This document shows, in pieces, positions 1-64,000 of a stretch of DNA of 64,000 nucleotides. Numbering within the stretch: position 1 is the first letter of the stretch; every line of letters starts with the position of its first letter. The DNA is from an uncultured Sphingomonadaceae bacterium (GTDB lineage Bacteria; Pseudomonadota; Alphaproteobacteria; Sphingomonadales; Sphingomonadaceae): the NCBI GenBank assembly GCA_947501695.1, contig CANMWO010000001.1:310001-374000 (forward strand), given 5' to 3'. The translations under genes were made by a program, and so were the position numbers. The notes under the pieces are model-generated. The model was not told the DNA's origin, did no database searches, and saw only the letters and a program-made list of their open reading frames with translations.

Positions 1-198
1 TACTAAGTTCGTGTCCTATCGATAATCACCCTTTAAAATGAAGGATAATTAACGATGAGTCCAGTTCAGCTATTTAGACAGGACGTCTATTATCCGATGA
101 AACGGGCTGAATTTGTCCCCATATGATACAATTACTTAGCAAATATGGTTAACAGGTTAATGCTTTTCCAGAAAATCTTGTTTGCGACCGAATCGCTA

Positions 199-1974
199 TC
201 AGCTTTGATTTCGGGCCAAGGTATTCAGCTTGCGAAATTCCTGACGCCAGAAATCGCCACCATTTCCTAAAAGCCTCTCAATCTTCTGAAAGTCATAGTC
301 ACCAAGATATTTGTCTCCGCGCAGTTTCTGGCCAAAGGCGGCAACTGCGACCGCAAAGGCCATATCTCCGCTAGGCGCCGTTGCGTTGCGCAAATCATTT
401 GCATCAATCTGTCTATCGATGAGACGCGATTTTGTGCCGCCAGGCAGTTTATAGCGTAATTTGATTTGTGCCATTTCGCCCTTGAAATCTGGTTGTGACG
501 GAGCGACGCGATTGGCCGGATAGCGGCGTTCGGGTAGCCAGCCAGAAGATTTAGCGGGCATGATCTCATATAATGCTGTTACTTGGTGGCCCGCGCCAAT
601 ATCGCCAGCATCAATTTTATCATTGTCGAAATCTTCTTCGGCCAACAACCGATTTTCGTAACCGATAAGGCGATATTCCTTCACATGAGCGGGATTAAAT
701 TCGATTTGGATTTTAACGTCCTTGGCGATGGTGAATAAAGTCGAGCTCAATTCTTCTCCGAGTACTTTCTGGGCTTCCATCGCGCTGTCAATATAGGCGT
801 AATTGCCATTACCGACATTGGCTATGCCTTCCATAAGCTCATCCCGGATATTGCCGGTGCCATAGCCGAGCATGGTCAAATTGACCCCCAATTCACGTTC
901 CTTCGCAACGATTTTTTTCAATTGATCGGTATTGGACGTACCCACATTAAAGTCGCCATCCGTGGCCATGATGATGCGATTGATACCGCCTTTCAGGAAA
1001 TTCTGACGTGCGGTGGAATAGGCGAGTTTCAGCGCGTCTCCACCGGCGGTTGAACCACTGGCATGGAGGCAATCGATCGCTTCTTTGACATGGCCCTTGT
1101 TGGAAGTGGGGGCCAGCAGCAGGCCAACTGTTCCAGAGTAAACGACGATCGAAACGCGATCATCGCTACGCAGCTCATTGGACAGCGCGGTCAGGGTGGA
1201 CTTTACCAGCGGCAATTTGTCTTTGCTGCCCATCGAGCCGGAAACATCGACAAGAAACACCAGGTTGGCGCGCGGCCGCTCGCTGCTATCCACATCATAG
1301 CCACGTAGGCCGATACGAAGCAGCCGGCTGGAATCGTTCCAAGGCGTTGTCGAGAAGTCTGTGGAAACACTGAACGGTGCTTCCCGACTTATAGGTGCCG
1401 GATAGTCATAGCGGAAATAGTTGACCATCTCTTCAGTCCGTACAGCGGCTTCCGGTGGCAATTTGCCGTCGTTCAAAAAGCGGCGGACGTTGGAATAGCT
1501 ACCGGTGTCGACGTCCACGGCAAAAGTGGAAACCGGATTTTCGGCGACTCGCTTGATGCTCGCGACGTCCTTGCCGGCATATTGTTCGCGATCCTGTGGC
1601 TGTGGACGCGGATAAGGATAAGGGCCGGGTCGTGTTATACGACTCTGACGAGCCAGAGAGCCGCCCACGGCCGACTTGCGGACGGGAGAGGCTTTGGACA
1701 CAGGAGGCGGGGGAGGCGGAAGTGCGTTGGAAACGGGAGCATTTTTTACTTGGCCAGCGATTCTATTTCTTGAGCCTGTTACTATGACCTGCTCACGATC
1801 ATAACGTGTAAAAAGACCGCAATTCACTGGATGCGGAGGTGATATCCGCAGTAAGTCTGGTCTTTTCCCCTGTCGCGATTGCGCATCCATCGATGCAGCA
1901 CCCGGCGTACCGATCAAGCTGATCGCTGCAAACCCGCACAAGATTTTAGAAATATTAGAAAAACGCCGCATCAC
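199..1974 (-). CDS. YfbK-like von Willebrand factor A domain exported protein
   Basis: 591 aa ORF; vWA MIDAS-like DVSGSMGS; vWA-containing family features (ENPVSTFAVDVDTGSYSNVRRFL); N-terminal signal-like segment. Confidence 0.85.
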   Translation of the reverse strand: MMRRFSNISKILCGFAAISLIGTPGAASMDAQSRQGKRPDLLRISPPHPVNCGLFTRYDREQVIVTGSRNRIAGQVKNAPVSNALPPPPPPVSKASPVRKSAVGGSLARQSRITRPGPYPYPRPQPQDREQYAGKDVASIKRVAENPVSTFAVDVDTGSYSNVRRFLNDGKLPPEAAVRTEEMVNYFRYDYPAPISREAPFSVSTDFSTTPWNDSSRLLRIGLRGYDVDSSERPRANLVFLVDVSGSMGSKDKLPLVKSTLTALSNELRSDDRVSIVVYSGTVGLLLAPTSNKGHVKEAIDCLHASGSTAGGDALKLAYSTARQNFLKGGINRIIMATDGDFNVGTSNTDQLKKIVAKERELGVNLTMLGYGTGNIRDELMEGIANVGNGNYAYIDSAMEAQKVLGEELSSTLFTIAKDVKIQIEFNPAHVKEYRLIGYENRLLAEEDFDNDKIDAGDIGAGHQVTALYEIMPAKSSGWLPERRYPANRVAPSQPDFKGEMAQIKLRYKLPGGTKSRLIDRQIDANDLRNATAPSGDMAFAVAVAAFGQKLRGDKYLGDYDFQKIERLLGNGGDFWRQEFRKLNTLARNQS

Positions 1975-2119
1975 TATCCACTCCCAAGCTATTCAACCCG
2001 AGATAGAAGGTGGCAAGGACAAGCTGACTGGATTGTGAACAAATGATATAATATTACATTTCGGGCCTACTAAATCTCTAAACTCGGTTGACATAATGCT
2101 CCCATCACTTCTAATTACA

Positions 2120-2153
2120 AATGCGAATCATTTGCATTAGCATTAATGCGAAT
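2120..2153. promoter_or_regulatory. Fur-like operator region (overlapping dyads)
   Basis: AATGCGAAT-C-ATTTGCATT (7-1-7 dyad with one mismatch) followed by GCATTA-N4-TAATGC and a second AATGCGAAT; directly upstream of a haem/siderophore-type TonB receptor. Confidence 0.6.
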
Positions 2154-2171
2154 AGCAAGAGGGACATTTCA

Positions 2172-4424
2172 ATGAATTCTAACTTCCGCCGCCGCGGATT
2201 GGCGGCCACCTGCAGCTTTTTTGTATTGGGCTTTTCACAAACTGCCATGGCAGCAGGTGATGCCAGCTCGGTTTTTGAAGATGATACAATTACAGTCACC
2301 GCAACGCGCGCGCCCGTTGCGGTGGAGGATGCACCGGCAACCGTCACCGTTATTGATCAGGAGCGGATCGCTGATGAATTGGCGACGGATGCGCGCGATA
2401 TTGTGCGCTTTGAACCCGGTGTCACCGTTCGCCGTGCTCCAGCGCGCTTTGGTGCAGCGTTGGGAACGACGGGTCGCGCGGGGAATGAAGATTTTAATAT
2501 TCGCGGGATCGGCGGCAATCGTGTGCTCATTCAAGTGGATGGTATCAGGTCGCCGCAAGGGTTTAGCTTTGGTGCTCAGGACGTTGGGCGCGGCAATGCG
2601 ACTGATGTCGGTCTGATCAAGTCGGTTGAGATATTACGCGGCCCCGCGTCGGCGCTTTATGGCAGCGATGGTCTGTCGGGTGTGGTTAGCTTCACTACAT
2701 CTGATCCCGTTGATTTTATCGGTGAAGGCAATAGCATTGGCGGTTTTGCTAGAGCGCAATATAGTTCTGCTGACCAGGAATTTTCCGAAACGGTTGCTCT
2801 GGCCGGACAAACTGGAAATTTCTCGGCGATGCTGGCTTATTCCCGCCGCGATTTCGAAGAACTCGATAATGAAGGTATGATCGATACCGCCGATGCGACC
2901 CGCACGACGCCCAATCCGCAAGATGGTGAATCCGATGCATTTTTGGGAAAGTTGGTTTGGGATGATGGTTCCAACAAAGTTCGCCTGACCGGCGAATATC
3001 TTGAACGGAAAGTTTTTTCTGACATTCTTTCCGGCCGCGGCCCCGTTTTCTTGTTCGGGCCGACGCCCAGTTGGATTGTCGATAACCTGACTGCGAATGA
3101 TGAAACTAAACGCGTCCGGGCTTCTATCGACTATACTTATGATCCGGGGGAGGATAGCGGCGGCTTCATCGATTACGCTCACCTGGCCGCTTATTGGCAG
3201 GATGGAAAAGACCGTCAGTTCGCCGACGAAGACCGCACGCCAACCGGCGCGACACCGCGCCCGGACCGGGAAAGGTTCAACACATTTGATAATGAGGTTT
3301 TCGGTGCCGTCGCCGATTTCCGGTCAACAATCCAAACCGGTTCCATCAAACATACGCTGACCTTTGGCGGTGACGTCAGCACGACAAAGCAAAAAGGTCT
3401 ACGCGACGGTGTAGAACCGCCATTTGGGGAAGTTTTTCCATCTCGTGCATTTCCGGTAACCGATTTCACCTTGGGCGGATTTTTTGTCGGCGATGCCGTC
3501 GAATTTGCGGATGGTGTAGTAACGCTCTATCCCGCGCTGCGCTTTGATTTCTATAACCTGGACCCCACCAGCGATGATCCATTGTTGCCGAATTTTACCG
3601 CAACCGGCCAAGATGGGTCGAAGCTATCGCCTAAATTTGGTGCTGTCATAAAACTTAGCGAAAAGGTGCGTCTATTTGGCACCTACGCCCGCGGCTTTCG
3701 CGCACCAACCCCTAGTCAGGTCAATAATTTCTTCGAGAATTTGGCCTTTGGTTATACGTCAGCGGCCAATCCGAACCTAACGCCTGAAACTAGCGACAGT
3801 TTTGAAGCAGGCATAAGATATGCCACGGATGATATTAAACTATCACTCACAGCTTTTACGGCAGATTATGATGACTTTATCAGTCAGGAACTAGTGTCCG
3901 GGTCTTTCACGCCCGGAGATCCTGCTGTATTTCAGTTTGTTAATCTGGATAGCATCAAAGTGAAAGGCGTTGAAGCAAAGGCGAGCTATGAAGCTGAAAA
4001 TGGTTTCCGGACACGCTTTGCGATCGCGTTTGCCGACGGTACAGTAAACTCCTCAGGGGCTGCATCGCAATCGCTGTCCACGGTTGATCCACTCAACGCT
4101 ATATTAGGCGTTGGTTATCGTGACCCGGCGGGAGTTTTCGGGGGCGAGTTAATCGTGAGCTACAATGCGCGCAAGGAAGCGAATGAAACCGTTGGCGTGT
4201 GTAGCGGCTCTTGTTTCCGGCCGCAAGAATCTGCGATTATTGATGCCACTGCATTTTTCCGGGTTACCGGCAATATCAAAATCCGCGCCGGCATATTCAA
4301 CGTTACCGACAAGAAATACGCCCTGTGGAGCGACGTTCGGGGATTGGCAGCAACGTCCACGATCACTGATGCATTCACCCAGCCAGGGCGTAACGCCAGT
4401 ATTTCACTCAGCGCATCATTCTAG
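2172..4424 (+). CDS. TonB-dependent receptor, haemoglobin/transferrin/lactoferrin (haem) family
   Basis: Plug motifs (DDTITVTATRAP, RGIGGNRVLIQVDGIR, VEILRGPASALYGSDGLSGVV), C-terminal Phe of beta-barrel; start reassigned to ATG 2172 before signal peptide. Confidence 0.9.
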   Translation: MNSNFRRRGLAATCSFFVLGFSQTAMAAGDASSVFEDDTITVTATRAPVAVEDAPATVTVIDQERIADELATDARDIVRFEPGVTVRRAPARFGAALGTTGRAGNEDFNIRGIGGNRVLIQVDGIRSPQGFSFGAQDVGRGNATDVGLIKSVEILRGPASALYGSDGLSGVVSFTTSDPVDFIGEGNSIGGFARAQYSSADQEFSETVALAGQTGNFSAMLAYSRRDFEELDNEGMIDTADATRTTPNPQDGESDAFLGKLVWDDGSNKVRLTGEYLERKVFSDILSGRGPVFLFGPTPSWIVDNLTANDETKRVRASIDYTYDPGEDSGGFIDYAHLAAYWQDGKDRQFADEDRTPTGATPRPDRERFNTFDNEVFGAVADFRSTIQTGSIKHTLTFGGDVSTTKQKGLRDGVEPPFGEVFPSRAFPVTDFTLGGFFVGDAVEFADGVVTLYPALRFDFYNLDPTSDDPLLPNFTATGQDGSKLSPKFGAVIKLSEKVRLFGTYARGFRAPTPSQVNNFFENLAFGYTSAANPNLTPETSDSFEAGIRYATDDIKLSLTAFTADYDDFISQELVSGSFTPGDPAVFQFVNLDSIKVKGVEAKASYEAENGFRTRFAIAFADGTVNSSGAASQSLSTVDPLNAILGVGYRDPAGVFGGELIVSYNARKEANETVGVCSGSCFRPQESAIIDATAFFRVTGNIKIRAGIFNVTDKKYALWSDVRGLAATSTITDAFTQPGRNASISLSASF

Positions 4425-4446
4425 AATTTTGAAGGAAGAAACCACT

Positions 4447-5475
4447 ATGAACAGCAAATTGAAAAGCAAAATTGGTGCCGCGATATTTACGCTCGCTCTC
4501 GTATCTACAACAGCGTTGGCTCATCCGCCGATCCCGGATCGTGCAGCTGATGTTGAAAAGACAGCGTTTGAAGCTGACCGCGCTGACATATTGGCGATGG
4601 CGGGAAATTTTAAAGTCCGCTTCGATATGCAGGAATCAACACCATGGGTATCTGATTATGACGCGCGCGAGCGTAAGATTTCGGGCGGCCATGAGGTTGT
4701 GAAAATAGTCGAAGATACCGGAACAAAAATTGTCCTCCAGCATCTGCTAGTCGTCGATACCGGCGACAGCGATTTTATCGTTAAACATTGGCGTCAGGAT
4801 TGGGAATATGAACCCGAAAAAATTCTCGCTTATTCAGACCGCAATAGCTGGGAATATCAACCGATATCCGAGAAACGCCGCAATGGCCGATGGTCGCAAA
4901 CCGTCTATCAGGTGGATGACAGTCCGCGCTATGCGGGTTTAGGGGAATGGGAAACCCAAGGCGGTGTCCGCCGTTGGCGCTCCAACTGGACTTGGCGCCC
5001 ATTAGCGCGGCGCGACGCAGTGCGGGATCCCGTCTATGATCGTTATTATTCCATCAACCGCCACAGCCCGATGCCCAATGGCTGGATCCATTTTCAAGAC
5101 AACACGAAAATGGGCACCGTTGACGGCAAGCTTGTGCCTATTGTTCAGGAATATGTCCTCAACACCTATACCAAATTTGACGGCTATAATGTTCAGGCTG
5201 CCGAAGACTATTGGACAAAAACCAATGGTTATTGGGCTGAAGTCCGGAAGTCGTGGGAAACCGCATTTTTATCGAACAATGGCGTAACGGTTGAAGAGGA
5301 AGCACAGACCGGAACGGTGATCAGTGCTGAAATTCTCGAAATGGGTACCAAGATTGCAGACGGTGAAATGGATGCCGGAACCGCAACCGAAAAAGCACGT
5401 AGCCTTATTGCAAATGCAACCAAGCCAGGCGCTGTAAAGACCGCTCAGAATGCCAAAAAATTTAAAGGTAGTTAA
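4447..5475 (+). CDS. DUF6607-like exported protein
   Basis: 342 aa with signal peptide; Trp-rich body (NRHSPMPNGWIHFQDNTKMG); ATG 4447 lies 22 nt after the receptor stop. Confidence 0.7.
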   Translation: MNSKLKSKIGAAIFTLALVSTTALAHPPIPDRAADVEKTAFEADRADILAMAGNFKVRFDMQESTPWVSDYDARERKISGGHEVVKIVEDTGTKIVLQHLLVVDTGDSDFIVKHWRQDWEYEPEKILAYSDRNSWEYQPISEKRRNGRWSQTVYQVDDSPRYAGLGEWETQGGVRRWRSNWTWRPLARRDAVRDPVYDRYYSINRHSPMPNGWIHFQDNTKMGTVDGKLVPIVQEYVLNTYTKFDGYNVQAAEDYWTKTNGYWAEVRKSWETAFLSNNGVTVEEEAQTGTVISAEILEMGTKIADGEMDAGTATEKARSLIANATKPGAVKTAQNAKKFKGS

Positions 5476-5542
5476 ATGAAGTCAGTGTGTAGCGAGAGGT
5501 CCGCAATATACAATTGTAATTAAGTGTCTTCAGAGCCTAATT

Positions 5543-6817
5543 CTACCCTTCTCGTGCCACTTCTCGCCAGCCGATGTCTCTGCGGCAAAAGCCGCTCTCG
5601 AAATCAATCTGGTCCACGGCCGCATAGGCCTTGGTCTGCGCTTCTGTGGTATTGCTGCCGAGAGCGGTGACGTTCAGCACGCGGCCGCCACTAGCAATTA
5701 GTTTCCCATCGACTTCGGCGGTTCCAGCATGGAAAATCTTGGTGCCTTCGCGCTCGGCGCGGGCGAGGTTTTGGATTTTTCCGCCTTTTTCAGGTGTGCT
5801 GGGATAGCCGTTGGCCGCCATCACGACGGTCAGAGCGGATTGTGGATCAAATTCCGGGGTGCTGATCTGGCCAAGTTCACCTTTGGCGGTCGAGCGCATA
5901 ATCGCAGCGAGATCAGATTTGAGCCGCATCATTAGCACCTGACATTCGGGATCGCCAAAGCGGGCATTATATTCAATCAGTTGCGGACCGGTCTCGGTCA
6001 GCATCAGCCCTGCGAACAGGACGCCGCTATAAGGTGTGCCTTCGGCCGCCAATGTGTCGACCGTGGGCTGGATAATTTCGTCCATCACCTGTTTTTGCAG
6101 CACTGTTGTGAGGACGGGGGCGGGGCTGTAAGCACCCATGCCGCCGGTATTGGGGCCGACATCGCCTTCGCCAACGCGTTTATGGTCTTGTGCAGTGCCA
6201 AAGGGGATGACATTTTTGCCGTCTGTTATCGCGAAAAAACTTGCTTCCTCTCCAGTTAGGAACTCTTCGATTACCACTTCGGCTCCAGCGTCACCAAATC
6301 CGCCGTCGAACATCATGACGATGGCATCTTCTGCCTGTGAGCGGGTTTCGGCTATGATTACGCCTTTACCAGCGGCGAGGCCATCAGCCTTGATTACGAC
6401 CGGGATAGAGAATTTGTCGAGCGCCGCCAGCGCATCTGGTTGATTGGCCGTGCGGACATAGCCGGCAGTCGGAATGTTGGCGCGGGCACATAGATCTTTT
6501 GTGAAGCCTTTCGAACCCTCCAGTTGTGCGGGGAGTTTGTCAGGGCCAAATACCAATATATCGGCGGTGCGCAGGCTTTCGGCCAGTCCATCGACCAGTG
6601 GGGCTTCAGGCCCAACGACCACCAGGTCGATGCTGTTGCGACCGCAAAATTGGATGACAGCGGCATGATCCAGAACGTCCAACTTCAAGCATTCCGCATG
6701 ATGGGCGATGCCGGGATTGCCGGGGCTCGCATAAAATTTCTCTAGCGACGGGGATTGCGCCAGCTTCCATGCCAAGGCATGTTCACGGCCACCGGACCCG
6801 AGCAATAGGATATTCAT
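5543..6817 (-). CDS. purD: phosphoribosylamine-glycine ligase
   Basis: [19 protein letters not shown] start and GARS ATP-grasp motifs ([21 protein letters not shown]); start taken at ATG 6817. Confidence 0.96.
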
Positions 6818-8306
6818 GGACGATTCCCTTTCTTTAGACGCGAAGCTCCTAGCCGAGAGTGGCGAGGGCGACAATGCCGCTCCGCTATCTGTTTCAGAAA
6901 TTTCCGGATCGCTAAAGCGGGTGGTCGAAGATCGATTTGGATATGTGAGGATCAGGGGCGAGATTTCGGGGTATAAACGCGCGGCATCCGGCCATGTCTA
7001 TCTGGCGCTGAAAGATGACAAGGCGGTGCTCGACGGTGTGATGTGGAAAGGCAATGCTGGACGGCTGCCGTTTCAACCGGAAGACGGGATTGAAGTAGTC
7101 GTTTCAGGTAAGCTGACAACTTATCCCGGGCGCTCGAAATATCAGGTCGTGATCGACAAGATGGAATTGGCGGGCGAGGGCGCGCTCATGCAGCTGTTCG
7201 AAAAGCTGAAAGCCAAGCTGCAAGCCGAAGGGTTGTTTAACCAAGACCGAAAGCGCGCCATTCCTTTTCTGCCGAAAACCATCGGGGTGGTGACATCGCC
7301 TACCGGATCCGTGATCCGCGATATCTTGCACAGGCTAGCGGATCGTTGTCCGAGCCATGTCGTGGTTTGGCCAGTATTGGTGCAGGGCGATGGCGCTGCC
7401 AAGCAGATTTCAGGGGCGATTAACGGCTTTTCGAATATGGGGGAGGGCGGTCCTCTAACCCGACCCGATCTGATCATCGTCGCGCGTGGTGGTGGGTCTA
7501 TCGAAGACTTGTGGAGTTTTAACGAGGAGGAAGTCGTGCGCGCTGTGGCCGACTGTTCGATTCCGCTGATTTCGGCCGTGGGTCATGAAACCGATACGAC
7601 ATTGTGCGACTTTGTCGCTGATTTGCGAGCCCCCACACCAACGGCAGCCGCGGAAATGGCAGTGCCAGTGCGCGCTGAATGGCTGGCGTCGCTCAGCGAG
7701 ACCAAGGCCAGGATGGCGCGGTCTGTGCAGCGCGGCTTTGCAACAGCGCAAGAACGGCTGGAGGCGCAGCGCCGCCTGATGCCAGCGCTTACCGACTTGC
7801 TCCGTCCGCATCAGCAGCGTGTGGACGAGCTGTCTGACGGTATGAAATATGGGATGGCGCAAAATGTCGCACAAGCGCGCAGCCGCTATTCGACATCGGA
7901 AGGGGCCTTGCGGCCCGCGATGCTGCGACAACGGTTGGACGCGGCAAAGAGCAGGTTAGAGCGGCGTGATTTGCCAGTGACGCTTGTCAGAAGACCTTTA
8001 GATGATGCACGCCAGCGGCTAGACAGCCTGTGGCGGCTGGCGCAGCAAGTTTCGCCCGATGGTCCATTAAAGCGCGGCTATGCAAGAATATCGTCCTTGG
8101 ATGGCGGATTTGTCGGTAGTCGCAATGAAGCGGTCAGCGCTGGTGCGGTAAACCTTCATTTTCATGATGGTGAAGTGGGTGCGCAGATTACCGAGGAACC
8201 GGTCGCAAAATCGGCGGCAGTATCAAAAAATACCAAACCGGAGACCAAGTCAAAGACGTCCCGAGTCAAAAAACCGGCAGATGACAGGCAGCAAGATTTG
8301 TTCTAG
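6816..8306 (+). CDS. xseA: exodeoxyribonuclease VII large subunit
   Basis: [73 protein letters not shown]. Confidence 0.96.
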
Positions 8307-8384
8307 GCGGTTTTTTTGTTATGAATATGGTAAAAATTTTCCTGTAAATTGCGGGTAAATGATCATCAGAGTAAGGTCTTTCCT

Positions 8385-8594
8385 ATGTTAATGTCTAATC
8401 GCAATAAGGTCGCAAAGCTATATTATATGCCAAACGGTTTTCGGCCTCTGTCATCCGGCGATCATGTTTTATGTGCGATTACCAGCGAGCAGATACCGCT
8501 TGAAGACCTACGCTATTGGAGTGTCGAGAAGCAGGAGGCTTATGCCACGGCTCAAATCTCCGCCCAAGCGCATTTGCCGGAAGAGGAAAAATAA
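8385..8594 (+). CDS. DUF2093 domain-containing protein
   Basis: KLYYMPNGFRPLSSGDHVLCAITSEQIPLEDLRYWSVEKQEAY; typical position after xseA. Confidence 0.85.
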   Translation: MLMSNRNKVAKLYYMPNGFRPLSSGDHVLCAITSEQIPLEDLRYWSVEKQEAYATAQISAQAHLPEEEK

Positions 8595-9475
8595 TGGGGC
8601 TTAAGAAAAACACGATTATAAGTTCTGTAGCGTTGGCTGCTGTTGCAGCGATTGCGTTGCCTTTATCTTCTACATTGGCAGAAACAGCCGAAGCGGAAGA
8701 ATCTGCATTCCGTGAGGCTATGAAATTTGGATTTACCGGTCAGGAAATCCAGGGCGGCGTGATGCTGGGAGATGCGCCTGCTGGTACGCAGAGTCTATCT
8801 TTCGATGGCCAGCCTGTTCCAGTGGATGAGGACGGTAAGTTCATCATCGCCTTTAACCGCGACGCGGGGCAATCGGCGCAAATGGTCGCAACGCTGGAAA
8901 ACGGCCAGACTGTCAAGAAATTCTTCAGCATCGCCCCGCGCAAGTGGAAAATTGAGCACGTCAATGTTGCCAAGCGCAGCGGTGGTCCAAGTTCTGCATT
9001 CATGGCTCGGCGACGCCCTGAGCTCGCACGGATTAATGCGGCGCGTCAGGTCAAGAGCGACAGCACGGGCTGGCGCCAGACTTTCATTTGGCCTGCGAAG
9101 GGGCGTATTTCGGGCATGTTTGGATCACAGCGTATATATAAAGGTACGCCCGGTAGCTATCATAGCGGGGTCGATATTGCGGGCGGTGCGGGCACTTACT
9201 TTGTCGCGCCAGCTGATGGCGTAGTGACGCTCGCTGCAAGCAAGCCCTTTTCGCTTGAAGGTAATTTGCTGATGCTCGATCATGGCATGGGTCTGAACAG
9301 CGCTTTTCTTCACGCCTCCAAAATATTGGTCAAAGAAGGTCAAATTGTGAAGCGCGGTCAACCTATTGGCCGCATTGGCGCAACGGGCCGTGCGACTGGG
9401 CCGCACCTGCATTGGTCAATGAAATGGAATAACGCTCGGATCGACCCGATTTTACTGACCGGACCGATGGATTAG
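8594..9475 (+). CDS. M23 family metallopeptidase (LytM-type)
   Basis: GSQRIYKGTPGSYHSGVDIAGGAGT...ATGRATGPHLHWSM; ATG overlaps preceding TAA (TAATG). Confidence 0.9.
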   Translation: MGLKKNTIISSVALAAVAAIALPLSSTLAETAEAEESAFREAMKFGFTGQEIQGGVMLGDAPAGTQSLSFDGQPVPVDEDGKFIIAFNRDAGQSAQMVATLENGQTVKKFFSIAPRKWKIEHVNVAKRSGGPSSAFMARRRPELARINAARQVKSDSTGWRQTFIWPAKGRISGMFGSQRIYKGTPGSYHSGVDIAGGAGTYFVAPADGVVTLAASKPFSLEGNLLMLDHGMGLNSAFLHASKILVKEGQIVKRGQPIGRIGATGRATGPHLHWSMKWNNARIDPILLTGPMD

Positions 9476-9497
9476 GTTGAAAGTATCGAGAGGCGGC

Positions 9498-10061
9498 TTA
9501 GTTCACTATCCGCTTCACTTTAAATGCACGACCATCATTCACTTTGGCGACAAAGCTGCCGAGAGAGCCGCGTTTAATTGCAATTGTATCTCCTGCCTTA
9601 GGCTTCCTTGAAGTGCTTCGAGGAGAATCTGTTTGTTGCCAAATGGCTCCATCTTCTAATTTAATGATCCATTTTCCGCCGCGTGAAGCGCGAGTAGAAG
9701 CAATTTTACCTTCGATCTGATTGACTTGATCTCCTTCGTCGCCATCTCCATCAAAGAGTCTAATCCGGGGCAGAGAGAGCCCAAAGAGGCCGCGCCTCGC
9801 CTCACGTACTTGCTCTCGATCTGCAATGACGACCTGATTGTTTGTCTGAGCTGATTCCAACGCAGCAACTTTTTCGTCAAAACAAGCTAGCCGTTTTTCG
9901 GCTACGGTGATATTTTTGCAACCTATCAGGTCAGTGTAGATAGCAGGTGGCGTGGAAACGGCTTCATCTTTGTCAGCAGCCAGAGCCGGAGTGCTGTAAG
10001 CTATAGATGCACATAGTAGTGCAGAAACAAATTTGCTGGTTTTCACTTTCTGTTCGGTCAT
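9498..10061 (-). CDS. hypothetical exported protein
   Basis: 187 aa; signal peptide; CKNITVAEKRLACFDEKVAAL N-terminal region. Confidence 0.75.
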   Translation of the reverse strand: MTEQKVKTSKFVSALLCASIAYSTPALAADKDEAVSTPPAIYTDLIGCKNITVAEKRLACFDEKVAALESAQTNNQVVIADREQVREARRGLFGLSLPRIRLFDGDGDEGDQVNQIEGKIASTRASRGGKWIIKLEDGAIWQQTDSPRSTSRKPKAGDTIAIKRGSLGSFVAKVNDGRAFKVKRIVN

Positions 10062-10463
10062 TTTCTACTCCGTACGTGCCTAAGTGCTCATATATCAGTC
10101 ACATAGCTTCGGGGGCTATTAGATCTCGCTCTTACTTAACAGATCAGGTGTGTCGTGCAATGAATTGGAGCATTTGCGAGAGAAATTGATGAGCTCCTAG
10201 GTTCCAAATAGGCAGAATAGCAGGTATTATTTGATCAAATAGTGGTGGAGTTCTCTAACAATCACTGTGACAAAATAGTTACATTATCTACAAAACCGCG
10301 CCTGAAACCTGAACATGCGCTTTACAGCATTGTACATTTACGGCATCTGCCAGCCATTCCGATGGAATATTGCGCGTGTCCAAAGCGTGTTTGATTCGAT
10401 CGGGCAACTACAGAAGCGGGCCATTGGGGGCCCTGCTCCTCCAGAATAAGGGACTGGAATAAC

Positions 10464-13400
10464 ATGAAAAAATTTACGAAGCTGATGAGCGGAACGGCAC
10501 CAGTAGTGCTCGGCCTCGCTATGCTTTCAGCACCTGCCTACGCGCAGGACCAAGACGTACAAGACGCGGACGCAGCTGATGAAGAAGTCATCGTTGTTAC
10601 CGGTTCTCGTATCAGCAACCCTAACCTTGAGCTGTCTAGCCCGGTTGGCGTTGTAACCTCCGAAGAACTGGAACTGCGTCAGACCAACACTGCTGAACAA
10701 TTCTTGCGCGAACTGCCATCGGCAATTCCAAGCATTGGTTCTGCTGTTAACAATGGTAACGGCGGCTCTTCCTTCGTTAACCTTCGCGGCATCGGTTCGG
10801 TTCGTAACCTTGTTCTGCTTGACGGACGTCGTTTCGTTCCTGCTGATACAACGGGTCGTGTCGACCTTAACTCCATTCCTTTGGCAGTTATTGAGCGTAC
10901 GGACATTCTGACCGGCGGCGCAACCACCACATATGGTGCGGACGCTATCTCTGGTGTTGTTAACTTCATCACCAAGCGTGACTTTGCTGGTGTCGAGCTG
11001 AACCTCAGCGAACAACTCACCGAGCAAGGCGACGGCAACGTATTCCGTGCTGACCTCACCATTGGTGCAAACTTCGACGATGGTCGCGGTAACGCAGTAT
11101 TGAGTGTTGGTTATCAGGACCAAGACGCTGTCTTCCAGGGCGATCGTTCTTTCGGCGAATTTAACGTAAGCTCATTCTCAGGTAACCCTGGTGGTTCTTC
11201 GAATGCTGTTCCTGCAAACATCGTTTTCAATAGCTTGAACGATGCGGCCGGTAACCCATTCACAGGCGGTATTCAGGCACAGATCAACAATGCTGGTACT
11301 GACATCATATCGAATGATCCTACCAACCTGATGGACAATGGTGAATTTAACCCAACGCCATTCAACTTTAACCCGTTCAACATTTTCCAAACGCCTTTCG
11401 AACGGTTTAACGTATTCGGTGCTGCTCGTTATGAGATCAACGAGAATATCGAACTTTACTCTCAGGCTGCGTTTTCGAAACAGACTGTTTCGACAATCAT
11501 CGCACCAGGTGGTTCGTTCTTTAACACCTACACCTTCAACCTCAACAACCCTCTGATCCCAGAAGCAATTGCTGAGCGTTTTGGTGCTGGCTTGGGTCTG
11601 ACTGGAGCAGCCTATACCGCAGCTCGTAACACAGCATTCGGACCAACTCTGGCAGACGGTACTGCTAACCCGGATTACACAACGTTCCAAGCACAGGTTC
11701 GTCGTCGTACAGTTGAGGTTGGAACACGTAACTCTGATTTCACTTCGACGTTGTTTAACCTCGTAATTGGTGCTCGTGGCGCGATTACCGACAACATCAA
11801 CTATGATGTATCGGCAACTTACGGTGAAAGTGAACGTATCCAACGTCAAAGCGGTTTCGCTCGTCGTGAGCGCGTTGACAACGCCATTTTGGGTCTGCCA
11901 GACGGCACCTGCGTAAATGGTGGTGGAGACGGTTGTGTTCCAATCAACTTCTTTGGTACCTTGGGTAACCTTGGACCACAGGCCGCTCAAGATTATGTAT
12001 TTAATCTGACGCAGCAAGTGATCACGGGTACATCAATCGCAACTGTAAACGGTACGGTAACCGGCGATTTTGGCTTTGGCTTCGCTGAAACCCCAATTCA
12101 GTTTGCTGTTGGTGGCGAATATCGTGAATTTACTGCAACCCGTTTGTCTGACGAAGCTTCGCAGACTCCTGGTGCGGTTGTTGGTGGTGGCGGTGCTGCT
12201 CCTGACATTAACGGTTCCTATGATGTTTACGATGCATTTGCAGAAGTTAGCATTCCTGTATTTGAAGGTGAGTCTTTCGCTGAAAGCTTGACCATCGATC
12301 TGGGTGCTCGTTTCTCCGATTACTCGACTGCTGGAACTGAGTTTACTTGGAAAGCAGGCGGTAGCTGGGAAGTTATTCCAGGCTTGACCTTCCGTGGTAA
12401 CTATCAGCGTTCCTCACGTGCACCAAACATCGGTGAACTGTTTACGCCTGTTTCAACAGGTCTGAGCAACCTTGCTAACGATCCATGTCAGGGACCTGTC
12501 GCACCTACCGGCAACTTGCTGGCAGCATGTTTGGCTCAGGTACCTGCGGGTAGTCCAGCTGTTGGTCAAATTACTGCTGGTAACGTTGCACCTCCAGCTG
12601 CGGGACAGATTAACGTCACAACTGGTGGTAACCTGAACCTTGGTACGGAAACGGCGAAAACCTGGACGGTTGGCGTTGCGTTCGAACCAGATGCGGTTCC
12701 TGGTCTTTCGGTCACGGTTGACTATTTCAACCTGAAAGTCACAGAAGCAATTTCTGCACCAACACCTGGTGACTCGATTGCGGCTTGTTTCAATGCGCCA
12801 TCAGGCACCAACCCATTCTGTCAGCAAGAGTTCATCTCTCGTAGTGCATTTACGGGTGGACTTGATGGAGATCCGGCACAGGTTCTGGGCTTGATCCTTC
12901 AGCAGAGTAACCTGGGTACGATTGCGACCGATGGTATTGATGTTGCGGTTCGTTATAACACGGACCTGACCGACAATATTGGTCTTGCAATGTCGTTCGA
13001 CGGTACTTGGACAAATAAGAATACGTTCCAAGCTACTCCGACTTCGATCAATCGCGAGTGCATAAACTTCTACTCTGTCAACTGTAATCCACAGTCTGAG
13101 TTTGCTTTCTCACAGCGTACTTCTTTGACGTTTGACGAAGACTACACATTGTCTCTTCGCTGGCGTTATCTGAGTGGTGTTGAGCAAGAGCCTCAGGACA
13201 TCATCGACAACGGAGAAGCCTTTATCGGTGACTCACCATTGTTCGGTAATGTAGACTTCACAGAAATTGGTGCTGAACATTACTTCGACCTCTCCTTCCA
13301 GTGGGATGTGAGCGAGAACGTATTGTTCACGTTGACCGCACAGAACTTGTTCGACAACCAGCCTACGGTTGTTGGTTCGAACATCGGTTCAACGGCGTTT

Positions 13401-13478
13401 AACTCTGGTAACGTTTACCCATCAAGCTACGACACATTGGGTCGTCGCTATGGCGCAAGCGTGAAATTCAGCTTCTAA
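10464..13478 (+). CDS. TonB-dependent receptor
   Basis: 1004 aa; EEVIVVTGSRI TonB-box/plug start, LLDGRRFVPADTTGRVDLNSIP, GGATTTYGADAISGVVNFIT, terminal SVKFSF. Confidence 0.95.
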   Translation: MKKFTKLMSGTAPVVLGLAMLSAPAYAQDQDVQDADAADEEVIVVTGSRISNPNLELSSPVGVVTSEELELRQTNTAEQFLRELPSAIPSIGSAVNNGNGGSSFVNLRGIGSVRNLVLLDGRRFVPADTTGRVDLNSIPLAVIERTDILTGGATTTYGADAISGVVNFITKRDFAGVELNLSEQLTEQGDGNVFRADLTIGANFDDGRGNAVLSVGYQDQDAVFQGDRSFGEFNVSSFSGNPGGSSNAVPANIVFNSLNDAAGNPFTGGIQAQINNAGTDIISNDPTNLMDNGEFNPTPFNFNPFNIFQTPFERFNVFGAARYEINENIELYSQAAFSKQTVSTIIAPGGSFFNTYTFNLNNPLIPEAIAERFGAGLGLTGAAYTAARNTAFGPTLADGTANPDYTTFQAQVRRRTVEVGTRNSDFTSTLFNLVIGARGAITDNINYDVSATYGESERIQRQSGFARRERVDNAILGLPDGTCVNGGGDGCVPINFFGTLGNLGPQAAQDYVFNLTQQVITGTSIATVNGTVTGDFGFGFAETPIQFAVGGEYREFTATRLSDEASQTPGAVVGGGGAAPDINGSYDVYDAFAEVSIPVFEGESFAESLTIDLGARFSDYSTAGTEFTWKAGGSWEVIPGLTFRGNYQRSSRAPNIGELFTPVSTGLSNLANDPCQGPVAPTGNLLAACLAQVPAGSPAVGQITAGNVAPPAAGQINVTTGGNLNLGTETAKTWTVGVAFEPDAVPGLSVTVDYFNLKVTEAISAPTPGDSIAACFNAPSGTNPFCQQEFISRSAFTGGLDGDPAQVLGLILQQSNLGTIATDGIDVAVRYNTDLTDNIGLAMSFDGTWTNKNTFQATPTSINRECINFYSVNCNPQSEFAFSQRTSLTFDEDYTLSLRWRYLSGVEQEPQDIIDNGEAFIGDSPLFGNVDFTEIGAEHYFDLSFQWDVSENVLFTLTAQNLFDNQPTVVGSNIGSTAFNSGNVYPSSYDTLGRRYGASVKFSF

Positions 13479-13504
13479 TCCAAACGGTTAGATTTGAAAT
13501 GAAG

Positions 13505-13534
13505 AGGGCGGGCCAATTGGTCCGCCCTTTTTCG
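13505..13534 (+). terminator. Rho-independent terminator of the 10464-13478 receptor gene
   Basis: AGGGCGG-GCCAATTGGT-CCGCCCT followed by a T-rich run. Confidence 0.85.
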
Positions 13535-13769
13535 TTGCACTTGAGTGTAAACTTGATACAATTCGGAGGAATTCCGGCAATAATAGAGCGTAGTCGTAGC
13601 TATCGCTTCAGTTAAGCCACTACTATTTCTTATTTTCTTTAAGGATCATTGACCCCTACAACAATGAAACTGGGATTAGATAGGGTCACAATATACGAGT
13701 GATTTTAACCCCCAAAACTATTCTAATCTCTACTCACCAATTGGAATTTTGAAACGCAAAGGACTAGCT

Positions 13770-14087
13770 ATGAAAAAATACAACCAGTTGATCGCGTCTA
13801 TGGCTTTTACGGCTCTGTTTTTGACTGCAACACCGGCCTTCGCTGCAGAAAATGAAGCCGTAACAACCGAAGATGCCGCAGCAAAAAAAGAAAAACCAAA
13901 GAAAATTACCGATCGGAACCATCCAGATTATCTTCGTTGTCGGTCTGAGCCAATTATCGGCTCGCTATCGCGCAAAAGACGTGTCTGCTTGACCAACCGA
14001 GAGTGGACGGAAGCTAATCGAAAGGGCAGCAAGAAAAGCCGCCAGTTTATTGAAGACATGCAGGTTGGCATGAGTGACAGTAACTGA
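13770..14087 (+). CDS. small exported hypothetical protein, tandem paralog A
   Basis: KKITDRNHPDYLRCRSEPIIGSLSRKRRVCLTNREW shared with next ORF; signal peptide. Confidence 0.8.
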   Translation: MKKYNQLIASMAFTALFLTATPAFAAENEAVTTEDAAAKKEKPKKITDRNHPDYLRCRSEPIIGSLSRKRRVCLTNREWTEANRKGSKKSRQFIEDMQVGMSDSN

Positions 14088-14107
14088 TTGTTAGGAGTTC
14101 ATTTAGA

Positions 14108-14434
14108 ATGTTAAAAAAAGTTTTCTTTCTAGGTTTGGCAATGACTGTCACTGCAAGCCCTGCGATTGGATCCGTGCAAGGCGGCGCGAGTGATGAAACC
14201 AGCGAGGCTGTAGTTTCTCCACCTGTTGAAAAGTCTAAGCCAAAGAAGATAACCGACCGTAACCATCCTGATTTCGTGCGTTGCCGCTCAGAAGCCATTA
14301 TAGGTTCTTTGTCTCGCAAAAAACGTACATGTATGACCAATAAAGAATGGAAGATGACCCACCGGGAGGGCAACAAAAGCAGTCGTGGTTTTATTGATGA
14401 CAATCAACCAGGCTTTATGCCCGAAGGGATATAG
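14108..14434 (+). CDS. small exported hypothetical protein, tandem paralog B
   Basis: KKITDRNHPDFVRCRSEAIIGSLSRKKRTCMTNKEW; paralog of 13770-14087. Confidence 0.8.
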   Translation: MLKKVFFLGLAMTVTASPAIGSVQGGASDETSEAVVSPPVEKSKPKKITDRNHPDFVRCRSEAIIGSLSRKKRTCMTNKEWKMTHREGNKSSRGFIDDNQPGFMPEGI

Positions 14435-14444
14435 TGCACATCAG

Positions 14445-15491
14445 CTATAACAATTGAGAACTGATACCTAGGTCTATCCCCTGACTTTCTGCCACTGCTT
14501 TGGTCCATGTCGCAACCATTTCAATCTCGGTGCCGTGGATCTCGGCAACCTTCTGTTGTTCTTGTTCGCGCGTGTTGGCATCGAATGTTTCGCCACGCTT
14601 GGCCTGATCGAGTTTGGAATGACTGGTAAAAGCCGGACCCTGAATGATCGCATCAATCTGGGCATCATTCATTCCCAATCCGTAGAGCTTTGATAGCGCA
14701 GCGATAGTCGCCGGCGATTGCGCCAGAAAAGTATCGCTATCGAGGGTTTTGACTCGATCCGCGCCGATTTCTGCGATGATCTTAGCAAACAGCGCATGTT
14801 GAGACAGCCAGCCGATGGCTGCAACCTGTAAATCGGTGAGTTGTAGTAGTTCATCGCGAGAGAACCCCCCGATTGCATAGCCGTCTTTCAGCGTGCCGAT
14901 CAGTACATCCCGCACCCAGATACGGCCCCACATTTCTTTCTTGGCAATAGATTTCAGAAATCCCTCTATCGGCGCGTATAGAAGCAACGCCTTTGCTTCA
15001 GGTCGCATACGCAACATTTCAATCGCTAATGGATTACAGATGTTCGATGGTTTGATGACGACCGCCCGATCTTCACCGAAGGGGCGCGACAGCAGGGTCA
15101 AACTCTGCTCCATGACCTGTCGTTGTATTGCAGGATCTGCGCCGCGCCGCTGCCAGCCGATCATGTCGTTGAGGACTACAGGCTCTTTCAGCCCCATTGA
15201 GACGCCTTCGATATCAAAAGCTCGTGCGAGCATGGTCGAACAGCAATAGGCCGAATGGAATATGAAATGCACCGGTGCGGTTTGTGGTGATGCACTAGTA
15301 AGCTGAGACCTAGCAATCGCCTTAAACTGGTCCACGTTGGGCAAGTGTTCATCTGTTATGAATGTGCATTGCCGGTGCACCTCGCGCGGAACCGAAAGAA
15401 ACCGAAAGCTATCGCCCACCTCATCATACCGATGGGCCAAATAGCTGGCATCGCCCAATATTTCATCCTGTAGTAAAGCGCTAATCATCAT
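14445..15491 (-). CDS. sulfotransferase-like / P-loop hypothetical protein
   Basis: HFIFHSAYCCSTMLARAF P-loop-like motif near N-terminus; start at MMISALLQDEI. Confidence 0.6.
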   Translation of the reverse strand: MMISALLQDEILGDASYLAHRYDEVGDSFRFLSVPREVHRQCTFITDEHLPNVDQFKAIARSQLTSASPQTAPVHFIFHSAYCCSTMLARAFDIEGVSMGLKEPVVLNDMIGWQRRGADPAIQRQVMEQSLTLLSRPFGEDRAVVIKPSNICNPLAIEMLRMRPEAKALLLYAPIEGFLKSIAKKEMWGRIWVRDVLIGTLKDGYAIGGFSRDELLQLTDLQVAAIGWLSQHALFAKIIAEIGADRVKTLDSDTFLAQSPATIAALSKLYGLGMNDAQIDAIIQGPAFTSHSKLDQAKRGETFDANTREQEQQKVAEIHGTEIEMVATWTKAVAESQGIDLGISSQLL

Positions 15492-15525
15492 CTTTATCTG
15501 CCGAACATAATCAGCACGCGCAAGT

Positions 15526-18123
15526 TCAACCTTCTGGTGCGGTCGCCACGGGCTCCATTTTGAGAGCGCCGTCTCCCTCGTCAATCTGCACGGTGCTGTT
15601 ATCTGGAACATTACCACGGAGGATCATGTCAGCCAGCGGGTCCTGTAGATATTTCTGGATCGCGCGTTTCAACGGTCTTGCGCCATAAACAGGATCGTAA
15701 CCGACCCGCCCGAGCCAGCGTTTTGCAGCATCGGTCAGTTCCAGGACAATCTTCCGATCCTTGAGTAGCTTTTGCACGCGCGCAACCTGAATTTCAACAA
15801 TTGGTGCCATATGCTCCTCGGCCAACCGGTGGAATAATATGATCTCGTCAAGCCGGTTGAGAAATTCGGGGCGGAAATGCGAGCGGACGACTTCCATCAC
15901 CTGCGGTTCGACATCCTTGACCTTCTCTCCATCTTTCAGGTTCGCCATATATTGGCTACCCAAGTTAGATGTTAGAATGATCAATGTGTTGGAGAAATCA
16001 ACTTTCCGACCCTGACCATCGGTAAGATGGCCATCATCGAGCACTTGCAGCAAGACGTTGAATACATCGCCATGGGCTTTTTCAACCTCGTCAAAGAGGA
16101 TGACTTGATAGGGGCGTCTGCGGACAGCTTCGGTCAGCACGCCGCCTTCTTCATAGCCGACATAGCCCGGAGGTGCACCGATCAAGCGAGCGACGCTGTG
16201 TTTCTCCATAAATTCAGACATGTCGATGCGGACCATCGCTTGGTCATCATCAAAAAGGAAACCGGCGAGCGCCTTGGTCAGTTCGGTCTTGCCGACACCG
16301 GTGGGCCCGAGGAACAGGAAACTGCCAAGCGGACGGTTGGGGTCCTGCAATCCTGCACGTGATCGGCGGACAGCGGCGGACACAGCTTCGATAGCATCCT
16401 TCTGACCAATAACCCGCTTGCCGATCAATTCTTCCATGGCGAGCAATTTTTCACGCTCGCCTTCGAGCATTTTATCGACCGGGATGCCGGTCCATTTAGA
16501 AACTACAGCAGCAATATCTTCGCTGACGACTTCCTCACGCAACATGGCGCCTTCGGTGGCGTCGCCAGCCTCTTCCAGTTTCTTTTCGAGATTGGGAATG
16601 GTGCCATAGCTCAGCTCACCTGCCTTCGCGAGATCGCCGGCCCGTTCGGCCTGTTCCAATTCCAGACGCGCCGCATCTAGCTCTTCTTTCACATGCGCTT
16701 CGGCGTTGATCTTGTCTTTCTCACCCTGCCAACGCGTTGTGAGCTCGGTCGATTCCTGTTCCAGCTCGGCGAGTTCTTTTTCCAATGTTTCGAGGCGGCT
16801 TTTGGACGCATCATCACTTTCTTTGGATAGAGCTTCGCGTTCAATCTTGAGTTGAATAATCCGCCGGTCGAGCGTTTCAATTTCCTCTGGCTTGGATTCG
16901 ACTTCCATCCGGATGCGCGATGCCGCTTCGTCCATCAAGTCGATCGCTTTGTCGGGCAAGAAGCGATCCGAAATATAGCGATGCGACAGGGTGGCTGCGC
17001 TTACCAACGCCCCATCTGTGATCCGTACGCCATGGTGCAGTTCATATTTTTCCTTCAGCCCGCGCAGGATCGAGATGGTGTCTTCAACCGTCGGTTCGCC
17101 AATGACAACCGGCTGAAACCGACGCTGCAAGGCAGGGTCTTTTTCGACATGTTTCTGATATTCGTCGAGCGTCGTTGCGCCAATGCAATGCAATTCACCG
17201 CGCGCCAAAGCCGGTTTGAGCAGGTTGCTCGCATCCATAGAACCTTCCGAGGCACCGGCCCCGATAAGGGTGTGCATCTCATCAATGAAAAGAATGATTT
17301 CACCATCAGCTCCGCGCACTTCATCAAGCACGCCTTTAAGCCGTTCTTCAAACTCGCCGCGATATTTTGCGCCGGCGATGAGGGCGCCCATATCAAGAGA
17401 CATCAAGCGGCGGTCTTTCAGGCTGTCGGGCACATCGCCATTGGCAATGCGCAGTGCGAGCCCCTCGGCAATAGCGGTTTTGCCGACGCCAGGTTCACCG
17501 ATAAGCACTGGGTTATTCTTGGTGCGTCGTGCGAGAATTTGTATAGTCCGACGAATTTCCTCATCACGACCGATCACCGGATCCATCTTGCCTTCGCGCG
17601 CGGCCTCGGTGAGGTCGCGGGCAAATTTCTTCATGGCGTCATAGCGGTCTTCTGCTGATGCGGTGTCTGCCGAACGTCCGCCGCGCAAGTCGTTAATCGC
17701 GCTGTTGAGCGCATCTGGGGTAACACCGGCATTGGTCAGAGCCTTCCCGGCGGCCGTATCCTTCGACAGAGTGAGCGCAAGCAATAGACGCTCAACCGTA
17801 ACATAGCTATCGCCGGCTTTCTCTGCGACCTGCTCTGCCTGATCGAGCACGCGGACGGCATCATTGTTCAAGCCCGGCGTCTGTTGGGCACCACTGCCTG
17901 ATACGGCAGGAATTTTATCCAGCGCTGTATCTATTTCGGCATGCGCCTGTTTGGCGTTGCCCCCGGCCTTCGCGATCAAGCCAGCCGCCATGCCTTGATC
18001 ATCTTCGAGCAATGCCTTGAGTAAATGCGCGGCGGTAATTTGTTGATGGTTCAAACGGATCGCTACAGTCTGCGCGGATTGCAAAAATCCTTTGGCGCGA
18101 TCAGTAAATTTTTCGAGATTCAT
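15526..18123 (-). CDS. clpB: ATP-dependent chaperone ClpB
   Basis: [18 protein letters not shown]; two AAA+ modules ([32 protein letters not shown]), coiled-coil middle domain. Confidence 0.98.
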
Positions 18124-18153
18124 TGTCCCGTTCCCTCATTCCATGTTCTCTAA

Positions 18154-18183
18154 AGATATGGAGTGATGTTTTTATCACACAAG
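18154..18183 (-). promoter_or_regulatory. candidate RpoH (sigma32) promoter for clpB
   Basis: minus strand CTTGTG ... CCATATCT, about 16-18 nt spacing, upstream of clpB. Confidence 0.5.
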
Positions 18184-18212
18184 GGAGCGGGACAAATATT
18201 TGTTACAAAAGC

Positions 18213-19796
18213 CTATTCGGCAGTCCAGTCACGTGCAAGGCTATCCAGCAAGCGCACGCCAAAGCCGGAGGCCCCTTTGGGCGTCAGCGGTTTTGCTGAT
18301 TTATTCCAGTCTACACCGGCAATATCCAAGTGCGCCCAAGGCAATGACTCATCAACAAAATAACCGATAAAATGGGCACCTGCACTAGCTCCCGGCGCAT
18401 CGGTTACGCCTGAATTTTTCACGTCAGCAATGTCTGAGCGCACGGCTTTCGCATAGGCCGGATGCAAAGGCAGTCGCCATAGATGTTCGCCACTGTCCTT
18501 GGCAGCGTTAAACAGGCGATCGGCAATCTTGTCCTCGCGCGCAAAAAGTCCCGCATATTGATCGCCCACGGCGCGTCCGACGGATCCAGTCAACGTCGCG
18601 ATATCAACCAGCGCAAACGGTTTGTAGCGATCAGCCACATATTGCACTGCATCTGCGAGCACCAACCGGCCTTCGGCGTCCGTACTTAGAATTTCGATGG
18701 TCTTGCCGCCATAGGTGCGGACCACATCGCCGGGGCGCTGGGCGTTGGCACCGGGCATGTTTTCAGCCAGCGCAGCAACCGCCACAATATTAACCGGTGC
18801 GCGGCTCTTGGCGAGCGACAATGTTGCGCCCATCACAGCGGCGGCGCCCGACATGTCGGCCTTCATCGCCCACATGCCCTTGTTGGGCTTGATCGAGATG
18901 CCACCGGTGTCAAATGTGATGCCTTTTCCAGCCAAAGCCAGCGGCGCGCCGCTTCCGCCTGTATAGCGCACTATCATCATTCTTGATCCGCGCGGGCTGC
19001 CTTGACCGACGCCTACAATCGCGCCCATATTCATTTTCCGCATGTCTGCCTCGTTGAGAATTTCGATCCGGATATTCGGGACGCCTTTAAAGGCAGCGCT
19101 GACCTGATCAACGAAGCTCTGCGGATAGAGCGTGTTAGCTGGCTCGCTTTGAAGGTCGCGGACCATTTTGACACTATCAGCAAGATGTTTGTAACGACCA
19201 TTCCAGAGGCTTCGCGCGGCTGATGCTTGCGGGCCGGAAATTATCACCTGTCGGTTGGCAGGGACGGTTTCGTTATCCGTTTGATACCGGTCAAAACGAT
19301 ATTGGCCGAGATCCAAACCGAGCGCTGCATCAGCCATCGCAGCGGCATCAGGAGCCCCAACTAACGCCAATTCGATATCTTCTTCCATCAGTTTTTGCGC
19401 GGCGCTGCCAGCGGCCGATTTCCAGTCTGGCTGTTCGCCATCTGCCTTTGCCGCTCCAGCCAGCATGATCAGCGGACGGCTACCAATCCCTCGTAGTTTG
19501 AGGTTGGTGCCCGTCTTCCCTTTGAATTCGGCAGAAGTAATCGCCGCTTCCAAAGCGCTGCGTTCGGAAGCAGAAAGAGCCGGAATATCCGGTAATGCAG
19601 CGCCTTGCATCAGGATCACCAGACCAGCACCAGCAGGCGCTTGTTCGGCAAAGACAATCGGACGTTCTGCGCTGTTGGGCACGGTGCTGGCTGGAACGCC
19701 AGACCCAACAACGGATTGGGCGTTTATGGGTGCAGCAAGCGCGAGTGCAGAAAAGGCTGAGATGAGAGCAAAGTGAGAAATTTTCGATTTCAGCAT
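18213..19796 (-). CDS. leucyl aminopeptidase family (M17) protein with signal peptide
   Basis: GKGITFDTGGISIKP, NTDAEGRL-type (LSTDAEGRLVLADAV); start at MLKSKISHFALISAFSALALAAPINAQS. Confidence 0.92.
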   Translation of the reverse strand: MLKSKISHFALISAFSALALAAPINAQSVVGSGVPASTVPNSAERPIVFAEQAPAGAGLVILMQGAALPDIPALSASERSALEAAITSAEFKGKTGTNLKLRGIGSRPLIMLAGAAKADGEQPDWKSAAGSAAQKLMEEDIELALVGAPDAAAMADAALGLDLGQYRFDRYQTDNETVPANRQVIISGPQASAARSLWNGRYKHLADSVKMVRDLQSEPANTLYPQSFVDQVSAAFKGVPNIRIEILNEADMRKMNMGAIVGVGQGSPRGSRMMIVRYTGGSGAPLALAGKGITFDTGGISIKPNKGMWAMKADMSGAAAVMGATLSLAKSRAPVNIVAVAALAENMPGANAQRPGDVVRTYGGKTIEILSTDAEGRLVLADAVQYVADRYKPFALVDIATLTGSVGRAVGDQYAGLFAREDKIADRLFNAAKDSGEHLWRLPLHPAYAKAVRSDIADVKNSGVTDAPGASAGAHFIGYFVDESLPWAHLDIAGVDWNKSAKPLTPKGASGFGVRLLDSLARDWTAE

Positions 19797-19908
19797 GAAC
19801 GATCCTTTGACTGAGACGGTCGGGCGGCTACCCAGTTGACCAAAGACGTAACTTTGCGCAAGAGCAATGAAAAGGGCAAGGGTGATTGCCATAGAAAAAG
19901 GAAATGAA

Positions 19909-22110
19909 ATGAAGGCGATCAAGCGAGTCGGGATAGGATTGCTAATCCTGATTTTACTAGTCGCCATCGCGCTGGCCGTTTGGGAACCGATGAGCGTTTC
20001 ATCGGTTTCACCACCGCCCAAGAAAGACTATGAAGCGCGTATCGTCCGCGATAATTTCGGTGTGCCTCATATTTTCGGCAAGACCGATGCCGATGTCGCT
20101 TATGGTGTCGCATACGCGCATGCAGAAGATGATTTCGCGACCCTCCAAGAGGTGACGGCGATGACCCGCGGGCGTCTGGCTACGCTTAACGGCGTAGATG
20201 GCGCGCCGATTGATTATGTTGCAGAGCTTCTCGATGTCGGCGGTACTGTAAAACGCAAATATGATGATTTGCCCGAAGATGTAAGGGCCGTCCTCGAAGG
20301 CTATGCATCCGGCCTAAACGCTTATGCAGATGAAAATCCGGATCAAGTAAGCTTGCGCAAATTATTTCCGGTCAATGGCCGTGACATTGCAGCAGGTTTT
20401 GCTCTGCGTTCACCGTTTTTCTTTGGGCTAAATAGCCCAATACAGGCGCTGACGGAGAATAAGCCGCTGCGCCAAGAAGGCGGTCCAAGCCTATCCGTGC
20501 CGATTGAGAACCGCACCGTCCACCCGTTGAGCGAGGACAAGATTATCACCCCGGTTGGCCCGGATCCCGATGACAATGGGTCTAATGCTTATGCCATTAT
20601 GCCAGAGCGATCCAGCGATGACAAAACCCGTTTAATTTCCAATTCGCACCAGCCATTGCGCGGCAATGTTGCTTGGTATGAATTGGTTGTCCATAGCGAA
20701 GAGGGCTGGGATTTTGCTGGCGCCAATTTTCCTGGATCGCCATTTCCTTTCCTAGGTCATAACAAAAACCTGGGTTGGACCAACACGGTCAACCGTCCCG
20801 ACTTGATCGATATTTACAAGCTGACGCTCAACGAAAAAGGCAATGCCTATAAATTTGATGGCGAGTGGTTGCCGCTCGAGAAAAAACGCATCTGGTTGAA
20901 AATCAAATATGGTCCGTTTGTTATTCCCTATCCACAGATGGTTTACCGCTCGGTCCATGGCCCGGTCATCCTGAATGACAATGGTGCCTATGCGCTGCGC
21001 TATGCAGGTATGGATCAGCTCGACATGCTGACCCAATATTACCGCATCAACAAGGCGCAGAATTTTGATGAGTGGCAAGCGGCCATGGCGGGGCAGGGGG
21101 TGCCTGCGACGAATTTTATCTACGCGGATGCCAAGGGCAATATCGGCATGTTCTACAATGCGATGTTCCCCGACCGCGCGCCGGGCTTTGACTGGCGCAC
21201 CGTTCTGCCGGGGGATAACTCCAAAGCGGTGTGGCAAAATACATTGCCGTTCACGCGGGTTCCGGCGTTGATCAATCCCGCCTCAGGCTATGTCATGAAC
21301 GCGAATAACACACCTTATGTAGCAGCGGGTCCCGGTGATGAGCTGAGCCGTGAAACCTTCTCGCCGCTAATGGGTATCGAGAATGACGAGACCAACCGGT
21401 CGATGCGCTCCATCGATATATTGGAAAGCTTTGGTAAAATCGGTGAAGCGCAAATTCGAGAGCTCAAATACGATACGGCGTATGTGAAGCGAGGCTACGC
21501 AAAAAAATGGCTGGATGAAATTGCCGCACTCGATTTACCGATCCGGATGAAAGACGGCGGACAATATATCCAGGCGCAAAGACTGCTGGCTGATTGGGAC
21601 TGGGACCTCGACGGTAAAGGCCCTGCCGATGCGTTGGCGCTCATGGTCTTGCGACCAGCCAACAAATCCCATTATCAACGCGGCGAAAAACCTGACCCAT
21701 TGGAAATCCTGAAGGAAACCGTTGATCATCTCGTCGAGCATTTCGGCAAAATGGATGCGCCGATGCTCGACGTCCTGCGCCTGCGTCAGGGTGATGTAGA
21801 TCTGCCGATTGATGGCGGCAATGATACGATCCGTGCATCCACCTTATGGGATGTCGAAGACGATGGCCGCCTGTCGGTGCGTCATGGGGATAGCTTCATC
21901 ATGTTTGTCGAATGGGATAAGGCGGGTGCTGTTAGCTCGCGCTCGATCCAACCCTTTGGTGCAGCGACGACCCGACCTGATAGTCCGCACTATACCGACC
22001 AGATGCAGCTGTTCGTGGACAAAAAGTTGAAGCCAGTATTTTTTGATCCGGCGGAGCTGGAGAAAAATAAGGTGAGTGAAAAGATAGTTGGGTCGGCTGA
22101 CAAACCATAA
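19909..22110 (+). CDS. penicillin acylase family protein (1)
   Basis: RIVRDNFGVPHIFGKTDADVAYGVAYAHAEDDF; GSNAYAI Ntn-nucleophile context; N-terminal membrane anchor. Confidence 0.92.
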   Translation: MKAIKRVGIGLLILILLVAIALAVWEPMSVSSVSPPPKKDYEARIVRDNFGVPHIFGKTDADVAYGVAYAHAEDDFATLQEVTAMTRGRLATLNGVDGAPIDYVAELLDVGGTVKRKYDDLPEDVRAVLEGYASGLNAYADENPDQVSLRKLFPVNGRDIAAGFALRSPFFFGLNSPIQALTENKPLRQEGGPSLSVPIENRTVHPLSEDKIITPVGPDPDDNGSNAYAIMPERSSDDKTRLISNSHQPLRGNVAWYELVVHSEEGWDFAGANFPGSPFPFLGHNKNLGWTNTVNRPDLIDIYKLTLNEKGNAYKFDGEWLPLEKKRIWLKIKYGPFVIPYPQMVYRSVHGPVILNDNGAYALRYAGMDQLDMLTQYYRINKAQNFDEWQAAMAGQGVPATNFIYADAKGNIGMFYNAMFPDRAPGFDWRTVLPGDNSKAVWQNTLPFTRVPALINPASGYVMNANNTPYVAAGPGDELSRETFSPLMGIENDETNRSMRSIDILESFGKIGEAQIRELKYDTAYVKRGYAKKWLDEIAALDLPIRMKDGGQYIQAQRLLADWDWDLDGKGPADALALMVLRPANKSHYQRGEKPDPLEILKETVDHLVEHFGKMDAPMLDVLRLRQGDVDLPIDGGNDTIRASTLWDVEDDGRLSVRHGDSFIMFVEWDKAGAVSSRSIQPFGAATTRPDSPHYTDQMQLFVDKKLKPVFFDPAELEKNKVSEKIVGSADKP

Positions 22111-22205
22111 AATTAGGGGTGTTGCCAACATCTAATGCAAGCATAGATGTCGGTCTTAAAACACTCTTTCTTGGAGGCTTGTTATCCGGGTCTTCTCAAC
22201 CCGGA

Positions 22206-23384
22206 CTATTCTGCCAAACTCTCGATTGTGTTCAAATCAACTGCTGCAACTGCGGATTTCAACACTTCTATTGAATCTACTTTGCCTTTGGCTTCAACAT
22301 TGAATCGATCAGCAAAAATGGTGCTGTAACGCCCTCTTCTGTTGCTGCTGTCATAGCGCTCGGTTGTTAGTCGTCCATCAACCTTGCCGGTTCTTTCCTC
22401 AACCGTACCGGTTTGCTTTTGTGACTCTATGTTGAGCGCCCCGCCGAGAGTCGCAAGCCCGGCGGCTGCGCCAAGGTCAGTCACTTGAAGCGTGATTTGA
22501 TCCTCACCGGTGCCGTAAGTGGCTTCAGCCGTCGATCCGCCAATACCAGCAACAGAACCGCTATTCGTTTCAAAACCAGACCGGGTCAGGCCACCGGGTA
22601 AGCTAGCCGGTAATAGTTCTAATAATTTATCGGGTGCCGTTGGCGGCGTTGCCGCGCCGTTTTGTGCCCGCTCGCTAGCAGCTTCCATCTTTTTGCTCGC
22701 TTCTTCGAGTTTGCCTAAATCAAGAGAACCAACCCCCGGTACGGAAACAGTTCCGGACAATGCGCCATCATCGGTTATAGCAGACGGTCCACCAGCAAAG
22801 AGCAACATTAAGGGCGCCGTAATCGCGCTGAGGATGAACCCGGCTACAGCAGCAGAAACGACTATTACAATGGTGTAAACAACACTCTTATCTTCCGGCA
22901 CTTTCATCAATATGGGTAGGCCAAGATAGAGAAGATAAATACTATAAAGCCCCAAAAGAGTAAGCATTCCTAGGCCCGGTATAAGATTAAAAATCGCTGC
23001 AACCCAGCCGGCAGTTGCACTATAGGCAGCAATCTTAAAGGCTTTGTCTCGGTTCGGCGTAGCTCCAAATTTTGGCGCCAAAAAATCAATCAGCAGTGCC
23101 AAAAGAAAAACAATAAGGAGCGTCGCCAGATAGCTGATGACCGCTGTCGATAAAGCACTAAAGAAGGACGGACGGTATGAGATACCAAAAAACCCATTCC
23201 CGAAAACCAGCGAATGGATCAGTGTTGCAATAGGCCCAATTGCAGCGAGCGGGAGAATGTAGGATTTGTAAATATCGGTAATAGATGTTGTTTCACCATC
23301 GATAACCGACCATTCCGTTTTCGGGCTCATTAATATGCCCTTGACCCTTGTTATCAAACCATTTTTGTCATCTATCATAACCAT
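22206..23384 (-). CDS. Yip1-family membrane protein
   Basis: VKGILMSPKTEWSVIDGETTSITDIYKSYILPLAAIGPIA; multiple TM helices. Confidence 0.75.
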   Translation of the reverse strand: MVMIDDKNGLITRVKGILMSPKTEWSVIDGETTSITDIYKSYILPLAAIGPIATLIHSLVFGNGFFGISYRPSFFSALSTAVISYLATLLIVFLLALLIDFLAPKFGATPNRDKAFKIAAYSATAGWVAAIFNLIPGLGMLTLLGLYSIYLLYLGLPILMKVPEDKSVVYTIVIVVSAAVAGFILSAITAPLMLLFAGGPSAITDDGALSGTVSVPGVGSLDLGKLEEASKKMEAASERAQNGAATPPTAPDKLLELLPASLPGGLTRSGFETNSGSVAGIGGSTAEATYGTGEDQITLQVTDLGAAAGLATLGGALNIESQKQTGTVEERTGKVDGRLTTERYDSSNRRGRYSTIFADRFNVEAKGKVDSIEVLKSAVAAVDLNTIESLAE

Positions 23385-23670
23385 TTCCCCTTGTTCCTAC
23401 TAACAAGCACGAATGAGTTACCTAAGCAAGTTAGGTCGCCCGAGTAACTTGCATTAGCAGTCTCATAAAATTAAATTCTCATGAGTGGTAACAGTTAAAT
23501 TGGTAACCTCAGTGAGTCAGATCACTGTTATGGTTCTTAGCTGATTGGTCTAATGATGCGGAACTTTGAATCTCATATCGTGAAGTGCCGCGCTTTCCTG
23601 ATGGTAGTTTTTGGCGATAGAGCCGATATCCACGCGAAGGTTTAAGCTCGGCATAAGTGTAATGGGCGCT

Positions 23671-25263
23671 TTAAGGCTCCAAAACCGTATCCACTGCTTC
23701 TGACAACCGCTCAGGATAATCGGTAATATAATGCAGTCCCCGACTTTCCTTCCGGGCCAGCGCTGATTTTACAATCAGATCTGCAACCTCAATCAAATTA
23801 CGCAATTCGATCAAGTCCTGCGTGACCCGGAAATGTCCATAATATTCTTCAACCTCTCCGCGCAGCAGGTCGATCCGGTGTTGGGCGCGCTCCAGCCGTT
23901 TGGTGGTGCGAACGATACCGACATAATTCCACATGAAGCGGCGGATTTCGGTCCAGGTCTGTTTGATGACCACTTCTTCATCACTGTCGGTGACCCGGCT
24001 TTCATCCCACGGGCGTATTGCTGGCGGTTCCGGCATGTCTTCCCAATGCTCGGCAATATCGCGCGCAGCGGCGTCGCCAAAGACGAAACATTCCAGCAAG
24101 CTGTTCGAGGCCAGCCGGTTGGCACCATGCAAACCGCTTTCGCTGGCTTCGCCGGCTGCATAAAGCCCCGGCAGGTCCGTGCGGCCATGCAGATCGATCA
24201 ATATCCCGCCGCAGGTATAATGTTGGGCAGGGACCACCGGGATCGGTTCCTTGGTCATATCGATGCCAAGGCCGATGAGCTTGTCATAGATATTCGGGAA
24301 ATGATGCTTCACAAATTCTGGTTTGTGGTGGGATATATCGAGATGAACATAATCGAGGCCAAGCCGCTTGATCTCATGGTCATTGGCGCGGGCAACAATA
24401 TCGCGCGGGGCCAGCTCCATGCGTTCCGGATCAAAGCGGTCCATGAACCGCTCTCCACCATCCTGTACGCCGGGTGGTAGTTTCAAATGACCGCCTTCGC
24501 CGCGCACGGCTTCGGTGATGAGGAAATTTTTGACTTCAAGATTGTACAGACAGGTCGGGTGGAACTGCATCATCTCCATATTCGAAACGCGTGCGCCGGC
24601 CCGCCATGCCATCGCAATGCCGTCGCCCGTGGCTCCGCGCGGCGCGGTGGAAAATAAATAGGTTCGACCAGCACCGCCGCTGGCCATGATCGTGGCCCTT
24701 GATGTTAGCGTTTCCACCCGTCCGGTGTTGTTGTTGAGTGCATAAACACCCCAGACATTTTTTGCGCCAGTTGGTGTATCGGCATGCCTGTCGGAAATCA
24801 GATCAATCGCAACCATATGGGGCTGTAGTGTGATATTGGGATGGGCCGCAGCGGTATTCTGTAGCGCTTCTTGGACTGCCCAGCCGGTGGCATCATCGAC
24901 ATGGACGATCCGGCGGTGGCTATGACCTCCTTCGCGGGTGAGGTGAAGGGTTTCCGCTTCTTTGTTGAAAGGCACGCCCATATCTTCCAGCCGCTGGATC
25001 GCAGCAGGCGCATTTTCGACCACAAATTCAACGGTTTCCCGGCGGTTCAATCCAGCGCCTGCGACCATTGTATCGTCGATATGGTTTTCAAACGTATCAC
25101 CTGCATCCAGCACAGCTGCAATTCCGCCCTGTGCCCAAGCCGTCGAACCACCGGCAAGATCGCCTTTTGCCAGTACCAGAACCTTGTGCGTTCGGGCCAA
25201 TGTAATAGCCGCACTCAGCCCCGCAGCGCCGGAGCCAACGATGATGACGTCGAAATGGCTCAA
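23671..25263 (-). CDS. nadB: L-aspartate oxidase
   Basis: FAD motif VIIVGSGAAGLSAAITLA; HTRE-like HLTREGGHSHRRIVH; HYTCGGILIDLHGRTDLPGLYAAGE. Confidence 0.95.
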   Translation of the reverse strand: MSHFDVIIVGSGAAGLSAAITLARTHKVLVLAKGDLAGGSTAWAQGGIAAVLDAGDTFENHIDDTMVAGAGLNRRETVEFVVENAPAAIQRLEDMGVPFNKEAETLHLTREGGHSHRRIVHVDDATGWAVQEALQNTAAAHPNITLQPHMVAIDLISDRHADTPTGAKNVWGVYALNNNTGRVETLTSRATIMASGGAGRTYLFSTAPRGATGDGIAMAWRAGARVSNMEMMQFHPTCLYNLEVKNFLITEAVRGEGGHLKLPPGVQDGGERFMDRFDPERMELAPRDIVARANDHEIKRLGLDYVHLDISHHKPEFVKHHFPNIYDKLIGLGIDMTKEPIPVVPAQHYTCGGILIDLHGRTDLPGLYAAGEASESGLHGANRLASNSLLECFVFGDAAARDIAEHWEDMPEPPAIRPWDESRVTDSDEEVVIKQTWTEIRRFMWNYVGIVRTTKRLERAQHRIDLLRGEVEEYYGHFRVTQDLIELRNLIEVADLIVKSALARKESRGLHYITDYPERLSEAVDTVLEP

Positions 25264-26195
25264 GCGGCTTTCCTTGTCAGGTTAAGGAACACATCCTCCA
25301 GATCCGCCTCGCGCGTCGTAACATCGACGATTTGGTATCCGCGTTTCTGAACGGCTTCCATTACGCCCCCGGCATTTGTGTGATCCTTGTTGTAAGTCAC
25401 GGCAACAGTACGCGGCCCGACAATGTCGGCTTTCAGGAAAAGATCATCGGCAAAGGTAACGGCATCAGACTCTTGCGAAATATCGCGGTCCAAAGTTAGC
25501 TCGACCAGTTTCTCACGCGCCATGTCTACCAGTTCCGGTGTTGTTTTGAGCGCGATCAACTTGCCGTGATTGATAATCGCAATCCGGTCACAGAGGTTTT
25601 CGGCTTCTTCAAGGTAGTGGGTAGTAAGGACAATGGTGACGCCGGATTTGTTAAGCTGTTCCACATATTGCCACAGCTGTTGGCGTAATTCGATATCAAC
25701 GCCCGCGGTTGGTTCATCGAGAACCAGGATCGGCGGCGAATGAACCATTGCCTTGGCTACCAAAAGGCGCCGTTTCATGCCACCCGACAGGGTGCGGGAA
25801 TAGGCATGGGCTTTGTCTTCTAGATGTACGGCACGGAGCAATTCCATCGTCCGTCGCTCGGATTTCTTGATGCCATAAAGTCCAGCGACGACTTCTAACG
25901 ATTCCGCCGGCGTGAAGAATGGATCAAACATAATCTCTTGCGGCACGATACCGATTGACGCCTTGGCATTGCGGTGATCGACATCAATGTCAAAGCCCCA
26001 GATATTGGCGGTACCACCGGTCTTGCTAACCATGCCCGACAAAATGTTGATCAGGGTCGATTTGCCTGCGCCATTGGGGCCCAAAAGCCCAAAAATCTCG
26101 CCGCGTTTCACGTCGAAAGTTACATCATCCAGCGCCTTTTTGCCGCCGTCATAAGTTTTGGAGAGATGGTCGATGGAGATAGCTGCTTCGGTCAT
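25260..26195 (-). CDS. ABC transporter ATP-binding protein
   Basis: Walker A GPNGAGKS, signature LSGGMKRR, Walker B ILVLDEPTAGVD; 4-bp ATGA overlap with nadB. Confidence 0.93.
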   Translation of the reverse strand: MTEAAISIDHLSKTYDGGKKALDDVTFDVKRGEIFGLLGPNGAGKSTLINILSGMVSKTGGTANIWGFDIDVDHRNAKASIGIVPQEIMFDPFFTPAESLEVVAGLYGIKKSERRTMELLRAVHLEDKAHAYSRTLSGGMKRRLLVAKAMVHSPPILVLDEPTAGVDIELRQQLWQYVEQLNKSGVTIVLTTHYLEEAENLCDRIAIINHGKLIALKTTPELVDMAREKLVELTLDRDISQESDAVTFADDLFLKADIVGPRTVAVTYNKDHTNAGGVMEAVQKRGYQIVDVTTREADLEDVFLNLTRKAA

Positions 26196-26331
26196 GACAA
26201 CCGCATAACCATCTTGTTCCTTACAATCAAAGGCTTTGCACAGCTTGTAATACAATATGTGACAGCGTTTAACGGAAAATTAGGCATGAGATTAAAGATA
26301 TCTTTCTTATGTTGCCGCTATTGATGGCAGT

Positions 26332-26883
26332 GTGGAACAAAATAGGGACCAGAAATGGGCGTTCAAGCCCGGATTTGCGCGTGCAGCAATGCTATTGCCT
26401 GCGCTTTGTTGTTTGGTGCCCGTTTCGGCTTCACATGCGCAGTCTGCAGATACAATGGTGACGGTCAATCGAGCTATTACGGTCGTTAAAAATAGCGATT
26501 TGCTGTTCGGCAACTTTATCGCCGGGACGACAAATAGCAATTTTCGGATGCATGCCGTCACCGGCAATTTGATCCAGCAGAGCGGCAATGCGGTTTCAAT
26601 CGGTGGTGCACAGAGCCGTGCTTCATTTACGGCAACCGGAACGCCCTTTGCTCAGGCTAACATCAGGCGTTCACAAAATAGCATTAATATCGTTCGAGAT
26701 GGTGGATCTGAGACAATGCGGGTCGATAATTTTTGGCTCGGCAACAGCGGAGGCTTGCGCGATCAGATTTTGGATGCTGCGGGGCAAGCTACATATTTTG
26801 TCGGAGGCCGGTTGCGCATAGGACCCAATCAGGCCGCTGGGACATATCGCGGGACGTTTAGTGTGACGATTGAATATCAGTGA
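26332..26883 (+). CDS. DUF4402 domain-containing protein (1), GTG start
   Basis: LLFGNFIAGTTNSNF...GGRLRIGPNQAAGTYRGTFSVTIEYQ; signal peptide. Confidence 0.82.
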   Translation: MEQNRDQKWAFKPGFARAAMLLPALCCLVPVSASHAQSADTMVTVNRAITVVKNSDLLFGNFIAGTTNSNFRMHAVTGNLIQQSGNAVSIGGAQSRASFTATGTPFAQANIRRSQNSINIVRDGGSETMRVDNFWLGNSGGLRDQILDAAGQATYFVGGRLRIGPNQAAGTYRGTFSVTIEYQ

Positions 26884-27060
26884 ATAAATAGGAAAGCCCA
26901 AGGGTAAATAGGGATCAACCTTAAAAATTGCGCCTTACAATCAAAGGCTTTGGGTTACCCGGCCCGCCGGCTGCCATTATACAGGATGTGACACGGGTTA
27001 GCGGAAATTTAACTAAGGCCTTAAAGATATCTTTGGGGTCTGACAGCTATGGACGACATT

Positions 27061-27633
27061 GTGGAACATTTGGGAGACCATAGACGGGTGACCAGACCCG
27101 GATTAGTGCGCATGGCATTTTTGCTGTGTGCTCTTCTATGCGTCGGTTTTGCGCAACCAGCTTATGCCGGACAGTCAAACGGGGTCGGCCGGACCACGGT
27201 CGTCAACTCTTTGTCTTTGATCAAAGATGCCGATCTGAATTTTGGTGATCTGATTTCCGGAACGGCGGCCGGTACCGTTATTGTCGACCCTCAAAGCATA
27301 AGGCAAGTTAATGGCGGTCCTGTAGCGGCAGGCGGCACCGTTTCGGCTGCTCGCTTTCAGGGATCTGGCACAGGCGGTCAACGTATTCGAGTAAGAGCGC
27401 CAACGGGAAGTTATATCCTGACCGAAAGTTTCAGCGGTGCGATCATGACTTTGCGTGACCTGACTTTGGAAGTGGACAATGCTGACTTGCTCGGGCGTGG
27501 TAATAGCGGCCAATACCGCATAACTGGCGCCGGCCCGTTCACCGTTAGGGTCGGTGGTACGCTGGATGTCGGTGCGAACCAGCCATCTGGTACCTATTTG
27601 GGTACGTTCGACATTGATGTGAATTACTTCTGA
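27061..27633 (+). CDS. DUF4402 domain-containing protein (2)
   Basis: LNFGDLISGTAAGTVIVDP...VGGTLDVGANQPSGTYLGTFDIDVNYF; GTG 27061 aligns with GTG of copy 1 (alternative ATG 27049). Confidence 0.82.
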   Translation: MEHLGDHRRVTRPGLVRMAFLLCALLCVGFAQPAYAGQSNGVGRTTVVNSLSLIKDADLNFGDLISGTAAGTVIVDPQSIRQVNGGPVAAGGTVSAARFQGSGTGGQRIRVRAPTGSYILTESFSGAIMTLRDLTLEVDNADLLGRGNSGQYRITGAGPFTVRVGGTLDVGANQPSGTYLGTFDIDVNYF

Positions 27634-27704
27634 TTTCTTTGAAGCGTTAATTTTTTTAACCATGATCGCTAGCGATTTGGTTAAATTTTGTGGGTAGTGA
27701 GTTA

Positions 27705-28253
27705 ATGATGAAGACCAGAGACCAGATTATACCGCGCTTGATCGGCGGCTTGTTGATCGTGCTAATTGGAATGACGAGCGCACCAGCTGCGTTTGCGCAG
27801 GATGCAGATGCTGACGCCAGAGCCGTGACCATTGGTCCGCTTTCCGTCGTCAATATTGCCGACTTGGAATTCGGGAGTATTATTCCAAGTGCAACGGCCG
27901 GTACGGTGTTTATCGACACCCGTAATGGAAACCGCACAACCACTGGCGGCGTTACGCTTGCTGCGGGCGCCAATAACCGCGCCAATTTCATTATCTATGG
28001 CGGGCCTAACCAGATTGTTGAAATATCCATTCCCGGATCAACAACGATTACGCACAGCAACGGTTCGGACAATATGCTCATCGACCAGATGGCTATTGGA
28101 AATGGTAACCGGAATTTCAGCACATTCGTGCGTGGCCTGTTGGGTACGCTGGGCATTTATCAGCTTACAGTCGGCGGTCGGCTGAATGTTGATGCTGACC
28201 AGCAAGACGGCGACTATACCGGTAGCTTCATCATGACGGTTGATTATCTCTGA
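27705..28253 (+). CDS. DUF4402 domain-containing protein (3)
   Basis: LEFGSIIPSATAGTVFIDTRNGNRTTTGGVTLA...VGGRLNVDADQQDGDYTGSFIMTVDYL; ATG inside ORF 27690-28253. Confidence 0.8.
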   Translation: MMKTRDQIIPRLIGGLLIVLIGMTSAPAAFAQDADADARAVTIGPLSVVNIADLEFGSIIPSATAGTVFIDTRNGNRTTTGGVTLAAGANNRANFIIYGGPNQIVEISIPGSTTITHSNGSDNMLIDQMAIGNGNRNFSTFVRGLLGTLGIYQLTVGGRLNVDADQQDGDYTGSFIMTVDYL

Positions 28254-28319
28254 TAAAATCAACCGGTTCGGCTGCGGTAATATATTGCGCTGTGTGAACA
28301 CTGTTGCTAATTCGGCGTC

Positions 28320-28532
28320 ATGAATGACACTCCCGAAACAGTAAGAACGTCAAAAAAACGCAATGCATGCGATGGCGCATCCGACATTCCCGGTGGTGCC
28401 GCGCTTGGTCATCCTCGCGTCTGGCTGGAAATTGACGAAAAGGGTTATGTCGATTGCGGCTATTGCGACCGGCGTTTCATCCTGATCGGCGGACCCGCTG
28501 ATGTGGCCGCAGACGCGTCTTCAAGCGAATAA
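28320..28532 (+). CDS. CHCC-type zinc-finger protein
   Basis: ALGHPRVWLEIDEKGYVDCGYCDRRFIL. Confidence 0.85.
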   Translation: MNDTPETVRTSKKRNACDGASDIPGGAALGHPRVWLEIDEKGYVDCGYCDRRFILIGGPADVAADASSSE

Positions 28533-28581
28533 TCTGACTTAAGGGGGTGCGCTGCCCCGATTTCGTTTCTATATAAATGAA

Positions 28582-30009
28582 ATGATGAAAAATTTAGATC
28601 CCCGCTCGTTTCTCTATCGCCCTGACGGATTGGACCCAGAACGGGCTAAGTCGTTAGTATCCGGCAGCCTTTCTGCATGTGACGATGGAGAGCTTTATCT
28701 GCAATATAGCGCTGTGGAGAGCTTCGGCTTTGATGATGGGCGCCTAAAAACCGCTGATTATAGCACTGATAGCGGCTTTGGTTTGCGCGGTGTGTCGGGT
28801 GAAATGACCGGTTTCTCGCATAGTAATGAAATTAGCGAAGCGGCAATCAAACGCGCGGCGCAAACCCTGCAATTGCTCGATCCTGCTAAGGGCGAGGCAG
28901 CTCCGCCACCGCGTGGCTCGAACCAGCATCTTTATGGCGAAGCCAACCCGCTGGAAACCATCCCGTTCGCGAAAAAAGTCGCACTGTGCCAAGAAATTGA
29001 CGCTGCCGCCCGCGCGCGTGACCCGCGTGTTGCGCAGGTTTCTGTCGGCCTGTCTGGTAGTTGGAGCGTGGTCGAAATTGTCCGCCCGGATGGTTTTGTC
29101 GCGACAGACGTGCGGCCTTTGGTACGCCTTAATGTCTCGATCGTCGCCGAACAAAATGGCCGCCGCGAAACTGGCAGTTTTGGCATGGGCGGCCGTTATC
29201 TATACGACCAGCTGTTCGAAGAAGCCCGTTGGAACCGGGCGATTGACGAAGCGCTCAATCAAGCGCTCGTTAATTTGGAGAGTGTTGACGCGCCGGCTGG
29301 CGAGCAAACCGTATTGCTTGGCCCCGGTTGGCCGGGGATTATTCTCCACGAAGCCATTGGCCACGGGTTGGAAGGCGATTTCAACCGCAAGGGTACGAGC
29401 GCATTTTCAGGACGCATTGGCGAGCGTGTCGCTGCGCCCGGCGTGACCGTTGTTGATGATGGCTCGATCAATGAACGGCGCGGTTCGCTGAGCATTGATG
29501 ACGAGGGCACACCGACCCAGGAAAATGTGTTGATCGAGGACGGCATCCTCAAATGCTACATGCAGGATCGGCTGAACGCGCGTCTGATGGGTGTTCCGGC
29601 GACTGGTAATGGCCGCCGCGAAAGCTATGCCCACGCGCCAATGCCGAGGATGACCAACACGTTTATGCGCGGCGGTAACGATGACCCGGACGAGTTGATG
29701 GGCCGTGTCAAAAACGGTATTTACGCCAAGAGCTTTGGTGGCGGACAGGTGGATATTGTTTCCGGCAAGTTCGTATTCTCCTGTACTGAGGCTTACAAGA
29801 TCGAGAACGGCAAATTGGGCGCACCGATTAAAGGTGCAACCTTAATCGGTGACGGTCCGACGGCGCTGACTAAGGTGACCGGTATCGGCAACGACATGGC
29901 GCTGGACGAAGGTATCGGCGTGTGCGGCAAGGGCGGGCAATCGGTGCCAGCCGGTGTTGGACAGCCAACTTTGCTGGTTGATGGGTTGACGGTTGGGGGT
30001 ACTGCTTGA
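28582..30009 (+). CDS. tldD: metalloprotease TldD
   Basis: ILHEAIGHGLEGDFNRKGTSAFSGRIGERVA; GICGKGGQSVPAGVGQPT-type C-terminus. Confidence 0.95.
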   Translation: MMKNLDPRSFLYRPDGLDPERAKSLVSGSLSACDDGELYLQYSAVESFGFDDGRLKTADYSTDSGFGLRGVSGEMTGFSHSNEISEAAIKRAAQTLQLLDPAKGEAAPPPRGSNQHLYGEANPLETIPFAKKVALCQEIDAAARARDPRVAQVSVGLSGSWSVVEIVRPDGFVATDVRPLVRLNVSIVAEQNGRRETGSFGMGGRYLYDQLFEEARWNRAIDEALNQALVNLESVDAPAGEQTVLLGPGWPGIILHEAIGHGLEGDFNRKGTSAFSGRIGERVAAPGVTVVDDGSINERRGSLSIDDEGTPTQENVLIEDGILKCYMQDRLNARLMGVPATGNGRRESYAHAPMPRMTNTFMRGGNDDPDELMGRVKNGIYAKSFGGGQVDIVSGKFVFSCTEAYKIENGKLGAPIKGATLIGDGPTALTKVTGIGNDMALDEGIGVCGKGGQSVPAGVGQPTLLVDGLTVGGTA

Positions 30010-30560
30010 GTTTGATGGCCGACAATTGGTCAGCAGAAGTTACTCATTTCTGGTTCGACGAACTTAGCGTTGATGACTGGTTCGGCTCGAGCGCGGAGGT
30101 AGACGAGCAGATCACCGAGCGCTTTCAAGAACTTTGGGAAGAGCAGAAGTCGAAAATTGCGTCCGATTTCCTCGCAACCCCGAAAACTGCTCTCGCAGCG
30201 ATCATTCTGTTCGACCAATTCCCGCGCAATATTTTCCGGGGTACGGCAGAAGCATTTGCCACGGACCACTTGGCGCTGCAAATCGCCAAAGAAGTGATCG
30301 ATCGCGAAACGGATCACAAGCTGACCGAAGACCAACGGTCGTTTCTTTATATGCCGTTCATGCATAGCGAGGATCTGGAGGATCAGACCCGCTGTCTTGG
30401 CTTGTTCACCGCTTTGGGAACCGAAGACAACATCAAGTTCGCCAAGGCCCACCGAGATATCATCTTGCAATATGGCCGTTTTCCGCATCGCAATGCCGTG
30501 CTTGGCCGTGAGTCCCGCCCTGAAGAACAGGTCGCGATCGAACAAGGCTCGGGTTGGTAG
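30006..30560 (+). CDS. DUF924 family protein
   Basis: VTHFWFDELSVDDWF...ILFDQFPRNIFRGTAEAFATD...GRFPHRNAVLGRESRPEE. Confidence 0.9.
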   Translation: MSLMADNWSAEVTHFWFDELSVDDWFGSSAEVDEQITERFQELWEEQKSKIASDFLATPKTALAAIILFDQFPRNIFRGTAEAFATDHLALQIAKEVIDRETDHKLTEDQRSFLYMPFMHSEDLEDQTRCLGLFTALGTEDNIKFAKAHRDIILQYGRFPHRNAVLGRESRPEEQVAIEQGSGW

Positions 30561-30569
30561 CGCCGCTCT

Positions 30570-31073
30570 GTGCAGATAGCTTTCCAACAAACACTCGCGG
30601 CCTTGAAAACATGGCCCGATACAAAACAGTGGATGGCGGCTTTGCGCTTGGCCATCCCTGCTTTGGTGATGGTTGCGGCGCTGGGGTTTTTGGCAGAATG
30701 GTTGGTCTGGAACCCGGTGACCAACATCATGTCCCTGTTGGTTACCGCCGCTTTCCTGTTTTTTGTGCCCGCTTTGCTCGAGGAACTGGTGTTCCGCGGT
30801 GTACTGCTTTCATGGCTGACACAGCTCACGCCGCGTTGGGGGGCATGGCTCTCGACCCTGTTATTTGTCGCTTGGCATCCGTTGCAGGCGCTGACCATTG
30901 GTCCGCCTTGGGCAGACATGTTTCTGCATCCGACGTTCTGGATCGCCACGCTAATCCTCGGTATCATATTGGCGCATATACGAATTGTTTCGCGGTCGCT
31001 TTGGCCGGTGATTTTGATACATTGGTTTGCTGTTCTGATCTGGAAATCTCTGTTAGGAGGACCGTTCTATTGA
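30570..31073 (+). CDS. CPBP family intramembrane metalloprotease
   Basis: EELVFRGVLLSWL and FVAWH motifs in multi-TM protein; GTG start. Confidence 0.85.
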   Translation: MQIAFQQTLAALKTWPDTKQWMAALRLAIPALVMVAALGFLAEWLVWNPVTNIMSLLVTAAFLFFVPALLEELVFRGVLLSWLTQLTPRWGAWLSTLLFVAWHPLQALTIGPPWADMFLHPTFWIATLILGIILAHIRIVSRSLWPVILIHWFAVLIWKSLLGGPFY

Positions 31074-31088
31074 ACAGGACACACGACC

Positions 31089-31664
31089 ATGGCTGAATTT
31101 TTCGATGCACTGAACGATGACCACACGGCTTTCATTGGGAAACAGCCGATGTTTTTTGTGGCGACAGCAGCGGCAGATGGACGGATCAATCTTTCTCCAA
31201 AAGGCTATGACGTTTTCCGTGTGCTTGGCCCCAACCGGGTGGCGTATTTAGATTTGCGTGGTTCAGGCAATGAAACCCATGCCCATATGATTGCGGATCA
31301 GGCTGATAGAGGCCGGGTCACGATCATGTTCAATAATTTCGGAAACCCCGCTCTTATCATGCGGCTCTACGGCACAGGTAAGCCAGTACTGCCACAGGAT
31401 GATGGTTGGGATGAATTGGCACAGCATTTCGATATTTTACCGGGAACCCGTCAGATATTCGACATATCTGTAAATACTGTGCAGGGCAGTTGTGGATATG
31501 GCATACCCCACATGAAGCTAGAAAAAGAACGCGAAACACTGATCAAATATCACGAGCAATCAAGAGAGGAAGAGTGGTTCCAGAAGGTCAAAGCTACGAC
31601 CACTAGCATTGACGGATTGCCTTCGCGCGCAACCGAACATTTTTTCGATCCTAAAGAGCTTTAA
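31089..31664 (+). CDS. pyridoxamine 5'-phosphate oxidase family protein
   Basis: FFVATAAADGRINLSPKGYDVFRVLGPNRVAYLDLRGSGNETHAH. Confidence 0.85.
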   Translation: MAEFFDALNDDHTAFIGKQPMFFVATAAADGRINLSPKGYDVFRVLGPNRVAYLDLRGSGNETHAHMIADQADRGRVTIMFNNFGNPALIMRLYGTGKPVLPQDDGWDELAQHFDILPGTRQIFDISVNTVQGSCGYGIPHMKLEKERETLIKYHEQSREEEWFQKVKATTTSIDGLPSRATEHFFDPKEL

Positions 31665-31668
31665 TGCG

Positions 31669-31881
31669 ATGAGCCTCGTAGAAATATCCCGTCATATGCA
31701 TGGTATTGAAGCAGAAATTATCCGTGGTCGGCTGGAAGCTGCGGGCATTGGTGCGGTTTGTTTCGACAGCGGCGTGAACATTGTCGAGGGAGCAGGAATT
31801 GCCTTGCCCGCCCGCGTCATGGTGCTGGCCGAAGATTTGGATGAGGCCCGAGCGATATTGGCAGAGGATGTCTCCCTATGA
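31669..31881 (+). CDS. DUF2007 domain-containing protein
   Basis: EIIRGRLEAAGIGAVCFDSG...PARVMVLAEDLDEARAIL. Confidence 0.8.
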   Translation: MSLVEISRHMHGIEAEIIRGRLEAAGIGAVCFDSGVNIVEGAGIALPARVMVLAEDLDEARAILAEDVSL

Positions 31882-31891
31882 GTATTTTAGC

Positions 31892-32710
31892 ATGAAAATA
31901 TCCCTCGCTCTGGGCGGCGGCGCTGGCCTCGGCTGGACCCATATCGGCGTGTTGCGCGCGATCGAAGAATCTCCGCTGGAAATTGCGGCTATTTCTGGCA
32001 CCTCCATTGGCGCGATTGCTGGGGCGAGCTACGCTGCTGGAAAACTAGACTATCTTGAAGAAACAGCGCGGACCGCCAATTTCCGGACCTTGCTTCGCTT
32101 CATGGACCCGCATTTTAAACGCGGTGCCGTCATGGGCGCGCGGACCATTGAAAAAGAGCTGGAGGAACAGCTAGGTAGCCTCAGCTTTGAGGATTTATCG
32201 ATGCCAGTGGCTGCTGTTGCAGCGGACCTGCGCACGGGCGATACAATCATTATGAACAGCGGCAAGTTGGTCCCCGCAATACGGGCTTCCATGTCCTTGC
32301 CAGGTATTTTCAAGCCGGTTGAATATGACGGCCGGCTGTTAGTGGACGGCGGGGCGGCCCTACCTGTGCCCGTTTCCCCGGCGCGGGAGATGGCACCCGA
32401 TGCATTGTGCCTGTCGATTAATCTGCAGGATGATTTTATCGGCCGCGCCGAATTGGCTGGTATCGCACGTGATGATGGAAAATATCCCAATAGTATTGCC
32501 ATCGTAAAGGCATCTATTGGCCTGTCTCTCCGCAATTTGGGACGCTATTCATTGGCCTTAGACCCGCCAGATTTTGCGCTATCCCCGTCCGTCGGCCACA
32601 TTGATATGCAGAATTTCACTAAAGCAGACGAACTGATCGAAATCGGCCACCGCGAGACGGTTGCGATCATTCCCGAGATTCTCGAGAGGATTGAAAAAGG
32701 TGCTGCCTAA
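31892..32710 (+). CDS. patatin-like phospholipase family protein
   Basis: LALGGGAGLGWTHIGVLRAIEE, GTSIGAIAGA (GxSxG), DGGAALPVPV. Confidence 0.92.
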   Translation: MKISLALGGGAGLGWTHIGVLRAIEESPLEIAAISGTSIGAIAGASYAAGKLDYLEETARTANFRTLLRFMDPHFKRGAVMGARTIEKELEEQLGSLSFEDLSMPVAAVAADLRTGDTIIMNSGKLVPAIRASMSLPGIFKPVEYDGRLLVDGGAALPVPVSPAREMAPDALCLSINLQDDFIGRAELAGIARDDGKYPNSIAIVKASIGLSLRNLGRYSLALDPPDFALSPSVGHIDMQNFTKADELIEIGHRETVAIIPEILERIEKGAA

Positions 32711-32802
32711 AATTTAGGCAATCGTATCGCACTGCACAAAATTTACCCTTTGTTTAGAATTTGAGATTCAAATTTTCCCTTGAATCCAGCCACTTTTGAT
32801 TC

Positions 32803-32818
32803 TGGCATGCCCTTTGCA
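32803..32818 (+). promoter_or_regulatory. sigma54 (-24/-12) promoter
   Basis: TGGCATGCCCTTTGCA: GG-N10-GC, match to TGGCAYG-N4-TTGCA, 35 nt before the P-II ATG. Confidence 0.85.
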
Positions 32819-32852
32819 AGGTTGCCCTCGGTAACAAATAACAGGGGGCATA

Positions 32853-33191
32853 ATGAAATTTATCATTGCCATAATTAAGCCGTTTAAACTTGATGACGTA
32901 CGCGACGCGCTGACGGAAGTTGGTGTCGCAGGCATGACTGTGTCTGAGGTCAAAGGTTTTGGACGGCAAAAAGGCCAAACCGAAGTGTATCGCGGGGCTG
33001 AATATACAACCAACATGGTTCCCAAAGTAAAATTGGAAATCGCATGCAGTAGCGAACTGGCTGCACAGGCTGTTGAAGCCATCCAGAGTGCAGCAGGCAC
33101 CGAATCCATTGGCGATGGCAAGATATTCGTCATGGGCTTGGATGATGCCGTTCGAATTCGCACCGGTGAAACCGGCGATACCGCGATTTAA
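32853..33191 (+). CDS. P-II family nitrogen regulator
   Basis: MKFIIAIIKPFKLDDVRDALTEVGVAGMTVSEVKGFGRQKGQTEVYRGAEY. Confidence 0.97.
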   Translation: MKFIIAIIKPFKLDDVRDALTEVGVAGMTVSEVKGFGRQKGQTEVYRGAEYTTNMVPKVKLEIACSSELAAQAVEAIQSAAGTESIGDGKIFVMGLDDAVRIRTGETGDTAI

Positions 33192-33206
33192 ACAGGGAAG
33201 CGTATA

Positions 33207-34541
33207 ATGAAAAAAATTCTAACACTATCTGCGGGACTGGTAGCCATGGGAATGGCGTCACCCGCGCTGGCGCAGGAGGCGGTTGAAGTCGCTGATCCTA
33301 GCGCCAATGTTGCTTATATCTTTAACACGCTGCTGTTCCTGATCGGCGGCTTCTTGGTCATGTGGATGGCCGCTGGTTTTGCAATGCTTGAGGCAGGTTT
33401 GGTTCGTTCCAAAAATGTTTCGATGCAATGCCTTAAAAACATCAGTCTTTATTCACTCGCAGGCATCATGTTCTGGGTCACTGGTTACAATCTGATGTAC
33501 ACCGATGTTGCTAGCTGGATCGGGACATTTGGTCCTTATGGCATGCAAGCGGTCGGCGAAGCGGACGTCGAAACTGGTTATTCGGTGGCATCCGACTGGT
33601 TCTTCCAGATGGTTTTCTGTGCAACAACGGCATCCATTGTGTCTGGCACGATCGCAGAACGCGTTAAATTCTGGCCCTTCATGATCTTTGTCGCGGTTTT
33701 GACCGGTTTCATCTATCCTATCACGGGTAGCTGGGAATGGGGCACTGGCTGGCTCGATCAACGCGGCTTTAGCGATTTTGCCGGATCAACTTTGGTTCAC
33801 TCTGTAGGCGGCTGGGCTGCTCTGGCAGGTGCGTTGATCATCGGGCCTCGGATGGGTCGCTATGTCAACGGCAAGATCACTGTCATGCCGGGTTCAAGCA
33901 TTCCGCTGGCAACTTTGGGTACTTTCATCCTGTGGCTCGGTTGGTTCGGATTTAACGGTGCATCGCAGCTCGCCATGGGTACGATTGGTGATGTCAGCGA
34001 TGTGTCGAAGATCTTCGTCAACACCAATATGGCTGCTGCTGGCGGCGTGGTTACAGCGATCGTTCTAACCCAACTGCTATATAAGAAGATTGACGTAACG
34101 ATGGCGCTCAACGGCGCTCTGGCTGGTCTGGTATCGATCACCGCTGAACCGCTGGCACCATCGGTTCCGGCTTCTATCCTCATCGGAAGTGTCGGTGGTC
34201 TGATCGTAGTGTTCGCAGTACCATTGCTCGACAAGCTGAAGATCGATGATGTCGTGGGTGCTATTCCGGTTCACTTGTTGGCCGGTATCTGGGGCACATT
34301 GATCGTTGCTTGGAATACCCAGTCAGAGGTTGACGGTGTAACCCTGAGCGTTGGCGCACAGCTTGGCGTTCAAGCACTCGGTGTAGTTGCTATAGGCGCC
34401 TTCACCTTCGTGCTCAGTGCCATTGTCTGGACCGCATTGAAATTCACCATTGGCGTTCGACCTTCCGAAGAAGACGAACAGCTGGGTATGGACATCGCCG
34501 AAGTCGGTGTTGAAGCTTACCCAGAATTTGCCAAAGGCTAA
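33207..34541 (+). CDS. amt: ammonium transporter
   Basis: AmtB motifs; WMAAGFAMLEAGLVRSKN, DFAGSTLVHSVGGWAALAGALIIGPR. Confidence 0.97.
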   Translation: MKKILTLSAGLVAMGMASPALAQEAVEVADPSANVAYIFNTLLFLIGGFLVMWMAAGFAMLEAGLVRSKNVSMQCLKNISLYSLAGIMFWVTGYNLMYTDVASWIGTFGPYGMQAVGEADVETGYSVASDWFFQMVFCATTASIVSGTIAERVKFWPFMIFVAVLTGFIYPITGSWEWGTGWLDQRGFSDFAGSTLVHSVGGWAALAGALIIGPRMGRYVNGKITVMPGSSIPLATLGTFILWLGWFGFNGASQLAMGTIGDVSDVSKIFVNTNMAAAGGVVTAIVLTQLLYKKIDVTMALNGALAGLVSITAEPLAPSVPASILIGSVGGLIVVFAVPLLDKLKIDDVVGAIPVHLLAGIWGTLIVAWNTQSEVDGVTLSVGAQLGVQALGVVAIGAFTFVLSAIVWTALKFTIGVRPSEEDEQLGMDIAEVGVEAYPEFAKG

Positions 34542-34622
34542 CCAGTTTGGTGCCGGCCCTTCTCCTCCCAGAATATTGAGGTCGGCACCTCACCTTGTTC
34601 CTCCTGAGAACAACAACTTTAT

Positions 34623-34654
34623 GGCCGGTGGTGGAAACACCCCGGCCTTTTTTT
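34623..34654 (+). terminator. Rho-independent terminator after amt
   Basis: GGCCGG-T-GGTG-GAAA-CACC-CCGGCC-T7. Confidence 0.85.
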
Positions 34655-34916
34655 GTGGGCATAGAAAAGCGCGAACTAAATGCGAATGGTTCGATATCGA
34701 TCGGCAGCTATCCTTTGAAAGTTAAAGGGTGGACGTATATCGAGATCATTTGTGTCAACAACAGCCAGAAAACCAACATAATTGATGTTCATAAAAATGG
34801 CTACTTATCTGAACGGCTCCTGACAAAGGGGTTCAGTCTCTACTCAATCGCCATCCCCTAAAAGAGTGTCACAAGCTCGGAAAATGGTTCTCGAGTAGTT
34901 TGAAAGGAAAGTGGAG

Positions 34917-35435
34917 ATGAACACTCTTAAAACAGCAATGATCGGAACCGCTGCCGCAACTGCGATGGCCGTTTCTGCAACCCCAGCTATGGCAAAAGAT
35001 CATGGCCGGGATGGCATTAGTGCTGGCGAGGTTATTGCTGGGGCCGTTGTTATCGGAGCCATCGCAGCAATTGCGAGTTCGGGCAAAAAAGATCGTTATG
35101 CCTATAATGATCGATATCGGGGTGATCGTTATAATCGCGGTTATCGTGATAACAATTATCGCCACAATGGTTATCGGAAAGGCAAGCGCATCAACTCGCG
35201 CCGGGCTGTGAACAAATGTGTGCGGGCTACGGAGCGCAAGGCTGGCTATTATGGCCGGGCAGATGTGACCCAGATCCGTGACGTTGAACGCACCCGCTAT
35301 GGTTACAAAGTCAAGGGCCGGGTGGCTGTGAAAAATGGCTATCGGCGCGGCTATGATAGCGGCAAATTTACTTGCTATGTCGACGGAAGGCGGGTGTCGG
35401 AAGTACGCCTGAAGAACCTAAAATATCGCAGGTAG
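34917..35435 (+). CDS. exported Tyr/Arg-rich hypothetical protein A
   Basis: ISAGEVIAGAVVIGAIAAIASSGKKDRY then Y/R/N-rich linker and Cys-containing C-terminal domain. Confidence 0.75.
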   Translation: MNTLKTAMIGTAAATAMAVSATPAMAKDHGRDGISAGEVIAGAVVIGAIAAIASSGKKDRYAYNDRYRGDRYNRGYRDNNYRHNGYRKGKRINSRRAVNKCVRATERKAGYYGRADVTQIRDVERTRYGYKVKGRVAVKNGYRRGYDSGKFTCYVDGRRVSEVRLKNLKYRR

Positions 35436-35543
35436 GATTACAAAATGTAAAAAATGGTTCAGCCTGGTGACAGGCTGGACCAACTATATATAGTGTATGA
35501 GCAGATTCTAGGGCACAGAATCTGCTGAAAATAGGGGTATAAT

Positions 35544-36191
35544 ATGCGTTTTCAAAAGAAATTCTCTGCAATTGCTGCATCGACGGCATTGGTTTTTACC
35601 GGATTTGCGCCAGCAATGGCTGCGCCGGTCAATTCCGCACCAGCGCCTGTGGGCGTTCTGGACATGACCAACCTTGGCTGGACGGCAGATAGCGACAAAG
35701 TAGAAGGCTGGCGCAGTTCGCGCGGTTACCGTGGCTATCGCGGTTATGGATACGGGCGCGGTTATCGCCGGCACCGGAACCGGGTTGATGCCGGTGATGT
35801 GCTTGCAGGTGTTCTGATTTTTGGCGGCATTGCAGCTATTGCGAGTGCCGCTTCGAAAAACAAGCGGGATCGTCGTTATGATAATCGCGATTATCGCTAT
35901 GACCGGCGCAACGATGATCGCCGCTATGATAATCGCCGATCAGATAGCCGCAGCGATCGCGGTACGGGTTCCATGGATACTGCCATTAGTGCTTGCTCCA
36001 ATGCAGCCGAACGGCAGGCAGGGGACAATGTTCGCGTTTCCGAAATTCAATCGGTAGCACGCGATGGTGCCGGTTGGCGTGTTGAAGGCGGCTTGTCCGG
36101 CAGCGAACAGCGCACATTCTTGTGCGGTGCGACTGATGGCCGGGTTGATTTTGTGCAACTGGGCAACGGCGACTTAGCTTTCGCGAATTAG
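35544..36191 (+). CDS. exported Tyr/Arg-rich hypothetical protein B
   Basis: VDAGDVLAGVLIFGGIAAIASAASKNKRDRRYDNRDYRYDRR; same architecture as preceding gene. Confidence 0.78.
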   Translation: MRFQKKFSAIAASTALVFTGFAPAMAAPVNSAPAPVGVLDMTNLGWTADSDKVEGWRSSRGYRGYRGYGYGRGYRRHRNRVDAGDVLAGVLIFGGIAAIASAASKNKRDRRYDNRDYRYDRRNDDRRYDNRRSDSRSDRGTGSMDTAISACSNAAERQAGDNVRVSEIQSVARDGAGWRVEGGLSGSEQRTFLCGATDGRVDFVQLGNGDLAFAN

Positions 36192-36210
36192 GGCTCTCAC
36201 CAACGAGATA

Positions 36211-37005
36211 TTAAACAGCGGTACGACCGAGTTCTTGGCGTGTGACCGGGTGAGAAGCACTAAGGCCCCCGTCAACGGCAATCGCCTGGCCGTTGACATA
36301 GGATGACCGATCGGAAGCAAGGAACAATGCTACTTCTGCCATTTCAATCGGATTGGCCCCGCGGCGCAGCGGATTGAGATAGCCAAGACGGTCCTCTTTT
36401 CCCTTCTCCCGAGCTTTATCATAGATAAACTGGGTCATTCCGGTCTCTGTGATGCCAGGGCAAATGGCGTTGCAGCGCACGTTAGCTGTGGCAAATTGCT
36501 GAGCCGCTACTTTGACCAGATTGATGACTCCCGCTTTCGAAGCCGAATAAGCAGGGCCGCCAGCACCAGACCGGATTCCAGCGACGCTGGCCGTACAGAT
36601 AATAGATCCGCCATGTCCGCTGTCAGCGATTACCTTACCAGCATATTTTGCAGCCAGAAACGGTCCAATCAGGTTTACTCGCAAGACTTCTTGCCACTCT
36701 GCAACACTGCTGTCGAAGATACCTTCAAATCCGCCACCAATACCGGCATTGGCAAAAAAGACATGTAGGTCGCCAAATTTTTGCTCGGCGGCGTCAACCA
36801 GCATTTCAATATCGCCTTCAGAACCGGCGTCTGCTTTTATCGCGATGATATTGCCGTTCGAGCCCTTGGCCGTATCTTCGACGGCATCGGTAACATCACT
36901 CGCAATAACCTTTGCGCCATGCTCAGCAAATAGCAGTGCTGATGCTCGGCCAATGCCGCTGCCGGCGCCGGTGACAATGGCTACTTTATCCTTGAGGTCC
37001 GCCAT
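36211..37005 (-). CDS. SDR family oxidoreductase
   Basis: [30 protein letters not shown]-terminal [11 protein letters not shown]. Confidence 0.93.
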
Positions 37006-37027
37006 GCTTTGCTCCTGTGATTGCGAG

Positions 37028-38089
37028 TTATGCGCCTGCGCGTTTTGCAGCTTCCCAACCGGCTTGTGCCAGTGGAGTTACCCGGTCAGACATTTCGGCT
37101 GCCGCTGCACTATTTGCTGTCCCATCTACTACACGTTTCTGGATGCCCTGCAAAATTGCGGCAATCCGAAACAAGTTATAAGCGAGATACCAATCCATCG
37201 GCGGAAGATCGTCAAGGCCAGACTTTTCGCAATAGCGGGCAATAGCTTCCTCTCTGGACGGAATTCCTAAGGCTGCCAGATCAACGCCCTTCAGACCGCT
37301 GCGGCCTTCCGGTTCCATCTCATAAGCCATCAGCCAATATGCAAAATCTGCTATAGGATCACCCAGCGTAGAAAGCTCCCAGTCCAGCACAGCGATGACT
37401 TTTGGCTCGTCATGCGCAAAGATCATATTGTCGAGGCGGTAGTCGCCATGAACAATGCCAAAGCTCTTCTGTTCTGGAATAGTTTTTGTCAGCCATTCGA
37501 TAAGCTGATCCATTTCCGGAATGGTTTCGAGTTCTGACAATTTATATTGTTGGGTCCACCGAGAAATCTGGCGTTCGCAATAGTTTCCAGGTTTACCGTG
37601 TTTTTCTAAGCCGAGTTCCGTAGGATCGTAACTGTGGAGTTGAGCGAGTGTATCGATCATCTCAAGATAAATCGCTCGTCGCTCACTAGGTTCCATACCC
37701 GGCAAAGTGCCGTCCCAAAATGTCCGCCCATCAGCCATGCCCATGATGTAAAACATAGTGCCAATGACATCATCATCGTCACAAAGGCCATATGGTTTTG
37801 CGACGGGAAACCCTGTCGGATGCAGTCCAGCTATAACCCTGAATTCCCTGTCTACGGCATGGGCTGAAGGCAATAATTTACCGAATGGTTTCTTGCGAAG
37901 AACATAATCGGTACCGGGAGATTCAATTTTATATGTTGGGTTAGATTGGCCGCCTTTGAATTTTGTAATATCCATAGGGCCAGCAAAGCCTTCGACATTC
38001 GCTTCCATCCATTTGGCAAGGCTTGCCTCATCCAATTTATCTTTATCCGGTACCGCCATGGTACCAGTCATGTCTTCTTGTGGGTTCAT
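37028..38089 (-). CDS. phosphotransferase (APH-like) family protein
   Basis: [45 protein letters not shown]. Confidence 0.92.
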
Positions 38090-38107
38090 TGCAGTCCTCT
38101 AACTAAT

Positions 38108-39193
38108 TTATCCAAATGTGATGACGGAACGCGCCGCATCACCTTTTTTCATTTTCTCAAAGCCGTCATTGATCTGTTCTAGCGGGATTGTTTCGGCAAC
38201 AATGCTATCTAAATCCAGCATTCCGCGAAGATAGAAGTCAACTAGTCGGGGAATGTCGACCGGGAAACGGGTCGCTCCCATCAATACGCCCTGCAATTTT
38301 TTACCAGCAAGCAAATCCATCGCACCAAGGCCAACCTTATGATCCAACGGCATCATACCAAGTATCGTTGCCGTGCCTCCACGCTTCAACGATCCCACAG
38401 CTAGTTCGCCAGATCCAGGACGACCAACAGCCTCGATGGCATGATCAACACCGCCTTTTGTTATTTCAGCTATCTGAGCCGCCGCGTCGTCATCCATTGC
38501 ATCAACAACATCGGTTGCCCCGAGTTTCAGTGCGAGCTCTCTTTTTTCAGGGACTGGATCCGCAGCAATAATGCGACTAGCCCCCGCGATCTTTGCAGCA
38601 TTTATCGTCGCAAGACCAACGCCTCCACAGCCAACGACAGCAACGGTCTCACCAGGTGTGACATTGCAAGCATTGAAGATCGTGCCAGCTCCGGTGGTAA
38701 CGGCGCAGCCAATGACCGCCGCTCTATCAAGCGGCATGTCAGGGTCAATGCGAACACAGGCATGTTCATGGATTAGCATCTGTTCGGCAAAGGCCGACAA
38801 GTTCAGCATTTGAAGGACAGGTGTACCATCCGGACGGGCAATACGGGGTGCATCATCTGCTGCGCGTCGTGTATCTGCTCCAAGGCATAAAGACATGCGG
38901 CCGGTAACACAAAATTCACAGTGTCCACAAAAAGCTGATAGGCAAGAGATGACAGCATCACCGACAGCAACAGTTCGTACTTCACTGCCAATCGCCTCGA
39001 CAATACCAGCAGCCTCATGGCCTGGGATGGCGGGCAAGGGATGTGGATAGCTGCCATCGATAAAGTGCAGATCAGAATGGCATAGACCACAGGCTGCCGT
39101 TCGGATCAGCACTTCATGCGGTCCCGGTTTAGAGATTATCACATCTTCGATTTCGAGCGGTTTGCCCGCTTCAATCAGGACTGCTGCTTTCAT
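38108..39193 (-). CDS. Zn-dependent alcohol dehydrogenase
   Basis: CGLCHSDLHFIDGSYPHPLPAIPGHEAAGIVEAIG; structural-zinc Cys cluster. Confidence 0.93.
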   Translation of the reverse strand: MKAAVLIEAGKPLEIEDVIISKPGPHEVLIRTAACGLCHSDLHFIDGSYPHPLPAIPGHEAAGIVEAIGSEVRTVAVGDAVISCLSAFCGHCEFCVTGRMSLCLGADTRRAADDAPRIARPDGTPVLQMLNLSAFAEQMLIHEHACVRIDPDMPLDRAAVIGCAVTTGAGTIFNACNVTPGETVAVVGCGGVGLATINAAKIAGASRIIAADPVPEKRELALKLGATDVVDAMDDDAAAQIAEITKGGVDHAIEAVGRPGSGELAVGSLKRGGTATILGMMPLDHKVGLGAMDLLAGKKLQGVLMGATRFPVDIPRLVDFYLRGMLDLDSIVAETIPLEQINDGFEKMKKGDAARSVITFG

Positions 39194-39208
39194 GAATTCG
39201 GTCCTCTC

Positions 39209-40510
39209 TTATCGCGTAACGGCAAGATCGCCCGAAGAAAATTCTTCCTTCATTTTGCTGCCATCGGCGGTTTCGGCATATTTGCCATATTCCATTTTTG
39301 CTACTGTGCGATTGTGAACCTCGTCCGGACCATCGGCAAGACGCAATGTACGTTGATGTGCATAGGCTTGGGCTAGACCAAAATCTTCGCTGACGCCGCC
39401 GCCGCCATGGGCCTGTATCGCATCGTCGATGATTTTAAGCGCCATTTGTGGTGCTTGCACCTTGATCATTGCGATTTCTGCTTTGGCATATTTGTTACCG
39501 ACTTTGTCCATCATATCTGCCGCTTTCAGGCAAAGTAGGCGGCTCATGTCGATGTCGATGCGGGCACGCGCAACTCGTTCGTCCCAAACGCTATGTTCGG
39601 AAATGCGTTTGCCGAAGGCGACACGTGATTGCAGGCGCTTGACCATCTTCTCGAGCGCTTCCTCGGCAACACCTATGGTCCGCATGCAGTGATGAATACG
39701 GCCAGGGCCAAGACGGCCTTGCGCGATTTCAAAACCGCGACCCTCACCTAAGATGATATTGGACGCAGGAACGCGAACATCCTTCATCTCGACTTCCATA
39801 TGCCCATGTGGCGCATCGTCATAACCAAAGACTGGCAGATGCCGGATGATATTCACGCCAGGTGCATCGGTTGGCATCAAAATCTGCGACTGCTGCGTGT
39901 AGCGGCTGCCTTCGAAACTGGTTTTGCCCATTACAATAGCAATTTTACAGCGTGGATCCCCTAGTCCTGATGACCACCATTTGCGGCCATTGATGACATA
40001 TTCATCGCCATCACGCACAATCGCAGTTTCAATATTGGTGGCATCGGATGACGCTACAGCTGGTTCGGTCATAAGGAACGCGGAGCGAATTTCGCCATTC
40101 ATAAGCGGGCGTAGATACTGCTCTTTCTGCTCTAATGTTCCATAGCGATGGAAGACTTCCATGTTGCCAGTGTCAGGCGCAGAGCAATTGAACACTTCAG
40201 ACGAAAACCCAACGCGGCCCATTTCTTCAGCACACAGAGCATATTCCAAGTTAGTCAGCCCCGGGCCCTCAAATTGGAAGACATCATCAATGTGGGTGAG
40301 ATTTGGGTTTGCGGGTGGCATAAAAAGGTTCCAGATACCTTTTTCTTTGGCCTTGGCTTTTTCTTCTTCGACAACCTGGATTACTTTCCAGCGATCTCCT
40401 GTTTCGTCTTCTGCTTTGTAGTCGGCGACGCGCGGGCGGACATGATTCTCAATATGTTCGCGCACTTGATTGCGCCAATATTCCTGCTTTTCGGTGAGAT
40501 CAAAATCCAT
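39209..40510 (-). CDS. acyl-CoA dehydrogenase family protein
   Basis: [59 protein letters not shown]. Confidence 0.94.
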
Positions 40511-40611
40511 GCGGCTATCCTTTTTTGAAAGCTATTCGATTTAACTATGCAATTAAACTATCAGAGACTGTTTCGCTTTTCCACACGTAAACTCGCTAGA
40601 ATTGAAATTTA

Positions 40612-42042
40612 TCACTCAGCCGGCATCGGTTTTTTCGACTGCTCATCCAATCGCGCGTGATGATCTTTTTCGTCGAGCGGGAAGAGAGTATAAGCCCATG
40701 CACCAACCAGTGCGATAACGACGGTCAACGAAGCAAAAACCAGCGACAAGCGGTCAATGATGACAATATCTACTGTTCCAGGCGTTGCTTTCTCCGGCAA
40801 TTGCACCAATGCAATGATCAGGCTGGCGAATAATATACCCAAAGCACCAACGGTTTTTTGCATGAACCAGACGCCAGATGCGAATACACCTTCAGACCTG
40901 CGGCCGTGTTCATGTTCATAGGCGTCCGTCACGTCTGCCATCAATGAGGTCGTCAATATCATCGCGCAAATGCTGGCTGCAGTTCCTAAAATCAGGAAAG
41001 TGAACAGACTAGGGATTAAGGCAGGTGATCCGGGTTCCGGAAACAAATCCAGTGCTCGTAACCAATAGGGCGTTGTTCCCAATGTCATGGCGATGAGTGT
41101 AAACACGCTGGCAGATCGGGCCTTACCGAAGCGCTGGGAAATTGGCGTGACGAATATAAATGCAATGATTGCTGCGATAAATAGCAACATCGCAAATAGG
41201 AACAGGCCGTCTTGATCGAGCTGCCAGACATGGGGCAGCAAATAGGTGTTCAATGCAAACACCACGCCTTGATTTGTAAAGGCGAACACACCAGCAAGAA
41301 GGAGCAACAGGAACGGACGATATCGCAACGTATCAAACATCTGCTTCCATGTATCTGATGCCTGAATTTTGGATTTTGAATCGTGATAGGCAGCAACAAT
41401 TCTTTTGTGGGTCGATGATGCAGCGACAAGCACCGCAAAGGCCATTAATATGCTGCCAACAATTGCATATTTGGAATAACCGTCGGGGTTTAGCAACCCC
41501 ACAGGGTGCTCGTCAGTCGGCGCTAGAAAAATACTGTAGGCGAGAGCCATAATGGAAAGACCGGAACCCCAGCCGAAAAGATAACGAAAGCGCGTGATGC
41601 TGGTGCGATCATGATAGTCCCGCGACAATTCAGGTAGCATCGCGAGAGCTGGAACTTCGTTCAAAGAAAGGCTGAACCGAACCAACATAGCAAGCGTCAA
41701 TAGATAGAAAAATTGGACGGTTTCACTAGCTTCTGGTGGATGCCACAACAACAGCCATGTTGCGGCAATCGGAATAGCGGACGCATATAGCCAAGGATGG
41801 CGGCGACCTATACGGGTGTGCGTTCGATCAGTCATTCGTCCGATCAGGGGATCGATAAATGCATCCGCGATGAGAGCTATTGCGATCGCCAGTCCAACCA
41901 AATCAGCGCGCAGGCCCACGACTTGATTATAATAGAAAAGCAGGAAGGTCGCAAAACCATTATCCTTGATACCGTAGGCCACGGAACCAAAGCCATATAA
42001 TATTTTTGTTTTGAGCGGGAGCTTTTTCGCGCTCACGGTCAT
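40612..42042 (-). CDS. MFS transporter, GPH-like
   Basis: LYGFGSVAYGIKDNGFATFLLFYYNQVVGL...DAFIDPLIGRMTDRTHTRIGRRHPWL. Confidence 0.9.
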   Translation of the reverse strand: MTVSAKKLPLKTKILYGFGSVAYGIKDNGFATFLLFYYNQVVGLRADLVGLAIAIALIADAFIDPLIGRMTDRTHTRIGRRHPWLYASAIPIAATWLLLWHPPEASETVQFFYLLTLAMLVRFSLSLNEVPALAMLPELSRDYHDRTSITRFRYLFGWGSGLSIMALAYSIFLAPTDEHPVGLLNPDGYSKYAIVGSILMAFAVLVAASSTHKRIVAAYHDSKSKIQASDTWKQMFDTLRYRPFLLLLLAGVFAFTNQGVVFALNTYLLPHVWQLDQDGLFLFAMLLFIAAIIAFIFVTPISQRFGKARSASVFTLIAMTLGTTPYWLRALDLFPEPGSPALIPSLFTFLILGTAASICAMILTTSLMADVTDAYEHEHGRRSEGVFASGVWFMQKTVGALGILFASLIIALVQLPEKATPGTVDIVIIDRLSLVFASLTVVIALVGAWAYTLFPLDEKDHHARLDEQSKKPMPAE

Positions 42043-42875
42043 TTTTTATCCTCCGGAATCAACGCGTCCAACATACCTGGTATCTCCGGATCCCAGCTGG
42101 ATGGAGTTCCTGACAATAGTCCACCATCCACTAGCATATGGGTGCCGGTAACGAAGCCAGCTGCATCAGAAGCAAGATAGGCTACTGCTTCGGCAATATC
42201 ATCGGGGACTCCAGGGCGGGCTACGGGTTGAACCCCGGCCGCCGCCTGACCCAAAAGACTATTAATTTGGTTTTTTTCTTCTTCATTCGCACCAAGGGTT
42301 GATGCGAAAATATTGGTTTGGATGAAGCCGGGGCAAATGGCGTTAACGCGGATCCTATATTGAGCGAGTTCCGCTGCTGCCAATTTCGAAAGATGGAGGA
42401 CGCCAGCTTTTGCTGTTGAATAGGCGACCGGTCCGAAGCCTGCCTGAAATGCGCAAACCGATGCCGTGTTGATTATCGATCCGCCGCCACGCGCTTTTAA
42501 ATGCGGTGCGGCATGACGTATTCCCATGGCAACCGACTTAAGCAGTAACGCCAATGCAAAATCCCAGTCGTCGCCGCTAATTTCATCAATCGCATCGCGG
42601 GGCCCTCCGGAACCAGCATTATTGAAGACAATATCTATACCGCCGGTTTTTTCAGCAGCATGATCCATCAGAGCCTTTACCTGAAGTTCCTGTGTTACAT
42701 CGCATTTGAGGAAGTAAAAATTGTCGCCAAGCAAGGACATCATGGCTGTACCTTCGTCAGCGTCGATGTCGCCCATCACGACGTTGGCACCTTCACGCAA
42801 AAACAGATCAACTGTGCCGCGGCCGATGCCCGATGAGCCGCCCGTAATCACGATGGTTTTGCCTCTAAATCGCAT
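42039..42875 (-). CDS. SDR family oxidoreductase
   Basis: VITGGSSGIGRGTVDLFL; YSTAKAGVLHLSK; 4-bp overlap with MFS gene. Confidence 0.93.
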   Translation of the reverse strand: MRFRGKTIVITGGSSGIGRGTVDLFLREGANVVMGDIDADEGTAMMSLLGDNFYFLKCDVTQELQVKALMDHAAEKTGGIDIVFNNAGSGGPRDAIDEISGDDWDFALALLLKSVAMGIRHAAPHLKARGGGSIINTASVCAFQAGFGPVAYSTAKAGVLHLSKLAAAELAQYRIRVNAICPGFIQTNIFASTLGANEEEKNQINSLLGQAAAGVQPVARPGVPDDIAEAVAYLASDAAGFVTGTHMLVDGGLLSGTPSSWDPEIPGMLDALIPEDKK

Positions 42876-43095
42876 CCTCGGCGCTCCTGTTTCTCATTTT
42901 TTTTATCACTAGGACATAGGCCCATCGCGAATTGGCCGTCAATTGATTCCAAAAATTGAATGGCGTTCCGTTACGGAATCCATGGCATACATCTAGAGTG
43001 AAAATTTTTTTCCATTTCCAGTAAGGCCATCATTGAACCTTGCTGCGCACATATGATAGTTAGACATTAATCAAGCAATTAAAGGAATCACCATC

Positions 43096-44289
43096 ATGTC
43101 TGATCTTGAAAGTTTTCGTGAAGAAACTGTCGCTTGGCTGGAAGCCAATTGCCCACCAGAAATGCGTCAGCCCATGGTGGATGAAAACGATATTTGTTGG
43201 GGCGGTAAAAATCCAACCTTCAAACCCGGTCAGAAAGAATGGATGGATAAAATGGCGGCTAAGGGCTGGACTGTTCCAGACTGGCCTAAAGAATATGGTG
43301 GCGGGGGGCTGTCACGGGCGGAAACCAAGATTTTGCTGCAGGAAATGGGTCGTTTAAAAATCCGCTCGCCCTTGTCGAGCTTTGGCATTTGGATGCTTGG
43401 CCCTGCGCTGCTGCATTTTGGAACTGAAGAACAGAAGCTGCATTTTCTGCCGCCAATTGCGCGCGGTGAAGTGCGTTGGTGCCAAGGATATTCCGAACCT
43501 GGTTCGGGATCGGATCTGGCATCGCTTCAAACTTCGGCGGATGATAAAGGCGATCACTATTTGATCAATGGTCAGAAAATATGGACCAGCTATGCAGACA
43601 AGGCTGATTGGATTTTCTGTCTGACGCGGACGGATAAAACGAGTAAGCATAAGGGCATTAGCTTCATGCTGTTCGACATGACGAACAAAGGTGTGGAGAC
43701 GAAGCCAATCGTCTTGATTTCAGGGCAATCGGCATTTTGCGAGACGTTTTTTGCTGATGTCGAAGTGCCAAAGTCATATGGCGACGGTGTTTCATCCGTG
43801 GTTGGTGAAGTGAACCGTGGATGGGATGTCGCCAAATATCTGCTTGGACATGAGCGCAGTATGATTTCCGGCGACGGTTCTTCTGGTGCGACATCGCTAG
43901 GATCCAAATTTGCGGATCAATTTGGTCGTGACGAGATGGGCCGCTTGGATGATCCGATGCTTCGCGCGCAGATGGCGGAAATGGATATTGATGTTCTGGC
44001 TTTTCGCGCGATGGCGGAGCGCTTCGGTGATACGTTTAAGGCTAATCTTTGTCATCCGGCACAGCCTAATATGATGAAATATGCCGGTACCGAAATTAAC
44101 AAACGCCGCCATGAATTGATTATGTCGGCTGGTGGTAGCGAAGTTCTCGAATGGGAAAGTGACGCATCTAGTGGGGGACTGACCGCTCGCGGATGGCTGA
44201 GGACGAAAGCGAATAGTATTGAAGGCGGTACCAGCGAAGTCATGCTGAATGTCGTTTCTAAACAGATATTGCAATTGCCCAACGCATAG
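43096..44289 (+). CDS. acyl-CoA dehydrogenase family protein
   Basis: WCQGYSEPGSGSDLASLQT; AGTEINKRRHELIMSAGGSEVLEW; terminal EGGTSEVMLNVVSKQIL. Confidence 0.93.
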   Translation: MSDLESFREETVAWLEANCPPEMRQPMVDENDICWGGKNPTFKPGQKEWMDKMAAKGWTVPDWPKEYGGGGLSRAETKILLQEMGRLKIRSPLSSFGIWMLGPALLHFGTEEQKLHFLPPIARGEVRWCQGYSEPGSGSDLASLQTSADDKGDHYLINGQKIWTSYADKADWIFCLTRTDKTSKHKGISFMLFDMTNKGVETKPIVLISGQSAFCETFFADVEVPKSYGDGVSSVVGEVNRGWDVAKYLLGHERSMISGDGSSGATSLGSKFADQFGRDEMGRLDDPMLRAQMAEMDIDVLAFRAMAERFGDTFKANLCHPAQPNMMKYAGTEINKRRHELIMSAGGSEVLEWESDASSGGLTARGWLRTKANSIEGGTSEVMLNVVSKQILQLPNA

Positions 44290-44331
44290 CAGCGACGGCA
44301 GTTAAACAACCATATTAGAAGGATAAAAGCG

Positions 44332-45468
44332 ATGCCGCTTTACTTGAATGACGACCAGAAGATGCTGCAGGACAGCGCCGCAGACTTTATGAAGGGCGAA
44401 GGTAATGTCGCTCATTTTCGTGAGTTTCGCGATAAAAACTGCAAGGATGGTTTTTCCCATGCGTTGTGGAAGCAGTTTGCGGAGATGGGCTTCACGGGCA
44501 TATTAGTGTCCGAAGACGAAGGCGGATTGGGTCTTGGTCATACCGAAGCTGGTGTTGTGCTTGAAGAGATCGGCCGCAATCTTACACCGTCACCTTTTCT
44601 AGCGACAGCGGTGGCTGGCGTGGAAGCGCTGAATGCTGGTGGTAAAGCTTTGCGCGATAAATATTTCCCCGGGATCCTATCTGGAGACAGTGTCTTGGCT
44701 CTGGCCATTGATGAAGGTGCAAAACACCGTCCCGATCAGATAGCTATGGCGGCTACTCGCGAAGGCAATGGTTTCAAACTCGACGGCAAAAAACAATTTG
44801 TAGTGCAAGGCGGTTCAGCTGACACTTTGATTGTGGCAGCACGCACCAGTGGTAGCGCTGGTGACGACAAAGGTCTGACCCTTTTTGCTGTGGATACCAA
44901 CAGCAGTGGTTTGTCGAGAGACAGTGTTCGTTTGGTAGACAGCGCCATGGCAGCTCATGTCGAATTCGACGGTGTTGTTGTGGATGCGGATGCAGTTGTT
45001 GGCGAGGTTGATGAAGGCGGAGCAGTCCTTCAGCGGATGCTCAATGCTGGTCGGGCTGGCTCGGCAGCAGAGACTCTTGGCGTGGGCGCCGGCGCAATGG
45101 ATATCACCGTTGAGTATATCCGGAGCCGCAAGCAGTTTGATACGATTATCGGCTCGTTTCAGGCGCTACAGCACCGCACGGCCCACTTGTACAGCGAGAT
45201 GGAAATTGCCCGGGCGACAGTATTGAAGGCGCAGCAAATGCTGGATGAAGGTTCATCCAAAGCTGACATGATGGTTTCGGTGGCTAAGGCGAAAGCAGGC
45301 AATACGACCGCACTATCTGTCCGGGAGGGCGTGCAAATGCATGGCGGCGTTGGGATGACCGATGAATATGATATCGGCCTCTATATGAAGCGTGATCGCG
45401 CTCTGGCCGAATTTATGGGCGATGCAAATTATCACACCAATCTCGTTGCCGAAATGCACGGCTACTAA
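44332..45468 (+). CDS. acyl-CoA dehydrogenase family protein
   Basis: ILVSEDEGGLGLGHTEAGVVLEEIGRNLTPSPF; VQMHGGVGMTDEYDIGLYMKR. Confidence 0.93.
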   Translation: MPLYLNDDQKMLQDSAADFMKGEGNVAHFREFRDKNCKDGFSHALWKQFAEMGFTGILVSEDEGGLGLGHTEAGVVLEEIGRNLTPSPFLATAVAGVEALNAGGKALRDKYFPGILSGDSVLALAIDEGAKHRPDQIAMAATREGNGFKLDGKKQFVVQGGSADTLIVAARTSGSAGDDKGLTLFAVDTNSSGLSRDSVRLVDSAMAAHVEFDGVVVDADAVVGEVDEGGAVLQRMLNAGRAGSAAETLGVGAGAMDITVEYIRSRKQFDTIIGSFQALQHRTAHLYSEMEIARATVLKAQQMLDEGSSKADMMVSVAKAKAGNTTALSVREGVQMHGGVGMTDEYDIGLYMKRDRALAEFMGDANYHTNLVAEMHGY

Positions 45469-45480
45469 AAGGATATATTG

Positions 45481-46272
45481 ATGGATTTTAACAAGCTATT
45501 TTCGCTCGAAGGCCGTGTGGCTCTGGTTACTGGTGGTCACCGCGGTATCGGACGAATGATTTCCGAAGGTTTTCTGGCTCAGGGCGCGAAGGTCTATATC
45601 TCAGGAAGGAAAGCCGACGCTTGCGAAGCTGCTGCAGCTGAAATGGGCGACAATTGTTTTTCCGTGCCCGGTGATGTCAGTACAGTTGAAGGCTGCAAAG
45701 TTTTGGCTGCGGAGATCGCAAGCCATGAACAGAAGCTCGATATATTGATCAACAATGCTGGTGTGGCTTGGGGCGAGGAATATCTCAGCTTTCCGGAAGC
45801 GGGCTGGGACAAGGTCATGGATACAAACGTCAAAGGTCTGTTTTTTCTGACCCAAGCGCTGCATCCGCAACTCAAAGCAGCTGCCAGTTTTGAGCGGCCA
45901 GCAAAAGTCGTGAACATCGCTTCAATTGATGGCTTTAAAGTCAACCCATGGGAGACCTACAGCTATCAGGCATCAAAAGCGGCGGTGGTTCATTTAACCC
46001 GTAAAATGGCTTCCAAACTGGTTTCTGATGACATCATCATGTCCGGCATCGCGCCTGGTGCTTTTGCTTCCAGCATGAACAAAGCGGCGCGCGATCATGA
46101 AGCAGCGGTCGAAAAAGGCATCCCGGCGAAGCGGATCGGCCGGCCTGAAGATATGGCAGCGGCAGCAATCTATCTGTCTAGTAGTGCTGGTGACTATGTT
46201 GTCGGCACGACATTGATCGTTGACGGCGGTGTAGTGAATGCGGCTAACCCCGGAGCATCGATCGAGCCTTAA
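45481..46272 (+). CDS. SDR family oxidoreductase
   Basis: VALVTGGHRGIGRMISEGFLAQGAKVYISGRK; YQASKAAVVHLTRKMA. Confidence 0.93.
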   Translation: MDFNKLFSLEGRVALVTGGHRGIGRMISEGFLAQGAKVYISGRKADACEAAAAEMGDNCFSVPGDVSTVEGCKVLAAEIASHEQKLDILINNAGVAWGEEYLSFPEAGWDKVMDTNVKGLFFLTQALHPQLKAAASFERPAKVVNIASIDGFKVNPWETYSYQASKAAVVHLTRKMASKLVSDDIIMSGIAPGAFASSMNKAARDHEAAVEKGIPAKRIGRPEDMAAAAIYLSSSAGDYVVGTTLIVDGGVVNAANPGASIEP

Positions 46273-46337
46273 AAGCTCTCTCTTGACCTGATCACTCCAT
46301 GCTGTATTATACAAATAACACAGCATGGAGATTCCTG

Positions 46338-46871
46338 ATGACCAATAAATATCTCGCGGCCCTGACCGCCATACCATTGACCCTGTCCGCTTGTTCTGCC
46401 TCTGAAGATGGGCAAGGTGATGACGGATTTGAGATGTCGATCGATGTAGATGGTGAAGGCGGCGACAAGGCCGATAGTATCAAAATTGGTGGCAAAGGAG
46501 ATGATACCAAATTCTCTATAAAGACCGACGGCTTCTCGATGGATGTCGATCTGCCTCAGATATCATTGGACAGCGATGATTTTGATTTGAACAATGTTTC
46601 GCTTTACCCGGGAACGAAAGTCACTGGCCTGAATGTCGAAGATAAAGATGGACAGGGCGGAAAGGTCATCTTGAGTTTTGATGCACCGACGAGCACCCAA
46701 GATCTTGCATCTTGGTTTGAAGAGAAAATGACAGACGAAAATTTCATTGTCGAAATAGATGGCAACAAGCTGTCTGGAAAAACCGACGAAGGTGATCCTT
46801 TTCTACTCGAATTGACCGAGGCCGGCGCCGATCGAACCACCGGGAAGCTTGAGTTTTCTGAAAGCCAATAA
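46338..46871 (+). CDS. putative lipoprotein, hypothetical
   Basis: MTNKYLAALTAIPLTLSACSASEDG lipobox LSAC; Asp/Gly-rich body. Confidence 0.75.
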   Translation: MTNKYLAALTAIPLTLSACSASEDGQGDDGFEMSIDVDGEGGDKADSIKIGGKGDDTKFSIKTDGFSMDVDLPQISLDSDDFDLNNVSLYPGTKVTGLNVEDKDGQGGKVILSFDAPTSTQDLASWFEEKMTDENFIVEIDGNKLSGKTDEGDPFLLELTEAGADRTTGKLEFSESQ

Positions 46872-46985
46872 TCGATGGACTTGAAATTTCACGGTACAAC
46901 TATTTACACAATTTCGTGAAGCTATTCAGCTTGCCGCCAAAATGCTATGTTATAAACATCTGACATAACAAAGCAGGAGCGGAAT

Positions 46986-47672
46986 ATGCGGAAAATTGTA
47001 AAGAACCTAAAACTGAGCGCAGCAACAGCCTTACTTGCAGTTCCATTATCCGTGTCTCCGATATTGTCTGCTCCTGTGCAGGCGCAAAGCACGGGTGTTA
47101 AAAGTCTGTTGGGTAACGCGTCTGACGGTGCTCTCGATAAATTGTCGCAGCCGGGTGCATTTTATGCAGATAAAGCGGTTCGCGTGTTGTTGCCTGGTCC
47201 GTTGAAGAACGCGACCAAGATTTTGCGTTTTACCAGCAAGGCTGGCTTGACCAAGGATATTACCAAGAACCTCAATGATGCGGCTGGTAAGGCGGCTCTG
47301 GAAGCCAAGCCGATATTCCGATCTGCGATTGATAATCTGACACTGACGGACGGTGTCGGCATTGCCACCGGCGGTGGAACGGGCGGAACCGACTATTTAC
47401 GCAAGACTTCCGGTGAAGAGCTGGCCGTAAAGGTTAGGCCTCTGGTAGAGAAGGCTTTGGGTGAAGTCGGTGCTTATAAACAGGTCGAAAGCCTCGGCTC
47501 CTTGTCTTCGCTAAGTTCTCTTGGTGGTCTTGATCTGTCGCGCGACGGATTGACCGATAGCGTGACGGAGCAGGCGTTGGACGGCATCTTCTCCTATATT
47601 GGCGCTGAAGAAACTAACTTCCGCAAAAACCCCCTGAAAAAGGGGAAAAAGCTGCTTAAAGGCATTTTTTAG
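46986..47672 (+). CDS. DUF4197 domain-containing protein
   Basis: GALDKLSQPGAFYADKAVRVLLPGPLK...ALDGIFSYIGAEETNFRKNP. Confidence 0.85.
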   Translation: MRKIVKNLKLSAATALLAVPLSVSPILSAPVQAQSTGVKSLLGNASDGALDKLSQPGAFYADKAVRVLLPGPLKNATKILRFTSKAGLTKDITKNLNDAAGKAALEAKPIFRSAIDNLTLTDGVGIATGGGTGGTDYLRKTSGEELAVKVRPLVEKALGEVGAYKQVESLGSLSSLSSLGGLDLSRDGLTDSVTEQALDGIFSYIGAEETNFRKNPLKKGKKLLKGIF

Positions 47673-47720
47673 GACAGCAACCAGTTGCAAAACGTGCAAC
47701 TAATGAATCTCCGTTTTCAA

Positions 47721-47748
47721 TTGAAACTTAACGGTTTGGCGACCATTT
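47721..47748 (+). promoter_or_regulatory. candidate RpoH-like promoter
   Basis: TTGAA-N15-GACCATTT upstream of a 24-codon ORF and C-rich hairpins. Confidence 0.35.
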
Positions 47749-47813
47749 CCTGACTATCAGTTAGACAGGAAAAGTGATGTTTGATCGGCGTTTTTGATAA
47801 CAGGAGAAAATCC

Positions 47814-47888
47814 ATGAAAACGCTTTTCAATATAGTAGCCTCCCTGACCGTTAGCAGCATCATCTTGATCTCTACCGTTCAGGTTTAA
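47814..47888 (+). CDS. candidate small peptide (24 aa, hydrophobic)
   Basis: MKTLFNIVASLTVSSIILISTVQV; CAGGAG Shine-Dalgarno-like sequence 7-8 nt upstream; below ORF-track size cut-off. Confidence 0.5.
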   Translation: MKTLFNIVASLTVSSIILISTVQV

Positions 47889-47903
47889 TACTTAATAGTC
47901 TTT

Positions 47904-47998
47904 CAGTCTCGGTTGCCGCTCCTCCTCCCGATAGGCACCGGGACTGTCGTGACGGTCCGGCCCTTTCAAAATATCCCCCCCGATTAGAAAGGCCGGAC
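47904..47998 (+). ncRNA. candidate anti-SD-loop small RNA (alpha-r14 / CcsR 'cuckoo'-like)
   Basis: Hairpin 1 CAGTCTCGGTTGCC/GGCACCGGGACTG with loop GCTCCTCCTCCCGATA; hairpin 2 GTCCGGCCCTTTC/GAAAGGCCGGAC with loop AAAATATCCCCCCCGATTA. Confidence 0.5.
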
Positions 47999-48102
47999 CA
48001 ATCACCGCTTTGGCGGTCGAGAAATTCTCCGACGTTGAGAAAAAATCAGCTAAAAACAATCACAGGGCAATCTTGTAGGACGGTCGTTTCGATTATCTAG
48101 CC

Positions 48103-48157
48103 TTGTCCACAGTCCAGCAACTGTTTCTCCACAAGAAAGATCCGTATCTGTGGATAA
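48103..48157. promoter_or_regulatory. cluster of three DnaA-box-like 9-mers
   Basis: TTGTCCACA (48103), TTCTCCACA (48125), TGTGGATAA (48149, reverse of consensus TTATCCACA). Confidence 0.45.
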
Positions 48158-48552
48158 GTCGCCCTTCGACGTTTGGAGCGACTCGCAAACTCATGTCATA
48201 TACAAGTCATCGGAAGGAAATAGGCCAACCCGACGACCAGTCAGCAATGACCCGTTGGAGCGAAAAAGGACCGGAAGATAGTCGAAACGACCATATTGTT
48301 TTTCGCAAGAAAAATAGCATGATTTTTCGATTGATGATTGGAAAAAACCCGAGAAGCAAAGGCGCAAGTTGGAGCGGATCAGATGGACAACAATCATCGG
48401 GTGACTGGACCAATATCAGGTTTAAACCGAAACAACATTGCGCAAGCGATGATGCGGAAAACCAAAAACCATAACGATATTGGCCCGGAAACCGGACGCC
48501 GGAACAGCGGACGCTGAAATCGCAAGAGGACAGCATCCCAGATCAGGCGCAG

Positions 48553-48600
48553 TGGGAGCCGAAACCCAAACTCGTTTGGGGATCGGCTCCCATTTTTTTT
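48553..48600 (+). terminator. strong Rho-independent terminator with no assigned gene
   Basis: TGGGAGCCGA-AA-CCCAAAC-TC-GTTTGGG-GA-TCGGCTCCCA-T8. Confidence 0.85.
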
Positions 48601-48725
48601 GCATTCAAGTGCCAGTCTTTCTGGTGGATGAAAACGCCCAGAAGCTCTCCCAACCGATAATCTGACAAAGACGTTTGTGCCCTGCGCGGGCAGCGGCACA
48701 GAGCCTTGTTTGGAGTGTGCAGCCA

Positions 48726-49319
48726 TCATTCCGTCGCGCCCATATGGTCTTCAATCATCGACTCAACATCCTCGATGGACGAACATTTCTTCGCAAAATC
48801 ATCGCATAGTGCCAGAAACGCTTCTTCGTCGGTTTGCTTGCGATGCCAAAGGGTGACTTCTGTCCTTTCGATCTGGTCTGTAGACGATAACCGGTCCTGT
48901 TGCAGACTGCTATAGGATCCCAGCTCCATTGCCACTGCTAGGTCTGCATTATAATCTGCGACGACATCCCAACGCGGGCCGGCATAATAGACCGCCGCAT
49001 ACATGATCCGTGCTTTCGCGCCGCTGACCTTTGACGTGCGCATGGCCTCGTAAAACATCCGGTGGGTGGCTTTCCATTCGCGGGTGCGGATGTCGCAATA
49101 CCAATCATGGACCACGGACGCTTTGCGATAGCGGCCGACAAAGGGACTACCCAGGATCGACCAGGCAAATTTCGGGATTGAAGCGCCATCGACGCGCGCC
49201 TTGGCTGGCACGCTCCACACCAATTTCGCGCTGTCGACAAATGCAAATCGGTTGAGCAGTGTCATGATCCGGCCATCCTCATCCCATTCAAATCGCGGCC
49301 GTCCGGTATAATGTGCCAT
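48726..49319 (-). CDS. DUF1353 domain-containing protein
   Basis: VPAKARVDGASIPKFAWSILGSPFVGRYRKASVVHDWYCD. Confidence 0.82.
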   Translation of the reverse strand: MAHYTGRPRFEWDEDGRIMTLLNRFAFVDSAKLVWSVPAKARVDGASIPKFAWSILGSPFVGRYRKASVVHDWYCDIRTREWKATHRMFYEAMRTSKVSGAKARIMYAAVYYAGPRWDVVADYNADLAVAMELGSYSSLQQDRLSSTDQIERTEVTLWHRKQTDEEAFLALCDDFAKKCSSIEDVESMIEDHMGATE

Positions 49320-49517
49320 GTCCGTCCTTTCTGGCCCCAATCGCGTTGTTTCTAAACAGTTATAGCATATTTTCGTGCGAGTGATGGTCATCACAGCATC
49401 GTGTAAATTCCCTTGCTACCACAATCAGGCGATGTCGCTTATTTCGTAGAGTAGCTGCGGGGGGCGGCGGCATCGCACTTCCCTTTGGGAGCCCTAAGAT
49501 GGGTATTCCTCGAGAGG

Positions 49518-49543
49518 TCCGATGGTAATGCGACCCAGCCATC
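49518..49543. repeat. stem-loop repeat copy 1
   Basis: CCGATGG-TAATGCGACCCAG-CCATCGGGCTTCTT; pairs with copy at 49707. Confidence 0.6.
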
Positions 49544-49706
49544 GGGCTTCTTGGGACGGGAATGGTGTAAAATCCTGTTTTGTAGCCATATTTTTACAAG
49601 ATATTGCCTCCTCGGTGACTAAAGTCACAGTTAATTCATCATTTTTCGCTAAAGTACGGTTTACGGTAGTTTAAGCTTCACGCAACGACTCCGTAAACAG
49701 GGGAGT

Positions 49707-49741
49707 CCGGCGGCATTTGCGACCCAGCCGTCGGGCTTCTT
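49707..49741. repeat. stem-loop repeat copy 2
   Basis: CCGGCGGC-ATTTGCGACCCA-GCCGTCGGGCTTCTT; loop GCGACCCAG and tail GGGCTTCTT conserved with copy 1. Confidence 0.6.
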
Positions 49742-49940
49742 TACCTTCTCCAGCATCAAATCAATCGCACGAAGTATGCAATGTGCACTCACCCCCTAAA
49801 GGCTATTTTATAACGCACGCTGAGTCACCAAGACAGACGGCTGGCCGATTACCGCCTCATGCATTTCCAATTTTCCAGTGGCTCATAATCTCAAAGATGT
49901 TTATGAAATTGTGCATAAATTTGTCGGGGGGGGGGCAATT

Positions 49941-50603
49941 ATGTGTGGGCGTAAATATGCTAGTGAAGAATTGACGTGGGACGAATATCGCGAGATGCTC
50001 AGCATTATGCAGCCAACGTCCAACCTGCAGCCCAATTATAATATTGCACCGACCCACATCATGCCGGTCTGTATCTGGGAAAGGGGCCAGACAAGTTTGC
50101 AGCCGATGCAATGGGGACTGATTCCCACCTGGGCCAAAGATACAACCCGGTCCTATATGATGACCAACGCCAGATCGGAGACATTGGAAGAAAAGCCGTC
50201 ATTCAAAAATCTTCTGAAATCATGCCGTTGTGCGGTGCTGGTTTCTGGTTTTTATGAATGGAAGCGTGATGGTAAATCCAAGCAAGCCCACAAGGTAGAA
50301 CGCAGCGACGGCAAGCCCATGATTTTGGCCGGGCTTTGGGCGGACAATCCCGTGTTCGAGACCATGACCTATACTGTCATAACAACAGCAGCGTCACCGG
50401 CCTTCGAACCCATTCACAATCGCTTGCCAGCGATCCTGGAACCTGATCAGGTGCAGACATGGCTAAACGGTCAATGGAGTGATGCCAGGACGATTTTGAA
50501 GCCCTATACCGGCGAGATTGATATTGTGCCGGTATCCAATGATGTCGGCAACATAAGGAATAATTATCCCGAGCTGCTTAGCCCTATCGCTCTGATGGAT
50601 TAA
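49941..50603 (+). CDS. SOS response-associated peptidase (SRAP/YedK/HMCES family)
   Basis: MCGRK catalytic Cys2; NYNIAPTHIMPV; QWGLIPTWAKD; NARSET; CAVLVSGFYEWKR; HNRLPAIL. Confidence 0.95.
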   Translation: MCGRKYASEELTWDEYREMLSIMQPTSNLQPNYNIAPTHIMPVCIWERGQTSLQPMQWGLIPTWAKDTTRSYMMTNARSETLEEKPSFKNLLKSCRCAVLVSGFYEWKRDGKSKQAHKVERSDGKPMILAGLWADNPVFETMTYTVITTAASPAFEPIHNRLPAILEPDQVQTWLNGQWSDARTILKPYTGEIDIVPVSNDVGNIRNNYPELLSPIALMD

Positions 50604-50661
50604 GCGGCGGCTTTATCCGGAAAGCCGACACTCGGATTGTACAGAATATCGTTCATTCACA

Positions 50662-51864
50662 TTATCTTTCGCGCTGATTTTGTAAGCTTTTTCGATATTG
50701 AGACGGAGTCACACCGGTGTTTTTTTTGAAGGCGTGGTTGAAGGTTGCCTTTGATCCAAAGCCGCAATCATAGGCGAGATTGATAAGGGGCAGTTTGTTG
50801 CCATCAGCTAGAAGGCGTTGCTTGAACGCTTCAATGCGATACCCATTGATATATTCGTAGAAACTGGCTTCTGCCTGAGAATTGATCACTTCTGACAACA
50901 ATCGCTGGTTTATTCGCAAGTGGCTCGCGAGAACCGCCAGGCTCAAATCGCTATCGAGATAAGGTTTCTCTCGAACCATGACACTTTCAAGTTCTTCATA
51001 TAGCGCCGACAATTGCGCCCGATCGTTTTTTTGCTCCGTGTCCTTTTCGCGAATTTGGCCAAATCCTGCCGTTAAAACCTGCGTGTGCAAATAGCCTTGT
51101 GTTCCAATCCAGTAAGTGCCCAATGATAGAAACAGTAGGAATGGATAGTAGTTTGAAATGTCTAGGCTGTCATCGAACTGTGCGACGTCTAGCGCCCTTA
51201 AACTGAACCATAGGATGAAAAAGATTGTGTAGAGGAACACGGGTTTCTGCAACCAACTCAAAGTTCTTTTGTGGATATCGGAATGGTTGTCTCTGATCCA
51301 TTTTGAGTATTTCATCAAAACCCGATTGGTCAGGAATAGATAGGCGAAAACAGATATAATTCCTCCTGTTTGCTCCACCATCCAGATGAAATGATCCGCA
51401 TTAATGGGCTCGGCAAAAAAGTAGAATTCGTGCCGTTGATAAAACGGACTGGAATAATAGATGATTTCCAGCAGAACCGGTAAAAAGTGAAGCAAACCTG
51501 TCTTACCGAGATGGAACCGGGAATTGGTGAGCGTTTTTGTGTAGAGATATAGCGATGGGCCCAGACCGTATAGTAGTTCCACCGACAGAAAGGAATAACC
51601 TAGCGATCTTATGAAACCCATATCGTGCAGCACCACGCGAAGCACTGGCAAGGTGTAGAATAGCAACATCAGTGATAATATGATGTTGCCAGATTTACGG
51701 TTCCTTCGAGACAAGACAAGTAATAAGCTGATCATCAAACCGTGCAACGCCCCGATCAGGATGATCAGATTCCAAGCATTCAGATTGAGAGATGAATCCA
51801 TAAGGTGAGATAGCTGCCGGTTAAGTGATGCAGTGTCATCCCTCTTAGTCGAAACGGTGTCCAC
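50662..51864 (-). CDS. AraC family transcriptional regulator with membrane N-terminus
   Basis: C-terminal HTH (LAYDCGFGSKATFNHAFKKNTGVTPSQYRK); hydrophobic multi-TM N-terminal region. Confidence 0.9.
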   Translation of the reverse strand: MDTVSTKRDDTASLNRQLSHLMDSSLNLNAWNLIILIGALHGLMISLLLVLSRRNRKSGNIILSLMLLFYTLPVLRVVLHDMGFIRSLGYSFLSVELLYGLGPSLYLYTKTLTNSRFHLGKTGLLHFLPVLLEIIYYSSPFYQRHEFYFFAEPINADHFIWMVEQTGGIISVFAYLFLTNRVLMKYSKWIRDNHSDIHKRTLSWLQKPVFLYTIFFILWFSLRALDVAQFDDSLDISNYYPFLLFLSLGTYWIGTQGYLHTQVLTAGFGQIREKDTEQKNDRAQLSALYEELESVMVREKPYLDSDLSLAVLASHLRINQRLLSEVINSQAEASFYEYINGYRIEAFKQRLLADGNKLPLINLAYDCGFGSKATFNHAFKKNTGVTPSQYRKSLQNQRER

Positions 51865-51974
51865 AACGAAACAACTACAACAGGATTATTTCGTCCGGCT
51901 GCATCCAGATGGACGCCACCGGCTCGCTTCTGTTCTAACCGGCAAACAGCTTATCAAACAAAAGAGGCTGACAA

Positions 51975-54110
51975 ATGCTAAATAGAACATTCCGCTTAGC
52001 CATTATACTTTCGTTCCTGATGGTGTCGGGGAGTTGTGCCGCGTACGATTCAGAAACCCGGTCTGTCAGTCAATCGGGTTCATATCCCCGTTTAGACGCT
52101 CACGTGCTAGCAGAGGATGTAACAATCGTCCGGGATGAGTTTGGAGTTCCCCATGTTTTCGGGCCTACGGATGCGAGTGTTGTTTTCGGTGCCACATATG
52201 CTCGCGCCGAGGACGAATTTCACTATATGGAACAGGCTTACATAAAGCTATTGGGGCGCGCCGCATCTGTGAGCGGGCCCGACTGGCTGCAGTGGGACAT
52301 TTTCCTGAAAAAGCTGGAAATCGAAAAGCATTCCAGACAGGAATATTTGAAAGCGCCACCTGAAATCAAGGCGCTCTGCAACGCATTTGCAGACGGCATG
52401 AACTTTTTTTTGAAGAATCGACCCGATATCAAGCCCAAGCTAATCACGCATTTTGAGCCATGGCACGCGCTGGTTGGCTATCGCCTATTTCATGTCTCGG
52501 GCATTGATGGAGAAACCCAAAAACAGATTGGAGAGCCCGATACTCTCGCGGCGTTTTCCGGATATCTCGCCTCAACCATGTGGGCGATTGGCCCCTCTAA
52601 GAGCGCTTCAGGACATCCAATGTTGTTTATCAACCCACATATTCCGCTTGATGCGCCCTATGAAATGTCTCTTCACAGTGACGAAGGTCTGAATGTTTCC
52701 GGTCAGCTGGCATATGGAATCGGGCTCTTGCCGATTTCTGGCCACAATGGAGATATGGGTTGGTCGATCACCGCAAATGATCCCGACATCAACGATGTCT
52801 ATGAAGAGAAAATCATCGATCGCGCATCCGGCTTATACCGATATGGTAACCAGATACTGACGACCACGAAGTGGACTGAAAAGATTGCCGTCGCCGCACC
52901 AGATGGAATCAGACAACATGACTATGTTTTTGAAAAATCCCGACACGGTCCGCTTTTCGATGGCCCAGAAGGCAAACGCCTTGCGCTAAGAGTGGCCAAG
53001 CTGTCCGCAGGAGGTGTGCTGGAACAGTTCTTCAATATGAGCAAGGCCCGCAATCTGCCGGAGTTCAAACGCGCGATCGCGCCTATGAATGTCACCTACA
53101 ACAATCTTATATATGCGGGACAGGACGGTCATATTTTTTACGTTTATGGCGGTGCGATTCCAGTGCGCAATCCCGAGTTGGACTGGTCAAAGCCTGTCGA
53201 TGGTAGCAACCCTGAGACAGACTGGAGAGGTTTTTTCTCTCTTGCGGATCTCCCACAAATTGAAGATCCTACCTCTGGCTATTTACAAAACTCCAACAGT
53301 TCGCCTTTTTTTACAACGGATGGAAGCAATCCGGTTAAGACAGACTATCCAGAATATATGTTTGGATCTAACCGCGACACTGCAATAGCAAAGCGATCCA
53401 GGCAATTGATCGCGTCGGAAGAAGAAATTTCACTGGAACAATTATCGCGATTTGCGTTCGATACCTATCTACCAACCGCCGCTGCTGAGATCGCGGAACT
53501 CAATGCGGAGTGGGCACAATCTTCGCCAAATAAGAAAAAAGCGGAACCGAAGCTGAGGCAGATGTTAAATATCCTGAACGATTGGGATAGAAGAGCAAAT
53601 GCCGACTCAATTGGAGCCGCACTCTATGTTACCATGTTTCACATTCGCAGTGATGACTCCGCATATCCGACGATCTACCGGCTCCGAAAGGCGGCGGCGC
53701 TTTTAGAAAAATACTACGGCGACTGGCGAATCCCATATGGTCATTTTAACAGGCTGAGAAGGTCGGACCACTATGGCAATAGTCGCGAGCCACTTTCACA
53801 GCATGATCTTCCGGCGCCCGGCACGCCGTTTTATATGGGCGCAATCATGACGTTCAACACACAGACCGAAGACGGATCGAGCAAAAGTTACGGCAATCAT
53901 GGTCACTCATATGTAAGCGTCGTGGAATTCGCTTCGAAGGTAAAAGCGCAATCCGTCATGGCCTATGGGCAGAGTAGGAACTCAAAATCTGTACATTATT
54001 TCGATCAAGCGAGACTGTACACCCAGCAGCTACTCAAACCGGCCTGGTTCGATAAAAAAGATATCACAAAGGCAGCTGTAAGATCCTATCGCCCGGGCGA
54101 AACAGAATGA
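51975..54110 (+). CDS. penicillin acylase family protein (2)
   Basis: DVTIVRDEFGVPHVFGPTDASVVFGATYARAEDEF; STMWAIGPSKSASGHPMLFINPH; lipobox-like VSGSCAA. Confidence 0.9.
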   Translation: MLNRTFRLAIILSFLMVSGSCAAYDSETRSVSQSGSYPRLDAHVLAEDVTIVRDEFGVPHVFGPTDASVVFGATYARAEDEFHYMEQAYIKLLGRAASVSGPDWLQWDIFLKKLEIEKHSRQEYLKAPPEIKALCNAFADGMNFFLKNRPDIKPKLITHFEPWHALVGYRLFHVSGIDGETQKQIGEPDTLAAFSGYLASTMWAIGPSKSASGHPMLFINPHIPLDAPYEMSLHSDEGLNVSGQLAYGIGLLPISGHNGDMGWSITANDPDINDVYEEKIIDRASGLYRYGNQILTTTKWTEKIAVAAPDGIRQHDYVFEKSRHGPLFDGPEGKRLALRVAKLSAGGVLEQFFNMSKARNLPEFKRAIAPMNVTYNNLIYAGQDGHIFYVYGGAIPVRNPELDWSKPVDGSNPETDWRGFFSLADLPQIEDPTSGYLQNSNSSPFFTTDGSNPVKTDYPEYMFGSNRDTAIAKRSRQLIASEEEISLEQLSRFAFDTYLPTAAAEIAELNAEWAQSSPNKKKAEPKLRQMLNILNDWDRRANADSIGAALYVTMFHIRSDDSAYPTIYRLRKAAALLEKYYGDWRIPYGHFNRLRRSDHYGNSREPLSQHDLPAPGTPFYMGAIMTFNTQTEDGSSKSYGNHGHSYVSVVEFASKVKAQSVMAYGQSRNSKSVHYFDQARLYTQQLLKPAWFDKKDITKAAVRSYRPGETE

Positions 54111-54449
54111 TAGCCGTGGGGCTAGGCGTCGTTGTTGAAAAGCAAAGTTTATAGAAATGGTGTTTGCTTTTTCATCCACCGCAAACGCTGGGGTGTATCG
54201 CGTATAGCGACTAAAAATCACATGCCCTCGCGCAACATAATTTCCAACTTCAGTAATAAATAATCCAACACTGGGCTGGTGTCTTCTCGAAAGACAGTGT
54301 GCGCTTTGCAAAGTTCGCCGCTATTCCGCGCCTCTTTGCCTTGATCTTGTTATGCTTTCGACCAATTGGAAGCGATTGCACAAACTGCTTTCCTACTGGG
54401 CTCCAATCCTGCTACCAACACGTCATATCGGGGATCGCGGGAGAGGGCT

Positions 54450-55790
54450 TTGACAAGCATAGAAGCCAGTGAAAATGAAGGCAGGGGGTCAGGCCAAGCG
54501 GCACGGCGGAAATTTTACGGCTGGCATAACGCTGCGCTGCTATTTCTGATCCAATTTGCCGCTTCGGGCTTTGTCTATTTCGCCTATGCTGCGATTTTCC
54601 CGGCGATGGTCGAAGCTATGGATTGGAACCGTGGTTCCGCGTCTCTCGCTCACAGCCTGAGTTTTCTTACCCTAGGTCTCAGTTATCCCCTCACAGCCTG
54701 GATGATCGGGAAATGGGGCGTAAGATTGACTCTCACGACGGGTCTTTTGATGATGATGACTAGCCTGTTGCTGACCATATTCTTCGTTACAGAGATTTGG
54801 CATTGGACGCTCGCTTGGGGGGTGGTCATGGGAATGGCTATGGCCTTGGCTGGTCCATTATGTGGGCAAACAGTCGTTATTCAATGGTTTAACGTCAAAC
54901 GCGCCACTGTTTTAGGGATCATTATGACTGGCAATGCGCTGGGCGGATTTGTCGCGCAACCGGTACTCATTCGTGTCATGGAAGGATCTGGCACTTGGCA
55001 GTCCGGTTGGTATGTTAGCCTGATCGCAGTCGTCATCGCTATATTGCTGGCACAGTTTATTATAAACAGGCCGGCGGATATCGGTCAGCATTCTGACAAT
55101 ATTGATCCGGGCGCCATATCGGCCGATGCCGCGAAAGCCACCGCTCGACCGCGGACCTATCGTAGTGAGCATAGTTGGACAATCCCGCAGGTATTTCGCA
55201 CCCGCGCGGTCTATTTGATCATCACGATAAATATTTCTTATTTGGCGATCGGTACGTTTCTGTTGACCCATGGATCGCTATATATATCCGATAGTGGGAT
55301 GTCGAAAATTCAGACGGCATCGGTTGTCAGCATTTTTATCATGGGTAGTGGACTTGGCCGAATGCCCGCCGGTTGGCTCGGTGATCGGTTCGAATTGCGC
55401 TGGTTGATGGCCGCGATGATGGGAACCATGTTGTTTGGTTTCGTGTTGTTATGGGCAGGTTCTAGCTTCATCGGTTTGGGCATAGCGGCGTTTATATTGG
55501 GGCTATGCTATGGTGGATTTTTTGCTCTATCGCCTGCGCTTACAAGCAATTTTTTCGGCCCAGAAAGTTTCGCCAAAATCAACTCTGTCTTCGCGCCGGT
55601 ATTGCTGCCTTTCGTGGCCATGGCACCAGCCGGTGCCGGTTATATTTTTGAGATAAATGGCAGCTATGATATCGCTTTTTTGATCGGTTCCACACTGCTA
55701 AGCCTGTCGCTGATCTCGGCTATTTGTTTAAAGCCACCCAAGTACGACCCGGCGCGTGAAATGGGTCAAGAAACGGCAACGCAGGTTTAA
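54450..55790 (+). CDS. MFS transporter
   Basis: 12-TM MFS-like protein beginning KFYGWHNAALLFLIQF; upstream start uncertain (ORF opens at 54366). Confidence 0.85.
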   Translation: MTSIEASENEGRGSGQAARRKFYGWHNAALLFLIQFAASGFVYFAYAAIFPAMVEAMDWNRGSASLAHSLSFLTLGLSYPLTAWMIGKWGVRLTLTTGLLMMMTSLLLTIFFVTEIWHWTLAWGVVMGMAMALAGPLCGQTVVIQWFNVKRATVLGIIMTGNALGGFVAQPVLIRVMEGSGTWQSGWYVSLIAVVIAILLAQFIINRPADIGQHSDNIDPGAISADAAKATARPRTYRSEHSWTIPQVFRTRAVYLIITINISYLAIGTFLLTHGSLYISDSGMSKIQTASVVSIFIMGSGLGRMPAGWLGDRFELRWLMAAMMGTMLFGFVLLWAGSSFIGLGIAAFILGLCYGGFFALSPALTSNFFGPESFAKINSVFAPVLLPFVAMAPAGAGYIFEINGSYDIAFLIGSTLLSLSLISAICLKPPKYDPAREMGQETATQV

Positions 55791-56905
55791 ACTTTTCCAT
55801 CGCTCGATAGCAATGCGGCAATCGGCTTGGTCCCCTTACGGCCGGCTAATATGATCATCAATATGGTGGTGAACGGTACCGCCAATATAGCACCGGGAAT
55901 GCCCCAGAGCGTGCTCCAAACCGACAACGCAACGAGCACGACCATCGGGCTAAGATTGACCGATTTGCTGAGCATGCGAGGCTCTACCACATTGCCGATA
56001 ATCACCTGTGCTGCGGTCATCAGGCCAGTTGCGATTAGCGGCATCGTCAGAGTCCCAAATTGCGCTACGGCGAACAAGGCCGGAAATGCGACACCAACGA
56101 TAGATCCAATATAGGGAATATAGTTGAGAAGTCCGATAATTATTGCCCAAAGCGCTGCATATTCGATACCAACACTAACCATAATAACCCAGCAGATCAC
56201 ACCCAATATGATATTGATCAGCGTCTTGGTTGCAAGATAGCTGCCAATATCATGGTTGATCCGCGCGATCATATTTAGCGTATCTTTGGATTCACTAGCA
56301 CTGCCAAATGCCCGGCGCACCTTGGTCGGAAAGCCTGTAATCTCGCTAAGCATAAAAGATGCATAGAGGATTGTGATAAAGATGAATCCGCCAAAGCTGG
56401 TCAGTGACGACAAGACAGATTGCGCAATGGCAGCAATATCGATTTCCGTCAGCAGCTTGGTGGCGAATTCACTGACTTCTTTCACGACCACTTCACTGCC
56501 ACGATCAATAATCAACCCCGGCGAGGCCATCATGTCTCCCATATCGGCTTCGGCCGCTACCGTCGCAGGTTCAGCAGGGAACCAAGCGGCGAACAGGTTT
56601 TCCAAATTGGTCTGATAGGTCGGCAATGAAGGAACCAATGTTTGCAGACTGGCCACTAACATTCTTGTCATCGCGAACAATAGCAAGACCACACCAAACA
56701 ATGCCAGCGTCGCGCGGAGCCACATCGGTGACCGCCCCAATCCCGGAATTCGAGCAACTGCGGCGCTGGCTGCATATAATATCTGAAGTAGGATGATTGC
56801 GGTGACAATCGGCAGGATGATATCCTTCCCGACATAGAACAGCCAGCCGATCATAATCGTGATTCCGAACGAGAAAAATATCGTGCTGACGCGGCCGTGT
56901 AACAT
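55787..56905 (-). CDS. AI-2E family transporter
   Basis: IIGLLNYIPYIGSIVGVAFPALFAVAQFG...NVVEPRMLSKSVNLSPMVVLVALSVWSTLWGIPGAILAVPFT. Confidence 0.92.
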   Translation of the reverse strand: MLHGRVSTIFFSFGITIMIGWLFYVGKDIILPIVTAIILLQILYAASAAVARIPGLGRSPMWLRATLALFGVVLLLFAMTRMLVASLQTLVPSLPTYQTNLENLFAAWFPAEPATVAAEADMGDMMASPGLIIDRGSEVVVKEVSEFATKLLTEIDIAAIAQSVLSSLTSFGGFIFITILYASFMLSEITGFPTKVRRAFGSASESKDTLNMIARINHDIGSYLATKTLINIILGVICWVIMVSVGIEYAALWAIIIGLLNYIPYIGSIVGVAFPALFAVAQFGTLTMPLIATGLMTAAQVIIGNVVEPRMLSKSVNLSPMVVLVALSVWSTLWGIPGAILAVPFTTILMIILAGRKGTKPIAALLSSDGKV

Positions 56906-57072
56906 TATCTTCGATCACCATTTTCATGCGCGGCGGAAAACCCTTGCGACCGGTTGTTAAACACAAAAACCACGTCTGTCATCTCATCAGTTTTGCAGCT
57001 CGCCCTGAAACATCTGCATCGGATCGCGACTAGCATCTTGACGACATGCACCCTTCTCGGCCAATAGCCGCT

Positions 57073-57738
57073 ATGGCCGACGATATTTCTTCCCTTCCGC
57101 ATGATGAACTGAGCCGCCGCGGCTTGTTGTTTGTCCTCTCTTCCCCTTCTGGAGCCGGTAAATCGACTCTGGCGCGGATGCTGCTTGAGGCGGATGAACA
57201 GATCGCCATGTCGGTGTCTGTTACCACCCGGCAGCAACGCCCGGGTGAAGAACATGGCAAAGACTATTTTTTCGTCAGCGGCGAGGAATTTGAAGAAATG
57301 GTCGCGGATAATGCATTTTTGGAATATGCCACCGTGTTCGGCAATCGCTATGCAACGCCCGCCGCCCCGGTTCAGAAAAATCTCGAAGATGGCCAGGATG
57401 TTCTGTTCGATATTGATTGGCAAGGCACACAGCAACTTTATCAGCGCGCTGGCGAAGATGTTGTTCGCATCTTCATCTTACCACCCTCGCTCGCCATCTT
57501 GCGCGAACGGCTCGAAAGTCGAGCGACAGACAGCTACGAAATTATCGACAGCCGTATGGAACGCGCAACTAGCGAGATAAGCCATTGGGATGGCTATGAC
57601 TATGTTCTGATCAATGATGACCTTGATGCTTGTTTTGGCAAGGTTAAACAGATCCTCGCAACCGAGCGCATGCGTCGGTCACGGCAGACTGGTTTGATTG
57701 GATTTGTACGTGATTTGGTGGCGCAAGAGAGGGGCTAA
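57073..57738 (+). CDS. gmk: guanylate kinase
   Basis: LLFVLSSPSGAGKSTLARMLLE; SVSVTTRQQRPGEEHGKDYFFVS; upstream ATG 57046 also possible. Confidence 0.95.
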   Translation: MADDISSLPHDELSRRGLLFVLSSPSGAGKSTLARMLLEADEQIAMSVSVTTRQQRPGEEHGKDYFFVSGEEFEEMVADNAFLEYATVFGNRYATPAAPVQKNLEDGQDVLFDIDWQGTQQLYQRAGEDVVRIFILPPSLAILRERLESRATDSYEIIDSRMERATSEISHWDGYDYVLINDDLDACFGKVKQILATERMRRSRQTGLIGFVRDLVAQERG

Positions 57739-57745
57739 TCTCCGG

Positions 57746-58393
57746 TCAGTTTTCGGACCGCCTTGTATAGAAACCCTCAAACACCGTCGTCCAGCTTTTG
57801 CCGCCGTCTTTCGATGCCTGCCAATGTTGACGAACGCTTGCGACATTGGTGCCATCCGTACTGGGAGTCCAGGTGACACGATTAATTGGCGCGCCTTTCA
57901 CATAGCCCGGCCAGTTGGCGTTACTTAATACCATCTCGCCCTTGTCATTTAGGCCACCTTCGACAAACAAAGCCGTGCCATCGGCGCCCATCCATGTCTG
58001 ATGCCATATTTTGCGGGCGGCATCGTAAAAGCTTATGCTCATACCCGTATAGCCGCCGTTGGTTTTATATTCTTCACGAATCACACAACCGCCATGCTGT
58101 GAGCTGATGCGATTAACGCCAGCAGGAGCCGTTTGGCCCGCTGGCGTCACATTCCATTTGCCGATCCAGAAGTCAAAAGCGCGATGAACCGGGGTAGCAC
58201 AAGGCGACGGCGGCTTTTGTGCGGCCGGTGGAACCGGTTGGACAGATTGTGCAAAAACAGGGGATGATACCAACAAAACCGCAAACAAAGCGCAGATTAG
58301 GGGTAAGGCGCTTTGGGTTCCAGATCGGGAAAAGGAGCTGCCCATGCGGAGGGCAAATTCCCGACATGTCATTTTCCGAACCACGTTTATCAT
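57746..58393 (-). CDS. hypothetical exported protein (DUF1579-like)
   Basis: HRAFDFWIGKWNVTPAGQ...GGCVIREEY; signal-peptide-like segment; exact start uncertain. Confidence 0.7.
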   Translation of the reverse strand: MINVVRKMTCREFALRMGSSFSRSGTQSALPLICALFAVLLVSSPVFAQSVQPVPPAAQKPPSPCATPVHRAFDFWIGKWNVTPAGQTAPAGVNRISSQHGGCVIREEYKTNGGYTGMSISFYDAARKIWHQTWMGADGTALFVEGGLNDKGEMVLSNANWPGYVKGAPINRVTWTPSTDGTNVASVRQHWQASKDGGKSWTTVFEGFYTRRSEN

Positions 58394-58644
58394 ATGGCAC
58401 CATCCCCCTTTTTGAAGCCGCGTGGTGATCCTAATGCGTAACCAAACAGGACCACAATGTGGCTCTTAGACACAATATGTCGGCCGATACCAAGTCCGCA
58501 GTCGCTTTCGACGAAACGGGAATAGGCTTCGACCATTGTTCATCGGTTTTTGGCCAAATCAATCAAAACCGATGAAATCGGGCACAGTCATGGTTTCTTA
58601 AAAGCTTGGTGTCATTGTGAACGTACAAATACTAGCTTTTTGAT

Positions 58645-60249
58645 GTGAGAAGCAGCGTGATTAATAGCCCCTCTGGTAGCCTGAAACATAGATTGTTGAT
58701 TGGTCGCCTTTTGACTGGATTCATAGCGTTTAGCGGCGCTTATGCGCTCATTAACCAACTCCCTCTCACTCAGTCCATCCTCTATCGCGCGGCCGCGTTT
58801 GACTATTTCAACGCCGGACTGGCTGCTTTGTCCTTTGCGATACAGGCCTTGATATTATTCATAGTGACGGTGATAGTTTCAAAACGCTGGTTTGTGGTAA
58901 CAGTTGCGTTGGTAACGCTCTCGGCTGGCGTAAACATGGTCTATGGCCAAATTATCGGCGATACACTCGATTTACAAAAAACAGGTTGGCTTTTAACCGA
59001 AGCTCGCCAAGCGAAGGATGCGGCCGCTGAATTTGCAGCGCCGCTTGCGCTCGGTATCGGAAAATTGCTGTTTGTCATAACTCTGTTGATCGGTGCGAGA
59101 CACCTATTGAATCCTTTAGTCCGTCAGCAGTTTGGCGGCAAATTATCGGAAAGAAAATCTACAATAGCGGTCATGGCTTTTCTCGCGGCACCCTCGCTTT
59201 TATGGCCGTGGTTGAGCCTTCATCCCTTGGGTGCAGAACGGAATATATATAGTTATGCTGCGGCTATATTCTCGGCTGATCCGGCTCCAGAACGTGCTAC
59301 GGTATCGGTCATTCCGGCTCCTGATTCCAAAATCCGAAAAATCATCTGGCTGGTTGACGAGAGTGTATCTTATCAAGCCTTTGATCGGATCATATCTCCC
59401 CAGTTGGTTGATCGCCTCGCTATCGATTTTGGTGAAACTGCTTCCATGGGTCATTGCAGTACACCGTCAAACGTAGCGCTGCGTTCCGGAGTTGCAGTTC
59501 GCTCGATCGATAGCGCCACTGATCTCCGCCACACGGCTTCCATCTGGGGCTATGCAGCCAAAGCGGGCTACACGACAATAATGATTGATGGCCAAGTTTC
59601 AGGCCCACCGCAGAATCTTCTGCTGCAGCCGGAAAGAGCGTTGATCAATCGTTATGAAAGTGCCGCAGACGGAATCAAAACCGATCTTAAAATCGCCCGC
59701 TCGCTTAATAAGGATCTGAAAACTGATGGTAAGCAATTTGTATATGCCATCCTGCGTGGGGTGCACTTCCAATATCGCGATCACTATCCTGCCGGAACTT
59801 TGGCTGAAGGCAGCAGCACTCAAGCTCAATATGAGGCAGCTATAACTTATTCGAAAGCAGGGTTTTTCGAAGCGTTGCTCGACGGTGTTGATCGGTCCGA
59901 AGTGGCGATTTTCTACACTTCCGATCATGGCCAGAACATAGTGGATGGCGTCACCCCACATTGCAGCGGAAGCCCAGTCCCAGAAGAGTTTGCCGTTCCC
60001 TTGGTCGCGTTTTTGCCGCCCGATATGCAAGCAAACTATCAAACCGGTTCAGGCGGCCGCAGCCATAGCCAACTATTTCCAACAACCCTTGCGCTCATGG
60101 GTTATGATGGCGCTTATGCAAGCAATCGCTATGACAACATCTTGACAGCACCTACCGCTCGCTACGTCTGGTTCGGTCGCGGCGTGGTTCCCGTAAAAAA
60201 AGGCGGGGCCATTGATGTGAAGAGCGCCGAACATTTTCCACAACGTTAG
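58645..60249 (+). CDS. sulfatase-like hydrolase/transferase, membrane anchored
   Basis: IIWLVDESVSYQAFD, MGHCSTPSNVALRSG, IFYTSDHGQNIVDGVTPHCSG; N-terminal TM helices. Confidence 0.88.
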   Translation: MRSSVINSPSGSLKHRLLIGRLLTGFIAFSGAYALINQLPLTQSILYRAAAFDYFNAGLAALSFAIQALILFIVTVIVSKRWFVVTVALVTLSAGVNMVYGQIIGDTLDLQKTGWLLTEARQAKDAAAEFAAPLALGIGKLLFVITLLIGARHLLNPLVRQQFGGKLSERKSTIAVMAFLAAPSLLWPWLSLHPLGAERNIYSYAAAIFSADPAPERATVSVIPAPDSKIRKIIWLVDESVSYQAFDRIISPQLVDRLAIDFGETASMGHCSTPSNVALRSGVAVRSIDSATDLRHTASIWGYAAKAGYTTIMIDGQVSGPPQNLLLQPERALINRYESAADGIKTDLKIARSLNKDLKTDGKQFVYAILRGVHFQYRDHYPAGTLAEGSSTQAQYEAAITYSKAGFFEALLDGVDRSEVAIFYTSDHGQNIVDGVTPHCSGSPVPEEFAVPLVAFLPPDMQANYQTGSGGRSHSQLFPTTLALMGYDGAYASNRYDNILTAPTARYVWFGRGVVPVKKGGAIDVKSAEHFPQR

Positions 60250-60266
60250 ACCAATTGCTCAAAGGA

Positions 60267-61430
60267 TTAGCCGCCAGCCTGCAAATTCATAAACGCTACG
60301 AAACTAGGATCTGGAAACAATATCTCCACTACATCACGGATTACCTTCTGACCTTTCGCACCGTTCGTGAAGATCACCGCGCCGGTTTTGCCAATCGGGT
60401 CGAAAAAACCCAAAGTTCTCTCCCCAACATCGCCGCCGCCGTGCATTACGATCAGGTTATCGGCTGTACGATAAACGTTCCAACCGCTTACAAAGCCGAG
60501 ACTTTTCGGACAGACATCTGCTGCGAGACGGCCTTCGCCGCAAATCTGTCCACCTAGGTTTTCTTGGGCGATCCAATAGGCCGCAGCTGGCTCATCACTG
60601 ACAGGATTTGCCATCACCCACGTAAGAAAGCGGGCATAATCAGAAACAGTAGCCCAGACATCGTCCGCCGCATTCCATTCCTCGCGCACCGTGGCGTGGG
60701 CATGCTCTCCCTTGCCATTACGCGACATTGCAATCCGGCCAGCAAACCAAGGCTTTCCAGTAAAACTCGTCTGGGTCATGCCAGCCGGTTCAAAAATCTC
60801 TCGGCTCACCAGTTTTTCCAGCGGCTCGCTCATTTTTTCCTCGGCGAAGCGGGCAATATATTGAAATCCTTCACCCGAATATCCGAACTTGGTGCCGGGG
60901 TCATTTTTGAATGTCAGCACACCATCGGTTTGATAACGCCAATTAGGAAAGCCGGTGCGATGGATCAGAGCGATGTGCGGCGTTAGATGCCTATGACGCG
61001 GATCAGATTTTATGTCTGGATCTACCCAGGTATCTGCCATGATATCATTGAGCGAAAACGCCCCCGCCTTGGCAAGCCGTACGACCGTTTCTGCAACCAA
61101 TGGCTTGGTCATCGAGGCTATGTTGTAAAGCGTGTCCTTCGTCGCAGCCTTACCCGGCTCCGCCTCTCCCGCAACATGTGTCCAAGCTATTTTACCATCG
61201 ACAATATAAGCGATAGCTGCACTCGGCACATCATATTCCGCGAGCCAGCTTGGAAGTTTTTCCGAAAGAGATTTTTTGAGACTAGCTGGATTCTGGATCT
61301 GAGCAGCAGGAACCAACCCGTCATTAGAATATGTGGCTTCTGCATTATTTGCGAACGATGGAGGCACGGTCAATGTCTGAGTAGCGCAAAGCGCGGCGCC
61401 AATAAGATATGCGTTTTTCAAATGCTTCAC
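60267..61430 (-). CDS. serine hydrolase (beta-lactamase/class C-like)
   Basis: LYNIASMTKPLVAETVVRLA (SxxK), FGYSGEGFQYIARFAEE (YSG/E), MHGGGDVGERTLGFFDP. Confidence 0.92.
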   Translation of the reverse strand: MKHLKNAYLIGAALCATQTLTVPPSFANNAEATYSNDGLVPAAQIQNPASLKKSLSEKLPSWLAEYDVPSAAIAYIVDGKIAWTHVAGEAEPGKAATKDTLYNIASMTKPLVAETVVRLAKAGAFSLNDIMADTWVDPDIKSDPRHRHLTPHIALIHRTGFPNWRYQTDGVLTFKNDPGTKFGYSGEGFQYIARFAEEKMSEPLEKLVSREIFEPAGMTQTSFTGKPWFAGRIAMSRNGKGEHAHATVREEWNAADDVWATVSDYARFLTWVMANPVSDEPAAAYWIAQENLGGQICGEGRLAADVCPKSLGFVSGWNVYRTADNLIVMHGGGDVGERTLGFFDPIGKTGAVIFTNGAKGQKVIRDVVEILFPDPSFVAFMNLQAGG

Positions 61431-61438
61431 CCCTTTAA

Positions 61439-61466
61439 TGTATTGCTATATTAATACAGTAATACA
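61439..61466. promoter_or_regulatory. 28-bp near-perfect palindrome, candidate operator
   Basis: TGTATTGCTATATTAATACAGTAATACA; two mismatched pairs; 9 nt upstream of serine hydrolase start. Confidence 0.6.
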
Positions 61467-61473
61467 AATAGAG

Positions 61474-61596
61474 CGCAATGACAATATCCTCACGGCGCTC
61501 ACCGCTCGCTACGTCTGGTTCGGCCGAGGCGTTGTGCCGTTAAAAAATGACGGAGAGATTGACGTGCAAATTGGAGAGCTGTTTCCGGGTCAATAG
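61474..61596 (+). pseudogene. C-terminal remnant of a sulfatase-like gene
   Basis: RNDNILTALTARYVWFGRGVVPLKNDGEIDVQIGELFPGQ* vs YDNILTAPTARYVWFGRGVVPVKKGGAIDVKSAEHFPQR* of the 58645-60249 gene. Confidence 0.8.
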
Positions 61597-61616
61597 AGTC
61601 TGGCGTTTAACTGAAT

Positions 61617-62162
61617 TCAGTAAACTATAGTCAATTGGTCATTTTCCATTGTTACGGATCCCAAACGCGATAGGGCATTTAGCCCCAATAACGATACGTC
61701 AGGCCCTTTTTCCATGATAGCAATATCAAGTTTGCCGAGCACCCTTCCATCAATTGTTACATTGTCGACTTGCCGCCACATCATCTGGCTATAGCCAGAT
61801 GCTGTTCGGATACGATCGCTGAAATGCTGGTCCAATTCCAGACCAATTCGTTCTGCATCAGCTGAATTCAGCACGATAACGGAAGCGCCGGTATCAACCG
61901 CAAAGCGGACCATCACTCCGTCCACACGGCCATTTACGTAGAACAGTCCATCAGCGTCTCGCGAAATAATATGCCTGCCTGATGGATAGGTTGCTGTTGT
62001 TTGCGTGCTATAGGCTTGTGGGGTCGGGGACGGCCCTGGCGAAGCGGGCTTTGTTGAATATATAACCACCTGCAGAACAGCCAAATATACGCCTACCAAC
62101 AGAACCAGACATAAAAATCCGATTGCAAAGGACTGACGTACGTTTTCTGTTATCGGGGGCAT
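61617..62162 (-). CDS. retropepsin-like aspartic protease (TIGR02281-like)
   Basis: VRFAVDTGASVIVLNSADAERIGL; DVSLLGLNALSRLGSVTMENDQLTI; N-terminal TM helix. Confidence 0.88.
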   Translation of the reverse strand: MPPITENVRQSFAIGFLCLVLLVGVYLAVLQVVIYSTKPASPGPSPTPQAYSTQTTATYPSGRHIISRDADGLFYVNGRVDGVMVRFAVDTGASVIVLNSADAERIGLELDQHFSDRIRTASGYSQMMWRQVDNVTIDGRVLGKLDIAIMEKGPDVSLLGLNALSRLGSVTMENDQLTIVY

Positions 62163-62342
62163 AACATATCAACGCATAACATTTATAGCGATTTCAATAA
62201 ACATAAATATATAAATGATATTTATTTAAATTGATGTACATAATTCAATATATTGATAATTATACAATTTTTTCTATTTTAATGATCATTTATAAAAGAT
62301 TTTGCCGCATTGACAGGTCCGTAAACAAACTCGCTTGCCAAA

Positions 62343-62357
62343 AGAACATAACTAGAA
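62343..62357. promoter_or_regulatory. LexA/SOS box
   Basis: GAAC-ATAACTA-GAAC (GAAC-N7-GAAC), 58 nt upstream of uvrA ATG. Confidence 0.8.
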
Positions 62358-62415
62358 CATAATACGGTATTATGACCCGCTGGACTCTCCTCTTCATCTT
62401 CGGCAAAGCACGCTT

Positions 62416-64000
62416 ATGAGCCTTACCCATATTAAAGTGAAAGGCGCCCGGGAGCATAATCTCAAGGGCGTCAATATCGATCTTCCCCGCGACAAATTGA
62501 TCGTCATTACCGGACTTTCCGGTAGTGGTAAGTCGAGCCTCGCGTTTGACACCATCTATGCCGAAGGCCAGCGGCGCTATGTCGAATCGCTGTCCGCTTA
62601 TGCGCGCCAGTTTCTGGAGATGATGCAAAAGCCGGATGTGGAGCATATTGAAGGCTTATCGCCGGCTATCTCGATCGAGCAGAAGACGACCTCGCGCAAT
62701 CCGCGATCGACCGTGGCTACGGTCACCGAGATATACGACTATATGCGCTTACTCTGGGCGCGTGCCGGCGTTCCTTATTCTCCCGCAACCGGAGAGCCGA
62801 TTACAGCTCAGACCGTCAGTCAAATGGTCGACCGGGTTATGGCACTGCCAGAAAAGACTCGTTTCTATCTACTTGCCCCGGTCGTACGCGGCCGCAAGGG
62901 GGAATATCGCAAGGAATTACTGGAGTGGCAGAAAGCCGGCTTTACCCGCGTACGCGTCGACGGCGAATTTTACGATATCGAGGAAACACCCAAGCTCGAC
63001 AAGAAACTGAAGCATGATATCGAAGTGGTCGTCGACCGGCTGGTTGTGCGCGCAGAGACTGACAATAAAGAAGGCATGGAAACCCGGCTGGCAGATAGCT
63101 TTGAAACGGCGCTGCGTCTCGCAGACGGGCTCGCCTTTGTCGATCTGGCAGAAGGCATTGTGCCGGGTCGTGACGAAGCGGCCAGCGGGACCAAGATGAA
63201 AGGCACGGGCCTGCCCGATAACCGCATTGTGTTTTCCGAACGCTTTGCCTGTCCGGTCAGCGGCTTCACAATTGAGGAAATCGCGCCGCGGCTCTTCTCG
63301 TTTAACGCTCCGCAAGGCGCTTGTCCCGCTTGTGATGGTCTTGGTGAAAAGCTGCATTTTGATACCCAGTTGGTCGTGCCCAATCCGGCGCTTTCCATAA
63401 AGAAGGGCGCAGTTGTGCCATGGGCTAAGTCCAATCCACCAAGCCCCTATTATATGCAGGTGCTCGGCAGTCTTGCGAAGCATTTTGATTTTTCGCTGGA
63501 TACACCGTGGCAGGATCTGTCCGAACATCATCGCGATATCGTCCTCAACGGCACCCAAGGGTTGCCGGTGACGTTGCGCTTTCAGGACGGGCGCAAAAGC
63601 TATGAGGTCAAAAAGCCGTTTGAGGGTGTCGTGGGCAACCTTACCCGCCGCATGCTGCAAACCGAAAGCGCTTGGATGCGCGAGGAACTGGCGAAATTCC
63701 AAGCGGCCGCGCCTTGTGAAGTTTGTCACGGTGCACGGCTCAAGCCCGAGGCGCTGGCGGTCAAAATTGCAGGCGAGGATATCAGCATCCCGACCCGCCG
63801 CAGCGTTGGCGATGCACTCGCTTTCTTCAACGGCCTCGCGGAGCAGCTCGACAAGACGCAAAAGCAGATTGCCGAACCGATCCTGAAAGAAATTATCGAA
63901 CGGCTCGGATTTCTCAATAATGTCGGCCTCGATTATCTCAATCTTGACAGAACCAGCGGCACATTGTCGGGCGGCGAGAGCCAACGCATCCGTCTTGCGA
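62416..64000 (+). CDS. uvrA: excinuclease ABC subunit A, 5' part (runs off window)
   Basis: [67 protein letters not shown]; ends in [12 protein letters not shown]; missing from ORF track because no stop in window. Confidence 0.98.

Follow-up and report, generated by a model that had tools for sequence, protein, structure and literature searches.

The window, a 64,000-nucleotide stretch of DNA from an uncultured Sphingomonadaceae bacterium, contains at 47673-48010 a compact locus comprised of a promoter, a micro-ORF and a structured RNA of two hairpins with C-rich loops. From a stress-type promoter that is probably LysR-controlled, the locus probably yields both a peptide and a trans-acting anti-Shine-Dalgarno RNA that acts on mRNAs, of which those of TonB-dependent receptors are the likeliest. 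Comparison of related genomes establishes the RNA structure, its loops, the coding ORF and the conservation of promoter and operator; transcription, dependence on RpoH and LysR, processing of the transcript, pairing in trans and the identity of the targets are predictions. A first-pass annotation, made from the sequence alone, had described a 24-codon ORF, a promoter-like sequence and a pair of long hairpins whose loops are C-rich, all of which were found. Its overall interpretation was sound in placing an anti-Shine-Dalgarno RNA, here seen to covary, behind a small ORF and a sigma-32-like promoter; the descent from the alpha-r14/cuckoo RNAs that it proposed did not gain support.

Conservation and copy number of the locus

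The two-hairpin RNA locus was recovered by blastn from 31 of the 33 genomes of the same genus (most likely Parasphingorhabdus), the window's own included, and the relatives' copies are 71-96% identical to the window. The two genomes that lack it are drafts, with completeness of 80% and 67%. Synteny is fixed in the same-genus genomes, the gene order 5' of the locus (acyl-CoA dehydrogenase, short-chain dehydrogenase, a lipoprotein-like gene and, mostly, a DUF4197 gene) being constant genus-wide as far as the compared stretches reach. The RNA is single-copy, as judged by one match in the genome to model R1, which is specific to the two-hairpin RNA, so that diverged copies could escape this count.

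Outside the genus, blastn gave no convincing DNA match to the locus, and a covariance model run with strict filters on 251 genomes of the family returned just two weak matches beyond the genus (L045 and L046). At L045, in a genome of another Sphingomonadaceae genus (G191), a tandem array of three hairpins whose loops are poly-C lies downstream of an apparent tatC gene (1452-1587, minus strand); this array differs from that of the window, is on the opposite strand to the weak match, and scores 38.3 bits (E 5.6e-6) against the Rfam model ar14, below gathering. At L046, in a further genus (G036), hairpins with C-rich loops lie downstream of a peroxiredoxin-like gene (1505-1590) and score 25.8 bits with model R1, a match that may well be due to chance.

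Structure and covariation of the two-hairpin RNA

Both hairpins are on the plus strand. Hairpin 1 (47904-47946) presents the loop GCUCCUCCUCCCGAUA (47918-47933), which contains CCUCCUCCC (47921-47929), and hairpin 2 (47954-47999) presents seven consecutive C residues (47975-47981). The same two hairpins were returned by RNAalifold from an alignment of 31 sequences, in which 10 of the 24 pairs are changed on both sides, compared with 2.8 in shuffles. Double-change cells number 24, against 4.6 in shuffles (0 of 500 equal), and 97.7% of cells are paired, against 26-56% when the structure is slid by 1-3 columns. Six of the 12 pairs of hairpin 1 are double-changed, with 96.8% of its cells paired; the inner stem of hairpin 2 is 98.6% paired, with four double-changed pairs. 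The two hairpins had been claimed on the understanding that compensatory changes would be found, and the claim survived this test.

Hairpin 2 is enclosed by an outer helix, GUGA/UCAC, in which 47949-47952 pair with 48002-48005 of the plus strand (whole element, 47949-48005); this helix had been overlooked in the earlier annotation. Across species it takes nine different pairings, its sequence being wholly replaced yet its pairing kept: GUGA/UCAC in the window, GUCC/GGAC in twelve species, and UCCG/CGGA, ACCG/CGGU, AUCC/GGAU, UGCGA/UCGCA, GGUGA/UCGCC, UUUCGA/UCGAAA or a short CCG/CGG elsewhere. In a permutation of linkers and tails, none of 2000 combinations paired as well as the native partners, and the minimum-free-energy folds of the window and five relatives gave the outer helix unprompted.

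A 111-nt stretch with both hairpins has a folding energy of -48.7 kcal/mol (z = -6.5; none of 200 shuffles equals it), and a 122-nt stretch around them gives z = -5.6. By strand, the window's copy of the hairpins has z = -6.5 on the plus strand and -3.8 on the minus strand. Many of the conserved pairs are G-U, which become A-C on the opposite strand, and the structured strand is therefore the plus strand.

Conservation of the C-rich loops

Loop 1 carries CCUCCUCCC in 23 of the 31 sequences and CUCCUCCC in 27. Loop 2 carries CCUCCC in 21 of 31, mostly within CCCCUCCC, and is CUCCUCCC in L027 and L029. The UCCC part of loop 2 has been lost in eight sequences, the window among them, and only the window and closely related sequences show a plain run of five to seven C residues without it. 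As most relatives carry CCCCUCCC or CUCCUCCC, the poly-C loop 2 is, by this comparison, a derived, lineage-specific form of an anti-Shine-Dalgarno loop, perhaps arising from slippage in the C tract. The poly-C second loop reported by the first-pass annotation is thus real in the window, but is not the general state of the RNA. The loops stay C-rich throughout the alignment while the stems vary, and the expectation of conserved C-rich loops, also set in advance, held.

The hairpins could instead be a purely cis-acting 3' UTR of the micro-ORF mRNA, serving as a terminator, a stabiliser or a site for an RNA-binding protein, with no role in trans. They lie directly 3' of the stop codon, as such an element would, and in several relatives (L007, L008 and L010) hairpin 2 and its outer helix are followed by a terminator-like U tract. 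However, a terminator could do without a CCUCCUCCC loop, many stem positions are less conserved than loop 1, and two neighbouring hairpins with long open loops are atypical of a terminator. The cis-acting explanation is therefore considered unlikely.

Candidate targets of the loops

Loop 1 is complementary to GGGAGGAGG. Genome-wide scans for targets and hairpins were made by pattern only, and GGGAGGA-N3-10-ATG gave 29 genomic matches, 17 of which precede an ORF of 100 codons or more. Of these 17 genes, whose ribosome-binding site is a perfect GGGAGGA, five encode TonB-dependent receptors; the five coincide in position with receptors among the 44 found in the genome by a Plug family search, and their sites form duplexes with loop 1 of -14.5 to -19.4 kcal/mol. 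The control 7-mer AGGAGGA gave one receptor among 11 genes. The over-representation of receptors (Fisher p ~1.5e-6, assuming 3300-3500 genes) was obtained in one genome, with a gene number that is assumed and a single 7-mer that had been picked to match the loop, and receptor genes may merely possess strong ribosome-binding sites; as evidence for targets, the enrichment is a lead, not a proof. It agrees with the behavior of the Caulobacter RNA SisA, in which an anti-Shine-Dalgarno 10-mer represses TonB-dependent receptors (PMC12559287).

SisA is itself sequestered by the G/A-rich loop of CrfA (PMC12559287), and the C-rich loops described here might likewise pair with another G-rich RNA, as a sponge or the target of one, instead of with mRNAs. 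The chances of this are slim: no G-rich partner RNA was identified, and numerous GGGAGGA sites stand before start codons.

The micro-ORF and its leader

The hairpins are preceded by a 24-codon ORF on the plus strand (47814-47888), as had been noted previously, which encodes the hydrophobic peptide MKTLFNIVASLTVSSIILISTVQV. None of the 31 species departs from the length of 24 codons, and pN/pS is 0.31 in frame but 1.04 and 2.03 in the two alternative frames. An accidental ORF is ruled out by these pN/pS values, and the ORF is, on this measure, under purifying selection. The peptide has a single basic residue after the start, followed by a hydrophobic stretch that would suffice for one membrane helix. 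No Pfam match and no significant NCBIfam match was obtained, and a profile search gave no convincing match beyond the genus; the ORF is encoded in 21 records, labelled Parasphingorhabdus, Sphingorhabdus, at family or order level, and in one case Sphingopyxis. The original remark that the product is not obviously a DUF1127 protein agrees with its length, its hydrophobicity and the lack of a Pfam match.

A small hydrophobic peptide with a weak NCBIfam match (E = 0.085) might suggest a type I toxin-antitoxin-like locus, the peptide being a toxin controlled by the hairpins or by an antisense RNA, but this is very unlikely, as the score of 13.3 bits is far below the cut-off of 60, the locus is single-copy with fixed synteny and no antisense promoter identified, and the structure is sense-oriented, with many G-U pairs that exist on that strand only.

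Further upstream on the same strand, a six-codon ORF (MFDRRF*, 47777-47797) lies in the leader, where conservation is among the highest at the locus. The start of this ORF is kept in most species; its end is variable and in seven of the species continues into the 24-codon ORF, so this upstream frame may be a leader sequence instead of a coding frame.

A sigma-32-like promoter and a probable LysR operator

The promoter-like sequence, TTGAAA ... GACCATTT, lies at 47721-47748 of the plus strand. As a bare pattern, TTGAA-N15-GACCATTT is found at chance level in the window (one occurrence, 0.5 expected) and was rejected as evidence by itself; the case for the promoter therefore rests on its conservation. 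The spacer from TTG to CCAT is 19 nt in 29 of the 31 relatives, with TTGAAA and GACCAT[TC]T identically spaced, and L029 is an ortholog that lacks the -10 element. The conserved TTGAAA...GACCAT[TC]T sequence resembles sigma-32 (RpoH) promoters, and the groES promoter of the same genome, TTGACG (CCTTGACG)...CCCATAT, is of a related form. The -35 element is overlapped by a palindrome, TTTCAATTGAAA (47715-47726), that is nearly invariant in the alignment.

Upstream of the promoter lies a dyad, GTTGC-N7-GCAAC (47684-47700), which is a probable LysR-type operator centered ~63 nt before the presumed transcription start. TTGC-N7-GCAA is found at this position in 30 of 31 orthologs, and its distance to the TTG is 21 nt in all 30 that could be measured. 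Only three palindromes of the GTTGC-N7-GCAAC type occur in the genome (one for the reversed control pattern), and one of them belongs to the promoter, with two TTGCA-type sites, of a LysR gene that is GcvA-like (L090, G000:C1:231721-232596). That gene is found in 21 of 21 same-genus genomes searched, and in each of the 20 orthologs whose upstream sequence is complete, the promoter has TTGC-N7-GCAA at the corresponding place. LysR proteins recognize T-N11-A dyads around -65 and are frequently autoregulatory. As the dyad is common to the promoter of the LysR gene and its center at ~-63 fits these habits, we infer that the GcvA-like LysR protein controls the two-hairpin operon. It would be unusual for a LysR operator to accompany a promoter of the sigma-32-like type, and this counts against the explanation preferred here.

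Relationship to known anti-Shine-Dalgarno RNAs

Precedents for such a locus are provided by the alpha-r14 RNA NfeR1 (PMC10746234, PMC7143759) and by the CcsR RNAs of Rhodobacter, which are produced with CcaF1 under RpoHI/HII (PMC10253847, PMC8625941). Members of the alpha-r14/cuckoo group with two hairpins are known (PMC3927594, PMC4504443). The two-hairpin form described here resembles RS0680a of R. sphaeroides, for which two stem loops with the anti-Shine-Dalgarno motif are described (PMC3927594). Rfam searches at gathering and permissive thresholds gave no fitting family for the two-hairpin RNA. The alpha-r14 covariance-model search proposed in the first-pass annotation (ar14, RF02344) returned no match in the window even at E<=10, and at gathering (58.8 bits) it gave no match in 18 relatives, the best scoring 19.4 bits (L027); the gathering score of ar15 (RF02345, 40 bits) was likewise not reached (best 20.6 bits, L027).

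With the alpha-r14/cuckoo RNAs (NfeR1, SmelA075, SmelA099) the RNA shares adjacent long hairpins, a CCUCCUCCC anti-Shine-Dalgarno loop and variable stems. The group has two to four adjacent hairpins, and here there are two, which covary. The group also has CCUCCUCCC in every loop, whereas loop 2 here is CCCCCCC, or CCCCUCCC in most relatives; it is typically, though not strictly, multi-copy, whereas this RNA is single-copy; and the outer helix around hairpin 2 is a further difference. The promoter of NfeR1 is described as of the sigma-70 type, which the promoter-like sequence here does not resemble.

A parallel in layout is the CcsR1-4/CcaF1 (CIN1) locus of R. sphaeroides, in which an RpoH-type promoter is followed by a small-protein gene and then by anti-Shine-Dalgarno hairpins on the same strand; this order and the promoter-like sequence appear to be conserved here. 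CIN1 differs in having four CcsR units instead of one, and in encoding a 71-residue DUF1127 RNA-binding protein instead of a 24-residue hydrophobic peptide with no DUF1127. The locus described here has, in addition, a LysR-type operator, and lacks a U-tract terminator in the window's species. The alpha-r8 (SisA-D, MmgR) and alpha-r15 (AbcR) RNAs share a short C/U-rich anti-Shine-Dalgarno stretch but differ in structure.

In Brucella, the LysR regulator VtlR controls AbcR2 and DUF1127 proteins (PMC12595884), a system that likewise joins a LysR regulator, an anti-Shine-Dalgarno RNA and small proteins. The VtlR motif, CAATGCAGCCATGCA (PMC12595884), differs from the TTGC-N7-GCAA dyad, and the regulator here is GcvA-like; CAATGCAGCCATGCA was considered as the upstream element and rejected, the conserved dyad being GTTGC-N7-GCAAC.

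The proposal of a divergent alpha-r14/cuckoo relative is thus upheld as regards the anti-Shine-Dalgarno loops and the CcsR/CIN1 layout, and not as regards descent. The RNA has not been filed as a cuckoo member because the ar14 threshold is unreached, the motif is missing from loop 2, DUF1127 is absent from the peptide and the RNA is single-copy. It is probably cuckoo-like in its mode of action.

A second candidate structured RNA downstream

A larger candidate structured RNA of ~410 nt lies directly downstream of the two-hairpin RNA on the plus strand (48196-48605). It aligns in 13 species with a mean column identity of 84%, and its predicted structure comprises 18 helices and 92 pairs, 96.5% of cells being paired; 29 pairs are double-changed, compared with 14.6 in shuffles and 5-9 in slid structures. 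GCAA tetraloops cap some of its hairpins, and it ends in an intrinsic terminator that is conserved, with a clade-specific stem. No Rfam match was found for it. In three species ~700 bases lie between the two RNAs, and the 410-nt RNA is therefore taken as an independent unit. Three DnaA-box-like sequences, TTGTCCACA, TTCTCCACA and TGTGGATAA (48103-48157), stand 5' of the block with their spacing kept genus-wide, and may belong to an origin of replication or to a promoter element. In another genus (G033), an 827-base stretch (L063 1490-2290, minus strand) has similar boxes at one end and, at the other, the same GATCAGGCGCAG with a terminator as the 410-nt RNA; it is a probable distant homolog of that RNA, diverged and longer, and recognizable at both ends.

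Proposed mechanism and implications

In the proposed mechanism, a stress-type promoter, probably also under the GcvA-like LysR regulator, would drive a single RNA that encodes the 24-residue hydrophobic peptide and carries the two-hairpin module at its end. The module, either freed by processing or active as the 3' part of the transcript, would function as a trans-acting small RNA, the C-rich loops of which anneal to Shine-Dalgarno sequences rich in G (GGGAGGA or a longer match) and so block the translation of several mRNAs. TonB-dependent receptor genes would be the likeliest target group. Besides the unusual pairing of operator and promoter and the limits of the target enrichment, points that count against this mechanism are that hairpin 2 has no U tract 3' of it in the window's own species, that eight sequences have lost the UCCC part of loop 2 and that the -10 element is missing in L029.

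More tentatively, the pairing of a stress promoter and tiny protein with a pair of anti-Shine-Dalgarno hairpins might have arisen or been rebuilt in Parasphingorhabdus, with an unrelated, LysR-controlled membrane peptide replacing the DUF1127 protein and serving as a functional partner of the RNA. If so, one transcript would supply a peptide for the membrane together with an RNA that broadly represses the synthesis of receptors.

If the mechanism is correct, a small protein joined to anti-Shine-Dalgarno hairpins would be a recurrent design of the Alphaproteobacteria that is not tied to DUF1127, and comparison of such loci could test the role of the protein partner. It would also provide the Sphingomonadaceae, which depend on many TonB-dependent receptors, with a stress-linked RNA switch for receptor synthesis.
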